Assembly (NCBI GenBank): GCA_015501075.1
Contig: JADNYJ010000103.1
Span: 62,001-126,000 of the forward strand
Length of the DNA stretch: 64,000 nt
Reading direction: 5' to 3'
Origin: Gymnopilus junonius
Taxonomy: Eukaryota > Basidiomycota > Agaricomycetes > Agaricales > Galerinaceae
Shown: positions 1 to 64,000 of the stretch, piece by piece
Layout of the letters: each line of letters begins with the position of its first letter
Numbering within the stretch: the first letter of the stretch is position 1
Made by a program: the position numbers and the translations under genes
Notes under the pieces: model-generated
Databases searched by the model: none
Told to the model about the DNA's origin: nothing
What the model saw: the letters and a program-made list of their open reading frames with translations, nothing else

Positions 1-951
1 GTGGGCCTGCATGGGAAGAGCTGGTCGGGGGTATGAAGCCCGATGGGACAAAATTCGTAAGTTGTTTTCTTTTACGCGGTTGACCTACCACTTATCCATT
101 CTCAAGCCCGGAGCGATCGAGAAGCACCTCCCCATTTGCACCTCGACTCCATCCAAGCCTACCACACCACATCCTACTCCCCGCGCGCGGAAGCCGAATC
201 CAACGACCTCCTCACCTCCGCCATCAAACTCTACAACCTCGCCGAGGATTACACCACCGTCATCGCCTGCCTAGCGCGCGCACTAGGGGTGACGGCCGCG
301 CAGCCGACGCTGGACGATAAGGGCCGGATGTTGGAGAAGACCGCGGCGGAGATTTTGAGGCATTATGAGAGGGTGAATAAGGCCCAGCTGCATGGCCAGG
401 AGGGGAATGCGGTTGTGAAGTTGTTGAAGATCAGAGAGGCGAGGGAGGCAAAGGAGAGGAAGAATGACGAGCTCGCGCTTGATGTGGGTTTTTGCTTTTT
501 TTTCTTCTGTGCTTTCGTAGTCTGGAGTTTTGACTGACTTGTTTGAATTGGTACAGATACTGGAGAACACAGACCTCATCCCGCTCTCTGGTGAAATGTC
601 CAAGATCATTCGGAGGGTAGAGGAATTCAACCAGCTGCACCCGTCATTACAAAAGAACCTGCAGACCTATCTCACCCTCACGATGGATGCCCTCGCCAGT
701 GCGCATCGAAAGGCAAAATCGTCTGGTGTGGCAGAGGCGACGAGGCAGATGGTGCGTGACTCTCTCTCTCCCTCTATTTTCCTATATGGCTCATGAATTT
801 ATTTTATTTTACTTTTTGATTTATACAGAAGTTGACAGAGATAAGGAAAAAATCGCGGTCGCTGATGAATTTTGCCGGCATGCTCACGTATCGCATGTCG
901 CCTGAAGTGTATGAATATCTGACGAGGCTGGATGTGGAGAATGCGCTCTAG
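1..951 (+). CDS. NIC96: NIC96/NUP93-type nucleoporin, C-terminal part (5' truncated)
   Basis: This is the C-terminal end of the scaffold nucleoporin of the inner ring of the nuclear pore complex; the gene begins upstream of the window. The first exon reads WEELVGGMKPDGTKF and is followed by an intron starting GTAAGTTG near base 58. The next exon has the family segment SAIKLYNLAEDYTTVIACLARALG, and the last coding bases end MSPEVYEYLTRLDVENAL and TAG at 949-951. Further introns lie at about 484-556 and 751-829. Around the C4 run at 130-133 the reading frame shifts: the family-like frame upstream (PGAIEKHLP) and the one downstream (HLDSIQAYHTT) join only if one more base is present. I read that as a probable sequencing error. 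The alpha-helical character and the exact C-terminus make the assignment firm, although only about 250 codons are visible. Confidence 0.85.
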
Positions 952-1320
952 TCATTGACGAGCAATCGCTCTTGTGTAGCTTTACTAGTCATATGTTTTC
1001 AAAGCCAAAAGCTATTAACAACAATTGGTTTTCATTGTATACTCCAAAATCAGAGTGTTAGCAAAAGCGGAACCACTTACTGTATACTCTACTACTTGGG
1101 CACACACTCACTTACCTGACACAACCTTATATTTTGCAATTTTTTGACTGTAAAATTGGAAGCCCTTGAGGAGCGGGTCAAAGTTTCAGAACAAGGATTT
1201 ATTTTTCAGTGTATTTGAAGACACGTACACTGTTCGTTCGTGAGGACGAAGAGTATCAAAGTCCAAGATAACAGAACACCCATGCCCCATTCGCCCACTC
1301 CGAAAACAACGTCGCATTAA
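952..1320. other. Intergenic, convergent 3' ends
   Basis: This 369-bp gap separates the convergent 3' ends of the nucleoporin gene and the SMN-like gene. It is AT-rich and holds no open frame or RNA gene that I can support. It probably contains both 3' UTRs. Confidence 0.5.
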
Positions 1321-2377
1321 TTACCTTTGAGTGGAAACGAGCTCGTCTTCCTCGTCGACTTGGATTTCCCCTCCTTCTCCTTCGAGTACTTCCTCTTCTT
1401 CGCCTTCCTCGCCGGTTTCAGCTAACACCGGATGTGGCGGAACGTTTTGAGATTGTAGCCGCCGTTGGGCCTGAAGACAAAATAAAGAGGGTAAGAAAAG
1501 AAGATCACAGCCAGTGATCAGAAAGAACGTACATGGTACATGGCAGTCCAGTATCCACCCCAATACATCGCACTCAGCGCATGCTGGAACGCCTCGTCCT
1601 GGCTGACCATGGCGCCAGCAGCAAGATCATCGATAGCATAGTGCACCTGAGGAGCTCGCCCTGCGACTGAACCCACTTGCGCAGAGGAGGGAGGGTATAG
1701 CGATGGATCGTGAGTCGGCACGAAAGTGTCAAAGTCGAGTGGTTTCGAATCATGTTCCTCCTCCTCGCCGTGTGCAGTGGCAATGTCAGGACCGGTGGAC
1801 GTGCTCGCTGTTGTAGGAGCTTTAGAGGTCGAGGACAACTTTTTTGAGGAGTCTGGAGGAATATTATACCACCTGGAAGCGAGAAAGTTAGCAAGTCAAA
1901 AATCTTAGCTAGTAGTCCAAGTCGAATAACTTACAAAGGCGACTTCTTAACCGGTTCCTTTTTCCACCCCTTGTCTGGTCCATTGAACGCTTCGTACTCT
2001 TCCATAGCAGCTTCCCAGGCGTACACGAGCGCCGAGTCATCCCATATCTCCTCATGCGTCAACTCCCGACTTTCCTCGTCTTCTTCGTAGTACCCCTCCT
2101 CGTCCTGCATACTCTCGTCATACTGCTCTTGCTCCTGACGCTGAGTGGGTTTTGAAGACGTAGAAACGAAGCCATTGGTCGGTCTGTTCTGCTGCTGCCC
2201 GTTGTTTGACCGCGGTGGATTTGCGCGATTCTTTCCCTTTTGATTATTCTTTTTTCTTCGTTTGTTTGGAGGGGGCTGTTCGGTGCGAGAAGGGGGCTGC
2301 GTAGTAGGCTCCCCTTCGTCTACGGGGTCGTATGGCAGGGTTATATCATCGTAGGATATCACGGTTCGCGTCGACAT
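1321..2377 (-). CDS. SMN1: Survival motor neuron (SMN)-like protein
   Basis: This is a predicted SMN ortholog, the core of the complex that loads Sm rings onto spliceosomal snRNAs. There are three exons: 2377-1935, 1872-1533 and 1470-1321. Introns use GTAAGT and GTACGT donors. Near residues 110-135 sits the Gemin2-binding helix, with the pattern IWDDSALVYAWEAAMEEYEAF. Near the C-terminus is a YG-box-like oligomerization segment, AMYWGGYWTAMY, whose glycine spacing matches SMN family YG boxes. Between them are low-complexity basic (KRRKKNNQKGK) and acidic stretches. I see no Tudor domain, as is known for some fungal SMN proteins such as that of fission yeast. The ATG at 2377 is chosen because the MSTRTVISYDDI start resembles family N-termini; an in-frame upstream ATG-like position at 2437 is less convincing. 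The protein ends in an acidic tail. Confidence 0.82.
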
Positions 2378-2604
2378 GGCATGAGGTTGAAGAAACAAAT
2401 TAGTCCATATTTGCCAAATAAGTAGATCGTCACACACTCTTCCACTGTCACTCTGCTACTTGCTCATTACCAAAGACTCCATAAATTTGTTCACTAATCC
2501 TTGGAGCACCTTGTTATTTAGCAAGCCCGAGCTTCCATCTCTTTGACTGTATCGTTTAGATCCTAGATCGCTTTAGCTGAAACCGCGGCACACTGTCATA
2601 AACC

Positions 2605-3387
2605 ATGGCCAACCTACTCAGAACCGCCAAGTCGGGCAACGACTGGACAACTCAAGAGCTTGAGGCGTACAACATCACCATTGTCTCTCAAAGCAAGGCC
2701 GATTTCTTTGGGACCACCGAGCTCGCTGACCCAACTGATCCGTCTCTGTTGGGTTTCATAAACAATGAATCTAGAGCAACTGCATCGGATAACGAGACCA
2801 AACAACTAATTCATTATCTTGACCTGGCAATGAACCCCAAAGTGGGTCAGGAGGCCGCCGTCGATAACTTTGCTGCAGAGTTGTTGAAAAGCTTGAAATA
2901 CAACCGCAATGGCAAGATCGTTTTCATCCGCCATACGCTTCCTTTCGTCATCTGCGGGGAAAATTCAATTGCACAAACTGACGTTTGCGTTATGAACAAC
3001 AATGACATTCTGCTTATGCTATTACATGATGATAAGAGATTGACGAGTTTAAAGGATCCGGAACCTCAGGTCATCGCAGAGGCGATTGCGGCCTTCGCCC
3101 TGAACAACAGGAAACTTGTGCGAAACCTCAATATTCCCTCTCCTGATGCCATCCTGATCCCCGCCATCATCATGGCCGGCACTACCCCAATATTCTACAA
3201 AATTATAGTCACCACGGAACTAAGTAGAGCAGTCCAGAACGGGACTTACCCCAACACGGAAACTCGTGTCTTGCGTTATATACCCACTCTTCCGACCGGC
3301 CGGAATAACGATGGGATGCGACCACTTCAAAACAGACTCGAAATTTTGCGGTGCCTTGAGGCATTCAGACAGTTTTTGGGAAAGTGA
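2605..3387 (+). CDS. Basidiomycete-type hypothetical protein, 260 aa
   Basis: This is a single-exon gene of 260 codons starting at an ATG in good context (aaaccATGG). I recognise the sequence as belonging to a hypothetical protein family that recurs in Agaricomycete genomes (beginning MANLLRxAKSGNDWTxxEL and containing KVGQEAAVDNFAAELL and FVICGxNSIAQTDVCVM). I know of no function for it. The protein is soluble, with no signal peptide or membrane segment. The motif order suggests a compact alpha/beta fold, possibly nuclease-like from the acidic and lysine residues in the middle, but that is speculation. It is flanked by SMN on the minus strand and an unrelated F-box gene, so the neighbours say nothing about function. 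Confidence 0.7.
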   Translation: MANLLRTAKSGNDWTTQELEAYNITIVSQSKADFFGTTELADPTDPSLLGFINNESRATASDNETKQLIHYLDLAMNPKVGQEAAVDNFAAELLKSLKYNRNGKIVFIRHTLPFVICGENSIAQTDVCVMNNNDILLMLLHDDKRLTSLKDPEPQVIAEAIAAFALNNRKLVRNLNIPSPDAILIPAIIMAGTTPIFYKIIVTTELSRAVQNGTYPNTETRVLRYIPTLPTGRNNDGMRPLQNRLEILRCLEAFRQFLGK

Positions 3388-3992
3388 ACTATGGTTTGTG
3401 GGAGATCCTCTATGCCTGCATCGATTGTTCTGATTGCTAGACCCGAGAGATATTATCGAAATCAAGAGGTTCTCGCTGTCGTCCAAAGTTCCACCAGCAA
3501 TACCCTTGGCCTACTTTATCGGGTAATGTAAATCTAATAATGCATTCTTTTTTTTTCCAAGGAGGCGACGAATGTTTCCCAAGTATGAAGGAAATGAAAA
3601 GTGTGATTGCAGAGACATAAACTGTACAAAATAAAAGACCTGACTAGAATCGATCTACCAAATAATGGTGTGCGAATTTGAATAACAAAAAGAAAGTGCT
3701 ACTGTTCTCTAAAGCACGAAATAGAATAGTAGGCAGATAGAATGAATAATCATTAATTTTCGTTTTCCATCCTCCATAGATTCTTCTATGTACGTATACC
3801 CACGTAAGACTCCATGGCAAGGAGGTTTTGACGGAGGAAAACATGGCTAGGAGTATAGCAGATAATTTATGTCGCATCAAGGTGGAGGCCGGATGACATG
3901 GGGAAGCAAAAAAAATTGACGGCGAAAGAGGCCCCAAGCGATGAAGAGTTAAACGGCCAATGCCGAGCGTCCCTGCGTGGCGCTGCCAACGG
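3388..3992. other. Intergenic, 3' UTR region
   Basis: Six hundred bases lie between convergent 3' ends of the hypothetical gene (+) and the F-box gene (-). Poly-T and AATAAA-like stretches (for example near 3630) fit 3' processing. No coding frame is supported. Confidence 0.45.
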
Positions 3993-4936
3993 TTAGCCAT
4001 CCCACTCATCACTGCCTTCATTCCAGCCACCCTTATCTCTGACGACTCCCGAGCTACCCAACTTGGTCTTGCCTCTGGCCTTACGACCACCAAGCTCCTT
4101 ATACTTCTCGCGCATCTCCACCTTGTTGGGCCTAGCAGCAGTCTCCAACTCTGCTTTCCATTGCTCTTCCTTTATTTCCTTGGGGGTCTGATACCCGGAT
4201 TCTCGACGGGAAGGCGAGTTATAACCAGAGCGGGAGAAAGGAGGCGTCGATATAGGAGAACGGTCCTTTTCTTTAGCTGACTTTAGATACACATGGCGCT
4301 GGACATGGTCGACTCAGAAAGTCAGAAAGACAACATCAGGGAAAGAGACATACCCAATTTTGCTTGGACTCGCGCTTGGTCCATTTGCCAGGGGGGAGAC
4401 TTTCGTCATGAAAGTTTTCCTTTCTATAATGCTGGAACCAAACTGGAGACAAGATGTTATGAGGATCTGGAAGGACCTAGAACCCCAAACTTGACTTACC
4501 ATAGTTGATCGTCTGACTACGTGACCATTTCTTGCAAACCAGAGCGCATCTGGCCAGCTCTCTCGTAGAGAGTGCCAAGAAAATACGCTGCGACAGTTCA
4601 GTAGGAAAGGCCTTCAGTGGATCAAAGCGACTTGATGATATGATTAGAGGTGCTTTAGGTGCAAGGCGTGAAGCAGCTCCCATTCTGACGGGAGATGATG
4701 GTCTGGTACGAGAGGGAGTTCCAGGTAGAGAGACCTGACCAGAGAACCTGTTAATTGTTTTTTAATGATGAAAGGACCACTAATATACGTACGACGCTGA
4801 TAAGCTCATCATCGGATTCGTCCCGTTCTTCAGGTGATATTCTGTTCTTGTTGAGACGGACGTCCTTGAAACGACTCTCTAGCTCATCCAGGTTTGATTC
4901 TGTGTTAGATCTGAGGACACCCTGTAGCAAGCTCAT
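3993..4936 (-). CDS. F-box protein
   Basis: This is a predicted substrate adaptor of an SCF ubiquitin ligase. There are four exons: 4936-4793, 4747-4500, 4442-4354 and 4298-3993. All junctions keep frame and use GT..AG. The F-box occupies about residues 75-110 with the core FPTELSQRIFLALSTRELARCALVCKKW, the expected proline-leucine start and the V-C-K-x-W end that contact Skp1. Downstream is WFQHYRKENF and then LPPGKWTKRESKQNW, a basic tract likely to be conserved in this subfamily. The C-terminus is charged and ends EGSDEWDG. I see no WD40, LRR or Kelch repeats, so the substrate is unknown. An alternative start at 4966 adds ten hydrophobic residues; I prefer 4936 (MSLLQG) because the added residues look non-coding. 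About 262 aa. Confidence 0.75.
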
Positions 4937-5096
4937 GATGAAAGATAGTAAGAGAAAGGCGGTCATGATTGCATTGATATTGGTTTGAGGTCGGTCACGT
5001 TTGATGACTAATTAGCTGACGTCACTCTTGATAACTTACTGTAAACACCCTGCTTTCAAAAGAATAAAGAATAGATTAAGTCCAAACGTTCCTTCA

Positions 5097-6223
<1,127 letters not shown>

Positions 6224-6328
6224 TCAAGGAATAGCTGGGGGTTACAGCAGAGGGTTCTCAGATGACTAGCATCGAGAGGATAAAACGAGCGGAAGGTAGT
6301 AATTTCGGAAACAAGTTTGTCGTGGCTC

Positions 6329-6415
6329 GGCGCTTGACGTGTCTGCATCACGCGACCCAGTTCCCAGAATAGATCGTCAATAGGCTTCCTCTTTACCACC
6401 ATCTCTCCTTATCGT
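6329..6415 (+). repeat. Relic copy of the NAA38-like gene 5' end
   Basis: This stretch aligns, with small gaps, to 9191-9290 around the start of the NAA38-like gene. Shared blocks in the same order are TCGGCGCTTGA, CATCACGCGAC, TAGATCGTC, GGCTTCC and TTACCACC. In the intact copy GGCTTCC is preceded by AT, making the start codon; here it is preceded by ATA, so the ATG is lost. Both copies have the same orientation and flank the decayed O-methyltransferase. Confidence 0.6.
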
Positions 6416-6900
6416 TGAATCATTTGTTCGCTTATATGTGAGGTGCTCTGCCTAAGCCATAATGATGGACTCCTAGGTACCCTCATTCTCCATTACCGAG
6501 AAGGTTTTGATTGACGTCCTCTCCGACGTATATGACTGATTATCGTGCCGGGAACGGTGCAGAGTCCAGACGGCCGCTGAAGTTTGCAAGTTATGACAAA
6601 CGTTTAAACCTGTTAGCCCACACGGTTTTGAATATGGCCTTTACTGATGTGAGAATATAACCGTTCCGTACTTCCACTCAAATTCAATGTTGAAATAGTG
6701 CGCAACAAGCCCTGCATGCTTCAGCCTTCGATGTCACTCCACATCTTAGCATGATTCAGGCCAATTCCAAAAAAAAAGTCACCTGAAAATGATACCTGGA
6801 ACGGGGCGTAATCGTCTTCTCGTTTGGAACGAACTTAACCGCCAGGGCTGACAAGAAATGCCTCAAGCGGATCCCATATGCGGTAGCGTATGGCCCGTAC
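6416..6900 (+). other. Non-coding stretch upstream of the O-methyltransferase relic
   Basis: About 480 bases hold no frame I can support. They lie between the repeat relic and the first recognisable O-methyltransferase sequence and may contain remnants of its promoter. Confidence 0.4.
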
Positions 6901-9019
6901 ATGAGCCAGCGCCAGCGCTGTTTACACACAATACTTTCCTGTTACACGACCTTCGATGACCCCGTCGATATAAGTATCCGAAACCAGTTGTTTTTATCCA
7001 ACCACACTTCAAAGAACGGTGTGGCCACAGAAACTGCCGCCTCCAATGGAACTGCAGAAATTACGGTGCTGGCCAGTCTGATCACTTCAGCTGTGCAGGA
7101 CGTTGTAAGGGAATATTCCAACGCTGGTCACATCCTTCCTTCCTTGAACTCGACCCAGCCAGGGCCACTCGATGCGCCGCATCTGGTTTCTCCTGCACTG
7201 GCCAAGGCAATATAAGTTAATCGAGGCGGCGTGTGCTCAGCTAAGTTTTGCAGTCGCAAATTCAGGACACGTTGTTACGAACGTGAGTTCAGCCTGTTAA
7301 ATTGTGCTGCCATTATGATGCTAAAGTTTTGATACGACAGAAAGCATGTAGTGTAAGTTTAAGACTCCTACCACGAATTCTCCACTCAATCGAAGTAGTA
7401 TGAAGAACCAGCCTGCTTGCTTGTTGTGACGAGTGCGAAGAGCATTCTTCTCGGAAAGCCAGATGGAATGCCACTTATAGAATTGGCGAAACAAACTGGG
7501 ATTGACTCTGGGAAGCTTGGTCGCATTTTACGAATGCTGGCAATGAAACACTGCTTCAAAGAAGGTAAGGAATCGCACTTTGAGTTTTGTACCTAAGACT
7601 CATTCTAGCATAGTCAAACCGGACGTCTTCGCCAATAACCGTCTCAGTATGCAACTTGTCTCAACCAACCCAGTTTCTGTTTTAGTTGGACATATGGTAG
7701 TCGCCCTCTTGAGATTCTCGCCCTCTCTAACATGACTCCGGCTCACAGGACAGACGATGCCTTTAGGGCCTGCAGTTTTTTGAATGACACCCTTACGGAT
7801 CCCAAGACTGCATCATCCACGTCACCACACGATACTCACACCATTGCGGGGTCTTCGAGATGGGAACGGACGCTGTGGAAGAGACTCGAGGTGGGGGATA
7901 CCACAGTAAGCATAACCATTCTTTTATTCATTTTCCTTAGCTCCATACATTCATCAATAGCCCATTGGAAAGAAAGTAAACGATGTGAGAGTCGCCTACT
8001 ATCACCTTTTATTTTTATATAGCCTGATTTTGCCTCCTCAGCGATTTGTTCAAGCCATGGTTGGATGGGGCGAAAGTCCATGTTACCAAAATGTGATTGG
8101 TTTTATGCTTCTACGAATTTCAGTGAGATTGAACCATTTTTAGTTTATGCATGGGGTAGAGTCTCTAAAGATGCTGTCATCTGCGACGTCGGTGGTGGCA
8201 ATGGGCATGCAACTCTATGCCTCATGAAAGAGTTCCCTCATCTGAAGGTAGTCTTGCAAGATACACCCGTGGTTATCCAATAAGGAAGGGAGGTCAGTGA
8301 CGGAAGACCCAGTCGTGAATGTGGTATTGAAATTTCTTTTCAGTATTGGAATGCCCAGTATCCACAAACAGTCGAGAAGCAACGTGTCCATTTTGCACCG
8401 ATAGACTTTTTTGTCGACGAGCCAGTCCCGAAATGTGATTTCTATTATGTGAGTCTCCCTTTTGTAATCCATTTTAACAATACTTCATCTCATTTGCTGC
8501 GATGTTATCTAGCTCCGACACGTCCTATGTACTTTACTTTGTCTGCATCAAAGCATCACAAGCTAACAAGGAAATTTATTGCTTAGCCATGACTGGCCAG
8601 ATACGGAATGCCTAAAATTCTCGCAAGGCCATGGATAATGGTAGCCATCTTCTCATTCGTAAGTAGTCACCTTCACCCCGCTTGGCGCTGCTTATCGAGT
8701 TGTTTAGACGCATTCGTTCTTCAACATACAGTCAGGGATTCAACAAACTCCTCTCTCGAGCAGGTCTGTATATGTCCCAGATGGCATCGTAAAGTATTCT
8801 TGACTGATTCATGATACTTAGGTCCCAGAGCCTTTGCTGGCCAATTATGGAATGGGCAAAATTCGACTGTACCAGCAAGACATCAACATGATGACCCTCG
8901 TGAGTAGTAAAGAACGTACATTGGAGGAGTTTGTGAACCTCGCAAAGCAAGGTGGATTCAGATTTGAGCACTTATGGGATTCAGGGGAGGCTGGACTTCT
9001 CGAGTTTAGCGTAGCGTGA
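6901..9019 (+). pseudogene. SAM-dependent O-methyltransferase (COMT type), decayed
   Basis: The pieces match the plant/fungal caffeate-type O-methyltransferases that are expanded in Agaricomycetes. Recognisable in order are an N-terminal dimerization region (SLITSAVQDVVREYSNAG, then LNSTQPGPLDAPHLVSPALAKAI), a winged-helix part (GMPLIELAKQTGIDSGKLGRILRMLAM), the SAM-binding loop DVGGGNGHATLCLMKEFP at about 8190, the FYYLRHVL and HDWPDTE catalytic-region pieces near 8440-8600, and the C-terminus LLANYGMGKIRLYQQDINM to GLLEFSVA with a stop at 9017-9019. Damage includes one extra base near 7211 that puts TAA in frame at 7213, and a TAA at 8281-8283 where the family has Gln before GxEYW. The segment after HDWPDTE cannot be joined in frame to the C-terminal exons. 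With a substitution-type stop as well as indels, this is most likely a true pseudogene. Confidence 0.8.
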
Positions 9020-9248
9020 TGGAGGCTTCCAAGAGGCTTCAGGGTGGCAGTCAATTTCACAGTCCGGTCAATGCCGATGAGGATCTTCCTACATGCACGA
9101 TTAAAGTCGTTCTTTATCCAAAACGGCTTCAATAGATTACTTAATGTTTAAATTTACTTGAGATCCCTAGAGAGGAGGCAAATGAATCGTTCGGCGCTTG
9201 ATTGCAGTTCATCACGCGACAGCTGTTCCAAGATTAGATCGTCGGCGT

Positions 9249-9695
9249 ATGGCTTCCTTACCACCACCACCATCTCCCTCCCCTTCGTCGTCTCCTACTT
9301 CCAAATCCCCAAGTCCTCCAAGCTCAGCCTTGGGTCGTCTTCGTTCTCTTCTACGCGAGCTGCTCCGTATCAGCACCGTCGATGGACGTATTTTCCTAGG
9401 TACCTTCGCCGGAACCGACAAGCCTCTGAATATCATTCTCATCAACGCAGAGGAATATCGAACTGGACCAGAGGCTGACCCAGATGGTCGCTATGTTGGA
9501 CAAGTAATGCTTCCTTGGAAAGTCATTACCAAGGTTGAAGCCCATATTCCTGGTCAGAGACCCCCAAGGAATGGCTGCAGCGATAGTCTTTATATCTGGT
9601 GTGTTAGGCAGGCATTCTTAGAGTCTCCGGGCGCTCAAAACCTCTATAATAGAACAAGAAACTGTTTTTTCCAACTGCCACCGTTTCGCCCGTGA
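9249..9695 (+). CDS. NAA38: LSM-domain protein, likely NatC auxiliary subunit NAA38
   Basis: This is a small protein with an Sm-like fold. After a serine/proline-rich leader of about 30 residues comes the LSM core: LLRISTVDGRIFLGTFAGTDKPLNIILINAEEYR, then GRYVGQVMLPWKVITKVEA. The split between Sm1 and Sm2 motifs and the G-x-F-x-G-T-D-K-P-L-N pattern match the LSMD1/NAA38 family, an auxiliary subunit of the NatC N-terminal acetyltransferase. The ATG at 9249 is preceded by a region duplicated at 6329-6415. The open frame runs on to 9695 after the domain (PGQRPPRNGCSDSLYI...), longer than usual, so an intron near 9600 giving a shorter C-terminus is possible. A generic Lsm protein is the alternative. 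Confidence 0.72.
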   Translation: MASLPPPPSPSPSSSPTSKSPSPPSSALGRLRSLLRELLRISTVDGRIFLGTFAGTDKPLNIILINAEEYRTGPEADPDGRYVGQVMLPWKVITKVEAHIPGQRPPRNGCSDSLYIWCVRQAFLESPGAQNLYNRTRNCFFQLPPFRP

Positions 9696-10020
9696 ATACC
9701 AAAATGGCCAGGTTATTTAGACCCGTTGTTCTAATGCAATGGGATACTCCACAACCAGACTATAGCATCTAGCATTTTCGTTATTTAGCTCTTTAAATTC
9801 CAAGAGGAATAACCCTGAAGGAGGGGTATCCAAGAGGCGCTTAGATGTCCTACAACCTAGCGCTGAAAGGCATTTGCTGGATGTTATGTATTACGGTGAA
9901 TTAATTACGATATAAAGCTTTATATTCTATTCTATGGACCACTCTTGCATACACCTAGGATGCATATTTTAGATAGCTCGAGCATCCATGTGCAACGCCC
10001 GTCGCCCCGACCTCGATCAT
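9696..10020. other. Intergenic, convergent 3' ends
   Basis: This AT-rich gap lies between the NAA38-like gene (+) and the LYR gene (-). I see nothing coding in it. Confidence 0.45.
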
Positions 10021-11368
10021 TCATTGCTCTGTCGGTATATCCTCTTCCCTTCTCTTATTCTCAGCCCGAATGAAATCAGCAGCCTGGTTAAGGAGTGGTC
10101 TATTCTCTTTTTCGCCGAGTTCAAGGCCAGCGTCCGGATTTTTGAGTTTGAAGCCAAGCTTGCGTTTTACCAGCGCAACATACCCAACTTCGCTTAAACT
10201 TCTCGACACTTTGTCCATTTCTCTGCGTTCAGGAGACATTTTGGCCAATACATGGGCTGGAGGGCCTTTCCGTTGACGTTTGATAGTGCTCCTCAGAACT
10301 TCACCACGCCTCTCCCTTTCCTTTTCTCTCGTTTTATTGCGAATCTTCTCGCGTCTTGCTTCGAAGACCTGCTTGATTAACTCGGATGGAATTGGCATAG
10401 CAGCTCTGGCGTATTCGCGGTTCTGACTTTCTTTGATGAATTGGATGGTATCAAGAATGGGGCCTCCTTTAATGCACATTAGCTGGTCTGCTGAAATCCT
10501 TAAATAAAGCAAGACCTACTCCAACTTTGGGCATTTGGCCCAGAGAAAACTGACTCAAAAGCAGACTGATTCGAGCGTAATAACCCCCTTTCAAACTCCT
10601 CTTCCGCCATGATATCTTGGAGATCTTCTTCCAGTTGTATTCTCTTGTCATGGCGCCTTTGACGCGCTTTCTTGCGCTTGAGAAAAATCATGGATGTTGC
10701 CTGAGGTTGTGGGCTCAATCGCGGGAGCGGTACGTTGAATAAGCTTGCAGGGATAAAACTGCCAGTCATAATAGGCTGGTTTCGTCGTTGTTCTAGCCAA
10801 TCCTGTTAAAATTTCGATTTCATAAACGACTGAAGATAAGGGGCGTGGAAGTGCATCGTACCAGCTCTTCACTTATTAACCGTGCCATGCGAGCTTTATC
10901 CCTTTTCATTTCGATTAAACGAGAGTATCTCCTCAGGACTTCCTGGCAATGTTGGTCGCCTTCATTGGCTTTCCTGAAGAAATCGAGGTACTGATGAGAG
11001 ATGGTAGGCATATAGAATATATACTTGCAAACAGACGCAGACACTCACTTTATAACCAAGGGTGAGGCGAGCCCGTGTCTTTTCGGTCCCAGTCAAGTGT
11101 CTATTCTGGCGAAAGAGGAGCCGGATGCGAAATTTAACCTTCCAAGAAATAAATAAACGAGAAACACGATGTCGAGACCATTCTAGCATACAGATTCGTC
11201 AGGTGAATTGCGAAGGAGCCCCCGGTATAACGACCATAATGTTGGTATTCTGTGGGCCAGCAGACGAAAGAAAGGTGTCCTTGATCGAACACGCCGTAAT
11301 GGCGACACCAACGTGGCCAAATTGTCACGGAAGGAGAGTGAACTGGGAGGTAGGTAGCTTTCACTCAT
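10021..11368 (-). CDS. LYR-motif (Complex1_LYR) protein
   Basis: The N-terminal exon contains IPTLWSLYRGLLRNSP, a LYR motif of the kind that binds the HSCB/ISD11-type Fe-S machinery or mitochondrial acyl carrier protein. Spliced exons continue with VKFRIRLLFRQNRHLTGT, YLDFFRKANEGDQHCQEVLRRYSRLIEMK and EELDWLEQRRNQP, then a long basic C-terminal region rich in RRK and ERERR that ends DIPTEQ with TGA at 10021. Junctions around 11190, 11047, 10860 and 10800 preserve frame with GT..AG sites. The junction near 10500-10530 is uncertain because the obvious intron there would be unusually short. A mitochondrial location is inferred from the family. The start at 11368 (MSESYLPP) is tentative: a 5' exon farther upstream is possible because an acceptor-like CCTCCCAG lies just inside the frame. 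Confidence 0.65.
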
Positions 11369-12284
11369 CCGATTTGGCTTTATTTCATTTCTGGAGCTGG
11401 AAAGATGTCTTCAAAGTTCAAGAGCAGAGCAAGTCGCGAATCCCAGAAAGGGGAGGGAAAATGTTTACGTAATCCCCAGCCAGTGCGCATTGCACACGCC
11501 GTTTTCTTTCCTCCGAGTCGTCTTCCTGTAGTCATGATTTACTCAACTTCTATACTTCAAGGAAACTGTCGACTACATCATCCAATTGTCAGGTTGGCCA
11601 TCTCTTCTCCATGGCGGAGTATAGCCACTGCGATGTCCATGAACTGTCCTCATGAACGCATACAACCTAAACAATCGTTATTACCACCCATAATAAACTC
11701 GTTCTTTGTCCAGACGACCTAACTGGTTATCCTTGGGGGTGGGTACCACAACATACCCCACGGCCCATGCATGGCTTGACCACCCCGCGCAGCAGGTCCA
11801 AGCTTTATTTGGGAACTGGGCCTGTCTCAATTGTCTCCTCACTTTGTTCGATTGTACTTTTTGTCTACCAGCTCAGCACGAAGCCATCATTACGAGCAAC
11901 CTCGCTGGTTTGACTTCTGTGGCAAGTACTGTATCCGAGAGAAGAAAAGATGCACGAACACCTTGCTAGCGGTTATGACAAGGCTATCTATGAATAGCAA
12001 AATATGTCGAAGGCAAGATGTGTGAGGCAAGAGTGCAATTCCTCCTTTACTTGGAAATATATATTAATCAAAGTTACCAGAGAAAGGGACTCGCTCCCTT
12101 TTCTTGGGCCAAGGCCAGAGGACACAGGGCCATAAGGCCAAACGCCTGCACTTACTATATGCGAAGCCTCTTCTCTCCAGTATTATTGTCCCTTATTCTG
12201 GCCCATAGAACAATGTCTGGAAGTTAGAAATGCTTAAATTTGAGCGCTTGGCTGAGAATTTGCGTCTTTCTCCTCTTGTCACCT
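11369..12284. other. Intergenic, divergent promoters
   Basis: About 0.9 kb separates the divergent LYR gene (-) and the first kinase-like gene (+). Short open frames here have no family resemblance. It presumably carries both promoters. Confidence 0.4.
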
Positions 12285-14618
12285 ATGAATCCCAGGAAGC
12301 GTGGGAGGTCCCTTGATAAACAAATTCCATTAACTGCCCTCAGAGAAGATGCAGGCGTTTCGCCACATGCCGAGCAGCCTGAAGAGCCTCTGGTTGACCC
12401 GCCCGAAAAAAAGAAGGAAATAGATACAACCATTCGATCCATCGACGCAGTCCTCGAAATGCGGCTTCCTTATCTGGAAAAAAATCCTCTTCATACAAAT
12501 TCCACAGCTACACGCGCGCCTCAATACTACGATAGGCACCTTGCAGAAGCGCTACGCCTCAAGAAGGTGGCTTTCATGAGCAAAGCATTCTTTGACTTGC
12601 TGATCAAAATTTGTGATCACTACTACAAACAACTTTCGGAATCCCAGGAAGGGAAGAGTATTTTATCGTCTTTTCCTGTCCTTCTACTTCCTGCTCGAAA
12701 CAAAATTATAAACGAGAAGTCACTTGTGGCATATTTTGAAGAGCTGCACAGGCACTTCTCACTGATCGCAGCTACCCTCCTTTTTAGAACCCACTGGGAT
12801 GCTGTATTTGGATTTTCAGCGGAAACTGAACTCACGGCATCTGACGACGCAGCAGCCGATGCATACTTTTTCGCCCTTGAGGATGCAGGTCGTCTCCTAC
12901 CTTCCGAGCACAAGCCAGGCTTCGACCTTGTCCATAAGTACGACTTGCAAATTCCAATCAACTGGGAATATAAGAACCTGGGCTTTGGCCCTGAGATCTT
13001 CTCTGCCTTGAGATCTCACGGGGGGGATTTCCATTGGACCACTTGTGAGGAAAGGCTCGACCGAGATGATGCTACTTCCAGGTGTCCAAACCAAACCCAC
13101 AGAACAGAGGGAAGGCTGACCGTGACTGGTCGACCAACTGGCCCAGATGCATTTGCTATTTCAGACATTATCAAGGCGTCCACGTTCAGCAGCATTCCGG
13201 ATGACGGAGAGGAAAGGCCTTCTAAACGCCTCCGGAAGGACAAAAAGTCTGGCGTGGAACGGAAAGTGCAGTATATTCTGCAACAAGTATGTCAGTTTTT
13301 TTCTGCCCGTGTTTTTCTGCTTACCTGGATGCGTAGGCTTGGACGTCGGCTGTTGTTCAAGATGCCTCTTTCATAGTCATAAGTACTGGCAATGAGGAAT
13401 GTATTGCCATTCGGCACCGAGAAACCCAAAGGTTGTTCATTTCGCCACCGATCAGGCCAAGCGACAAGACAGGACCTGCCTACGTTAAAGTGTGCGTGGG
13501 CTTGTTCATCCTTGCCTATCAGGACACTGTGGATCGCGCGCTACAACTGAATTCCGATACGCTGTCGCTCTACGCTGAAGCTCTGCTTCGGTTGAGGATC
13601 GACAATAGGCCTGCTTTATTAAACGCATCTGCATCTGGCTTGTTCGAAAGGCATCCTGTTTCATCCGAGGTACTACCTCTAGACTCGGTACGATATTCTC
13701 TTTTTTCTTGAGAAATTAACTATCTGACTTGATGATCATGAATCGTACGTTTGTAGTATTTTTTCTACCTGTTAAATAAATCCACACATATCGACCTCCG
13801 TCTGCATGGGAAAGTCCTAGCTACCGTGCAGTACAATCCAAATACCTGGACATTGCGTCGGGACGGATCAGAAAATCCGATGGCGAGTCCAGTGGAGTCG
13901 GTCATGAACAATAGAGTCGTTTTTCTTGATCTTGACCGCCTCTTTGACAAGACAAGTCGAATTTTCAAAGTCTACCTTGGAGTCACGAATGGCACCAACA
14001 ACAAAACGGACTATTTCTCAAAACCTTTGGTTTTGAAAATGGCTCGGGATGCTAGGGAAATGGCTGACTTAAAGATGGAGCACGAATGGTATGAACATTT
14101 CAAGAATGCCGGTGTTACGAGCATTGTGGAATGCTATGGCTTGTTTACTTGTCAAATGAACAAGTATGAGAAACGATCCTTTCTGTTACTTGAAGATGGT
14201 GGGGTTCCAGTTTCCAATCGTCCGGGAACGATCCGCTTAGTGCATACCAATAAGTATCGGTATGTGAATTGGCTGACTTGCTAGAGCTCGACTAACGTGT
14301 TGTTAAAGTGATCTATATGAAGGAACGGTGACTGATGTGCATAAGCATAATTTTACGCATAGCAACATCAAAGAGGAGCATATCCTTATGGATGTAACCC
14401 GAGAGAAAGCAACTCTAATCAGCTTGAAGAGTTGTTTAAAGCCGGATGAAACTGTTGCGGCATTTTTGAAGGCGAAGGACATCATCGATTTGGGTCTACG
14501 CATAGGTATTTTATCGCAAGACGGATCTCCTACACCAGGAGGTTCAGACCCTAGGTCCGATATCAAGGAAGGCGGTCGTTCAGAAGTTCCATCAACGGCC
14601 TTTATCATTGTAGACTAA
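12285..14618 (+). CDS. Kinase-like protein, predicted pseudokinase (tandem copy 1)
   Basis: There are four exons: 12285-13286, 13337-13687, 13757-14259 and 14309-14618. All junctions keep frame. The N-terminal half is a helical domain of the kind fused to kinase-like folds in Agaricomycete proteins; it shares the YYDRHLA..L.LKKV segment with the next gene. A nuclear-type basic stretch (PSKRLRKDKKS) precedes the second exon. The C-terminal lobe is kinase-like: PLVLKMARDAREM corresponds to the beta-3 lysine and MEHEWYEHFKNAGVTSIVECYG to helix C and beta 4-5. The catalytic loop reads THSNIKEEHIL where the paralog has RHHDIRSDNLL, so the catalytic Asp is Asn and the metal-binding Asn is His. The DFG-equivalent is replaced by SLKSC. 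I therefore predict no phosphotransfer. The function is unknown; a scaffold or regulator of the neighbour is possible. Confidence 0.7.
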
Positions 14619-14829
14619 TCGACTGAGGTTATCTATGTATCCCCTGCCATGTTGCTATTTCGGAAAATATAAAATGTAGACAGTTAAGTACCAGATGAGA
14701 TGCCGCTGCCTGTGCCACCAACTCGCCTCCTTGTTGCAAGGACTGCCGTGGGAAGGCTTTGTATTGGAATTCCTCTTCAACTTACATTCAACATGTTATG
14801 CATGCCTCGTCGCCTCATACTTGCCTTCA

Positions 14830-16943
14830 ATGACTCCCCACCGAACGCTGCCTGCAGATGACCCGTTCGCCTCGTTGTTCAATAGGACTTTCGAGGGCAA
14901 TTATAGTCCCGATATCTTTCAGAACAAGACCCACCTCGACCGCCTTAGACCTGCGTCGTCTCCTATCTCATTCTATGACCGTCATGTCGCGTCCCACCTT
15001 ACCCTAAAACAAATTGTCTATCAGCCGTCTCTTGTCTCTTCTATCTCCACGGCTTGCAATCGAGCAATTGACAAGTTTCTAAATGATGGCCATAAGTTTC
15101 ATAACACACCTTATCCGTTCTTTTTAGCTCCCCAGCGCGAACTATTCCGTGATGCTCATACAGCAGTCGTTCTTTACCGCCACTTTGCAGCCTACGTATG
15201 CTCAGCGTATGCATACAAACTCGCTATTCATCCCGAACGCGAAACCTGGGAATCCCCTCTCAATTTCGAAGAGGATCTGTCGGGCAGTGGACACCGCTTC
15301 ACAACAGAAGCATGGCTTGAAGTCACCACCGATCTTAAGGACCGGCCTGAGCTCATGGACGGTCTTGACGAAACTTCGGAGAAAAAGATCCAAGACCTTC
15401 TGCGCAAATATCCTAGGCTTGCTACTTGGCATATGTTTGCCATGACAGATACAGCGATATGGATGTTTCAGACCTTGACGAAGAATGCTCCTTTCAACTG
15501 GGAAGCGTGTCGTACTCTAGGATATAAAACAATACCACTTCCAATTTATCCTCCGGATGCTAGAAAGGGAGTCGTGCTTGGCAGGGCTCCGAAACGATCG
15601 AAAGCTCGCGTCGGAACCAGTGCCACAGTAAAGGCTAGCAAAGCTGTCACGGTGCCCAGATTACCCTTGGAGTCTAAACAATATCGTCCAGAGTTTCGCC
15701 ATTACATCCAACACGTAAGTCTTATTCCAAAGTCGTGATTCAAGAAATCTATAACCGACAAATACAGGCATGGGCTACTGCCGCTACGAATGATTCAACT
15801 TTCATGATATTTCAATGCGGCCTTTACGAGCGAATCGGTTTCCGCCATCGTGCCTCCCAGACATTGTACTTATCTGGATTAATCGACCCTATCAATATGA
15901 AAGATCCATCGTATCGCAAACTGCATGTTGGACTTCACACTGCCGTTGTTCAGGATGCACTTGACCGCCTGTACCTCTCGAACTCAGAACCGAAGACTAC
16001 TCGTAAACGCTCGGTTGATCAAGTCGACGAAGTGGAAGTATCCGACAGCGAACGACCGAAGGATATTCCAGTTGATGAAGTTGATAATTCAGAAGTAAAT
16101 GTTTCTGCCGATCATTTCTGGCCTATATTAACGATTACAACAGGTTTACGACGAAATCGCCCGTCGAGATTTAATGCTTGTCACACTAGACTACGGGGCG
16201 TTTTGCTCGCCCTCACCGTCTTCTTTTCTGCGAATTGGTCCTTCTTGTGTCCCAGGTCACGCGGTACCTAAAAGGTACCCGAAGCAGACGCGTTTCAATG
16301 TTCACGAGTACGTCTCACTTGTCCTCAAAGAACCTCTCGGCGAAGGCGCTGTGGGCATCGTCCATCCCGCTGCCGTCACGCTCACCTTGAAATCAGGCCA
16401 AGTCGTGAAACGCGACATGGTCATCAAATTTGCATTCTCCAAGGAGCAGGAGAAGAAAATGTTCCATGAATTTCGCATCTATGGTGATCTTTCCTTCAAA
16501 AAAGGCCTTGAGGGCATTGTGACTGTGCATGGGGTGTTTAGAGATCCTGAATCTGGCTCTGTCGGTATGCTGATGAATGAGGGTGGTCAGAGCCTTCGTC
16601 AACGTGAAATTGAACGCGGTGGCGATGGCCGACAGGTGACAGGTTCTCCAGAGGAAAGGTGATTCTTATTTCTCCCTACTATTTTTTCTTTCAATTTTGA
16701 AAACCGATGCATACCCATAGGGAAGCTTTTAGACGAATATTGAAAGGCCTTCACGAAGCTGGCATTAGACACCACGATATTCGTTCTGATAATTTACTTA
16801 TCAACTCACGGAATCAAGTTTATATCATCGACTTCGACTGCGCGGATTACGAGGTTAATTCGGAAAACACGGAGCGTGAAATGGAGTGCTTGGACGATCT
16901 TCTAGAAGGGCAATATGAGCATGGTTCTTATTATTCCTACTAA
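14830..16943 (+). CDS. Fungal protein-kinase-like protein (tandem copy 2)
   Basis: The four exons are 14830-15714, 15768-16094, 16144-16658 and 16721-16943, with the same architecture and intron positions as the gene 200 bp upstream, so the two are tandem paralogs. The N-terminal domain contains FYDRHVASHLTLKQIVY. The kinase-like lobe starts with a glycine-rich loop (LGEGAVGIVHPAAV) and a candidate VAIK lysine (MVIKFAFS). The catalytic loop is GIRHHDIRSDNLLI, in which H-x-D-x-x-x-x-N is present, and the activation site is IIDFDCA with DFD in place of DFG. It resembles the FunK1-like/RIO-like kinase folds common in basidiomycetes, so catalysis is plausible but unproven. Another ATG in frame at 14695 would add 45 residues; 14830 is chosen because it aligns with the start of the paralog. 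Confidence 0.7.
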
Positions 16944-17632
16944 TCTTAAATATTCATTTATACCCAATGTATTCTTATCATCTATGGTTGTACCTTTGTA
17001 GCCATTATTGTTATCCCTTGTATAATTTTTTGCTTCGGATTAAATGTACCTATAGTATTTCTTGACTTCCCCTTATTCTGGCGACCGCGGTTGCATGTAC
17101 GCAACCCCACTGGTGATCGTCGCCGAGAAGAGAATGATGCTACTTACTATGTATTGGTTGGAAACTATAAATTATTTGTTCTTAGTGCCTTAGTGCCATG
17201 TCCATTTGTTTTTAGAGGCTTTGATATTGAGTTCACGACTTCTACAAACAATAATTTATACAACATAGCAATACTACTGCAATCCTCCAGGTGACAGAGA
17301 CATATAGAATTGGACTCGAGCAAAAATTTGAGTAACCTATATCCCAGATTCTCAGTCATTCAGCTATCAATTCTTGGTGCATGTAAAGTTGAGGATCTAC
17401 CCTTATCACGATTACACTTTGTGCGCGGCTGACTGACGCCTCTTGCCCTTTGACTCAATTGTCGCATTGGCGAACAATCGTGAGCTTTGTCTTGTTTGAT
17501 GATCTTCCACGTCTCCGGCCATTGATCCCGTTCCTGTTTCACACCAGTAGGCCCGGACACCAGTTCAGCAGAGGACCAGAGGGCACCAAAGACGTTGAAT
17601 TTGTGCTCGATTTTTGGCGTCACTTTTTCGCG
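16944..17632. other. Intergenic, AT-rich
   Basis: About 690 bases lie between the convergent 3' ends of the kinase-like gene and DUF4246 copy A. There are only AT-rich stretches and short spurious frames. Nothing here is supported as a gene. Confidence 0.4.
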
Positions 17633-19632
17633 TCAATGCTCGCATAACGAAATGACGTTGTCCGTTTCTAAAGCATCATTCTCCCTAAGAACAAATTCCT
17701 TCCTTTCATCCATCAATTCCAGCCTCAATTCCTCCGCCTCCTTCAAACTGATAGGAAAATTGGCTTGCTCTAGTGTATGACTCTGTGAAAGTTCTTCTAC
17801 GTGGGTGTCTAACTGTTTGATCCACTTTGGTGGGGCTTCTTTCCACTCCTGCCACCAGTCCTGTCGCTGGCAAGGAACATGCGCCGTGCTGATGATTTTG
17901 ATGTTTGGGTCGACGAGGAAGAGAGCAAGCACCTTCCGATGCCCTGGTCGGGTCGGGTCCCGCAGTTTGAATGGTCCTACGCGGTGTTGCAAAATATTCG
18001 GGAAACTGAGCAGGCGCCCTTCGCGTGTTTCGACTCCTCCAACCTCTTGAAGTCCAGGCCCATTTTGTCGAACACCAAAAACCGCAGGCAACCAATCATG
18101 TACGTCCTGTGGGTAGCGGATATTCACTGTATCATCATCGACTAGCTGTCTAAAATAAAGAGCAGATGGAGTGACATTGTGGCAGTCATAATAGTATAGT
18201 GAAGTCGCCACGATATGCTCATTCTATGCCAATGTCAGCGTCGCTGGAAGCAACAGGCGATTCCACATACCATTTGGCCTTCAACATGCCAAGTTCCTCC
18301 ATTGTAGTCAGGTTTATCGGGAGTAAGCTGAATGTTCGCCAGTTTCACAATCACCTGCAATCCCTTTTTCCGATATCCAGCCTTCAGGCTGAATGGAGGC
18401 GGCCTCTTGATTAGCTTGAATTTGCTCGAAGGTTCAGGAAGGACGACATGACGTGGTAACTCTTCCCATGAGAGTTTCTTATCGATATAGTTAAATGCAT
18501 TGCGGCCCCTAGGTTCTGGCGGGTCAAAACTAGAAATATTGTATTTGATTCTCTGCTGGTATTTGAATTTGGGGCTTTTATACGGTGCCAGACTTTTTTC
18601 CCAGAGAGAGATAGAAGCTTTGATCACTTTTTCGATGAGGCTGTAAAGCGGGAGCTCTGTATGGGGGTGAAGGTTGTTGATATAAGACGTTATCCTACGT
18701 GTGCTATTAGCGACCGACGGAAAAAAAATACGGGTAAGCTTACTTTGGATCACGACCTGTAATATCAACTTCGCAGGGCAGCCACTGAAATTTCGCGCTG
18801 TATGCATACATGGAAGGAGCAGCCGATTCTGAGCTTCCTCCTGGATCAACAGTCTGTGGGACCGGTATGATTTCTCCTTGACCACAACGTGGAATACAAT
18901 CTTTCAAATCCGTCATTTCACCATTCGCCAGTATACGCGTGCGCCCATACACTAGTGGAAAGAGGGAAGGGTGAACCAAATCCCAAACCTTTCCGCCTGA
19001 ATTCGGATGCCAGTCTTTCATGTTTTCTGGGATTTTCTCTTCGAACTTCCGGACTGCTTTCTGCAGGTCTGCCTTGAGTTTGGCTGAACCGGAAAACTTG
19101 TCCCATTTAAACACGTCGCCGTTGTATACGAAGACCGGGGGAGGGATAGCTGGAAGATTCGGGACCATGCGGGCTTTGTGTACAAGTTCCTCCATGCACC
19201 AGTTGGCCATCTTCTCAGTAACATCGAGACCGGAATTCAATATCTCCTGCTTCCATCTCATTGCAAACCTCTTCTTCTTTATCTGATACCCTGAGTCAGG
19301 AAAGAGACTGAGATACAGGCAAGAGGTTGAACGTTTACTTTGATGCGCCAGTCTACTTTATCCGTGATTGCGTTCATGACTCGGAGCATGGTGAGTTCAC
19401 GAAGAGTCGTCAAGGGGAGTCTGTAAGTTCATTGTGGGTATGACGTGGCACGGTTGAGTTGAAGCAGGACGTACAAGTGTCGCCAGTCCGAAGAGCGCAG
19501 GACGCTAGGGAATGGGCGCCCCACATAATCGGGGTCTTGTTCATTGGGCTCATATGTCAAAGGCCGTCCAAATCCTGGGAGCAAAGTCTTACTTTGCGCA
19601 AGGTTGGAGAGCACACGGATACTTTTGTGCAT
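17633..19632 (-). CDS. DUF4246 family protein, copy A
   Basis: This is the first of three paralogs in the window, all on the minus strand. Its exons give LLPGFGRPLTYEPNE at the start, TTLRELTMLRVMNAITDK, then WKQEILNSGLDVTEKMANW, the DWHPNSGGKVWDLVHPSLF and AKFQWLPCEVDI blocks, and NIQLTPDKPDYNGGTWHVEG. It continues with NEHIVATSLYYYDC, NILQHRVGPFKL and GHRKVLALFLVDPNI, and ends in LCEH with TGA at 17633. The order is collinear with copies B and C. The conserved HVE, QHR and GHRK positions could be a 2-oxoglutarate/Fe(II) oxygenase-type facial triad plus cosubstrate arginine; that is inference, since DUF4246 has no assigned activity known to me. No frame break was seen in the exons I checked. 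The start at 19632 (MHKSIRV) is tentative. Confidence 0.8.
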
Positions 19633-19979
19633 GGACTGACGAAAGAGATGTAGGGCTAAATCAAAAGTTAAGTAGTCGCGTGGCGCGGTGTCGTGATTTT
19701 GGCATGACTCTCTCAGTTTCTGCAATTGCACGGAGCAGCGACTTGAACTTGTAGTGCAGTAATTTTAAAGAGGATATATTGCTAAGTATACTGCGCCTAC
19801 ACAGAGCAGGCAGGGCTTGTAAGTGGATGCGGAAACTCTTGTGGCCCCCGTTAGTAACAGGGACAAATACCATCATTCGAATTTCGGGAGTAATGCCTCG
19901 ATTTGGATCTCATTTCGGCGCAAAGAATGTTCAAGCCAGAGTGCTAATACGCCGTCTGCCAAACATCCTGCAGTCAAAA

Positions 19980-22900
19980 ATGGACTCGGAATCCCCCCGG
20001 AAGCTCAGAACATCTACCGTTTACCAACAACTTACCAGCCAAGTTTACCGCCCCCTGCAGAATCATATGACATCCACAGAGACGCCCATACACCCATCGT
20101 AATAGACAACGGATCTACTAACCTCCGTTGGGGCTTTGGCACATCCTCTACTCCTTATTCTGGTCCTAACGCGGTTGCAAAGTACAAAGAACGCAGGACA
20201 AATAAGCCCCTTCTGCTCTTTGGCGAGGGCATCGACTCCGAGAGCGGTGCGAGGAGTCAAGCAAGGACTCCTTGGGAAGGAGACGTGTTGTTAAATTTTG
20301 ACGCGTTGGTGAGTGGTCGATGGGCTTATATTGGTGTTTTAACACCTATGATAAATGATGAACCTGACAGTCGTGTCCTCGAGACATAGGAAAATGCATT
20401 GGACTATGCCTTCATACAACTGGGCATTGACACACCAACGGTTGATCACCCAGTGCTTATGACGGAACGATTATGCAGTCCATTGCATTCTCGAGCCTGT
20501 ATGTTGCGTTCTGCTCAAGTGTTAGCTGATTTATAAAGGAAAATTGTTGCCTATCTAGTGACCTCTGAACTCATGTTTGAACTCTACGGGGTACCGTCCT
20601 TGACATACTGCGTCGACGGTATCATATCTTTCTACCAAAACAATCTTCCGCCACCTAGCCAGCCTTTTTCTGCGAATGGGCTAGTTATTTCCTTTAATAC
20701 AGCCTCCACCTCCGTCATACCCATTCTAAGAGGCAAAGGTGTCTTGAGCCTCGCCAAGCGGTAGGAGTTGTTAGTCTACTACCTGGCATTCAGCTCAAAA
20801 AACGTTACAGTATACCTTGGGGAGCTTCACAATCGTCCGAGTACCTTCTGAAGCTGATCCAATTGAAATACCCCAACTTCCCTACACGCGTAACCACCAC
20901 ACAAACCAACGTCAGTTCTTCCGTTGTCACTTTCATTTCCATCTAACCCATGGCATAAATGAAGTGGATGCTACACAACTTCTGCGAGGTAGCGACAGAT
21001 TTCCCTGCCCTTCTCCGGCGACTCCAAGACCCTCTGAACTTGCGAGCTTCTGAAGTGGTCATCCAATTTCCTTTCACGTTACCTGTGACTGAAGAAAAAA
21101 CGGAAGAGGAGCTCGCTCGGATAGCGGAGAAGCGCAAAGAGCAAGGCCGAAAATTGCAAGAGATGGCCGCGAAGACGAGAATGGAGAAGGTCTACTCTTC
21201 CTATATGGCATCTCCGCAGAGAAATAACCACTCATCTTTAGCTGCTTCAAAAAGAAAGTGACTTGCAATTACTCACCGGCCTGAAGGAAAGCAAAGCAAC
21301 TGACAATAAAAAGGAGTGGATAGTACGTAGATTATACTTTTTTTTCGTTGTACGTGTAAAGATTGACGTATCACTCATGCCCACAGAACAAACTCTCAGC
21401 AGAAGGTCTTGACAGTGAAACTCATTTAGACGAGACAATCAAGAAACTCGAGAGCGATCTCAAGAAGGCACGAAAGAAAGAAGCAGGTGAAGCTGATGAT
21501 GGTCCTGTAAGATCAATTTTGTGTGAAGATCTCTCCTCAAACTCCTAATTGAATTGTATTAGCAAGAAGAACCTTCCTTCCCTCTCCTCGATGTACCTGA
21601 TGCCGATGTAAGTCTAAATTCTTCGTTCTCCATCCAAGGCGTTAAATACCACACGTCTTTAGCTTGACGAAGACGGCCTAAAAGAGAAGAAAAAGCAAAA
21701 ACTTCTCAAGGCCGGCTGGGAAGCCAGAGCACGCGCTCGCAAAGAAAAGGAACGCGAGAAAGAAGAAAGGGAACGAGAGGAGAAAAAAGAGGAAGAGGAA
21801 CGGATATGGACCTTGGTGGATGGTCTAGGAAGCTGCGGCAAGAGCAAGAGGTCAGCTTGAGACTCTACGATTGTCGAATGCTATCGACCTATCTGACCGC
21901 TTCCCTTTGGTTTGGTTTGGTTTTAGGCCCTGATGGCGAAAATCAAGGACAGAGCCCGGAGGAAAGCAGCGTTGGGTGACAGGAAAAGCGCAGCTGCGCA
22001 AGCGAGGATGAAGAGTATCGCAACATTGGCAGGTGATGATCGCGTGCCTAAGGCAAAGAAGCGCAAAGGGGGAGGAGGTATATTTCCCATCTTATTTTCT
22101 CCTTTCAAGGCTCTGTCTTACCATGGGTCTGTCCCTCTAGAGGATATGTTCGGAGCTGATGATGCAGACTGGGCTATCTATCGTAAAATTGTAGGCCAAC
22201 ACCGCCCTACAATTTGAACCAGGCTAAATAATACTCACTCTAGAACACGGCAGCGCCTTCCTCTGACGAAGGAAGAAGATTTCGAAAAACTGCAAATCAT
22301 TGAACAGAAGCTCTTGACGCATGATCCTACATTCACGAACAACACACGCATGCATCAATAACGACTCAAAGGTCCGCGTTGATGTCGGCATTTAGGCCTG
22401 GATATGAAGAGGGCAACATTGAAGGTATGTCTTCCTTCTTTTGTTCCTCTTAATTTCAGCATTTTATTCTTTCTTTGTTCAGGTGGTACGCGAATCCATC
22501 TAAGCACCGAGCGATGGCGGGTGTGTGAGGCATATTTTTCGCCAGGCATGGCCGGTGTAGACTCTGCTGGTCTCGGAGAAGTCATACAAAACCTAATTCC
22601 TTCTTTCGTCGAGTCCAGGTCTCGACCTCAGACTCTGGATTACCCCACCGACAGGGCAGCCCTAATACAGGTACGTACTCATCCTTGGTTCTTTTCAACG
22701 GGACTGGGAGGCCACGATTAACAATTCTTGCTTCCTAGAATATTTTCCTCACGGGCGCTGCATGTCAATTCCCGGGCCTCCAAGAACGTCTCCACACGAC
22801 TTTACAGTCCCTGCTACCCCCTGGATCACCTATCAAAATTGTACGTGCTGCAGACCCGGCCCTGGATGCTTGGAAAGGCATGGCAGCATTTACTCGGACG

Positions 22901-23050
22901 GACGAGTTCACCAAGACGGGAGTGACTAAGGCTGAATATGAGGAATATGGCGGGGAGAGGATCAAACGGTGGTGGGGTGGAAATTGGAATAGCGAGATTG
23001 TGCCGTCTTCAGAGGATGATGGTGAGGATGACATGGAGATTGATGAGTAG
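19980..23050 (+). CDS. ARP5: Actin-related protein 5 (INO80 complex), with frame breaks
   Basis: ARP5 is the actin-fold subunit that, with Ies6, couples INO80 ATPase activity to nucleosome sliding. Diagnostic blocks are TPIVIDNGSTNLRWGF, PLLLFGEG, TERLCSPLHSRALTSELMFELYG (across an intron), SLTYCVDGI, KRIPWGAS, a long charged ARP5-specific insert rich in EEKTEEELARIAEKRKEQGR, and the C-terminal RIHLSTERWRVCEAYFSPGMAGVDSAGLGEV, IFLTGAACQFPGLQERL and YGGERIKRWWGGNW. About ten introns splice cleanly. Four single-base frame breaks are needed to read it through: at the C6 run 19993-19998 right after the ATG, in 21783-21806 near an A6 run, at 22268-22275, and at 22337-22347. Conserved sequence continues across every break, so I favour assembly error over gene death, but a relic cannot be excluded. 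Confidence 0.85.
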
Positions 23051-23495
23051 GTCTTGTAGTGTCAGTGCCTGTAGATGTTCCACTGTTTTCTTTCTTTTTT
23101 AGTTGTGTTTTCTTGTCGTCGATGTACGTTGTAAAGATGCAAATGTATTACAATCTGATAGAGGCCTAGGTTGAGTAGTATGAACTCACTAACAAGATCG
23201 GAGGGGGAATCAATCATATGTATGTATGCCACAGAGGAGAGGAATGCAACATCGTACAGACAGATAGAGGGCGGATGAAAGTGGGGAGGAATGTCGGGTA
23301 AGCACCACAGGAGGCTTGACAAGTGCCATTCCAAACAGCGCTTGTATAGCAGGTAGCATATTTCCAAAAAAGAAAACCAATGATACAACAACAGCAGCGG
23401 CAGCAACGTCTACATCAACAGGCTGGAGCGAGGAAAAGGCAGAAAATAATTAGGGGTAGAGGTCCAGACCCAGTCTTGCTGTAAAGAAATGTGAT
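23051..23495. other. Intergenic, convergent 3' ends
   Basis: This gap lies between ARP5 (+) and the Rab GTPase (-). It is T-rich just after the ARP5 stop and otherwise featureless. Confidence 0.4.
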
Positions 23496-24425
23496 TTATG
23501 AACAGCAGCCAGGAGTTGACTGTGCCGCAGGTTGATTGACTTTCACCGAGTCGGGAGCTTGACCTCCTGCTGCTGCGCTGTCTGCTTGAGAGTCGATTAG
23601 ACGTGTCTTGATGTCCCTGGCACCACATAGAATCAAGTTAGCCAAGCGTCAGGAACGTAGGGAAGAAGGGAGCGCCGACCTTGCTAGGGTGAAGAAAGCC
23701 TCTTCGACACCTTCATTAATCTTCGCAGAGGTCTCCATGAACTTGATACCCAGCTCATTAGCCAGCTCTCGGCCTTGCTCCTCTGTGACTGCGCGCTTAT
23801 CTGTCCAGTCCGACTTGTTGCCGATGAGGATCTTGTTCACGCCCTCCGAAGCATGTTGCTCGATGTTTGCATGCCATGTCCGGATGTCTATAATTGCAGC
23901 AGTTAAGACAGGGGAACTTGCTATTGTGGAGGTGTACTGACTGTTGAAAGAGCGCTCATCGGTGACGTCGTACACCAACAGGATGCCCATGGCTCCACGG
24001 TAATATGCCGTTGTGATGGTCCTAAACCGCTCCTGGCCTGCTGTATCCCACTGTCGGTGCCTGTAAGCAACTATATGGCTGCATGAAGTTGCAAATGACG
24101 CACAATCTGCAGCTTAATTCGTTTGCCATCTAATTCAATAGTCCTGATCTTGAAGTCAATCCCAATCGTGGTAATGAACGAGGGAGTCCAGGCGTCGTCA
24201 CAGAAACGCAGCAAGAGGCATGACTTGCCAACACCTACAGGAAAACGAACGGCGCATCAGCACTACCAGTCGCATTTCAAAGTCATTAACCTACCGGAGT
24301 CTCCGATGAGCAAAAGCTGTGCAATAGAAGAAAGAGGGTAATGTCAGGAAACGAGAGATGGAACATATATCTGGCGTAATAAATTGGCTTGCCTTGATCA
24401 AGAAGTCGTAGTGAGGAGGCGGCAT
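23496..24425 (-). CDS. SEC4: Rab GTPase of the Sec4/Ypt2/Rab8 group
   Basis: This is a small GTPase of exocytic vesicle traffic to the plasma membrane, important at growing hyphal tips. Spliced exons give the start [11 protein letters not shown], the P-loop GDSGVGKS, the effector region [20 protein letters not shown], switch [25 protein letters not shown]4 NKSD and G5 ETSAK, followed by a hypervariable tail rich in A, Q and S that ends GCCS. The double cysteine is the expected geranylgeranylation site. The Sec4/Rab8 identity rests on the N-terminus and on [26 protein letters not shown]. The family length of about 200 aa fits. The gene is divergent from the large helicase gene, with about 780 bp between them. 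Confidence 0.92.
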
Positions 24426-25204
24426 TATGGGAGAAAGATTGACGAATTAGCGTAAAGACTTGATTGAATAGACCGGAGGATACGGAGGGGACGAGGAGAA
24501 GAGGATGGAGAGCGATTATGAGCCCGTTTCTGTCAGTGTCACTCTCTCCTGAGCACCTCCGGCACGTGCTGACGCGAGCCTCATCACATCAACCTGTCAG
24601 AGTCGTGCCTTCATACTCCCACTAAGGTATTCTTCTTCGTCGAAATTCAAAATTACAACTTTCACTGATTGTTTCTGACCTTAAACAAAGCTTTCGCACA
24701 CATGTTTTCGTAGCAACTGGTCCGTGTTCTGTCTCCCTTCAGTCACATTTTCTGGTTCCAGCATTGCCATAGAACACGATGCCTTCCTGGGCTGTGATGG
24801 CCAGATTGAAGCTATTTTGAACACCAAGGATTACATACATGGCCGGGTGACCATTCAGAAGCCCATGAATCTGTGATAAGCTCAAATATCAGGCTTTCTT
24901 TACAATCGTTCTGGGAAATGTTTCAATGGAGACTCGAACATGCCTCGGTATCGTGATTGTGGCATTTACGCGACCTCCTGCGTGCCCACAATCTGTTTTC
25001 TCGGGGCATGCTTGCTTCAGCTGGAGCCCTCTCTCAGTCACGAGTTCATCAGCCTGCACTTACTATCCAAAACAGAAAAATAGGCGCCCAAACTTTAATG
25101 ACATGTGATGGTATTCTTCTCCCGCAGCAGCTTCTTCTGAGGGCTGGGTTATAAGAAAGCTATCTGTAGGGACATGGGCTTCCCACGCGACCTTGCCCCC
25201 CACC
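24426..25204. other. Intergenic, divergent promoters
   Basis: The gap between the Rab gene (-) and the helicase gene (+) contains pyrimidine-rich tracts and small spurious frames only. Confidence 0.4.
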
Positions 25205-28200
25205 ATGTCTCGCAAGGTCTCTTACAGAGCAGGATTGTTTGATTCCAAAAACCTTCTTACACTTGACAGTATTTCCGATGCTCTTTTCGAGTTTTCTGGT
25301 GTCATCAGCTCGTCCAACTGTATTCAAGCCCTTGAAGAGCTCATGGAAGAGAGCAATATCGTTGAACTTATTTTGTCATGTGGGGATTCTGTACTGTCCT
25401 TACTTTTCATGTCTCTAACCGTACCTTGCAGGCATGAACGATGAGATTCTTTTGCAGAAATGGATCCTTGAACAATTTCCGTCTGACCCCAAGTTGTTTG
25501 AGACTTCTTTTTCCTGCAAGTTGTTATGCAAGCTCTCGAAGTTCTTTTTATTTCAGTCGTCTGCAGACGACAGAGACATTTTTCAACGATATCATCAGAC
25601 TGTCGGACTCGCAGCTGAGACCTTGCAGTCGCTTTCTGCCATGACATTCTTGGAAGGTACCCCCGGAGTTAGTTCGAACCGCCCCGGGGCATCCAAGAAA
25701 CTCATGGCAAAAAGTAGTCAACGAGAGAAGAAGCAGGCAGCAAAAGCAGCTCGCAGATCATCCATTAACAAGGAGCCATTTGAAATTGTTGAAGTCCCAA
25801 TTCCTCGAACATATTCTGAACTCTCAATGACCACTACTTCTTTTATAAACCGTCTCAAAGACATTCTTGAGGTAAGATTTCCCTTTTATTGTTTGACTTG
25901 ACGTTAACAAAGATCAGTATTATTTGCGCAGAATAAGGAGCCCTGAAATATCTGCTATAATTCAAGAAAGCTTTCTGCAGCCAGCAGAACTGGAGTCTGT
26001 GTCCGGACCAGTTCTGTCTGCAGAAATCTCCCCCCCTGAAACCCCTGTAACCATGGATGTGCCAGACTTATTCCCCTTCGTTCAGCCGATGAAGTCGTGT
26101 GTAATTTTCCTGACCAGATATTGATTGCGTCTTACGTATTTCTTTCTTAGCGCTGTCTACTTCGATTCTCCCCAGGGCTTTGGTGAATGGCGCATCCTTG
26201 TGTCCACACGGGCTGATAAGAATCTCAGAGAACATCATAAGAAGTCCAGGGGCACCTTCGAAATCATCGTGAACAAAATCAAGTTCGTTGTTTCACTCGG
26301 TATGAACACTCATATTCATAATTTCTTTGCAGAGATCTTTCGCGAGGACACTTTTCACCAGACAATCATAAACGGTTAAGTGGACCGAACACAGAGATAC
26401 CGATATTTGAGGCGAAGATGACCTCAGATCTTCGTCTTATCGTATGTCATATGGACTCGTATTGTTTGTCGTCCTGACATCTGCTCTAGTATCAAGTTGA
26501 CTGCGTAGCAGATTATGATACTACTGTTGGTTTTATGCTTATTGATGACTTGAGTAACAAAACTGACACTTATTCTGATCCTTGCAGGACGAGACTCAGA
26601 GTCAGTTGCATATTTGGCTCCCTTTGTTTGACACTCATACTTTTCCAGTCCTGAGGATTTTCGGCATCTACACCCATAAACAGATGCGCACGGGTCTGTG
26701 GGACTCTGTTGCAGCGCAGCTAAGCACGAGAGGGTCAGAGTACAGGAAGAAGTAGGGCAAAGCCCTGCAACATAGTGTCGACTTTCTGCTTACGATACTC
26801 TATTTCCAGGTGCTTACGACGTGTCCTGGTAGATGGGGATGTCTATCGCCCTGCTCATTTCAGCAGTGGCTCTGTCATAGTCGAAAACGAAGCAGAAGAA
26901 GAACCTTCTCGTGTTGTCCAGAGTATGCCCATTGATCATGACAATCAGGTAAGCCTCCTCGAGTATACCTGTCAAAAGAGTAGTGACATTAAGAATAAAC
27001 AGATTCACAGGCTCCTGACGTGCGTATTCCCTTTCTGTCAAATTGATAAATTAATCAGAAAGATCTTCATTCTCATTAAATAGCCTCGAGAAATATGTTA
27101 CTATATCACAGGTTCATTCCTTTCCTTCTTTTGTAATTCATATTTTGAAATATCAATTAACAGGAATTACTTGATAGTAAGTTTCAAAGATGGATAAAGG
27201 ACGATACAACGTTTTCATATTCGAAATCTGCACAGGCATCGAGGCTGACCGCGATGTCACTTTCCCTTTTGAAGTTTCGTAAGTCAACGGTATCGATATG
27301 GATAGGTCTTACTAAATTTTGAATATGGCGACAGAGTACATGAACGGACGATTATTCAACATCCCCTCTCCTGCTATGTGTTGGGTAGAAGTGGGACTGG
27401 GTATGTGGTATTACATCGAATATTGAATATTTCCACTCATGACAAACATTAAGCAAAACGACTACCATGCTTTTCAAGATGCTGTTCATTGAGAGAGCTT
27501 ATCGAATAGCTGGCGAAAACGCGACAAGGCCGAGACAAATTTTCGTTACGCAGTCGCGAGTACTCGCAAGCAAAGTCAAGGAATTGTTTGAAACCTATCT
27601 AGCATCACTTACCACAGCGTCAACTAACATTGCAGTCGAGATGAGGCGCAAGAAAGCTGATACAGATGAATATGATTTTTTGAGGAATGACGCGGACTTC
27701 GCAGACTTGGAAAATAACCTACCACCTAAATTCGGCGAGCTGGAGGACAAACATTTTCCTATCTTCATTACTATCGACCATGTGTGTTACTATTTCAATT
27801 GCACTTGGCTGAAGATACTACTGACCATTTGGAATGCAATAGCTCTATGCCATGATTGAGGCGGAATTGGGTGAGCCACCGAAAGATCACCAGGTTACTC
27901 CTTTTAGGGCAGTAAAGGGCAAACTTGTCACCTTCGATAGGTTTTTAAGCGAATATTGGCCATATTTCAATCAGACATTGAAAAAGAGACTTCGTGAGTT
28001 TAAGTATTTCCTATTTATCTTTGATCTGATGTCGAGCCTCCTAGATCCTTCTTTGATCTTTAATGAAATCATGGGTAAGGTTCTTTCATGACACTCTCAA
28101 ACGACACCCAATTCATTTCTTGGCCATGCAGGTGTCATACTTGGCTCCAAAGGATCACTCACTTCGTCTGAAGGGCACTTAGATCGGGCAACGTATGAGA

Positions 28201-31200
28201 AGCTTTCATCCAGAACACAGCCTACTTTTGCCAACCATCGCTCAGCGGTCTATGATATTTTTGAATCTTATCAGCGAATGAAACATGAGCTACGTGATTT
28301 TGATGCCCCAGACAGGTCAGTCAATGCGTCGTCTTTAGATCAGTGGATTCAAAAACTTGTTGCAGAACGCGTAACATTCTTCAAGCACTCAAGCAGCAGC
28401 CTCTACCTGGCCAAATGTTTGACCAATTGTAAGTTCAGCTCTGCAATTGTTGAGGCTCTCAAAGCAACTGTGACTTTATTAGATATGTCGACGAAACACA
28501 AGATAATTTGCTCATTGATGCTGTGGGTTAGTATGGATCTTACTTTCGATATTCCATGTACTTAAATCATTGACGTATACCAGTGCTGCGTATGCTTTGC
28601 CGGAATGCGGATGGCCTATTCTGGGCAGGCGATACCGCACAGACCATCTCTAACGGGAGTTCTTTTCGATTCAACGACTTGAAAAGAGTCATGTTTCAAA
28701 TTGAAGTGAGCCGCGTCCCAACTATTTCCTGAATATGTGTGATTACCCACAGTTACAGGCCCATGTACCTAAGTCAACGGACTCGGAACCTATGAAACGG
28801 AACAGGTCGAAGGAACCAAAGATGTTTCATCTAGCCGTCAACTACCGTTCGCATGCTGGAATTGTCAATTGTGCACATTCTGTCATAGACCTGATTCAAC
28901 AGTACTGGCCATATAGTATTGATATCTTACCACGAGAACTGGGCGCCGTGGTTGGAGCCATACCGATCTTCTACCGAGATATTTACCCTGAATTTATCCG
29001 GGATGTAAGTCTAATAGTCGCATTAGTTACAACGTCTGTCATGACAAGGTATGACCACAGGGCCATTTTCTATCTCGAGATAGGAACAGGTATATTTGGT
29101 CTTGGATTACTCAGGCAAATCTTTGCTCACCTTAGTTTAGGAGGGAAAAGATCGAATTAGGTGCAGATCAATGTCAGTCGCTCTGATTCTGATGCAATAT
29201 CTGTCACCTGAGCCTGCTCGCAATTTTAGGTATCCTTGTTCGTGATGACGCCGCCAAGAAGCGACTGCTCGAGGAAATCGGTAAAGTTGGACTCGTCCTG
29301 TAAGATCTGCTCCCCGTGATAGTACTATGTTAATACTCACTTCTTTGTAGTACTCTTTACGACAGCAAAGGTCTGGAATTCAATGATGTACTTGTCCTCA
29401 TTCCCTTCCCCCTGTCGGCTTCATCTCACTTTACAACACCAGGTCTTCCTGTATAATTTTTTCCATGACTCCATTGTTGATGCCTCTCAATGGAGGTTGG
29501 TACTCAATGGTATCTTGGAAGAAACTTCCCAATCACCTCAAGCCGTTCCGAAGTTCGATCCAACACGGCATGCTGCAATCTGCTCTGAGGTACTGCCTCT
29601 CCATAGTTTTTTGCAAAACCTAGATGTAGAACTCATTCTTTCACCTTTCTCCAGCTTAAGTTTCTTTACGTGGCTATTACTCGCGCTCGAAACAACTTGC
29701 GTATTGCAGATGAATCGTTGAAGGGCGAATCGATGAGGGTCCGTCAACGCTGACGATCTAGGATCATTCTACTAAGCTAACCATTTACTTTGCAAAGGCC
29801 CTCTGGGAGAGTCGTGGCGAGATTCAAAGTTGTTACCCAGTTGATGACCTATCTGACTTTGCCGTGCCATCCAGTAGAGATGACTGGGAAAAAAGGGCAG
29901 CTGAGTTTTTCAGGCATGAAAAGTACGCTCTAGCGAGAGACAGCTACGAAAAGGCCTGCAAGCCAAAAGCAGCTGCCATCTCTCATGCCTTCTATTTACG
30001 TCAAGTTGCCATCAGAACGCCAGCCAGACAGAAAGATGGAGTCAATCAACGTACCAAAGCTTTTCGTGCAGCTGCCGAAGCATTTTCCTTGTGTGCATGT
30101 GAAGCCCAAGACGTCCAGGCCAAAAAAGGATATTACAGACTGTCTGCAAAATGTTCTGAACAAGCCAGTGACTCGGCCTCTGACCTTTCGTTAGCGGCGA
30201 AAAGGTACCGGCTAGCCGAAGATTTCTTCGACGCTGCAAAACTCTTCCGCCGGTGTGGACACTTTGAAGATCTTCACGATATTCTCATCAACCACAGAGA
30301 CAAGATCGCAGGCGCTGACACAGATGTTTTGGACGCACTTCAAGGCGTAGCTCGTCTGTACTTTGTCTCGAAGAAAGATTACTCGTAAGTGCATTACAGC
30401 CCTGCTTTGTGCTCTTCATTGACATTCCATTCCCTACCTTACAGGAAAACACATCAACTTTTTTCGACATTCGAAGAGGAGATTGAATTTCTGGAAGATT
30501 GCGATTTCGATCTGGCGCAATTAGATCTACTTCTTCTTCACGGAAGGAAGTCAGAGGCCGCGGGTGTTCACTTGGCTGAAGGACGAATAATAGAGGCAAT
30601 CGACCTATTCATTGATGACGGCAATGCCGAAAAGGCCAAAGAATGCATTTTTCAAGGTCTGTGGGAGCGATTATCATTCGGGTTTTTTAAATCTCCAGAC
30701 ACGGAGATAAATTGGCAGCAAATTGGAGAACTCCTCGATCGTTTTGATTCCCTTGATCAATCTTTAATGCCCGAATTTGATCTTCTCGAGGTATGTGAGA
30801 TCGACTTGTCCAGCTGATTCCGCAACTCACGCTGCTAGCTTGAAATGTTTCGAACCATATTTTCGAGAGAATTCAATAAACTTTCTCATTTGGCCGACAA
30901 ATTCCTTGTTGCTGGAAAACTGAATGCCGCCCTCCTCTGCCTGGATTATCAATTCGCAGACACACCTGAGTTTACAGGTTTAGATATGCTGCAACTTCTG
31001 CAGATTCTGAAACAATTCTGGCGTTACATCTGTATCTTGCAAGATCTTGCCTTCCAAGTCGATCCTACTGTTGAGAAAGGCACCTGGGCGCTCATTGGAA
31101 TTAAACAGCAAGACGACGATTTTCTGGTACCTCCTAACAGTTTGATTCATCGCCATATCTTGCGTCTGGAAACACATGGCAACGAGGTCGAGGAAAGCAT

Positions 31201-33800
31201 TTCTTCAGTGCGGGTTCTCTCTGGGAATGAGCTAAGGGCTTGTTTTCACAAATGCATGCAAAACCGCTTACAGGATCGTGTGGCAAGGGAAAACGACATG
31301 TGTCGCAGAGCACTAGGCTTCATCAAGCATCCTTGTCTTCGCCATTTAACTAAATATGATTGCGACCCCTTAACCTGCAGGAGAAGCCATCGATTGCCAG
31401 ATGTTTCTTGGTTCCGCCACTTGGTTGATTTGCATCTGCTACAGATCCTCATCTACAGTACCATATGGCGCATCGAGTCTCCCCGCGAAGCGAATTCTCA
31501 ACAACGGTATACATATTATAATCCACTTTTCAGCAATTTTATTGACATTCATGAGTATAGGTTCTGGATAGGACGACTATACGACGTGCTCAATCCTCCT
31601 CACTACTCGTTAGGTTCGCCCTGTCTTGTTCCGGAGGACGATTTCGACATCAGAAAAGCTCTCACCACGCTATTGGATTGGATTCGCAAAATAACTTCGG
31701 ATCTGGATTGTTGGCGACCTTCCTTTTTAACCCTTGTCATGCAAACGGCTGACCTCGCCTTTACGTTCGACAAAAAACAAGCGTCTGTTTATATGTACCG
31801 CTCAAATTTCATTGCCTCTCCGATGAATGTCCCTGGCAGATACCTTAGGGGAGAGACCCGCCAAAATACTCTTCACGAACTTCTGGTATCTTTCAATGGT
31901 AGAGGCTCTTCAAGTTTGTTGATGGGCATTCTGTTCATTCGGTAAGTCGTCCGTCAGTTATCCCAGACTCCAAATCAACATGCTTACTTTCGTCATCCAA
32001 CCAGACATATAATGGAACTATCGATTCCTGTAGACATCAATGCCTACTTTGCTTTTATCGAAAAGATTTGTGGGTCGCTGATTGCCTTCGGTAAATACCA
32101 ATGGAGACAGAGCTTTCACAATGTCGTCCTGCCTCGAAGTTGGTTGACTGCTATCATGAAGCAATTTGATCCAGTCGAGGTAGCAGAGCAGGATGCTTCT
32201 CGGTTCTGGCTATTGTTGCAGCCCCTGGAGGAACTCTTACGGGCCATTTATTTCAGCTCTCCAAAATCTGGTGAGGGGCATCTACATTGCTTATAGCTGT
32301 GTCCCTGACCCTTACTCATGCCTGCTCACCCTAGAGCATCTTCTATACGGCCATGGTTTCGGCAATACGATTGCTAACCAAGGAAATGTTATCCGTAGTA
32401 TTTACCTAAGCAGGATGTGAGTATCATATGAATTAGTTGCTGAAAGAAAGCATGAACTAAGTTTCGGTTGTGCCAGATGCCGGTGCTTGGGATTGCGTGA
32501 GTGAAGATGCTCTTTCGTTCAGTTTTTATTTCGGCCTCAGAACTGATCATGACCTGTTGTAGTCTTCTATAATATCGGTGTTATTACATTTCGAAACCAA
32601 ATACGCAACATCTTCTCCTCTCTTCGTCAGAATGAACACCATGGTTTCTCTCATCTTTATGCGAGGTAAGGTGTCACCTTTTTTTTGAGGTACTGGATGT
32701 CAATACTTACTCGAATACAAGGTACATTTTTGCGGAAGACGATTTAGCCATTCTAAAAGCCACCCGTCGCTCTGTGCAAGATTCGCCTCTGGACGAAATG
32801 GTTCAGATTTTCCATTCAGAACGCGTTCAGTACCCGATCCGAGATGTTTTCGGCCTCCGAAGAATAGTATATACAAAACAAGAAGACCTCATTGATCTTC
32901 TTAGTGAATCTTCCTGCACTATTGCGCAGTTCGACAAGGATGTACCCCAAACACTCACTTCGGAAACACTCACTACAGACACTGTACCCCTCGAAGAAGA
33001 ACAAGAAGATGATCTCTCATCCTCCGAAGGATATGGGGAGGCTGCGGATACAGACGCCATCCCTGAGGTCGAAATTCCAGAAGATGTTCATGGTGGTCAC
33101 TCGGAGGAAGAAATAGCTGCTGCCTTGCTATTGCAAAGTTTTTGTAGAAAGGTATTGCAGCGAAAGCATTCAGACAACGAGCCCGGTCTCGATGGGGATA
33201 TATACCGATGGTCTCTGCAATATTCGAAGTACACTCCGCTGTGCCTCAATCGAAGCTATAAGATGCGAATGCTGTGCTTCCTCCCTCTGCTTCAGGCTTC
33301 CTTGCAACCTCTGCTGGCTTTGCTGCTGGCAAGGAAAAAAGAACTAAACAAGATGCTTACTTCGGAGGATGTCAAACACGAGCAGCTGGATGAGGTGGGA
33401 TTGACTCTATCGCGTGCCAGGTAAGTGTATTACGAGCTGGCGCGGAACGTGAAGTTCATGCTAAGAGCTAATTAGCGACATCATCAAGACTGTCAAGCGT
33501 CTTCAGAACGCATTGCATCCCAAATCCGAACTGCACCGGCGTGAAAATATCGATACACTGAAACAAAATGTTGAGGAGGTATTGAACCTATGCGGCCTTG
33601 AACTACCTGTCCAGCTGCCAGAGGAGGTGAGAGCGAAGTTAGGAATTGTCCATATAGGCATGATACAGACGCCCCCAACTCTTGAGATCATCACCAACCA
33701 GAATGAGAAAAGACCTGCACTGAACACAGAGGACCTCACCGATTTTGTCGACCATGGAAAGGACTGGGAAGATCCAGAAGACGACGACACCGAGCAATAA
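25205..33800 (+). CDS. TRANK1-like UvrD/Rep superfamily 1 helicase-domain protein
   Basis: This is one very large gene with more than 25 short introns, probably over 2,300 residues. The N-terminal region is helical (MSRKVSYRAGLFDSKNLLTL). The helicase core contains Walker A HPLSCYVLGRSGTGKTT, split by an intron at 27400-27453; Walker B YVDETQDN near 28485; motif III LFWAGDTAQTIS at 28619-28660; motif IV AVNYRSHAGIVN at 28840; motif V LYDSKGLEFNDV near 29345-29390; and motif VI YVAITRARNNL near 29670-29700. Helical TPR-like repeats follow (RDSYEKACKPKAA, AAKRYRLAEDFFDAAKLF), then a C-terminal domain with an IQ-like segment (AAALLLQSFCRKVLQRK) near 33115. The architecture matches TPR-and-ankyrin-repeat-containing protein 1-like proteins expanded in basidiomycetes. 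Their biological role is unknown. ATG 25205 sits in a good context (cccaccATGT). No frame breaks were noticed. Confidence 0.82.
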
Positions 33801-35034
33801 TGAAGCAAAGATTCGGTGTAATAACCTGACTGGAAATCAACTTGCCTGTTTTATATAGGACCCTATTTGTCGTCAGTCTCCAAATGATACTTACTCCTAT
33901 ATATGTCGTATCAACGAAAATTTCCTTGGGATTAAAAATATTAGAACTGCCCTCGGACTTGCCACTGGCCATGGTCACGAAGAGTTTTATATCGATGTTT
34001 GATTCCTTTGGGGGTTCCTCCCCACAATGCTCCTTTCTTGTCTATCGTATACAAATCGATATGTCTTAGTTTATCGATGGATTAATGGTCGCGCTTGGGT
34101 CGCGCGTTGGAAGGATGCTCGTGATTTATACAAGGTTTATAGGCCCGTAGCTCAACGATCCAATTCAGAGAGGTAGCAAGAGGCACAACTTGCCAGTACC
34201 AGATCCACCAAAGGGTTAAATCTATAAAGCCGCGGAAGACGAGTTTGAAGTTTTATTACACTCGAGAAGCTAGCATGCATTTTAACAATGACATCGTGGT
34301 GGTGACTGTAAGCAGCTGTACGTAAGCGAAGATGCCACTCCAAGACTGAATGCGTCCGAGTCTACCTCTGGCACGTACATATCTTCGAGTTATCACTCAA
34401 GTTTGTTTTTACTGATGGCTTCTGGTCAGATATTGCATGCCCTGCTTCTGCTTGGCTTCTCCTATTCGACTCGTCTGTTCAGCCATAAGCATGCCAACTC
34501 CATCTGGAAGCCAACAGGTATCATATATCTGGTTGTACACAAGCTTGGGAAACCTTGGTCAATCCAATAGCCTTGCTTTGCAATTGAGAATCACAATAGG
34601 AAAGGATTCAATTGAAACCTGGATCGTACCTTGCTACCAGTCATTGTCATTGTTTTTCACTGTCACCATGATCTCACCCGTATCAACCCTGCATTCTACT
34701 TCTGTACACTCCACTGACTCATGTCCGGCACAAGTTCATATATGTTTATATTCAATCCTTTAATTGCAGGGAAAATATCAAGGCACGAATGACTCATCTG
34801 ATGTCCTTGCGGTCATCTGAATGTTATCTGCTCCCTGGCCTCTCAAAAGGCCTTGCCATTACCCTCGTATTTGACATTTATGTGGAGGCGATTTCGTACA
34901 TAATATGATGGTGTCTTGTCAGATGACATTGTCTGACATCTAGACACCCGTGGCGTTCGGGATTGGCTGGCTGAGCGCTTGTTATAAGTTGGCTCTTCAA
35001 TCTAGAATGATCCTCTTCGTACTTAGGCCGTACG
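33801..35034. other. Gene-free stretch, 1.2 kb
   Basis: I find no supported gene here. There are short frames on both strands without family resemblance, and a TTATAAG element near 34980 that may serve the coiled-coil gene downstream. Confidence 0.45.
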
Positions 35035-35503
35035 ATGTCTTATGTGAGTAACATTACTCCTAGCATTTTTGACGAGGCCATCTGATGTATATTGCAGTCA
35101 CAATATGAAGACGTGTACTCCCCAGAGACGTCCCAGCAACAGATGGTTGTTGCTCGCCAGTAAGGGTTTCTTCTATGTTTAACTACGAGAAAGAAACCGA
35201 ATTCGCTTTAGGCAGTTTTCGAATGAAGTTGCATTGTTCAGACAGAATATGCAGCAACAGCAGAATGCTATTGACAATGAGAAGCGTGTAGTTGAAGATT
35301 CGAAAAGACGTGTACAGGAACAAGAAGCCAGTAACTGGCGCAGAACCGAAGTTATAAGAGCACAGGAGGCAAATATAGATAATCAAACTGCCGTGGTCAA
35401 AAGGGACCAAGAATCACTTGCGAGACGGGAACAGCAAATTCAATTATTGGAGGATCAACGTCGTCGAAATCGGTTCGTTAGATGGCTCGAACGTAACTCT
35501 TAA
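35035..35503 (+). CDS. Small coiled-coil protein, about 120 aa
   Basis: There are three exons: 35035-35043 (only 9 nt: Met-Ser-Tyr), 35098-35159 and 35212-35503. Splicing gives a continuous frame: MSYSQYEDVYSPETSQQQ, then QQFSNEVALFRQNMQQQQ, then a strongly heptad-like, Glu/Gln/Arg-rich coiled coil of about 70 residues, ending RFVRWLERNS. The donors GTGAGT and GTAAGG and the acceptors are clean. It has no signal peptide or membrane segment, and no function is recognised. The gene lies immediately upstream of the ARM-repeat gene in the same orientation, with about 60 bp from its stop to the next ATG, so the two could share a transcript or the boundary could be misplaced. Confidence 0.65.
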
Positions 35504-35562
35504 AGACTGACAGCTTCAACAACAGAACAGTATCAGTTGTATATATTGAAGACTCTTTTGCG

Positions 35563-38500
35563 ATGCTGAGCCCTAGAGCTGTCGTTGAGAATTTGACGTA
35601 CGTGGTAGATTGTCTCTCCATTGGTCCCTTTTCCCTTTGCTCATTATTCTTTTCAATACAGAAACTCCAGCAGTAAGATTCGGAAGCACGCAATGGACAA
35701 CATTTCGGCCTGCATAGGTGATTACGCCCAAAAAGAAAATATTGTTTTCTTTTTGATTCAAGAATTAGCAGGTTTCCTGGGTTTTAGCAAGACAGTATCT
35801 CCCACTTTTGTGCACTTCACTCCCCAAGATATTGCTCCATATCTCCTTCCTAAGCTTCACCAGCTAGTTTCCTCTTCAATGAAGCCAGTAGATTCTGTGA
35901 TTCGGTTCGCAGAGGAATCTGTCTCTGCACCTCCTATGGCAAAAGCCATGGCCCTTGCTGGACAGTGCTCGCGCTTGGCCGAGTACTTAATAGAGACGAA
36001 TGAGTTCGTTAGTAGGTTGGCCATTTGCTGTCTCCGCCAGATGGTTAGGATGGAAACGTCGGTCGTCAAAGCTGCATATGAAGCCATGGCACTTGTCATA
36101 CCTCAGATTCCTATCCAAGAAAGCCCTGAGCAGCCCCTACATCCCTCTATTGACTTCGTCAAAGAAGTAGCACCAAAGATCATTGAAGATTGCTTCAGCA
36201 ACGGTCTTTGGTTAGCTGTCGCACCTCTGGTCGGACATCACATCACATCCATACGACAAATCGTGTTGCGAAAGGTTGTTTTGTTAGCCCGGCAGTCTGA
36301 CCGAAACCAGGATGGCATTGTTGAGGCTCACATTTTAGGCATATTAGGCCCATACTACCAGCTTGCGTCTCCACCCCCTGATGTTGTTGACTTCTTCGTG
36401 GAACTACTACCCTTGGTAACCGAAAAACTTTGCCGCCGGCCTATGTCTATTCTGTGGCTTTTGAAGCGCCTCAACGATCCGAGCCCAAAAATAAATGCCA
36501 CTGTTATTGATGCATTCCGTAAGTGCATGGCAAATGACGACCCCACGGTTTACCAGATGTTCGTCAAGGCAGAGCTCTTGCGAAAACTCGATGAGCCGCC
36601 CATACAGCAGTCCCCCGCAATTACGAATCTCATATGCCAACTGCTTCCAGTGTTGGCCATCCCATACGCGCATATGAAAGCTGTAGAAGGAATCATTCAG
36701 TATTTGGATCACAGTGACCCTACTGTCGCAACTGCATGCTTGTCAGCATGTGTCAAGATTGTCAAGTCCACCTTAGAAGATCGCACTCATCTATACACTG
36801 TCGTTTCAAAGCTCAATCTAGCCAAGGAAAGTACACTGAAACTCTATGACCACTCAATGCTGGCGTTCTGTAAAGATTGGGCTTCAGCTGGCGATTATGG
36901 CATGATTGCGCAGCATCTACAACACTCTGAACAGCGAATTCGCACTCCAGCACAGCAAGTATGGCATGACCTTGTATGCAACTCTACCACTGCCCGTTCA
37001 AAAATTGTCCACGACAATCTCCTCGATGTTGTCTTCGAGCTCTGCGGCTCTGAGTATAATGATGTTGTCATCCTGGGAGCTACATGCTGCTTATACATGG
37101 CAGTCGAGATTACGAAGGCCGGCGTCATCCCTACCAAGAAACTTGTTACCTTGCTGAGTCACCCAAACCTGCTCCTGCGACAGGCTGCATTACGGGGTGT
37201 TCAAGCTGCTTCAGAGAGCAGTGACGGAAACTGCAAAGTACTCTTGGAGGCAGAAGCATTCAAGGCTCTGCAAACATTTTTCGAAACGTACCCGAAAGAC
37301 CTCCCAGATAATGCACAGAAGATTCTCACACGTTTAGCACCTTTCTTGCGTACGTCTTCCGAGGCATGCGCCGGGCTCCTACAACTTCTTGAGTAAGTGT
37401 ATAGAATGCGTACTCCGATAAATACAACTGATGACATGCTTTTATTAAGATGCAGCTTGCTAACGGTGCAGCATGCAGCACGCGATGCGTTGTCGACTAT
37501 TTCCAATACCAATCTTGGTAACCGAGAAACTCTGCGAGCTGTCGTCCTCAATCGCCTTGAACTACCAACCGAGTCATTAATCGAATTTGCTGTCAAAGCG
37601 ATCCAGGATTGGATCGGCCCTGACCTTGCTCAGCTTAACGATTTTCCTACGTTCTTTAGCCTCGTCGAACACTCCGACAGACGCATACAAACGGCAGCAT
37701 TAATTTCTTTGAAGCAGAGGTTATCCAACACAGAGTATCAGGAGTCGCTGGAAAAGGCGAACATAATTTTCATGCTCCGTTCATTGTCTAACAGCGACAA
37801 TCCAGAGGCTTTAAACTTCGTCACAGTTGCATTGCGTGTGCTGGCATTGTCATTGGGTCGGAACGGCCATGCCAGTAATATCATTAATTTTTTGGTGCAC
37901 AAGGAGCCGAAGGTGCGCGAAGGTGCGGCTGCAGCTCTCGAAGCCATCTCCAATGGATCTGCGAGAGATCGTAAATTCCTGCTCGAAGAAGATGTTATCG
38001 AGAGGCTTGTGGGTCATGATGATCCTTTAGAAGAAACCCAAATACACCTTTTAGCTTCCATCATTCCGATGCTTTCTCTTGACTACCTTGAATCGGGCAA
38101 GGCGGATTTAGTTTTCAAACTAGTGGAGTGAGTGATACTATCTGGTATTGATATCGATAGCGATGACTGACAACTGTGTACATTCAGTCATTCACAGCAG
38201 CAAGTCCGTAGTGCAACAAACAAGTCGCTTGTTGCGATCGCAAGTGGCACAATGGAACAGAAAGCCTATTTGCGTGATGCCCTTCTACCTCGGCTTGACC
38301 AGGCTTCCCCATTGCTTCGTGAAGTTGCAGCCAACTGCCTCTCGCGATCTTTAGCAAATGATCTTGTAAACGACGGCGATTTCATTCGGATCTTTCGTAT
38401 ATTCCATAATGAAGACGCGCGTGTGCGGGAGCCCCTCATCGCCCAACTCCAGACTTACATTCAAGGATCGGATGAGACCGCACGTAGACGACTTGTTGAT

Positions 38501-40850
38501 GCAAGAATATTACCAACCATTCTTCGAGCATATACACCAGCTAAAGACGACCTACTGGATTTCATGTCGGGCTGTCTCCTTCCCATGCTTGGACCATCTT
38601 TCACTCAAGATGATGGTGGAGCAAGTCTATTTCCGTTACTTACTCATGATGAGCATCGGATCCGTGTCTCGACAGTCCAGGCTCTAAGAAATGCGATCGA
38701 TTTGCGCTTTGGTAACTTGGAGAACATGGCGAAAGCTTTCATTGTCGGGACTCTCCATCCATTGACAACAGCCGACGATCTTGTTTGTGACCTGTGGTGT
38801 TGTATTCTCCCCAAGGTTGCACCATATTTGGTGAATCGAACCGAGATCGATATACTATTTGAGAGCCTATAGTAAGTTGTACTGTTAGCCTGGTGCATGT
38901 TGCTTTGATTTCAATAATGTTAGCGATGAACGGGGAAACGTGCGCGAGGCTACTTCGGAAGCAATATCCATCTTGACGAGAACGTCAGAAACATCCCGTA
39001 GCCTTATGCTCCCAACATTGCTCCGCCACCTAGATAATCCATCTGCAGCCTCCATCCCATCAATTACTCAAGGTATTAACAGATCTTTCCTGCCTATTTT
39101 CTTGACTTCATATGACTTTTTGTAGCCATCTCGTTGTCAGGACTCACTTTCGTATCGAATGGGAAGGAAGATGAACTGCTCTACCTTGTATTGTAAGTTT
39201 CTGACTATTCATAAGCATTGGGCACATCGAAAGATGGATTGCCAGGAGCGGCAAAGATATGGACATACATGCTATCGAAGCAGCCACCCAAGTGCTCTCC
39301 AAGGGAAGTTCATTTGAGCATCAAAAACTCGTGAAGGCAAATCCAGATGTTTTGACCGTTGCTTTAAAATTGCACAATCGTCGAACCCGACGGCAGCACT
39401 CTCTTAGGTTACTCCATAGTATTGTCACACATCTTAGCTATCTGCTTCTGCTTGACGAGGAACTCGCTAGAGAAATGTTTTCACTATTCGAGTGAGTGCT
39501 TGTGTGGAGTTTCTTTAGCATGAAATTGACTTCATACTTCAGTGACCCCGACCCTGGCCTCCAGAATGCACTTTATCAAACGTGGACGAGTGATCCAAGG
39601 GTGTCCGAAAGCAACACCTTGCCCGAGTTGCTCCCCCTCCTTTTTGACGATGAAAGACTGCGCAATTCATCCGTCAAAGCACTTCTCCGAGAATTGGCTC
39701 CAGCCATGGTTCCTAGGCTCACGTCGCGACGAAGACTGGACATCCTTGTCAGGGCATTAATGTAAATTTTATCTTTGCCTTATTTGCGCTGTATTGTCCT
39801 TATACAAGCCAACAGGATCAATGACGTGAATGTAGTACAATCATTTTTACAAGAGACCTGCACTGTGATTGAAAATAGCAACGAGAACGAGAAAGGATGG
39901 TTCGCGGCTGAGCCGTCGTTTGTTTCAGCCATTGGAGAACACTTGAAGGGTCACGATCCCACCATGCGTCGTCATTCATCCATCATCATCCAACTACTTT
40001 CTGTGGGCTCCACCTCACGCTCTGGGAGGATTATGAACGAAGGGATTGGTCAATATTTATCATGGGTCGCAGTGTAAGAGTTCTTCATTTCTTTCTGCAT
40101 CTGCAAGTCCCCTTCATGAGCACATCTTAGTAACGGCGAAACGGGAGCCCAGCAATCCAGTCTTCATGCCCTCCACTCCCTGTTCATGGCGGCACCAGAT
40201 CACGCTGAACGACTTGTTAGTGATTCCTTACCTGCCTTATGCGACATTTTGGAACAAGAAGACCTGCCTTCCAAAGTTTATACCAGGGCTCTTCGCCTCT
40301 TAAATGAAATTGTGAAACAATCTCCGCATTCCGCCGTTATCGAAAGTGGCATCATCGTATATCTTGTCAGATGGTCAAGGTATATCTATATTCGTTTCTA
40401 TCTCACTTACCACTCATTGTCAAATATTATATATTATATAGCCCTCGCTACAGCGTAACAGATGTTGAATGCAAAAAATATGTTTTCCTTGTGTGTCAGC
40501 TTATTGCTCAACAGTCAGATGCTGGCCGTCAGGCATTGATCAATGCCGGGATCCTTCCTGAACTGTCCAATCTAGCCAGCAGTCGAGTGGCCATTGAAGT
40601 TATTAGTGCTTGCAAGATCCTGAAAGCCTTGGCACACACTGGTACCTTCCGACAGGATATAAAAACCGCCAGACTCAAGGATTCCATGAAGAATATCACA
40701 AGGTATAGATTTTGATACTTCCTTGCCATTTCAATTCTTTAATAATTTGACAGTCTGTTCTCAAAGTCGAATCTTAAGAACAAGGAAGAAAAGCATCTTG
40801 CACAGATAGCTGCGAAAGAAGCACTTGAGGCAATGAAAGCTTCAAAGTGA
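35563..40850 (+). CDS. Large ARM/HEAT-repeat protein
   Basis: This is an armadillo/HEAT-type solenoid of about 1,560 residues. Repeats keep the pattern of short paired helices (HPNLLLRQAALRGVQAASE, HEDARVREPLIAQLQTYI, HDEHRIRVSTVQALRNAI). Exons often start at the same point of a repeat with an H/D-x-x-x-VR motif, for example HSQQQVRSATNKSLVAIA and DERGNVREATSEAISIL, which suggests growth by exon-repeat duplication. The start MLSPRAVVENLT at 35563 joins the long exon 35685-37392 across an intron. The last exon ends EALEAMKASK with TGA at 40848-40850. Such proteins are numerous in Agaricales and presumably act as protein-interaction scaffolds. I cannot assign a partner. The final exon could instead splice on, since AAAGTGAG at the stop resembles a donor. 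Confidence 0.75.
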
Positions 40851-40886
40851 GAACGGTGCAATGTGTTGAGTCTTCCTGTGTCTCAT

Positions 40887-41651
40887 ATGTTTTCAGACTG
40901 CACAACACCGATCCCTTCTGCTGCCTCATCCACCTCAACGATCACCAAACCAAACTCGTTCTGGGCATTTGCACCCCAAGCAGCTTTCTCGTCAAAATAG
41001 TGTAAGGATGATTATTTGCAGTGCACGAGTAGGGCCTTCTCTGATTTATGGTCCTAGGCACGGCGGTCCGCGTCAGAACCATATGCTACATCTAGTTTCG
41101 GCACTCCCACATCTGAAGGTCAAACACGAGAAGCAAGGCAGAGTACAACAAGCCACCTACGCCACGCCCGTTCGCTAAGCGAGCCTAACCGGTCTGCCAT
41201 TGTTCGACCACAATTTGCACGCCTTTCAGCTGTGCAGGAGGATCTTGATATGCAGGAGTTCTTATATCATACTTCTATCGGCGAGGAAAACCACGCGGAA
41301 CCCAGCTTGTCCAATGTGCGACTGGATGATCTTTGTCAATCTCCCCGTAATCAGTCTCCAGCGCCAATTAGAACGACATCTTCCCCTGTCGTTGCCGAGA
41401 GGGCTTCGGAGGACGAAGATCATCTTGCAGACATCTCATCATCTATGGTCCCTCGAACCGCACCACCGTCATATAGGCCATTGGCGTCCGTGTCGGGCAG
41501 TGTGCGTCGGCCTATGAATCGAGGCCGCGTTCAAGATTTACTATTAACGACTGCTGAAGAGTTGGACTTCAACCCTGAAGAAACAGGGACGAACACCTGG
41601 CGAGCTACACCAAGGCGATCTTACAAATCACGAAAGGCATCAAGCGAGTAG
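40887..41651 (+). CDS. Serine-rich hypothetical protein
   Basis: The ATG at 40887 opens MFSDCTTPIPSAASSTSTI and continues to FWAFAPQAAFSSK, where the exon runs into TAG at about 40998. A second exon, from about 41055, reads ARRSASEPYATSSFGTPTSEG, HARSLSEPNRS, IVRPQFARLSAVQEDLDMQEF and on to SYKSRKASSE, with a stop at 41649-41651. The sequence in between (AFSDLWS, then TAG, then ARRSASEP) would read through if that TAG at about 41053 were sense. So there is either a badly recognised intron or a nonsense change. The protein is disordered and phosphosite-like (RSxSEP). I do not recognise a family. The first exon could instead be spliced onto the ARM-repeat gene. Confidence 0.45.
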
Positions 41652-41866
41652 CCCTATACCTTGAGCGTATGATTAGTCCCAAGGAAAGGCGAACTTAGCC
41701 ACTCAGGCTCGTGCTACGTATACATTATATATGAGTAAAGTCGGAAGTCATAGAGCAAATCATGAATGCACATCCCAAAAGACAGAAATTGAAACCTAAA
41801 GAAAATAATACTGGTGACTTGCGAGTTGGATGTGATCTAATGCCCCACCTGCCCACCATGGAACTT

Positions 41867-43930
41867 CTAATGTTCACATAAATTAAATGCCCGGCTTTCG
41901 AAGGCTTCGTTTTCCGATTTCACAAATCCTTTCCTCTCTTCAATGAGTTGTAATCTTAATTGCTTAGCCTCCTGGAGACAAATAGGAAAGTTCACGTCCT
42001 CTAAAACTTGATCTTGAAGCTCAGCCGGGAGTCCAGAAAGCCTAGAGTCCCACAGCCCTGGCATAGCGTGGCTCTTAGGTCTGACAATCTCCTGCCACCA
42101 CCATGCTTGTTGTTGGCACGGAACGTTGGCTGTACTGATAACTTTGATATTTGGATCAACGAGGAAAAGCGCCACGATCTTGCGATGGCCAGGTTTTTTA
42201 GGATCTGCAAGCCTGAATGGTCCTACTCGATGCTGTAAAATGTTGGGGAACGTCAGGAGACGCCCCTCACGCGTTTCTACATTTCCTATTTCTTGAACCG
42301 CAGGTCCTTCAGTTGCCATTCCGAATATAGCAGGCAGCCAGTCGTGGACCCATTGCTCGTAAGAAATCTCGTAGCTCCTACCTCCTCTGCATTGATGCCG
42401 AAATGACAGAGTGGAAGTTGTGACATTTTCACATGAATAATAATAAAGCGACGTCGCTACTATATGTTCATTCTGCAATGAACGACAATCATTAGGAAAT
42501 GTCGAACTTAAACGAACTAAACTCACCAACTGGCCTTCAACATGCCAGGTTCCTCCGCCGTACTCGGGTTTTTCGGGTGTCAGTTGGATGTTGGCCAACT
42601 TGACAATGACCTGCAGCCCGCGGGCACCGTATTGGTCTCTCAGGCTAAATGGTAGAGGTCTTCCAACAGGAATGAAGGATTCGGGAGGTTCAGGAAAGAC
42701 AAGACGTCGTGTTTCATCGTACCATTTCTGTCTTTGATCCCAAAATGTGACCTGGTCCTCATAATCTTCCCTTTGAGGCCCTTCTGTTTTTGGCATCCTT
42801 TCAGGAAAGGGGTCATATTTGACCTGTTTGTACTGAAGGCGTCGTGTTGAGTCTTGAGCGAAGTATTCTCTATGCTGCAAAGGGGCAATAGTCCTATCCC
42901 AAAGGGGTATGGAAGCAGAAATCAGCTTCTCAACAAGATTATAAAGGTGCTGCTCCTCCTGTGGATGAAGGTTGTTGATATATGTTTTTATCCTGATAGC
43001 GACTCAATGTACTGTGAATACGAATAAGCATGAACGTACTTTGCTTCTCCTTTGATATCAACTTCACAAGGTAACCACTGAAATTTGGCACTGAATGGAT
43101 GTTCCACGGAGTCAGGGTCGTCGTCGGCGAGCCAGTCTACTTCATCGCCTGCTTCTCTGGACCACTTTTCCTCTGTCTCATCATCTGGTGGAATGGGAGC
43201 AACTTCTCCCTGACCGCAACACTGAATACAGTCTTTAAGAGTCGTCATCTCTCCGTTGGCCAAAACGCGTGTATGCCCGTAAACAAGGGGAAATATGGAA
43301 GGGTGAACTAAGTCCCAAACCTTTCCTTCGGAGCCTGGGTGCCAGTCTTTCATATTTCCAGGGATTTTGGCTTCGAATATTTTCACAGCTTCCTGTAATT
43401 CTTTCTTCAGCTCCCCTGAGACAGCATAATCAGATTTGAAGACATCGCCATTATACACGAAGATGGGAGGAGGCAAAGCAGGAGGCGGTGGAATCAAGCT
43501 TGCGTTGTATTTCAGTTCATTTATGCACCAGTTGATCATCCTTTCTGTGACGTCGCGTCCTGAAGCCAGCGCCTCGTCCTTCCACTTCTGAGCAATCTCA
43601 GGATTGTTGATCTGATTTTTTCTGTGTAAGAATAGATAAAAGATAGAAAAAGATACTTGGATACCTTAATGTACCAATCTGGTTTATCTGTGATACTATT
43701 CATCAACTGGAGCATAGTAAGCTCACGAAGAGTTATCATTGGGAATCTGTTGAGTCATCTAAGTCCGTAGTCGACGTGATCGCATTGTATTCTGAAAGCT
43801 CACGTAGGACCATGTTGCCCAGGTAGTAAGTTCTGCCAGCTTAGCGTGTTCGGAAACAATCTGGCAACGAAGTCTGGATCCCCTTCTGTGGGGCGTGGTT
43901 CAGAGGGCGTCCGAAACCTGGCAACATCAT
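41867..43930 (-). CDS. DUF4246 family protein, copy B
   Basis: This is the second DUF4246 paralog, collinear with copies A and C. Its conserved blocks are MMLPGFGRPLN, FPMITLRELTMLQLMNSITDKPDWYIK, DVTERMINWCINELKYN, DWHPGSEGKVWDLVHPSIF, AKFQWLPCEVDI, GGGTWHVEG, NEHIVATSLYYYSC, NILQHRVGPF, GHRKIVALFLVDPN and the C-terminal LCEH with TAG at 41867. The last large exon is 42474-41867. In the first exon the frame breaks at the G4 run 43890-43893 (plus strand), just after RPLNHAP: the expected GDPDFVARLFP block is in the next frame, so one base appears to be missing. I read this as a consensus error. It is closest to copy C (ALASGRDVTE / ALASGRDITE). Putative triad positions HVE, QHR and GHRK are retained. 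Confidence 0.78.
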
Positions 43931-44183
43931 TCTCTGGAAGTCAAGATGGATGAAAAGAAGAATTTCCGCTCTACTGATGAAAAGTGTTATGAAACACACA
44001 ACAAAAAAGAATATGAGCAGCAACTGGTGTATGTAGGTGTTCAACATTCATTTTTCTTTCAAGTTCAAGGTGGTGTTTATTTATAGATGAATCACTACTA
44101 TACGATGTCGCAAACAAGCTGTAAACCCACTTTTACTAATATGAGGAAATGCAGTGCCACATTAGCCTTGCATCAGCCTTTAT

Positions 44184-47100
44184 TCAGCCATGCAGAAAAG
44201 CTTTCGCTATATCAGTTTGGAATCTCCCAATATATTCCAACAAATCCTGATCTGGTAAAGCCGAATGTTCGTATGCCTGGACGAGCTGTGTTCGAAGCTG
44301 TTGAAAAGTGATGCGTAGCTTATTGTTTATATCACCAGAAAATTCAACAATGGACTATACCCTTAATAATGCCTTCCTTCGAGTTGCAATTCGATATCCT
44401 TCGCTCGATTCTTCGTGCTTGGTCTGCAAATCGGTGAGTATATCTGCAACTCGCTTAGCTTCCACAAGTACATCAGAAGGCAGATCGGCTAGCTTTGCCA
44501 GTTGGAGGCCTGAAGATGACATACATCAGCATAAGAAGAGATGTGCATAACTTATCGGAGCTGGACCATAATGGTTGAAATCCTCTGCCGCGCCATCCAC
44601 AATCCTAGGACGTGTGGCATATCAGCACGTTAGTCGGAAGGTCATAACACTACATCGTTCTTACTTGTACTGAAAGCTCATCCCAAAATTGTTCGTAGAG
44701 GACCGACTTCGCTGTAGCATAATTGCTGTAAGGATGTACGCCCTTCGAAAAGAAGATTATATGGGTTCGCTACCTGTACGGATAGATGTAAACTTGAAAA
44801 CGATCAGTTAGAGAATATACATGAGAATACGCATCAAATACTTGATGACGGTGGGTTGACGGGACAGAGTCTCGGTCAGTTCGTTGAAATGCCTGTAGGA
44901 CAGAGGTGAATGGCGAACGATCGAGCAAGGTCCTAAATAACCTACGTGGCGAAAAAAACAAACGACTAATAGAGTAAATTTAGTAAGCCGCAATGAGGAA
45001 AAGTCTTATGAACCGCACTTTCAGAGCAATCAACGCCTCCGCAATCGCATGCGCAATCCCCACTCCCTCCCGAGGAGATGTTCCACGTCCCCAGTTCATC
45101 CACAAGAACCAACGATTTGGGGCTCGCCAATCCTAAGTCCAAATTACAGTGAAAAGAAACAAATGACTGCAAGAGTGCAATAGCCGACCTAAAATCATGG
45201 CACAAGATGCCATTTCACTTGCAAATGTGCTCAGACTTTTCTCAAGATCATCGTCATTAGACAAACGCGATAAAAGGAAGTCGTGGATCCTAGGTATACA
45301 TGAGCAATTAATCGGTTGACGTGAGTAACTGGATCAACCTGAAGCTAGCATATTCCACAGGAACAAAGCAGCCGCACAGCGCCATGACGGTCAATAGACC
45401 GACTTGACGTAGGTAGGTGCTTTTCCCTTTTGAAAATAGAAAATGCGTTAGGGGCAACCCAAGCTGGTAAATTTAGTCGTCTTGGAAATATTACCAGACA
45501 TGCTGAATATATGAACTTGTCAATAAGAATATGAAGAAAAACGATGACAAACTTTGGCCCTTGAACCATCTGGAATGCCGAAGAATCATCGCAATATACG
45601 TCATTTGGTACAAGAGTACCCGCCGATTGCACTATCTCCAAGACAGGATGCCTGCCCGATTTAATTGCAAGGGTGCCCGTGAACTCTGGTCGAACTTTCA
45701 TAGCTTTGAACAGGTCGGGTATTTCATACTGGAATATATAGCATACCATAATTACGCACTAGGAGTTTAATCAGACAAAGCGAATGATCAAGGATGTCAA
45801 ATATGAACTTACTGATCGAAGCATGGGCAAACGACCAGAGCATGTCAACGAGAGCGACCTGAAGCAAACCATAAGTTGAACGGCGAGGACTTGAGGACAA
45901 GGTAGGAACGAATTACAGCCTCAGAGGCTTTGTACAAGGCTCCAATATCGGCAACAATTTCAGCAATGAGGTCCTGTACGATCCTATGGAAATAGTAAGC
46001 TTAAAGTGATCACCCGTGCGTATACATAACACATACTTATCACTTAATATCAGCGTCTCATCCAAAGCGTCCTTCATCCGTGCGTTCATCTTTTTCTGTA
46101 CAAAAGAATTAGATGTAAAAATGGTAAACTAACACCATGCGACACTCACAAGCTCCATGCTCGAAAACATCCACCTGCCCTTCTTCAAAGAGACGTTTAC
46201 GAATCCCTTGGGCAACTCTCCTTCCAGTTCATTCTTCTTCAAAGCGAAAACAAACCCTGTTTCTTGGTAGACAAGGCTCAAAGGCAAATCATGTTCTTCA
46301 GAAAGGGTACGGTTCAGCTGATATATATCTCCAATGTTTTCTTTATAAGTCTCCCTTGCAACATCGAGCAAACGATTGCAATTCGCTTTGACAGCGTATA
46401 CTCGAGCATTAACAGCTGCGAGACCCCCCTAACTATATTGTCAGCCGGGATTAAAGAAAGTTACAACCAACACGACCTTTGGCAGTGCCACTTCATCATT
46501 CAGACGCGCAGATACCAATTGATCGATGTTATCGATTCTTTCGTCAGAGAGCATCTTGAACAGATGATCAGTACGCTAATAACAAATCATATGCGCAACG
46601 TGCATACGTACGTGGTACACGATTTGAAGTAATTGCGATTGACTGCCTTCTAAAGCCTTGCGCAGTACTGGCAGATTCTTGACAACATTCCGAAGGTTGA
46701 GAACCTGAAGCACTCTTTGAGATGCTGGCCTAGCACTGGTTGTGACTTTAGCTTCGGACGACGCTAGCTGAGTTATCTAAATAAGAAGTTTTTCAAAGGA
46801 GATAAATTGAAAGGGAATACCGCGGCAATCAGCTTGTCAAAATCCATTTTGTTGAGTGTCTTCAGCGCATCGCGGACATAGGTAAACAAATCTTCCTTGT
46901 TGATGAGCTCTGAGAAAAACATCAGTCAACGGAATTTGCCAAGCCTAATAGCCACCATGAAAACCTTCAACGACATCAAGTCTTGCCTCAATAGAGCCTT
47001 GTACTATAACAATCAAGGACATTAATGAAGATTGTCAAGAAAATATAGGACATGCCGGTGAGAGGCGATAGAATATTGATGCGCAACAATCTCGAAGCCA

Positions 47101-48104
47101 TCGGAGTATAGGTATGATTGAGAACGCTGGAAAAAAAAGAACAATGAATCAATGGTTATACTCCCTCCCTCACATATCAAATAAAAAAGACGTACCCAAA
47201 CAATGAATGAATCGACTTCTTGTGGGTCATATTACCGACAAGCTCAAGGTTTCGAGCGGTGTCCGGGTCAATCATCATTGTGCCGTCCACTGGAATATAC
47301 CGAATTCTCAAAGAAGCAGCAGCGAAGCGCGTGTTGAGTCGGGATTCTGCGTATTTGAAAAGTGCGCATACAGCCGACATGGCGTAATATCTGCCAATGC
47401 CAAACTAGATGAGAACTCGAAAAACCAAAAGAAGAGTGCAACTTCTAACTTGCTAGAAACGGCTAGAATGGTTCCTGCGCGCTCGTCATCTTCGACGCAA
47501 AGCTGAAGAACGAATTCGAGACCTGCAAAAAGATCAGTCGTTTATAAATAATCGCGACAAGAGCATTCAAATACCGACCACCAGCATCATTCCAATAACG
47601 ACGTCCGACAGGTTCAATCTGCACCCCAGGAAACTCTTCTCTTATGTACTCCACAAGTAACGAAGTAGACACGGCACGCTTGCCGGAGGGAGCGAGTGCC
47701 GCATCCGACGCCGACAAGAAAGTATCAGGAATAAGCACGAGATATGGATTATGGATGTGCATCTGATGCAAGGTCTTGACATAGGTCTGACAATCCGCTA
47801 CCTGAAACGAGCAGAAATATGAATTGAACAAGTTAATAAGGCGCATACATCCAGAGGCTGATGAACGGAAATTACACAAAACCCACCTGTACAAGCATGA
47901 CTTTCCCAGTCTCCTTATCGAGCGCCGCAAGACCACTTCCCTCGAAACGCCTCGACCTTCAAAGCACCGCAATGACATACGAGCCTTCGTACCGAATAGT
48001 TGAAGCAGCAGTTTGGGACGCGCCGTAGCAGGACGCGACGCAGCAGCCTTAGAATGATTTGGACCACTCTTACGGTCGGTCCGTAGCTTGACTTCCCGGT
48101 CCAT
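44184..48104 (-). CDS. MSH4: Meiotic MutS homolog MSH4, with frame breaks
   Basis: MSH4 pairs with MSH5 as a meiotic clamp that stabilises recombination intermediates for class I crossovers. Recognisable parts are EGRGVSREV-like N-terminal sequence, HIHNPYLVLIPDTFL, EFPGVQIEPVGRRYWND, YIPVDGTMMIDPDTARNLELVGN, the core and clamp helices, then the ATPase: Walker A GPNMSGKST, formed across an 8-nt microexon (45502-45495); YLRQVGLLTVMALCGCFVPVEYASF; the Walker B/ABC signature LVLVDELG..RGTSPREG; and the C-terminal helix pair LADLPSDVLVEAKRVADILTDLQ. The stop TGA is at 44184. At least four one-base frame breaks are visible: three in the first exon (runs at 48015-48017, 47961-47963, 47933-47934) and one inside the Walker B signature at 45088-45092. 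Intact sequence continues after each, so assembly error is more likely than a dead gene. Confidence 0.86.
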
Positions 48105-48477
48105 GGCCGGCTGCTGGTCGTCTAGAAGACATTGTGGGTTGTTGGAAGGTGTAATGCAGCCAACTGTAAGTAAAGAAGGAAGGATGCTTAGTCATATTTA
48201 GACCAAATCAAGCAAATAACGAATGAGGGTCAGTGTCAAGTCTCGAAAAGGGTGGTTAAAATAGTCATTAGAGGTATAAAATACTGAAATACAAGGTAAG
48301 TCGATCCTTACGAAAATCGTCAAAATAGGCACTATATGTAAAAGATAGTAGCAATCACCAAAAACATAACGTTCAATCCTCTGCCACATCCATCTCATCA
48401 TCCCGAACCTGCACTCGTCTTGTCGTTCTTCTCGGACGCCTCTTTTCCACATCAGCAGCAGGAGCTTTCTCATTAAT

Positions 48478-50315
48478 TCAAATAAACCACCCCGCTGTGG
48501 CACTCCATATATACTCATGAGCCAACAACCGCGTAAGGATCTTGTAAGCATGGCTATCCGCATAGGGCACCCCAGATCGCGGGTCGAGATAATGTGCTTG
48601 CCGTCCAGTGATTGACATGTGTGTCTATGACGCGCTGTAAAATCCTTGAGGTTAACTCCTCGATGGTGGTAACAAAGAAAGACTTACCCAAGGGACGATT
48701 CTTCCCGACATACACCTTGACCTCATCCCATTTCCACATGGTCACCAAACATGGCACCCATATTTTGGTCCATGTCGGTCTAGGAGCACCTCCTTGCTGT
48801 GCTAATTCATGTACAACATAATTCTCGTTACAGTCACCATTTTGTACTCTGGCTCTTTGGGTGGTGGCAGTTCTGCATTGATTACTGCCTGCACTTGGGG
48901 TGATTGAACGTGTAAGAGTCGTGGTGGATGAAGTAGTTGGCTGTGGCTGTGGAGTGGATGAAGTTGAAACAGCTGCTGGTGAAGCAGAGGTAGCTGCAGC
49001 TTGGGAAGTTTGTTGCTGTAGAGCAGGCGAAGGTGAAGGAGGCGGCCACATGGGAAATGGAGACGACGCAGAATTCAAATAGCCTTGATAATGTTGAAAG
49101 ATTGCTGATGTTTGAGAGCTGGCAGAAGGTGCGCTTCCACTATTGTCTGAGGTAGGAAAGTCGAAGTTGAAGCAATTGTAGATACCATAGCAGTCCCACC
49201 CGAATAGGTATAAGTTGTAGGTGTGAACAAACTCCCAGGCGGACCATAAACACTCCTACTATAGAATGGAGTCACTGGAGGAGGCGGAGGTGCAACAGGT
49301 CGCGGAGGTTGAGGGGGCGGTGGGGGTGTAATTCGACCTTGTCTTGCTCTATTCGAGATACCCATCTGAGCAAAGGGCTTCTGTAGTAGTCCGCACCACC
49401 CTAGCTCGTTTCCGTTTTCATCCTCATTCTTCAGATAGTCACGGTGTTCGATAATGTTCCCTTCTTCGGTGTCTAGAGCGTGTGCAATAAGTTCGGCTTG
49501 CGTATATTTCTTGTACTCTAATTTCGCTTTCTTGGGTTGAGAAGCCTAAGAATTCATAAGTATTCTGTCCTCAACTAATTGAATAACTAGAGCACCAACC
49601 TTTTTTGCTTCGGACTGCTTTATGCGTGTGACTGTTGCAGACGTATTCAAAACAGTGTGTCTGCGTTGCTCATCCTCTTCTTTTCAGGCGCCTCCTTGCC
49701 ATCCACGTCGACCACTTCTCCGGTGTCTGCATCGAAAGCCAAAGAAACACGTCGTTTCAGTTTTGACTTGAGTTATCGGCAGGGGACGACAACTGGATGT
49801 CAGGGTTGAATGTGGACTTGTGCTTCTGATGAGCAGCAGCCGTGATTTTATCCAGTCGACTTCGGACAGCCTGGAGCTATGTCAATATCAATGCATAAGG
49901 AGTATGCCACCGGTTGACCCACCTTCCTATTCCTCCGCTCCTCATTGACGGCCTCTGCCTCAGCAGCAGCCTCTATTTGGGTCACCTCTTCCTCGTCCGT
50001 GCTCTCAAAGTCGGAGCCAACAAAAATATCCTCCTCATCTATCCAGCAAGAAAACCTAGATGAGTAAGAACGAAAAACTAGACCCAAGTCTATATAAACG
50101 CGTACCTTTATCATTTACAAAGTCGTTATCATCCTCCATGTCCTTCACGACGTCGTCCAGAGCCATTTCAGCCAAGGCAGCTTCCATCCTGGGAGGACAT
50201 GAGCACGACAGATATGAATGTCTGTACCTTGGACATACCTATTCCCAGCTGTGCTCCTCTTTGACCGCCGAGTTGCAAGTAATTCATGCTGCTCTTCCAT
50301 GCTGATGTCGGTCAT
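48478..50315 (-). CDS. VPS72: YL1 / VPS72 homolog, SWR1 complex subunit 2
   Basis: YL1/VPS72 (Swc2) is the histone H2A.Z-binding subunit of the SWR1 remodeller. The N-terminus reads MEEQHELLATRRSKRSTAGNR, then MEAALAEMALDDVV and an acidic stretch (DEEDIFVGSDFESTDEEE), matching the YL1 N-terminal H2A.Z-binding region. A basic, KKAK-rich segment and a long proline/serine/threonine-rich linker follow (RITPPPPPQPP). At the C-terminus is the YL1_C domain: PLGKSFFVTTIEELTSRIL, then TGRQAHYLDPRSGVPYADSHAYKIL and LLAHEYIWSATAGWFI, with TGA at 48478. I chose ATG 50315 (MTDISMEEQ), with Met-6 as the alternative. In the low-complexity linker (about 49075-49200) the frame changes, either through an unrecognised intron or a one-base error. 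Confidence 0.85.
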
Positions 50316-50609
50316 TTCACTGAGAGGTAGAGAAGTGAAACGGGAAGGATCACGTGTGGACCAACACAGGAACTCGAGTCAAAATTGGCGCGTTCGAATT
50401 TGAAACGGACGACGGCGCTCCTTCTGATTCCAACGCTCGCAGCGGACCTCTTGACTAAGCTACAACTTCGATTCTGTCATGCGGTGGCAGACATAAAGAT
50501 GCCCGGAAATAATCACGCTGCACAGTAAGCCTAAAAGGAGGTGAGTCATTCCGCCATCGCTTATTGCAAGCCAGATATATATGTTCCACAGCTAGGAACT
50601 CCGCAGAAC

Positions 50610-52252
50610 ATGGCCTCCTCGAGTGTCCTTCCTTCCACAGTCATCGACTATGTCGACCGCTTGCAGGATGAATCCAAACAGTCCAGCACTTACATCTCCA
50701 AGCTCTCCGAAATAAGCGGCCTCGTCTCCTCCAGTCGCAAGTTTTCATCCGACGCGTCGACTCCCCTCAGCAGGAGGCCGAAGAAGAAGAGGCACACGAA
50801 AATCCAGAGTTCAAACTCCCCAGTAAGAAATCTCTGTTCGTTATTGTCGGGGGAAATGCTCTGTTCCAGGTGCGCAAGGGGGTCTAAATATTTGAATATC
50901 AGCCAACTCCCATTTTCAAGATGTCTTTCTTTATCATCGTTTCCTCGGCCAGCGTTTATGCTGAGCTTCTCGGAGGAACGGCCACTTTCTCGGGTCTCAT
51001 TATCGGTATCCCTCCAGCTATCTCAGGCTTATCGCTCTTGTTTATCTCTCGCTATGACGGAGGTATGCTGCTTCATCTACCACCCCTGTATAACAACCCC
51101 TCACCGAGCAATTAACCCAAACCACAGGTCGATACGGTGTGCCCCTGAACATATCCTACATATCCCTCGTCCTGGGAAACATCCTTTACGCACTCGCCTA
51201 CCGTGCGCAATGGCTCTACCTTCTCCTCATCGGCCGAATAGTGACCGGTCTCAGCTTCATCGCATTCATGTACTCCAAGCGGTTCTGCACCGACCCTCGT
51301 CTCGTCGGTATCCGCAGACGCACCACACTCGCCGGCTGGCTTGTCGTCGGTCAGGCGTTTGGTTTCTCAGTGGGCCCCTTTTTCGGTGGTCTCCTGTACA
51401 AAGTCGGGTTTGGAAATAAGGTCTTTAATGGTGTCACTAGCCCTGGATGGATCGTAGCTGGCGTATTCACGATCTTCCTCGTCTTGAGTAACCTATTATT
51501 GGAGGACGTCCCCGTGCCAGAGATCAGCCAATAGAACTACAATCTCCCACCTCTCAACTGCCAACCGCCGCAGTCGAAGCCGAAGCCGGAGCAGCGACCC
51601 CTCGTTCTCGTTCACCAACTCCGACGCCTACAGACCCTCATCAGAAGAACCCTCCTTCCGTAGCGTAACGCCCGCCCAATGGGGAGTGATCATCTGCATG
51701 TGCTACTACTCCATGACCTGCTTCTTCATCCTCGGTAGCTGGGAAGCCAACATCCCTGTCTTCACAGCTAGCGCACTCGGCTACTCACCCTATAACGCAG
51801 GAAACTTCATCGCTCTGGGAGGTATCTCCTCCTTCCCTTTCCTCCTCCTCAACGTATGGTACGCCAGACGCATACAAGATCGCTCCATCCTCGCTGCGGG
51901 GACCACATTAGGCTTATTCGGGCTCCTCATCATGCTAGCTATCCTGCGCACTGCAAAAGTCACTTTTGGCTCGCTCTTCATTTGCTGGTTCCTCATCGCG
52001 TTGGGCTTCAACCTCGCCAGTACATGTACCCTGAGTCTTCTATCAAAGCAGCTCCCAGACACTTGGAATAGAAAGGCGAGCATGGCTATCCAATACAGCA
52101 ACTACCTTGGCCGTGTCACTGGTGCTATCCTGGGAGGAGCTGGAGTAAAAATGGGGATGATCAATTATATTGCGGTGCAGATAGGTGTCGTTGGTCTCGG
52201 AGGCGTGATGTATCTGACGTTATGGAGGCAACTCAAAGCCAAAACTGGTTGA
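50610..52252 (+). CDS. MFS transporter, MFSD8-like, with frame breaks
   Basis: This is a 12-helix major facilitator. After a hydrophilic N-terminus comes KKSLFVIVGGNALFQ, an intron, then IFKMSFFIIVSSASVYAELLGGTATFSGLIIGIPPAISGL. The MFS loop 2-3 motif follows as SRYDG/GRYGVPLNIS across an intron, then IGRIVTGLSFIAFMYSKRF and GIRRRTTLAGWLVVGQAFGFSVGPFFGG. The second half, from about 51686, begins with a polar, Ser/Arg-rich loop and continues WGVIICMCYYSMTCFFILGSW to VMYLTLWRQLKAKTG. The closest group I can name is the MFSD8/CLN7-like organelle transporters; the substrate is unknown. Two frame problems exist: near 50728-50732, and at about 51521-51534, where a TAG follows PVPEISQ while the linker continues in another frame. 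Either can be read as a one-base error. Confidence 0.75.
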
Positions 52253-54067
52253 TTGGTTTTTGTCCATCCCATCTTGTGCTTGTATTTATACGGTCTCTCG
52301 CGATTTGCATTTCTAAAAGTACTTTCAAGTGTTGCTTAAACAGAAACATCGACCAGAACAAACTCCCCACTCCCGACAAAATTGCTTTGATTACAATTTT
52401 TCGTGCAAACGTCTTTAGAGGGGATGAACCAAACCACCGATCGACCCATTAAGGAGCTTCTTCTATATAAGGTAACTATTTCCCAAAGTGGATAGATCAT
52501 CAGCCCCTAGGACAAACGCAAACAAAAACTAGTCTTTACAAGTTTACCTGAACGGAAAAAAAATTTAAATAAACAAGGATGGTCACCGTTGTGCTGATAC
52601 TAGAACAGTCCATCATGGCTGAGTTACTCGAAGGCTAGGTGATGATCAACCGGTGGTTGTGCGCATTAACACCCTACGCTATTGATACATGGTAGCGAAT
52701 ATTTTCCTTCCAATAATCGATTACATTCCTGTGCTTCGGCTGAGAGAAATACAAGAGGTGTCAGATCCACCGATCTTGGACGTAGGGTTCCCACGGATGG
52801 GGGGGTATTCCTCAAAGCAGTTGACGGCTTCCTCTCGGCGAACAATGTGGCATGTGACCGGCGTAGCTCAGCATCAACACACCAAACCTTCGTCAACTAA
52901 GGTAGTTCATCCCAAGTTCATCCTGACCTCTTATCACTTTCGACGCAGCGCTCCAGCTTGATGTGTCCTCTGCTCCCGCAATAACCTCAACAGGGTCAAC
53001 TGATGCTGTATATACTGTATCATCTCAGCCTCTCTCTCCTTCTCATGTCAATATATTTTTGTCAAATAATTCAACGAAGGAGAACGTCAGACCAAGCTCA
53101 CTTCAAGTCCTTTGTGAACAATGTTATCCGTGACTTACATGGTGAATCTCCTCGATGACCTCATAGCACACAACCAATACAAAACCCTCCTATGCCCGTT
53201 CCATTTGCCTTGCCCATGGAAGTAGCTTATTGTTCTTATAACCAACCACAAAGGGATGTATTCTACTAACTAATTCCATATCTCTTCCTACTTTATCCAT
53301 TTGAAACCTCATCACTTTGAGCGACACTAGAGTGTGCACTGGTAAGTATGTCCCATGCCGCCACCAGCCGCACTGATTATATCAGCTCCGCCGAGTGTGC
53401 CGAGTGTGAGAAAATGATGAGTTGGCCAGGCACATATTTGGATCTGACGTCCGGGATCACTGGATCTGACGCCTCTTGGAGAAATAGTGCCCCAAGCTTG
53501 AGATCTGCCAATGCCGGTTCTCTGTGTGACCATCCTGGACTCAAACTCTGTGGCTACTTTCACCAGGTTGGAAGAGTTAGGAAACTAGACATTCTGGGCA
53601 CAGTGACGTTGAAAATGAGGAATGAATCATGAATGAATGTTGAGAGTAAATAAGTTTATAAATGGATTTTGTCCTATTTGTTAAAAACAGGCATTGATCC
53701 GACAGCGGCACAAGACCTGGGGTGAGAGTCAAGATGGATCGGGGTAAAGAAAATATTATCCAGATGATCCAGATTACATGCCAGATGAAATTGGGCGTCC
53801 TAACTTTAAAGGCTTTCTTAAGCGGCAACGTCAATCATTGGATAATTAAATAAGTAGAGTGTACATACTATACTTACTTGATGAGCAGTCAATGAGCTTA
53901 AGAGTAACCATGAAACATATACTGCTCGGCCGATCAATATATAGTATCGCTATCAGAGCAACAGTATCGATGAAAATATAGAGTAGTGAACCAAGATGAA
54001 TAATACGTATGTGTGGGACATCTCAAATCCTTTGCAAATTACCCGACTCTCCGAGACGGCGTATTAG
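52253..54067. other. Gene-free stretch, 1.8 kb
   Basis: I find no supported gene here. Small frames on both strands (for example 53348-53632) lack family resemblance. There is a short tandem duplication, GCCGAGTGT, near 53395. It could hold degenerate transposon sequence, but no ends or target-site duplication are visible. Confidence 0.4.
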
Positions 54068-56203
54068 TTAGTGCTCGCACAAGGAGAATGTACTAGCCTC
54101 AAATGCCTGATGACTTTTTACTACAAACTCCTTCCGTTCCTCTATTAAATCCATCCTCAATTTCTTCGCCTCCTGCATATTAATCGGAAAATCAACATCT
54201 TCCAAAACATGATCCTGCAATTCGAGCGGAAGACTAGCAACACCACGACCAGAAGCACGGCTGCCCGCTCCCAAATTTGCATTGGCCTCCAGATGCAGAG
54301 ATTGTGTAACCGCCCACCACCACTCTTGTTGCTGGCACGGAACATGTGCTGTACTGATGACTTTGATATTCGGGTCAACGAGGAATAACGCAATAATTTT
54401 GCGATGCCCGGGCTTGGTAGGATCCTTCAATTTGAACGGGCCGACACGATGCTGCAGGATATTTGGGAAGGTAAGCAGACGGCCTTCGAGAGTCTCGACG
54501 CTCCCGACTTCCTGCACAGCAGGCCCATCCTGCTCGCATCCGAATATTTCAGAGAGGAATTCATGTTCATGTTGCATGTAGGCAATGTGTTCCGATTCCG
54601 ATTGCTCGTCGCATTGCTGCTTGAAAGACAAGATTGAAGCAGTGATGTTTTCGCAGGAGTAGTAGTATAAAGATGTTGCCACGATATGCTCATTCTAAAA
54701 GTTCATCAAAGATTTAAGAGTTTAATGCACAAGTGAAAAATCGAAACGAAGGTTAATTACCATTTGACCTTCAACATGCCAAGACCCTCCATTATATGCC
54801 GGTTTCTCAGACGTCAGCTCAATATTCGCCAACTTGACGATGACCTGCAATCCCCGTTGCCCATATTTGTCCTTCAAACTGAACACTGGAGGTTCATCCA
54901 GCGGTTTAAAAGTTTCTGGCTCAGGACGTAAAACCTTCCGAGTATCCTCGATCCAAGCCTGCCTTCTTTCATAGTAATCATCCTCAGATTCATCAGATCC
55001 TTGCTGAGGACCCTCTTCTGGTGGGAGGTTTCCAGGATCTGGGTCGTACGTAACTTCGTCATAATGTACGCGCGCTGGGTGGCTGTATGACTCCACAGTT
55101 AACGGAGCCAAGGTTACATTCCAGAGCGGGACAGAAGACGAGATGAGTCTTTCAATAAGTCGGTAAAGGGGCTTTTCTTCTCCAGGATGAAGGTTATTGA
55201 TATACGTTGTAATTCTAAACATAATATCAAAATCTGATATGAAGGATGGAACAGAGGTGTAACATACCTTGCTTCGCCAGAAGATATGTCAACTTCACAA
55301 GGTAGCCATTGAAATTTCGCACTGAAAGGTTTCTTCAAGTAGTTCTGCTGCCAGCTATAAAAATGTACAGGTGGTTTCCCAAATTCATGGGTGTCGTCTT
55401 CTCCTGGAATAGGTGCAATTTCACCTTCTCCCGAACGTGTGATACAATCTTCCAGAGTGGTAGCTTCACCATTGGCCAGAACACGCGTCCGACCATAGAT
55501 GAGAGGAAATAAGGAAGGGTGAATCAGGTCCCAGACCTTCTCGTCCGATCCTGGATGCCAGTCCTTTAGTCTTTCAGGAATCTTTGCCTCAAACTCCTTG
55601 ACGGCCTCCTGAAGCTCCTTTTTCAACTCTGGAGGAACAGCAACATCAGATTTGACCACGTCACCATTGTAAACAATGATAGGTGGGTGCTCAGCGGGGT
55701 CTTCAGGGAGCAAGCTTGCTTTGTACTTGAGCTCCTCAATGCACCAGTTAATCATACTTTCGGTGATGTCGCGGCCAGAAGCGAGCGCTTCCTCCTTCCA
55801 CTTCTCCACAATTTCAGGATCGTTTACCTATATTGATGTGCTCAGATTGCAGAACGCAACGCGTAAAAGCGCCTGACGCATACCTTGTGATACCACCCAG
55901 GTTTATCTGTGATACTGTTCATCAATTGCAGCATAGTAAGCTCGCGTAAAGGCACCATAGCAAGTCTGTAGATTGAGCAAAACATATTCAGCCAGCACGC
56001 AAGATTATAGTTCAGACTACGCGGCAGTAAACGTACGTGGTCTTTCCTGATTTCATACCAAACGTGCTTAGCGCGCTCGGAAACAACGGTCGAACGAAAC
56101 CAGGATCGCCTTCTTGGGGCTCGTAGTTTAGTGGGCGCCCAAAGCCTGGTAGTGTCGTCCTGCCCTCACCGGCTGTTGCTGCTGGAGTCTCTTTGGCGGA
56201 CAT
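54068..56203 (-). CDS. DUF4246 family protein, copy C
   Basis: This is the third paralog and the cleanest: no frame break was noticed. It starts MSAKETPAATAGEGRTTLPGFGRPLNYEPQEGD and continues VPLRELTMLQLMNSITDKPGWYHK, ALASGRDITESMINWCIEELKYK, DWHPGSDEKVWDLIHPSLFPLIYGRTRVLANGE, AKFQWLPCEVDI, ITTYINNLHPGEEKPLY, GGSWHVEG, NEHIVATSLYYYSC, NILQHRVGPFKLKDPTKPGHRKIIALFLVDPN, ending LCEH at 54068. It has about 600 residues with no signal peptide or membrane segment, so it is probably cytosolic. The HVE, HR and GHRK positions are shared with the other copies. Its function is unknown; oxygenase-like is my inference from those residues. Confidence 0.82.
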
Positions 56204-56661
56204 GATGAATGGGTATTTGGGTTATCTTCGAAAGGAAGGTTGATTGGGTTTATATAGATTTTGATCCACCTTCAACCACCCGTCGCGCCAAGTGGGAATC
56301 GAAATGCGACATTTTTCGGGACCCATAACGACGAATGATCTTGTCAGTGTCATCTGCCAATGCCATCTTATTGTGTGACTTGTACTGGCCGAATCAGGCC
56401 TTAACGTCGATTTCACACCTTTAGGAGTCAAGAAACTAGTCATTACGTTGAAGATCAAATGGGTAAATGAGTGAATCAGAGGACGGTGACCGACCGACGT
56501 TGCGAACAATGTCAAGCGTCGGGACCGGTACCGCAAGAGGCGCGCCTGCCAGGCGACATCACTGTATCATAATAAGCGTAAACACCAGAAATTTCAGCAT
56601 TCACCTGTCGCTGACACTGTATTCGGGTTGCATAGACTTTCGGAATAGCCTCTCCTCAATA

Positions 56662-57463
56662 ATGCCTCCACGATCAGAAACCCTCCCAGAAGGCATTCAC
56701 AAGCTGACAAAGCTCTTAGCGCACCTCAACACCTCTCCCAAACTCTCGCTGACTGGCGTGAAGAGACTGAGGCTTTCACTCGCGTCGCAGAATGACCACT
56801 TTGGTGCTCGGTAAGTGCGGCACTCCAGGAGTGGTTTATTACTGCGTTTGCGCGTTGCTGAGCTTTCCTAATCTATTGGTTGTCAACGGTTTTCTTACGT
56901 GCACGCTCATTTGCACAGACATTTCGTCAAGGAAGATTTGCCACGGATACGATGGGCAAACCCTACTTTGGATATCGAGGTGCGAAGAGAAATTAAGACA
57001 CCGCAGGAGCAGTGGAAAGCACAGATGGAGGTGGAACTACGTGCGTCGCTCTTTACCGCTTCCGTCCCTTTTTCAATTAACACCACTCTTTGTACCAGCC
57101 AACGGCACAGTACAAAGGATCGACATGCAGGACAAATGGTCAACAACAATTTTAAAGGAGCTGATGGACCTCGCGGGTGGCGATCCATGGAAGCGACACG
57201 TTCAAGAGTGTCAGAAAGCAGGCACACCTGTGATTCCGACTGGTGAGAAGGTGAAGGCGAGGCTGGCGAGTCCTCCGAAAAACTTGCCGACATTAGAGGA
57301 TTACCTAAATCAACACCCGGCGAAACGAGTTGAACGCTTAAAAGCCATTGAAGCAAGGAGGGCAAAGAGGGCTCCGGAGACCTCTAAAACTTCCTCGTCC
57401 TCGACCTCTCCCCCTCCACCCAATCCTTTCTCGACCTCTCCAGAGACTTCAGCACCGCCTTAG
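56662..57463 (+). CDS. MRP49: Mitochondrial ribosomal protein, L51/S25/CI-B8 domain (mL61/MRP49-like)
   Basis: There are three exons: 56662-56810, 56919 to about 57040, and about 57100-57463. All are in frame. The protein starts MPPRSETLPEGIHKLTKLL; then GVKRLRLSLASQNDHFGARHFVKEDLPRIRWANPTLDIEV is the thioredoxin-like L51/S25/CI-B8 fold, with the conserved R-H-F-x-x-E-x-L-P-R-I-x-x-x-N-P core. Next come VQRIDMQDKWSTTILKEL and a low-complexity Ser/Thr/Pro-rich tail ending TSAPP. The match to fungal MRP49-type large-subunit proteins is good by order of motifs; mS25 is the alternative. It is convergent with GET2. Confidence 0.72.
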
Positions 57464-57649
57464 TTGATCTCCATACCATATTCATCCCATTGTACAAACT
57501 AATATACACCATTCAAAAGGCCTGCAACCGAAAATTAGGGTTTCTAGTAAATATATACAACGCAGTAATTTAATGCACATGGAACGACAACAACAGCAGT
57601 CGTAAAAGATACAGTGACGTTATGCTACTGCAAGTCCAAAGTGTCGGAA

Positions 57650-58911
57650 TCATGTTTCGCTGGAGGCTAACCACCCAGAGAAATAGATGATGAATCCAAT
57701 GCCCACTACAATCCCTGACAGGTCGTCTAAAAATAAGGAGCCCATCTGCATATATTTGAGTCCATTTATGATGAGAGATGGGAATGGTTGAGGGAGGTGT
57801 GGCAGCGCGAGTGCGAGGAGAGTAGGTGGTTGAACGGTATCCTATAACGAAAAAATATAAGTTGACGAAACAGCCAAACTAGGATCCTCAAAACTCACAA
57901 AGCCAGAGAATATGCGCAAAGAATGTAAGATGATCTGTAAAGTGGTAAACGCCCAGAAGAAAGGCTGGAAGGTCATCCATTAACCATTACCGACCGAAAT
58001 TCAAGAGTTGGAAAACCACGTACCACAATCCGAATTTTAAACGTCTGCATAGCATCCAACACCGCAGGATTCCTATGGCCCAACTCTGCCCACCTCCTCC
58101 ATAAACTGACAGCACCCTGACCCTCAGCCACGCCACCCGCCTCACTGAACGCCTTTGGCTCAGCCCACAACACGAAATATGCCAACAAACACCACATTGC
58201 CACGAGGTGCACCAACGGCATAACCTTCTGCAGCCTCGTCTTCTCCTTCGGTGGTTCCATACCCATTCCCGGAGTTGCTGGGAACTTTCCATCCATTCCC
58301 ATCATGCCCATACCCGGTCCACCGAAGGGAGGGAACATCCCCGCACCACCGCCCGCACCAGCCTGGGGTCCACCAAGTAACGCAGCAAGAGGGTTATCCA
58401 TCTGCGAAATGGGGTCCTGCAGTTCGCCGAACGGTGAAGGCTGTGAGGGCGCAGCGGACGCGTTCATAAGCGCCTGCATGAACTGCTGCTGCTGTTCCGG
58501 CAGCCAAACAGATGGATCTGTTGCGTTTCCGGCGAGGCTTTCGAAGATATTGGCGTTTCGTGAAGGCGTGGTGCCTCTTCGCCTTGACGTGGAGGAAGAG
58601 GGTGCTTGCGAACTGGGTTCAGGAGAGGGACTCCTATGCGTTGGCGGTGGCGGCATGTTTGATGTCGCCTCTCCAAGAAAATTGCTCGCTTTTGTTGATG
58701 GCAATTGCGCTAGAGGTGGATCTGTACACAGGATGAGCAACGGCATAAAAAAATTAATCAGACGGATAACGCAATTGGATGACATACCATCATGGTATAG
58801 CGCTGAAGCGTCTTCACCTCGCGCCGACGTCGTCAGTTTCGCAAGTCTATCAGTACCGCGACTGAGAATGGCCTTTCTACGGGCTTCTGCGCGTGCAGCT
58901 GCAGAAGACAT
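57650..58911 (-). CDS. GET2: GET complex subunit Get2 homolog
   Basis: GET2 is the ER receptor subunit that takes tail-anchored proteins from the Get3 ATPase. The N-terminus carries the Get3-binding charged helix, with ARAEARRKAILSRGTDRLAKL in family order, near residues 6-26. A long disordered Ser/Pro/Met/Gly-rich region follows (FPPFGGPGMGMMGMDG). Three hydrophobic segments come at the C-terminal end: LVHLVAMWCLLAYFVLWA, an aromatic-rich one (PFFWAFTTLQIILHSLRI) and SGIVVGIGFIIYFSGWLA, with TGA at 57650. Introns lie near 58722-58785, around 58010 and near 57900. ATG 58911 (MSSAAARAEARRK) is chosen because it puts the RRK motif close to the N-terminus, as in yeast Get2. Confidence 0.8.
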
Positions 58912-59262
58912 TGGGGGCGGATTTTTTGAAAGGGATCCCTGTGGACGTGTGCAGAGCACTTTTTATATGGAGAACACAGTCAGGACGTGGCAAGCCTGTG
59001 TTTCATAAGGTAGAGGAAATCCATACTCATCCAATGTCAGGTGATGTGACCTTCTGTGATGAGGTAGTTAGCAGACGCACGTGCCCTGGCAATATCAAGC
59101 ACGACGCGGTCTACAGATCGCTCGATGTTCGTTCCTCCATTACAATACATTAGGATCGATAGTGTCTAGTATGTACAAGCCTTGATGTAAAATACACTAA
59201 GTGATTTAGTATGACTTGGTATGAATTATACACTGCAAAAAGAAAAAAACCGAAGTTTGGCT

Positions 59263-59415
59263 TCAAATCTTTGCCTTCGAAAGGTCCTCCATCAAAGATT
59301 CAGGTAAAACATGATGGCCACGATATTTTCTCGATGCCCAGGCAGCCTGCTTGCTGTTTAGGCCTTGATAATAAGTGTCCATGAGCTGGCACACTTTTTT
59401 TACGCGTCGACGCAT
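59263..59415 (-). other. Short coding-like fragment, possible transposon remnant
   Basis: A 50-codon frame reads MRRRVKKVCQLMDTYYQGLN, then KQAAWASRKYRGHHVLPES, with TGA at 59263. The KQAAWAxxKYRGHxxLPES pattern is familiar to me from repeated hypothetical proteins in agaric genomes, possibly transposon-associated. It is too short to be a whole gene. Confidence 0.35.
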
Positions 59416-59504
59416 TTACAAAATAAGGTCACGTGTATGCGTCATAGAGTCGTAGTTATCCTCTTTAATAAGATGCCAATTCTTACGAGCACAAATGAGC
59501 AAAA

Positions 59505-59557
59505 GTGAAACCGCCAAAATTTCAGAATCCCCATTTAAAAATTATTGGCGGTTCTAC
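59505..59557. repeat. Inverted repeat, about 18-bp arms
   Basis: The arms GTGAAACCGCCAAAATTT and, on the other strand, GTAGAACCGCCAATAATTT flank a short AT-rich centre. It could be a small foldback/MITE-like remnant or a cruciform site. Confidence 0.45.
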
Positions 59558-59737
59558 TTTCTCTAAGGTGGATCTCTAATAATTGTCATGTTGATTTAAG
59601 TGGTTTTGTCACTCTTCATCACGCTTGATCACCTGACATTGGATGAGTACTTATGGATTTCCTCTACCTTAACCGGTGTTTGGCTCACTACATCGGAACA
59701 AATACGCTGGTCAGGTCTCCCTCTTTGAATTTCCACC

Positions 59738-59905
59738 ATGGTTCAACGCTTTCCCCTCAGAAGGTTAATAGCCGAAGGTCGAGATCCTTCTACTGCTGTA
59801 GCTAAAATGCGTCGACATATATTCTCAGCACACTTTGGTAAGTCGCCAAAGAAATCTAATGCCAAGTTCAAGTTGGACGTTGGACCACTCCTGAGGACCA
59901 CTTGA
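59738..59905 (+). other. Small open frame in a strong start context, unassigned
   Basis: The ATG at 59738 lies in CCACCATGG context and opens a basic peptide beginning MVQRFPLRRLIAEGRD and running about 55 codons; a GTAAGT donor-like site sits at about 59839. I recognise no family. It may be chance. Confidence 0.2.
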
Positions 59906-60266
59906 TATTTCACCTTTAAATCGCAAGCTTAAGCGTATATCATACTTTACATCGTCCTATTATAGGCCAATACGTTTGGAATTTGAGTTGGATTACTCGA
60001 AGGTTATCATGATTAGGGCAAGTAGGGCAATGTTGGACATCTGACCATTCGCTATAGTGCTATATAAGCCAGAAACAATCGAGAACAAAAGGAGTATAAA
60101 CACTTAGGTAGGTAAGTGAACTTATCAAAAAAACCATTAGTCGATCTAACTACTACAGGTTAAAGTCTCCGATAAAAAAACGAACATCCCACAGTTGAAC
60201 GGTGAGGCTAGAACCCCAAAATTTCCGTAGGAAGACGTTGTACTACATAACAAGGGCTTCACTGTA

Positions 60267-60348
60267 GGCGCTACCAGGGATCGAACCTGGGTTTCGAGAA
60301 ATCAAGGCAAGTCAGAATCTCGAGTGATAACCACTACACTATAGCGCC
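60267..60348 (-). tRNA. tRNA-Gln (anticodon CTG) with an intron
   Basis: The minus strand folds as a tRNA: acceptor GGCGCTA pairs with TAGCGCC, the D arm GTGTAGTGGTTATCAC follows, then anticodon stem CGAGA/TCTCG and T arm CCAGG-TTCGATC-CCTGG. The anticodon loop, read TT-CTG-A, is extended by about 11 nt, consistent with an intron just 3' of position 37. CTG decodes CAG glutamine. Box A and box B promoter elements (TAGTGTAGTGG and GGTTCGATCCC) are intact. CCA is not encoded, as usual for eukaryotes. Confidence 0.88.
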
Positions 60349-60442
60349 TTCAGGCAGACACCTTCAAAGATCCTTCAGAAGAAATATCAATATAGTTTTT
60401 CACTTTTTTGCTCGGGCATTGTAAATTAATGGAATTTATTTC

Positions 60443-60470
60443 CTGCTAACCATTACACTAATCCCGTCGG
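60443..60470 (-). pseudogene. tRNA 5' fragment
   Basis: About 95 bp upstream (in transcription sense) of the tRNA-Gln, the minus strand reads CGACGGGATTAGTGTAATGG and then TTAGCA, a typical acceptor-plus-D-arm 5' half with an A box. No anticodon or T arm follows, so this is a truncated tRNA relic. Confidence 0.5.
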
Positions 60471-60730
60471 TAAGCAATTGCTAATAATAAGGCAGAAGTC
60501 GAAGGCGAAGCTGATAAAGTAATGTGCGAAAGTCAATAATAACCTGGCGCGCAAGTGGTAATCGTGTCTTTAAAAAAATGCGGATAGTAACAATGCAGTG
60601 CGTGATGTATGTATCATTTGTGCGTGAGGTGATAAACTGTCTGCGCTAAAAATCAGCGCGGAATATGCGGGTAAGAAATCGGCTTACTATGATGGTTGCA
60701 TAATTGGTTAAAGGGGAGTTGTGAATATGG

Positions 60731-60847
60731 TCAAGCAACGACGCAGTATGCATTCCCGCCAGAGCCTCCAGTCTCCTCGTTAGTAGGGACCGATGCATCC
60801 TCGGCTTGAGTGGTGAAGAAGGACGCAATGTTGAAAAAGGAGTCCAT
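60731..60847 (-). CDS. CaaX lipopeptide mating pheromone precursor 1 (CVVA)
   Basis: This is a single small exon of 38 codons starting MDSFFNIASFFTTQ and ending EETGGSGGNAYCVVA with TGA at 60731. It has the features of a basidiomycete a-factor-like pheromone precursor: MDxF start, length 35-60, acidic middle (QAEDAS, NEE), a Gly-rich region before the last cysteine, and a C-terminal CaaX box (Cys-Val-Val-Ala) for farnesylation, proteolysis and carboxymethylation. The mature peptide is probably released near the NEE site by N-terminal processing; this is inferred. A TATA-like element lies 103-112 bp upstream of the ATG. The peptide would bind a STE3-type receptor and act in mating and nuclear compatibility. 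The receptor is not visible in the window. Confidence 0.88.
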   Translation of the reverse strand: MDSFFNIASFFTTQAEDASVPTNEETGGSGGNAYCVVA

Positions 60848-60949
60848 TATAGTGTGCGAGGATTGAACTTTTGGTAGGCAAAGGAGGCTCTGGATGGTGC
60901 TGAACTTAAATGCGCGGACGAGCTTGGAGAGAAGCATAAAAGATGAAGT

Positions 60950-60959
60950 CTCCTTTATA
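60950..60959 (-). promoter_or_regulatory. TATA-type element of pheromone gene 1
   Basis: The coding strand reads TATAAAGGAG, with its first base 112 bp before the ATG. The same 10-mer occurs upstream of pheromone gene 2, which supports a shared promoter core. Confidence 0.55.
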
Positions 60960-61540
60960 TTCTACGGATAGAGGTCAGCTATCAATTCAAACCCGCTCTG
61001 AGTGACCGGTCATGGTGCAACACAGATAACAAATCTCAGTCAGAGGCATAATTTTAACTTTGAATTCAACGCGTGTCATTGAGCTGCGCTTAGTCTTATT
61101 GTCTTTCCGGTCATCTAATAGGAACGGAACTCACGACAGGCGAGTCAGAATCCTGGGATAGCCAATGGTCCGTCATGAAAGCTTGTGCAAGCAAACAAAA
61201 ATGACAACAATAGTGAGCTTTTTAACCTATAAGGAGCGGGACAGGTGAGTTTAGTTGTGAATACAAGATAACAATAAAGCCGTTCACTTTCATCTCCGAG
61301 TCGGCTAAAGATGCTGCCAATTTTCAGAGCTCTTGGATCATAGTTTTCAAGAAAATTTAGCAGCAAGTGCGGAGCATTTTGACTGGGAAGTTTATATATC
61401 CAATTTTACGACCACCAACCAGCTCTTGAGATTATATGAACGCGTCTTGTTGTGCGTTATCGCCGGTCGGAACACCGCCGCCGCCACCTTGCAAGCTAAA
61501 TTTGGATTGATCTGAATCCAAAAATAGTAGGTAGTCGTGA

Positions 61541-61600
61541 GCGCCAATCTTGGAGCCGAACCCCGTTCTCAGACGCTCCCACCAATTGCAAAAAGGAAAG
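61541..61600 (-). repeat. tRNA-like / possible SINE remnant
   Basis: The minus strand contains TTGGTGGGAGCGTCTGAG and then GGGGTTCGGCTCC, which resemble a D-arm end and a box B (GGTTCGxxTCC). The arms do not form a full tRNA cloverleaf, so a tRNA-derived SINE head or tRNA relic is possible. Confidence 0.25.
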
Positions 61601-62015
61601 AGGAACCTGAAATAAACGATCGCGCAGTTGATTAAATATTTTAGGACATTTTTCTTCTTCTTCTGATAATAAGACGCTATATTATAGTTGAACTACTCAG
61701 GGTCCAACGGCAACTTCTGTTTTCCTATTTTTGTCAGGTCGGACCTTAATCCATCCTCTTCATTTCATGCGCCACACAACAATTAGGGACAAGAGTTGCC
61801 GTGATGTTATTGCAGAATAAGACGGACTTACAATTACTACTCTGGGGCTGGGAGCCTAACCTTGATTCTTGAATAATGCCTAGAGAAGTTTGTGCAGCGT
61901 CATGTACGTTAGGTAGTACTTACACTGCCTGTCTCTGTATGGGTAGACAATAAACCGACTCTATGGGGCCTTATAATAGATAGTGTAAGTACTCCTGCAT
62001 TTGTCTCGACTTGGA

Positions 62016-62051
62016 CACGGTCATCCACGAGCGGTCGGCCTCGTGGCCGTG
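62016..62051. repeat. Long perfect-stem hairpin with bulge
   Basis: CACGG and CCACGAG on the left pair with CTCGTGG and CCGTG on the right, giving 12 base pairs with a 4-nt bulge and an 8-nt loop. It lies between the two pheromone genes. Its role is unknown. Confidence 0.45.
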
Positions 62052-62811
62052 CCATTTCAACGAGTGCATCACAATGTACCGATAGACTATGTACATCCGT
62101 GCAAAGCTCACTCAGTCAGATTCTACCACTCTTACTTTCATAGCGTGAGGTAATGCCATTATCATAAGATCAGGGCGCAGTCTGTGCGATGTCAGCTTTA
62201 TAAAAAAATTGTTCGCTGGAGGAGTCGACTCTTCCTCGTATGCCAAGCATCCATAATTTATTCATTAGAGCGAGCAAAGTCCAATGTCAGACTCCCGAGT
62301 CACTTTATTTTACCAATCATGCCGACTTGATACTACTCTAGGTGCAAATGACAATAGAAGACTAATATGTTCGTTATCAATAACAATAAGACTGTTCAAC
62401 TCACGACCTATATAGCGATATTGACGAAAGACGAAATGGCTATATTACTCCTCTGAGTACCCGCTAGAAAAGCTATGCGCGAGCAAAACGTTCAGAACTC
62501 GGAAAGGAAATAAAAGATTGAAATGCGAATGAGGGTGCCGAATGAGAGAAATATGGGTATGAATGCGATGGGGTAACCGATGGAGTGTTCAAGTAACGAT
62601 ACAATGCTTTGGTGGTGTTGCAGGAAGGAATGCAGATGTGTTGTGGTGGAGTGGTATACAGAGATGCGATATGACGTTGATGAGGTTGTAATGATCTGTT
62701 AAGCGGAGGTTAATTTAGCATCCGAATCTAAAAACACGGTCTTGAAGAAAATGAAACATACAAATGATAATAAATAATGAAGGAAAGTGAAATAATGCAA
62801 AGCCTGGATTT

Positions 62812-62925
62812 TCAGGCAATGATGCAGTAGCAGTTTCCGCCAGATCCCCCTTTTTCTTCGTCGTTTAGGACATCGGGGATAGAGTCGATGGTAGTGATAG
62901 TAACGGTGTTAGAGAAGCAGTCCAT
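62812..62925 (-). CDS. CaaX lipopeptide mating pheromone precursor 2 (CIIA)
   Basis: This is a single-exon gene of 37 codons starting MDCFSNTVTITTIDS and ending DEEKGGSGGNCYCIIA with TGA at 62812. It shows the same plan as precursor 1: MDxF start, acidic middle (NDEE), then GGSGGN-x-YC and a CaaX box (Cys-Ile-Ile-Ala). The two differ almost completely in the N-terminal leader but agree in the segment that would become the mature lipopeptide, so they are paralogous or convergent ligands, probably for the same or similar receptor. An extra cysteine two residues before the CaaX cysteine is unusual. A TATA-like element is found 91-100 bp upstream of the ATG. It is below the length at which most gene finders call genes. 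Confidence 0.88.
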   Translation of the reverse strand: MDCFSNTVTITTIDSIPDVLNDEEKGGSGGNCYCIIA

Positions 62926-63015
62926 AATATTGCAGTTGAATTGCTTTGGACCGAACCGTCGAACGGTGCACAGGTTAGGGAACGAAGGAACCTTGGGGAC
63001 GATTTACAAAATTTC

Positions 63016-63025
63016 CTCCTTTATA
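63016..63025 (-). promoter_or_regulatory. TATA-type element of pheromone gene 2
   Basis: The coding strand reads TATAAAGGAG, with its first base 100 bp before the ATG; it is identical to the element before pheromone gene 1. Confidence 0.55.
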
Positions 63026-64000
63026 GTAAGTACCCTGAAGAGCATGTGTCGCCGCGAAGTCCGAGAGATTGGTCTCTATTGTGTAGCGTGTTCGTGTAAG
63101 GGACGATGTGCTGTTGAGCATGTCGCCAGCGAGAGCAAGAACAATTGTAGGTGCCGTATGCGCCGTCGTAAAAAGACAATACGCGACTACCGTATCTGAT
63201 TTATAATTGGACGTTCGCATTTTGTTTTGCCCATGACAATCTCCCGAGCTCGGCACGAATCCGTTCCCCGAATGGCTGCATTATCCCGGATTAGCATTGG
63301 TCGAAAGTTATCTGTTGCAAATCAGTCAGTAAGCCACCCTAGATCGAACCTTCATATAGCCCGTGTACTTACTGTCAAAGGGGAATAAATGGGCTGAAAT
63401 ATAGTACATTCCACCTGAGACTTTGGCGCTTTAGATCCAGTGGGTGAGCGTGACAATGTTTTGCTCACCCGACTCGGAGAATAAAAATAAGTACCTGGGA
63501 ATGACGTCGGAATGTAGTTAAGCGTATGGCAGGTTTTTTGTCGTTTTATTGGAGAAATCCCATATGTGGATTTGTCCAGGGTCAATTGATGCATATAGCT
63601 CCTTCAGAGACCAAATGCACACCAAGTGAGACGGTGTTGATGAGGCTCGAGCAGAACAATAAGGATGCAAAAAGTTTTCGAATAGTTCAAGGAATAGCGC
63701 AGCCATCCAAGTCTGATTCTCAGTCGACAGCACCGAGCAAAACGGCAAGACAGTTACAAGTTGTTCACAAGAACATGCGATCCCTAAGCTCACGTCGAAA
63801 TCCGAAAGGGCAGATTAAAGGTCATAGTAAATAGCAAAACCGGATGAGGTTCGAAAGCGTTTGAGTTGGACGCAAGTTGGACGTGTGAAACTGAAGGACC
63901 AGGTCAACCGGTAACTTGTCTCAACCCGCGGTCGGTGCGAAAAGCGGATGCCAGGGTCCGACACGACTCAGAGCTTGCTCAGAGCTGCTTCTTTCTCAGC
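63026..64000. other. Gene-free window end
   Basis: I find no supported gene in the last 970 bases. A frame at 63526-63834 (+) has no recognisable family. A perfect 8-bp hairpin (GGGTGAGC / GCTCACCC) lies at 63442-63470. If a pheromone receptor gene is linked, it should lie beyond this end. Confidence 0.4.

Follow-up and report, generated by a model that had tools for sequence, protein, structure and literature searches.

Two short CaaX precursor genes of Gymnopilus junonius probably belong to a dispersed family of non-mating-type pheromone-like peptides

Taken as a whole, our observations on a 64,000-nucleotide stretch of the Gymnopilus junonius genome are best explained if two short genes within it, here called gene 1 and gene 2, belong to a dispersed gene family that encodes non-mating-type, pheromone-like lipopeptide precursors, and we hold this reading to be very probable. 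The whole stretch, hereafter the window, comprises bases 62001 to 126000 of contig C6 (143,774 bp), in an assembly of 58.0 Mb and 898 contigs. A sequence-only reading of the window had pointed to two minus-strand frames of 37 to 38 codons, and the frame list confirmed both exactly where they had been placed: gene 1 at 60731 to 60847 (38 amino acids plus stop; protein MDSFFNIASFFTTQAEDASVPTNEETGGSGGNAYCVVA) and gene 2 at 62812 to 62925 (37 amino acids plus stop; protein MDCFSNTVTITTIDSIPDVLNDEEKGGSGGNCYCIIA).

The two translations also bore out the described MDxF start (MDCF in gene 2, a start of the MDS/AF type in both) and the C-terminal CaaX box, i.e., CVVA in gene 1 (60734 to 60745, minus strand) and CIIA in gene 2 (62815 to 62826, minus strand), the precursors ending in GGSGGNAYCVVA and GGSGGNCYCIIA, respectively. 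Charged cut-site motifs, NEET in gene 1 and DEEK in gene 2, lie 13 to 14 residues from the C terminus, compared with about 10 to 15 in the pheromone-like class discussed below, and both contain EE, which is among the cut-site motifs given in PMC8305134. Based on alignment and the rule given in the available parts of PMC8305134, cleavage after the NEET stretch would release the predicted mature peptide GGSGGNAYC (60743 to 60769, minus strand) from the first precursor, and from the alignment cleavage after DEEK would release GGSGGNCYC (62824 to 62850, minus strand) from the second. A pattern of MDxF, 15 to 75 residues and C[AVILMTS][AVILMTS]x-stop matched genes 1 and 2 and no other frame, in the window and along the whole 143.8-kb contig. 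By chance, the pattern occurred in a single frame in 120 sequences of 64 kb (order-2 Markov sequences modelled on the window). A looser CaaX scan, without the MDxF requirement, gave three extra window frames, from which the other marks are missing. A longer version of gene 1, a 68-amino-acid protein starting from an upstream ATG, was rejected because the upstream frame is broken by a 1-base indel on contig C282, the second copy of this region, and the 38-amino-acid start is therefore the conserved one. Both tiny genes look real, and probably encode lipid-modified signalling peptides.

Results with the Pfam family PF08015 (Pheromone) speak against our reading, with gene 1 scoring 16.7 bits, below the curated 22-bit cut-off, and gene 2 remaining unmatched. 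A genome search with PF08015 gave 5 matches and recovered none of the eight dispersed precursor genes described below. Weak PF08015 matches below the cut-off on C74 and C52 were dropped, as these loci had no CaaX frame.

Protein searches placed the precursors among relatives from many mushrooms. Searching with a profile of six family members yielded 62 proteins with E values up to 1 (P0001 to P0062), with Hebeloma cylindrosporum, Psilocybe cyanescens, and Crassisporium funariophilum as the named organisms and the others being mostly metagenome proteins. A wider profile (7,973 candidates scored) found 133 relatives, and among the best 120 of these the named ones came from Agaricus, Serpula, Coprinopsis, Laccaria, Pleurotus, Pisolithus, Pholiota, Dendrothele, and others. 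The names include "pheromone-like peptide" (Agaricus bisporus), "fungal mating type pheromone-like peptide" (Serpula), and "fungal mating-type pheromone" (Coprinopsis). This distribution, from Hebeloma, Psilocybe, and Crassisporium to Agaricus, Coprinopsis, and Laccaria, supports the earlier view that the genes encode precursors of the lipopeptide-pheromone type. The further suggestion that genes of this size had gone unannotated fits the searches, since neither precursor was among the 62 related proteins and no window-encoded protein was among the best 120 of the 133, but it is unproved, because these searches were size-limited and a much longer, mis-modelled protein would fall outside the limits. 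We also considered whether the CaaX peptides of genes 1 and 2 could act inside the cell or serve some other purpose unrelated to pheromones, given that the function of the class is unproven. This appears very unlikely, as an MDxF start, a charged cut site, a Gly-rich end, and a CaaX box are in keeping with the lipopeptide pheromone pathway, and the names of several database relatives include pheromone or pheromone-like.

Within the lipopeptide pheromones, the two genes appear from their sequences to belong to a class already known from other mushrooms. The available parts of PMC8305134 describe a class of non-mating-type pheromone-like peptides in Agaricus, with a consensus for Coprinopsis and Laccaria, the class consensus sequences being GGGSGNGAYC and GGGSGNNAYC. 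The genes of G. junonius share with this class the MDS/AF-type start, the charged cut site, the CaaX box, the Gly-rich tail with YC, the presence of several copies outside the mating-type locus, a mature peptide that is alike between strains, and a 3' untranslated region intron, which is predicted here from sequence alone in four of the eight genes. The mature ends GGSGGNAYC and GGSGGNCYC, compared by eye, are similar but not identical to the GGGSGNxAYC form, the core here being GGSGGN(A/C)YC and in the published class GGGSGN(G/N)AYC, and neither of the two sequences was found in the open-access literature. Two further features set the present family apart from the published class, namely, a shared upstream TTATTGT element and one member with a two-unit precursor. 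In other mushrooms, receptor-unlinked pheromones were expected in Flammulina (PMC3140503, in part), and four Pycnoporus precursors resemble the class (PMC4101180, in part). The available portions of PMC8305134 and PMC13308352 list the roles of non-mating STE3 receptors and of dispersed pheromone-like peptides as open questions.

The sequence-only reading had instead placed the two genes at the edge of a B mating-type locus, as mating pheromones of a pheromone/receptor (P/R) locus. The precursor architecture is correct for this, the genes lie 2 kb apart on the same strand, and their surroundings are indeed locally gene-poor, with no closed stop-to-stop frame of at least 170 amino acids in 59,009 to 64,000. 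However, a profile search of the assembly for STE3 (PF02076) gave at least 35 matches, a lower bound with 28 candidates scored, which were distributed over C712, C314, C590, and C850; none was on C6, and none was on any other contig carrying the family. Within the limits of the assembly, genes 1 and 2 are thus not linked to STE3, with C6 extending 122 kb on one side of the gene pair and ending 18.8 kb past gene 2 on the other. The assembly would permit the right end of C6 to abut C314 or C850, given that STE3 lies near a contig end on C314 (30.9 kb) and on the C850 fragment. C314 aligns with the interior of C712, and C850 is taken to be a second copy of the C590 receptor. Were the right end of C6 to abut C712 or C590, contig coordinates would put at least about 89 kb between the gene pair and the closest receptor.

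The receptor cluster itself, on C712 and C314, has pheromone genes of its own. Four B-locus pheromone frames were found in the fetched stretch of C712 and two in that of C314, with ends (...TYGFCVVA, ...TYGFCAIA, ...PSWFCIII, ...PSWFCMIA, ...PSWFCIVA, and ...GGYCTIA) whose mature parts are unlike those of the window. These genes resemble the dispersed ones in the general precursor plan, and differ from them in their mature ends, in lying beside STE3 and in having surroundings that are diverged between both contigs. Between C712 and C314, the aligned stretches of the cluster are 69%, 83%, and 93% identical and the remainder is unalignable, whereas the window region is 98.5 to 99.6% identical between C6 (104126 to 138867) and C282 and thus lacks the strongly diverged alleles of a B locus. 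On the content of C6, the C6/C282 identity, and the separate receptor cluster, we rejected the placement of genes 1 and 2 at a B locus, and consider it highly improbable. A STE3 receptor outside the main cluster was observed at C590:119935-121044. A pheromone gene adjoining it was rejected, as a scan of C590:116300-124000, about 3 kb on either side, found no CaaX frame, making this receptor a candidate orphan.

On C282, the second copy of gene 1 (17250 to 17363) has a single synonymous difference and that of gene 2 (19330 to 19440) has none, so that both peptides, including their mature parts, are the same on the two contigs. We infer that C282 represents the other haplotype, with an assembly duplicate as the alternative, and for this one contig pair the mature peptides would then be identical between haplotypes. 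Since C6 and C282 specify identical products for both genes, these peptides cannot discriminate partner from self.

Protein searches of the assembly, a pattern search, and direct reading together showed that the family has eight or more loci: the two on C6, and those at C897, C57/C614, C423/C36, C79:303.7k, C734, and C47/C79:375k. Copies on two contigs were seen for five of the eight, namely both window genes, C57/C614, C423/C36, and C47/C79:375k, and the remaining three (C897, C79:303.7k, and C734) were each seen on a single contig. The family pattern search gave 14 matches, compared to 5 for the reversed control, and 12 of the 14 were inside family genes, the other two being at C79:273131 and C445:708638. 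The C47 member is a weak relative, with a best E value of 0.007 to another locus. The mature peptide GGSGGNAYC is encoded by four of the at least eight genes, on four unlinked contigs or contig pairs, which also argues against a B-locus origin. Genes 1 and 2 were rejected as a recent tandem copy, since the sole match between their surroundings (E < 0.5) is the coding tail (51 bp, 76% identity), so that any such duplication would not be recent. Near-identity between contigs is not a rule of the family; the C423/C36 pair is only 93.3% identical in DNA, as diverged as the most conserved receptor stretch, and its propeptides differ at two amino acids while the predicted mature peptides are the same.

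For all pairs of nine tails from the eight genes, the pooled pN/pS of the final 12 codons is 0.27, a descriptive value because the tail pairs are non-independent, and gene 1 and its C57 relative differ by seven synonymous and no non-synonymous changes. These substitution patterns point to purifying selection acting on the mature end. They bear on the possibility that genes 1 and 2 are functionless relics, derived by dispersal from an ancestral pheromone gene and perhaps still translated, which we regard as very unlikely. The available parts of PMC8305134 allow that non-mating receptors may be degenerating or may retain some function, and genes 1 and 2 are known here from sequence alone; however, the changes in the mature tail are mostly synonymous, TATA boxes are retained, and TTATTGT occurs upstream of seven of the eight genes, although the surroundings of genes 1 and 2 match each other (E < 0.5) in the coding tail alone; the peptides are also the same on both contigs.

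The precursor encoded by the member at C79:303.7k (L018) comprises two pheromone units (...CVVSR...CVVA). A regular expression also matched two units in 28 of the 62 database relatives, P0062 among them being irregular, and in 27 of these 28 the first CVVA/CVVS is followed by H, R, Q, or K. Multi-unit CaaX precursors are described in the available parts of PMC3068285 for rhodotorucine A and the h-type HPP1 of Trichoderma, and these resemble the C79 member and the 28 relatives in having repeated units of which the last forms the CaaX end. Unlike them, each window gene has one unit, and the h-type is defined by three copies. For Agaricomycetes, no case of a multi-unit precursor was found in those parts of the open literature that were accessible.

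An exact TATA box lies 87 to 136 bp before the ATG in seven of the eight family genes (a raw count; C734 being without one), including genes 1 (60954 to 60959, minus strand, 112 bp before the ATG) and 2 (63020 to 63025, minus strand, 100 bp before the ATG). An open search for 6-, 7-, and 8-mers in the eight upstream regions, of which that of C47 was only 337 bp long, yielded ACAATAA/TTATTGT, present within 600 bp in seven of the eight (binomial 5e-7 before correction for 3,314 7-mers); across 150 shuffles, no 7-mer occurred in more than six genes. Tested on the same eight sequences that yielded it, TTATTGT had 14 sites. Sets of eight AT-matched C6 windows, drawn 20,000 times, averaged 0.88 sites and had at most 7, and 5,000 dinucleotide shuffles averaged 0.76 and had at most 5. 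Gene 1 has two motif-search sites, at 61096 to 61102 (plus strand, reading ACAATAA on the coding strand, offset -255) and 61271 to 61277 (minus strand, offset -430). No exact TTATTGT lies within 600 bp upstream of gene 2, which has a partial match, TATTGTCTTT, at 63172 to 63181 (minus strand, offset -256). The enrichment is not sharply confined, as the further 600 bp upstream held five sites in seven genes, three of them at C897, nor is the element exclusive to the dispersed family, as three of the six B-locus pheromone genes also carry one upstream TTATTGT. The element was present in one of 10 sequences upstream of receptor copies, each covering the 700 bp ahead of the first match to the STE3 profile rather than of a proven start codon, and nine of the 10 coming from the two copies of one cluster. 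In other fungi, pheromone genes are driven by HMG-box factors, for which ACAAT cores are typical. The pheromone-response element of smuts has the motif ACAAAGGGA, which was rejected as the shared element, with no site in 12 upstream stretches. In the open-access literature, ACAATA was not found among the matches listed.

Downstream, an intron-like sequence begins 44 to 64 nucleotides after the stop codon in four of the eight genes, including a putative one for gene 1 at 60646 to 60687 (minus strand). Shuffled sequences gave a mean of 0.11 genes and none of 2,000 reached four, in a test that is post hoc, as the pattern was written after GT...AG stretches had been noticed. Gene 2, C897, C423, and C47 (135 bp searched) had no match to the pattern. 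A 3' intron is a reported feature of Agaricus pheromone-like transcripts in the available parts of PMC8305134.

The gene-poor stretch around the precursor genes contains one tRNA-Arg. Its description as repeat-marked was weakly true, owing to one MITE-like insertion; tandem repeats were absent from 52 to 64 kb. This insertion (59006 to 59671, about 660 bp) is present on C6 but not on C282, lies about 1 kb from gene 1, has inverted ends with perfect arms of 22 and 20 nucleotides, and has partial relatives on C57, C323, C426, and C556. A 729-bp stretch (52751 to 53479) is also missing from C282 and has five near-identical copies (96 to 99%) on other contigs, suggesting that it is probably a recently active repeat. 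The alignment of C282 and C6 further showed two direct copies of 1.26 kb, about 85% identical, just beyond the pheromone genes (C6:125992-127248, which begins in the last bases of the window, and C6:127563-128823). Among the neighboring genes, two DUF4246 genes (54071 to 55827 and 41870 to 43003) were Pfam-confirmed, and a third (about 17633 to 19357, minus strand) was judged by eye from similar translated frames. By database names, the frame at 57976 to 58911 (minus strand) is homologous to Get2, a subunit of the GET complex, with its best named match in Galerina marginata (58%), and a Pfam scan of the unspliced frame gave no families.

Under our preferred reading of genes 1 and 2 as dispersed, non-mating-type precursors, each gene would be transcribed from its own TATA promoter, with the shared TTATTGT (ACAATAA) probably bringing most family members under a common regulator, for which an HMG-box factor is plausible. 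Once farnesylated at the CaaX cysteine, the precursor would lose its last three residues, be carboxymethylated, and be cleaved behind the charged NEET/DEEK residues. The product would be a short, Gly-rich lipopeptide, GGSGGN(A/C)Y-Cys(farnesyl). Its likeliest role would be a species- or self-level signal acting via non-mating STE3 receptors, and a mating-type-blind self signal is the role that we favor by inference. A bolder and rather doubtful extension, offered tentatively, is that the dispersed genes form one co-regulated ACAATAA lipopeptide regulon, providing a mating-type-blind dikaryon signal to non-mating STE3 receptors, partly through two-unit precursors yielding two lipopeptides each.

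The less expected parts of the finding are the shared TTATTGT element and the two-unit precursors. How such pheromone genes can be mis-modelled is illustrated by the G. junonius record CPB84DRAFT_1850217 (P0220), a 112-amino-acid hypothetical protein ending in a pheromone, whose last 59 residues are identical on C897. A CaaX precursor by itself is no marker of a mating-type locus, and at least eight genes with a common promoter element offer a few synthetic peptides and one cis-element for testing.
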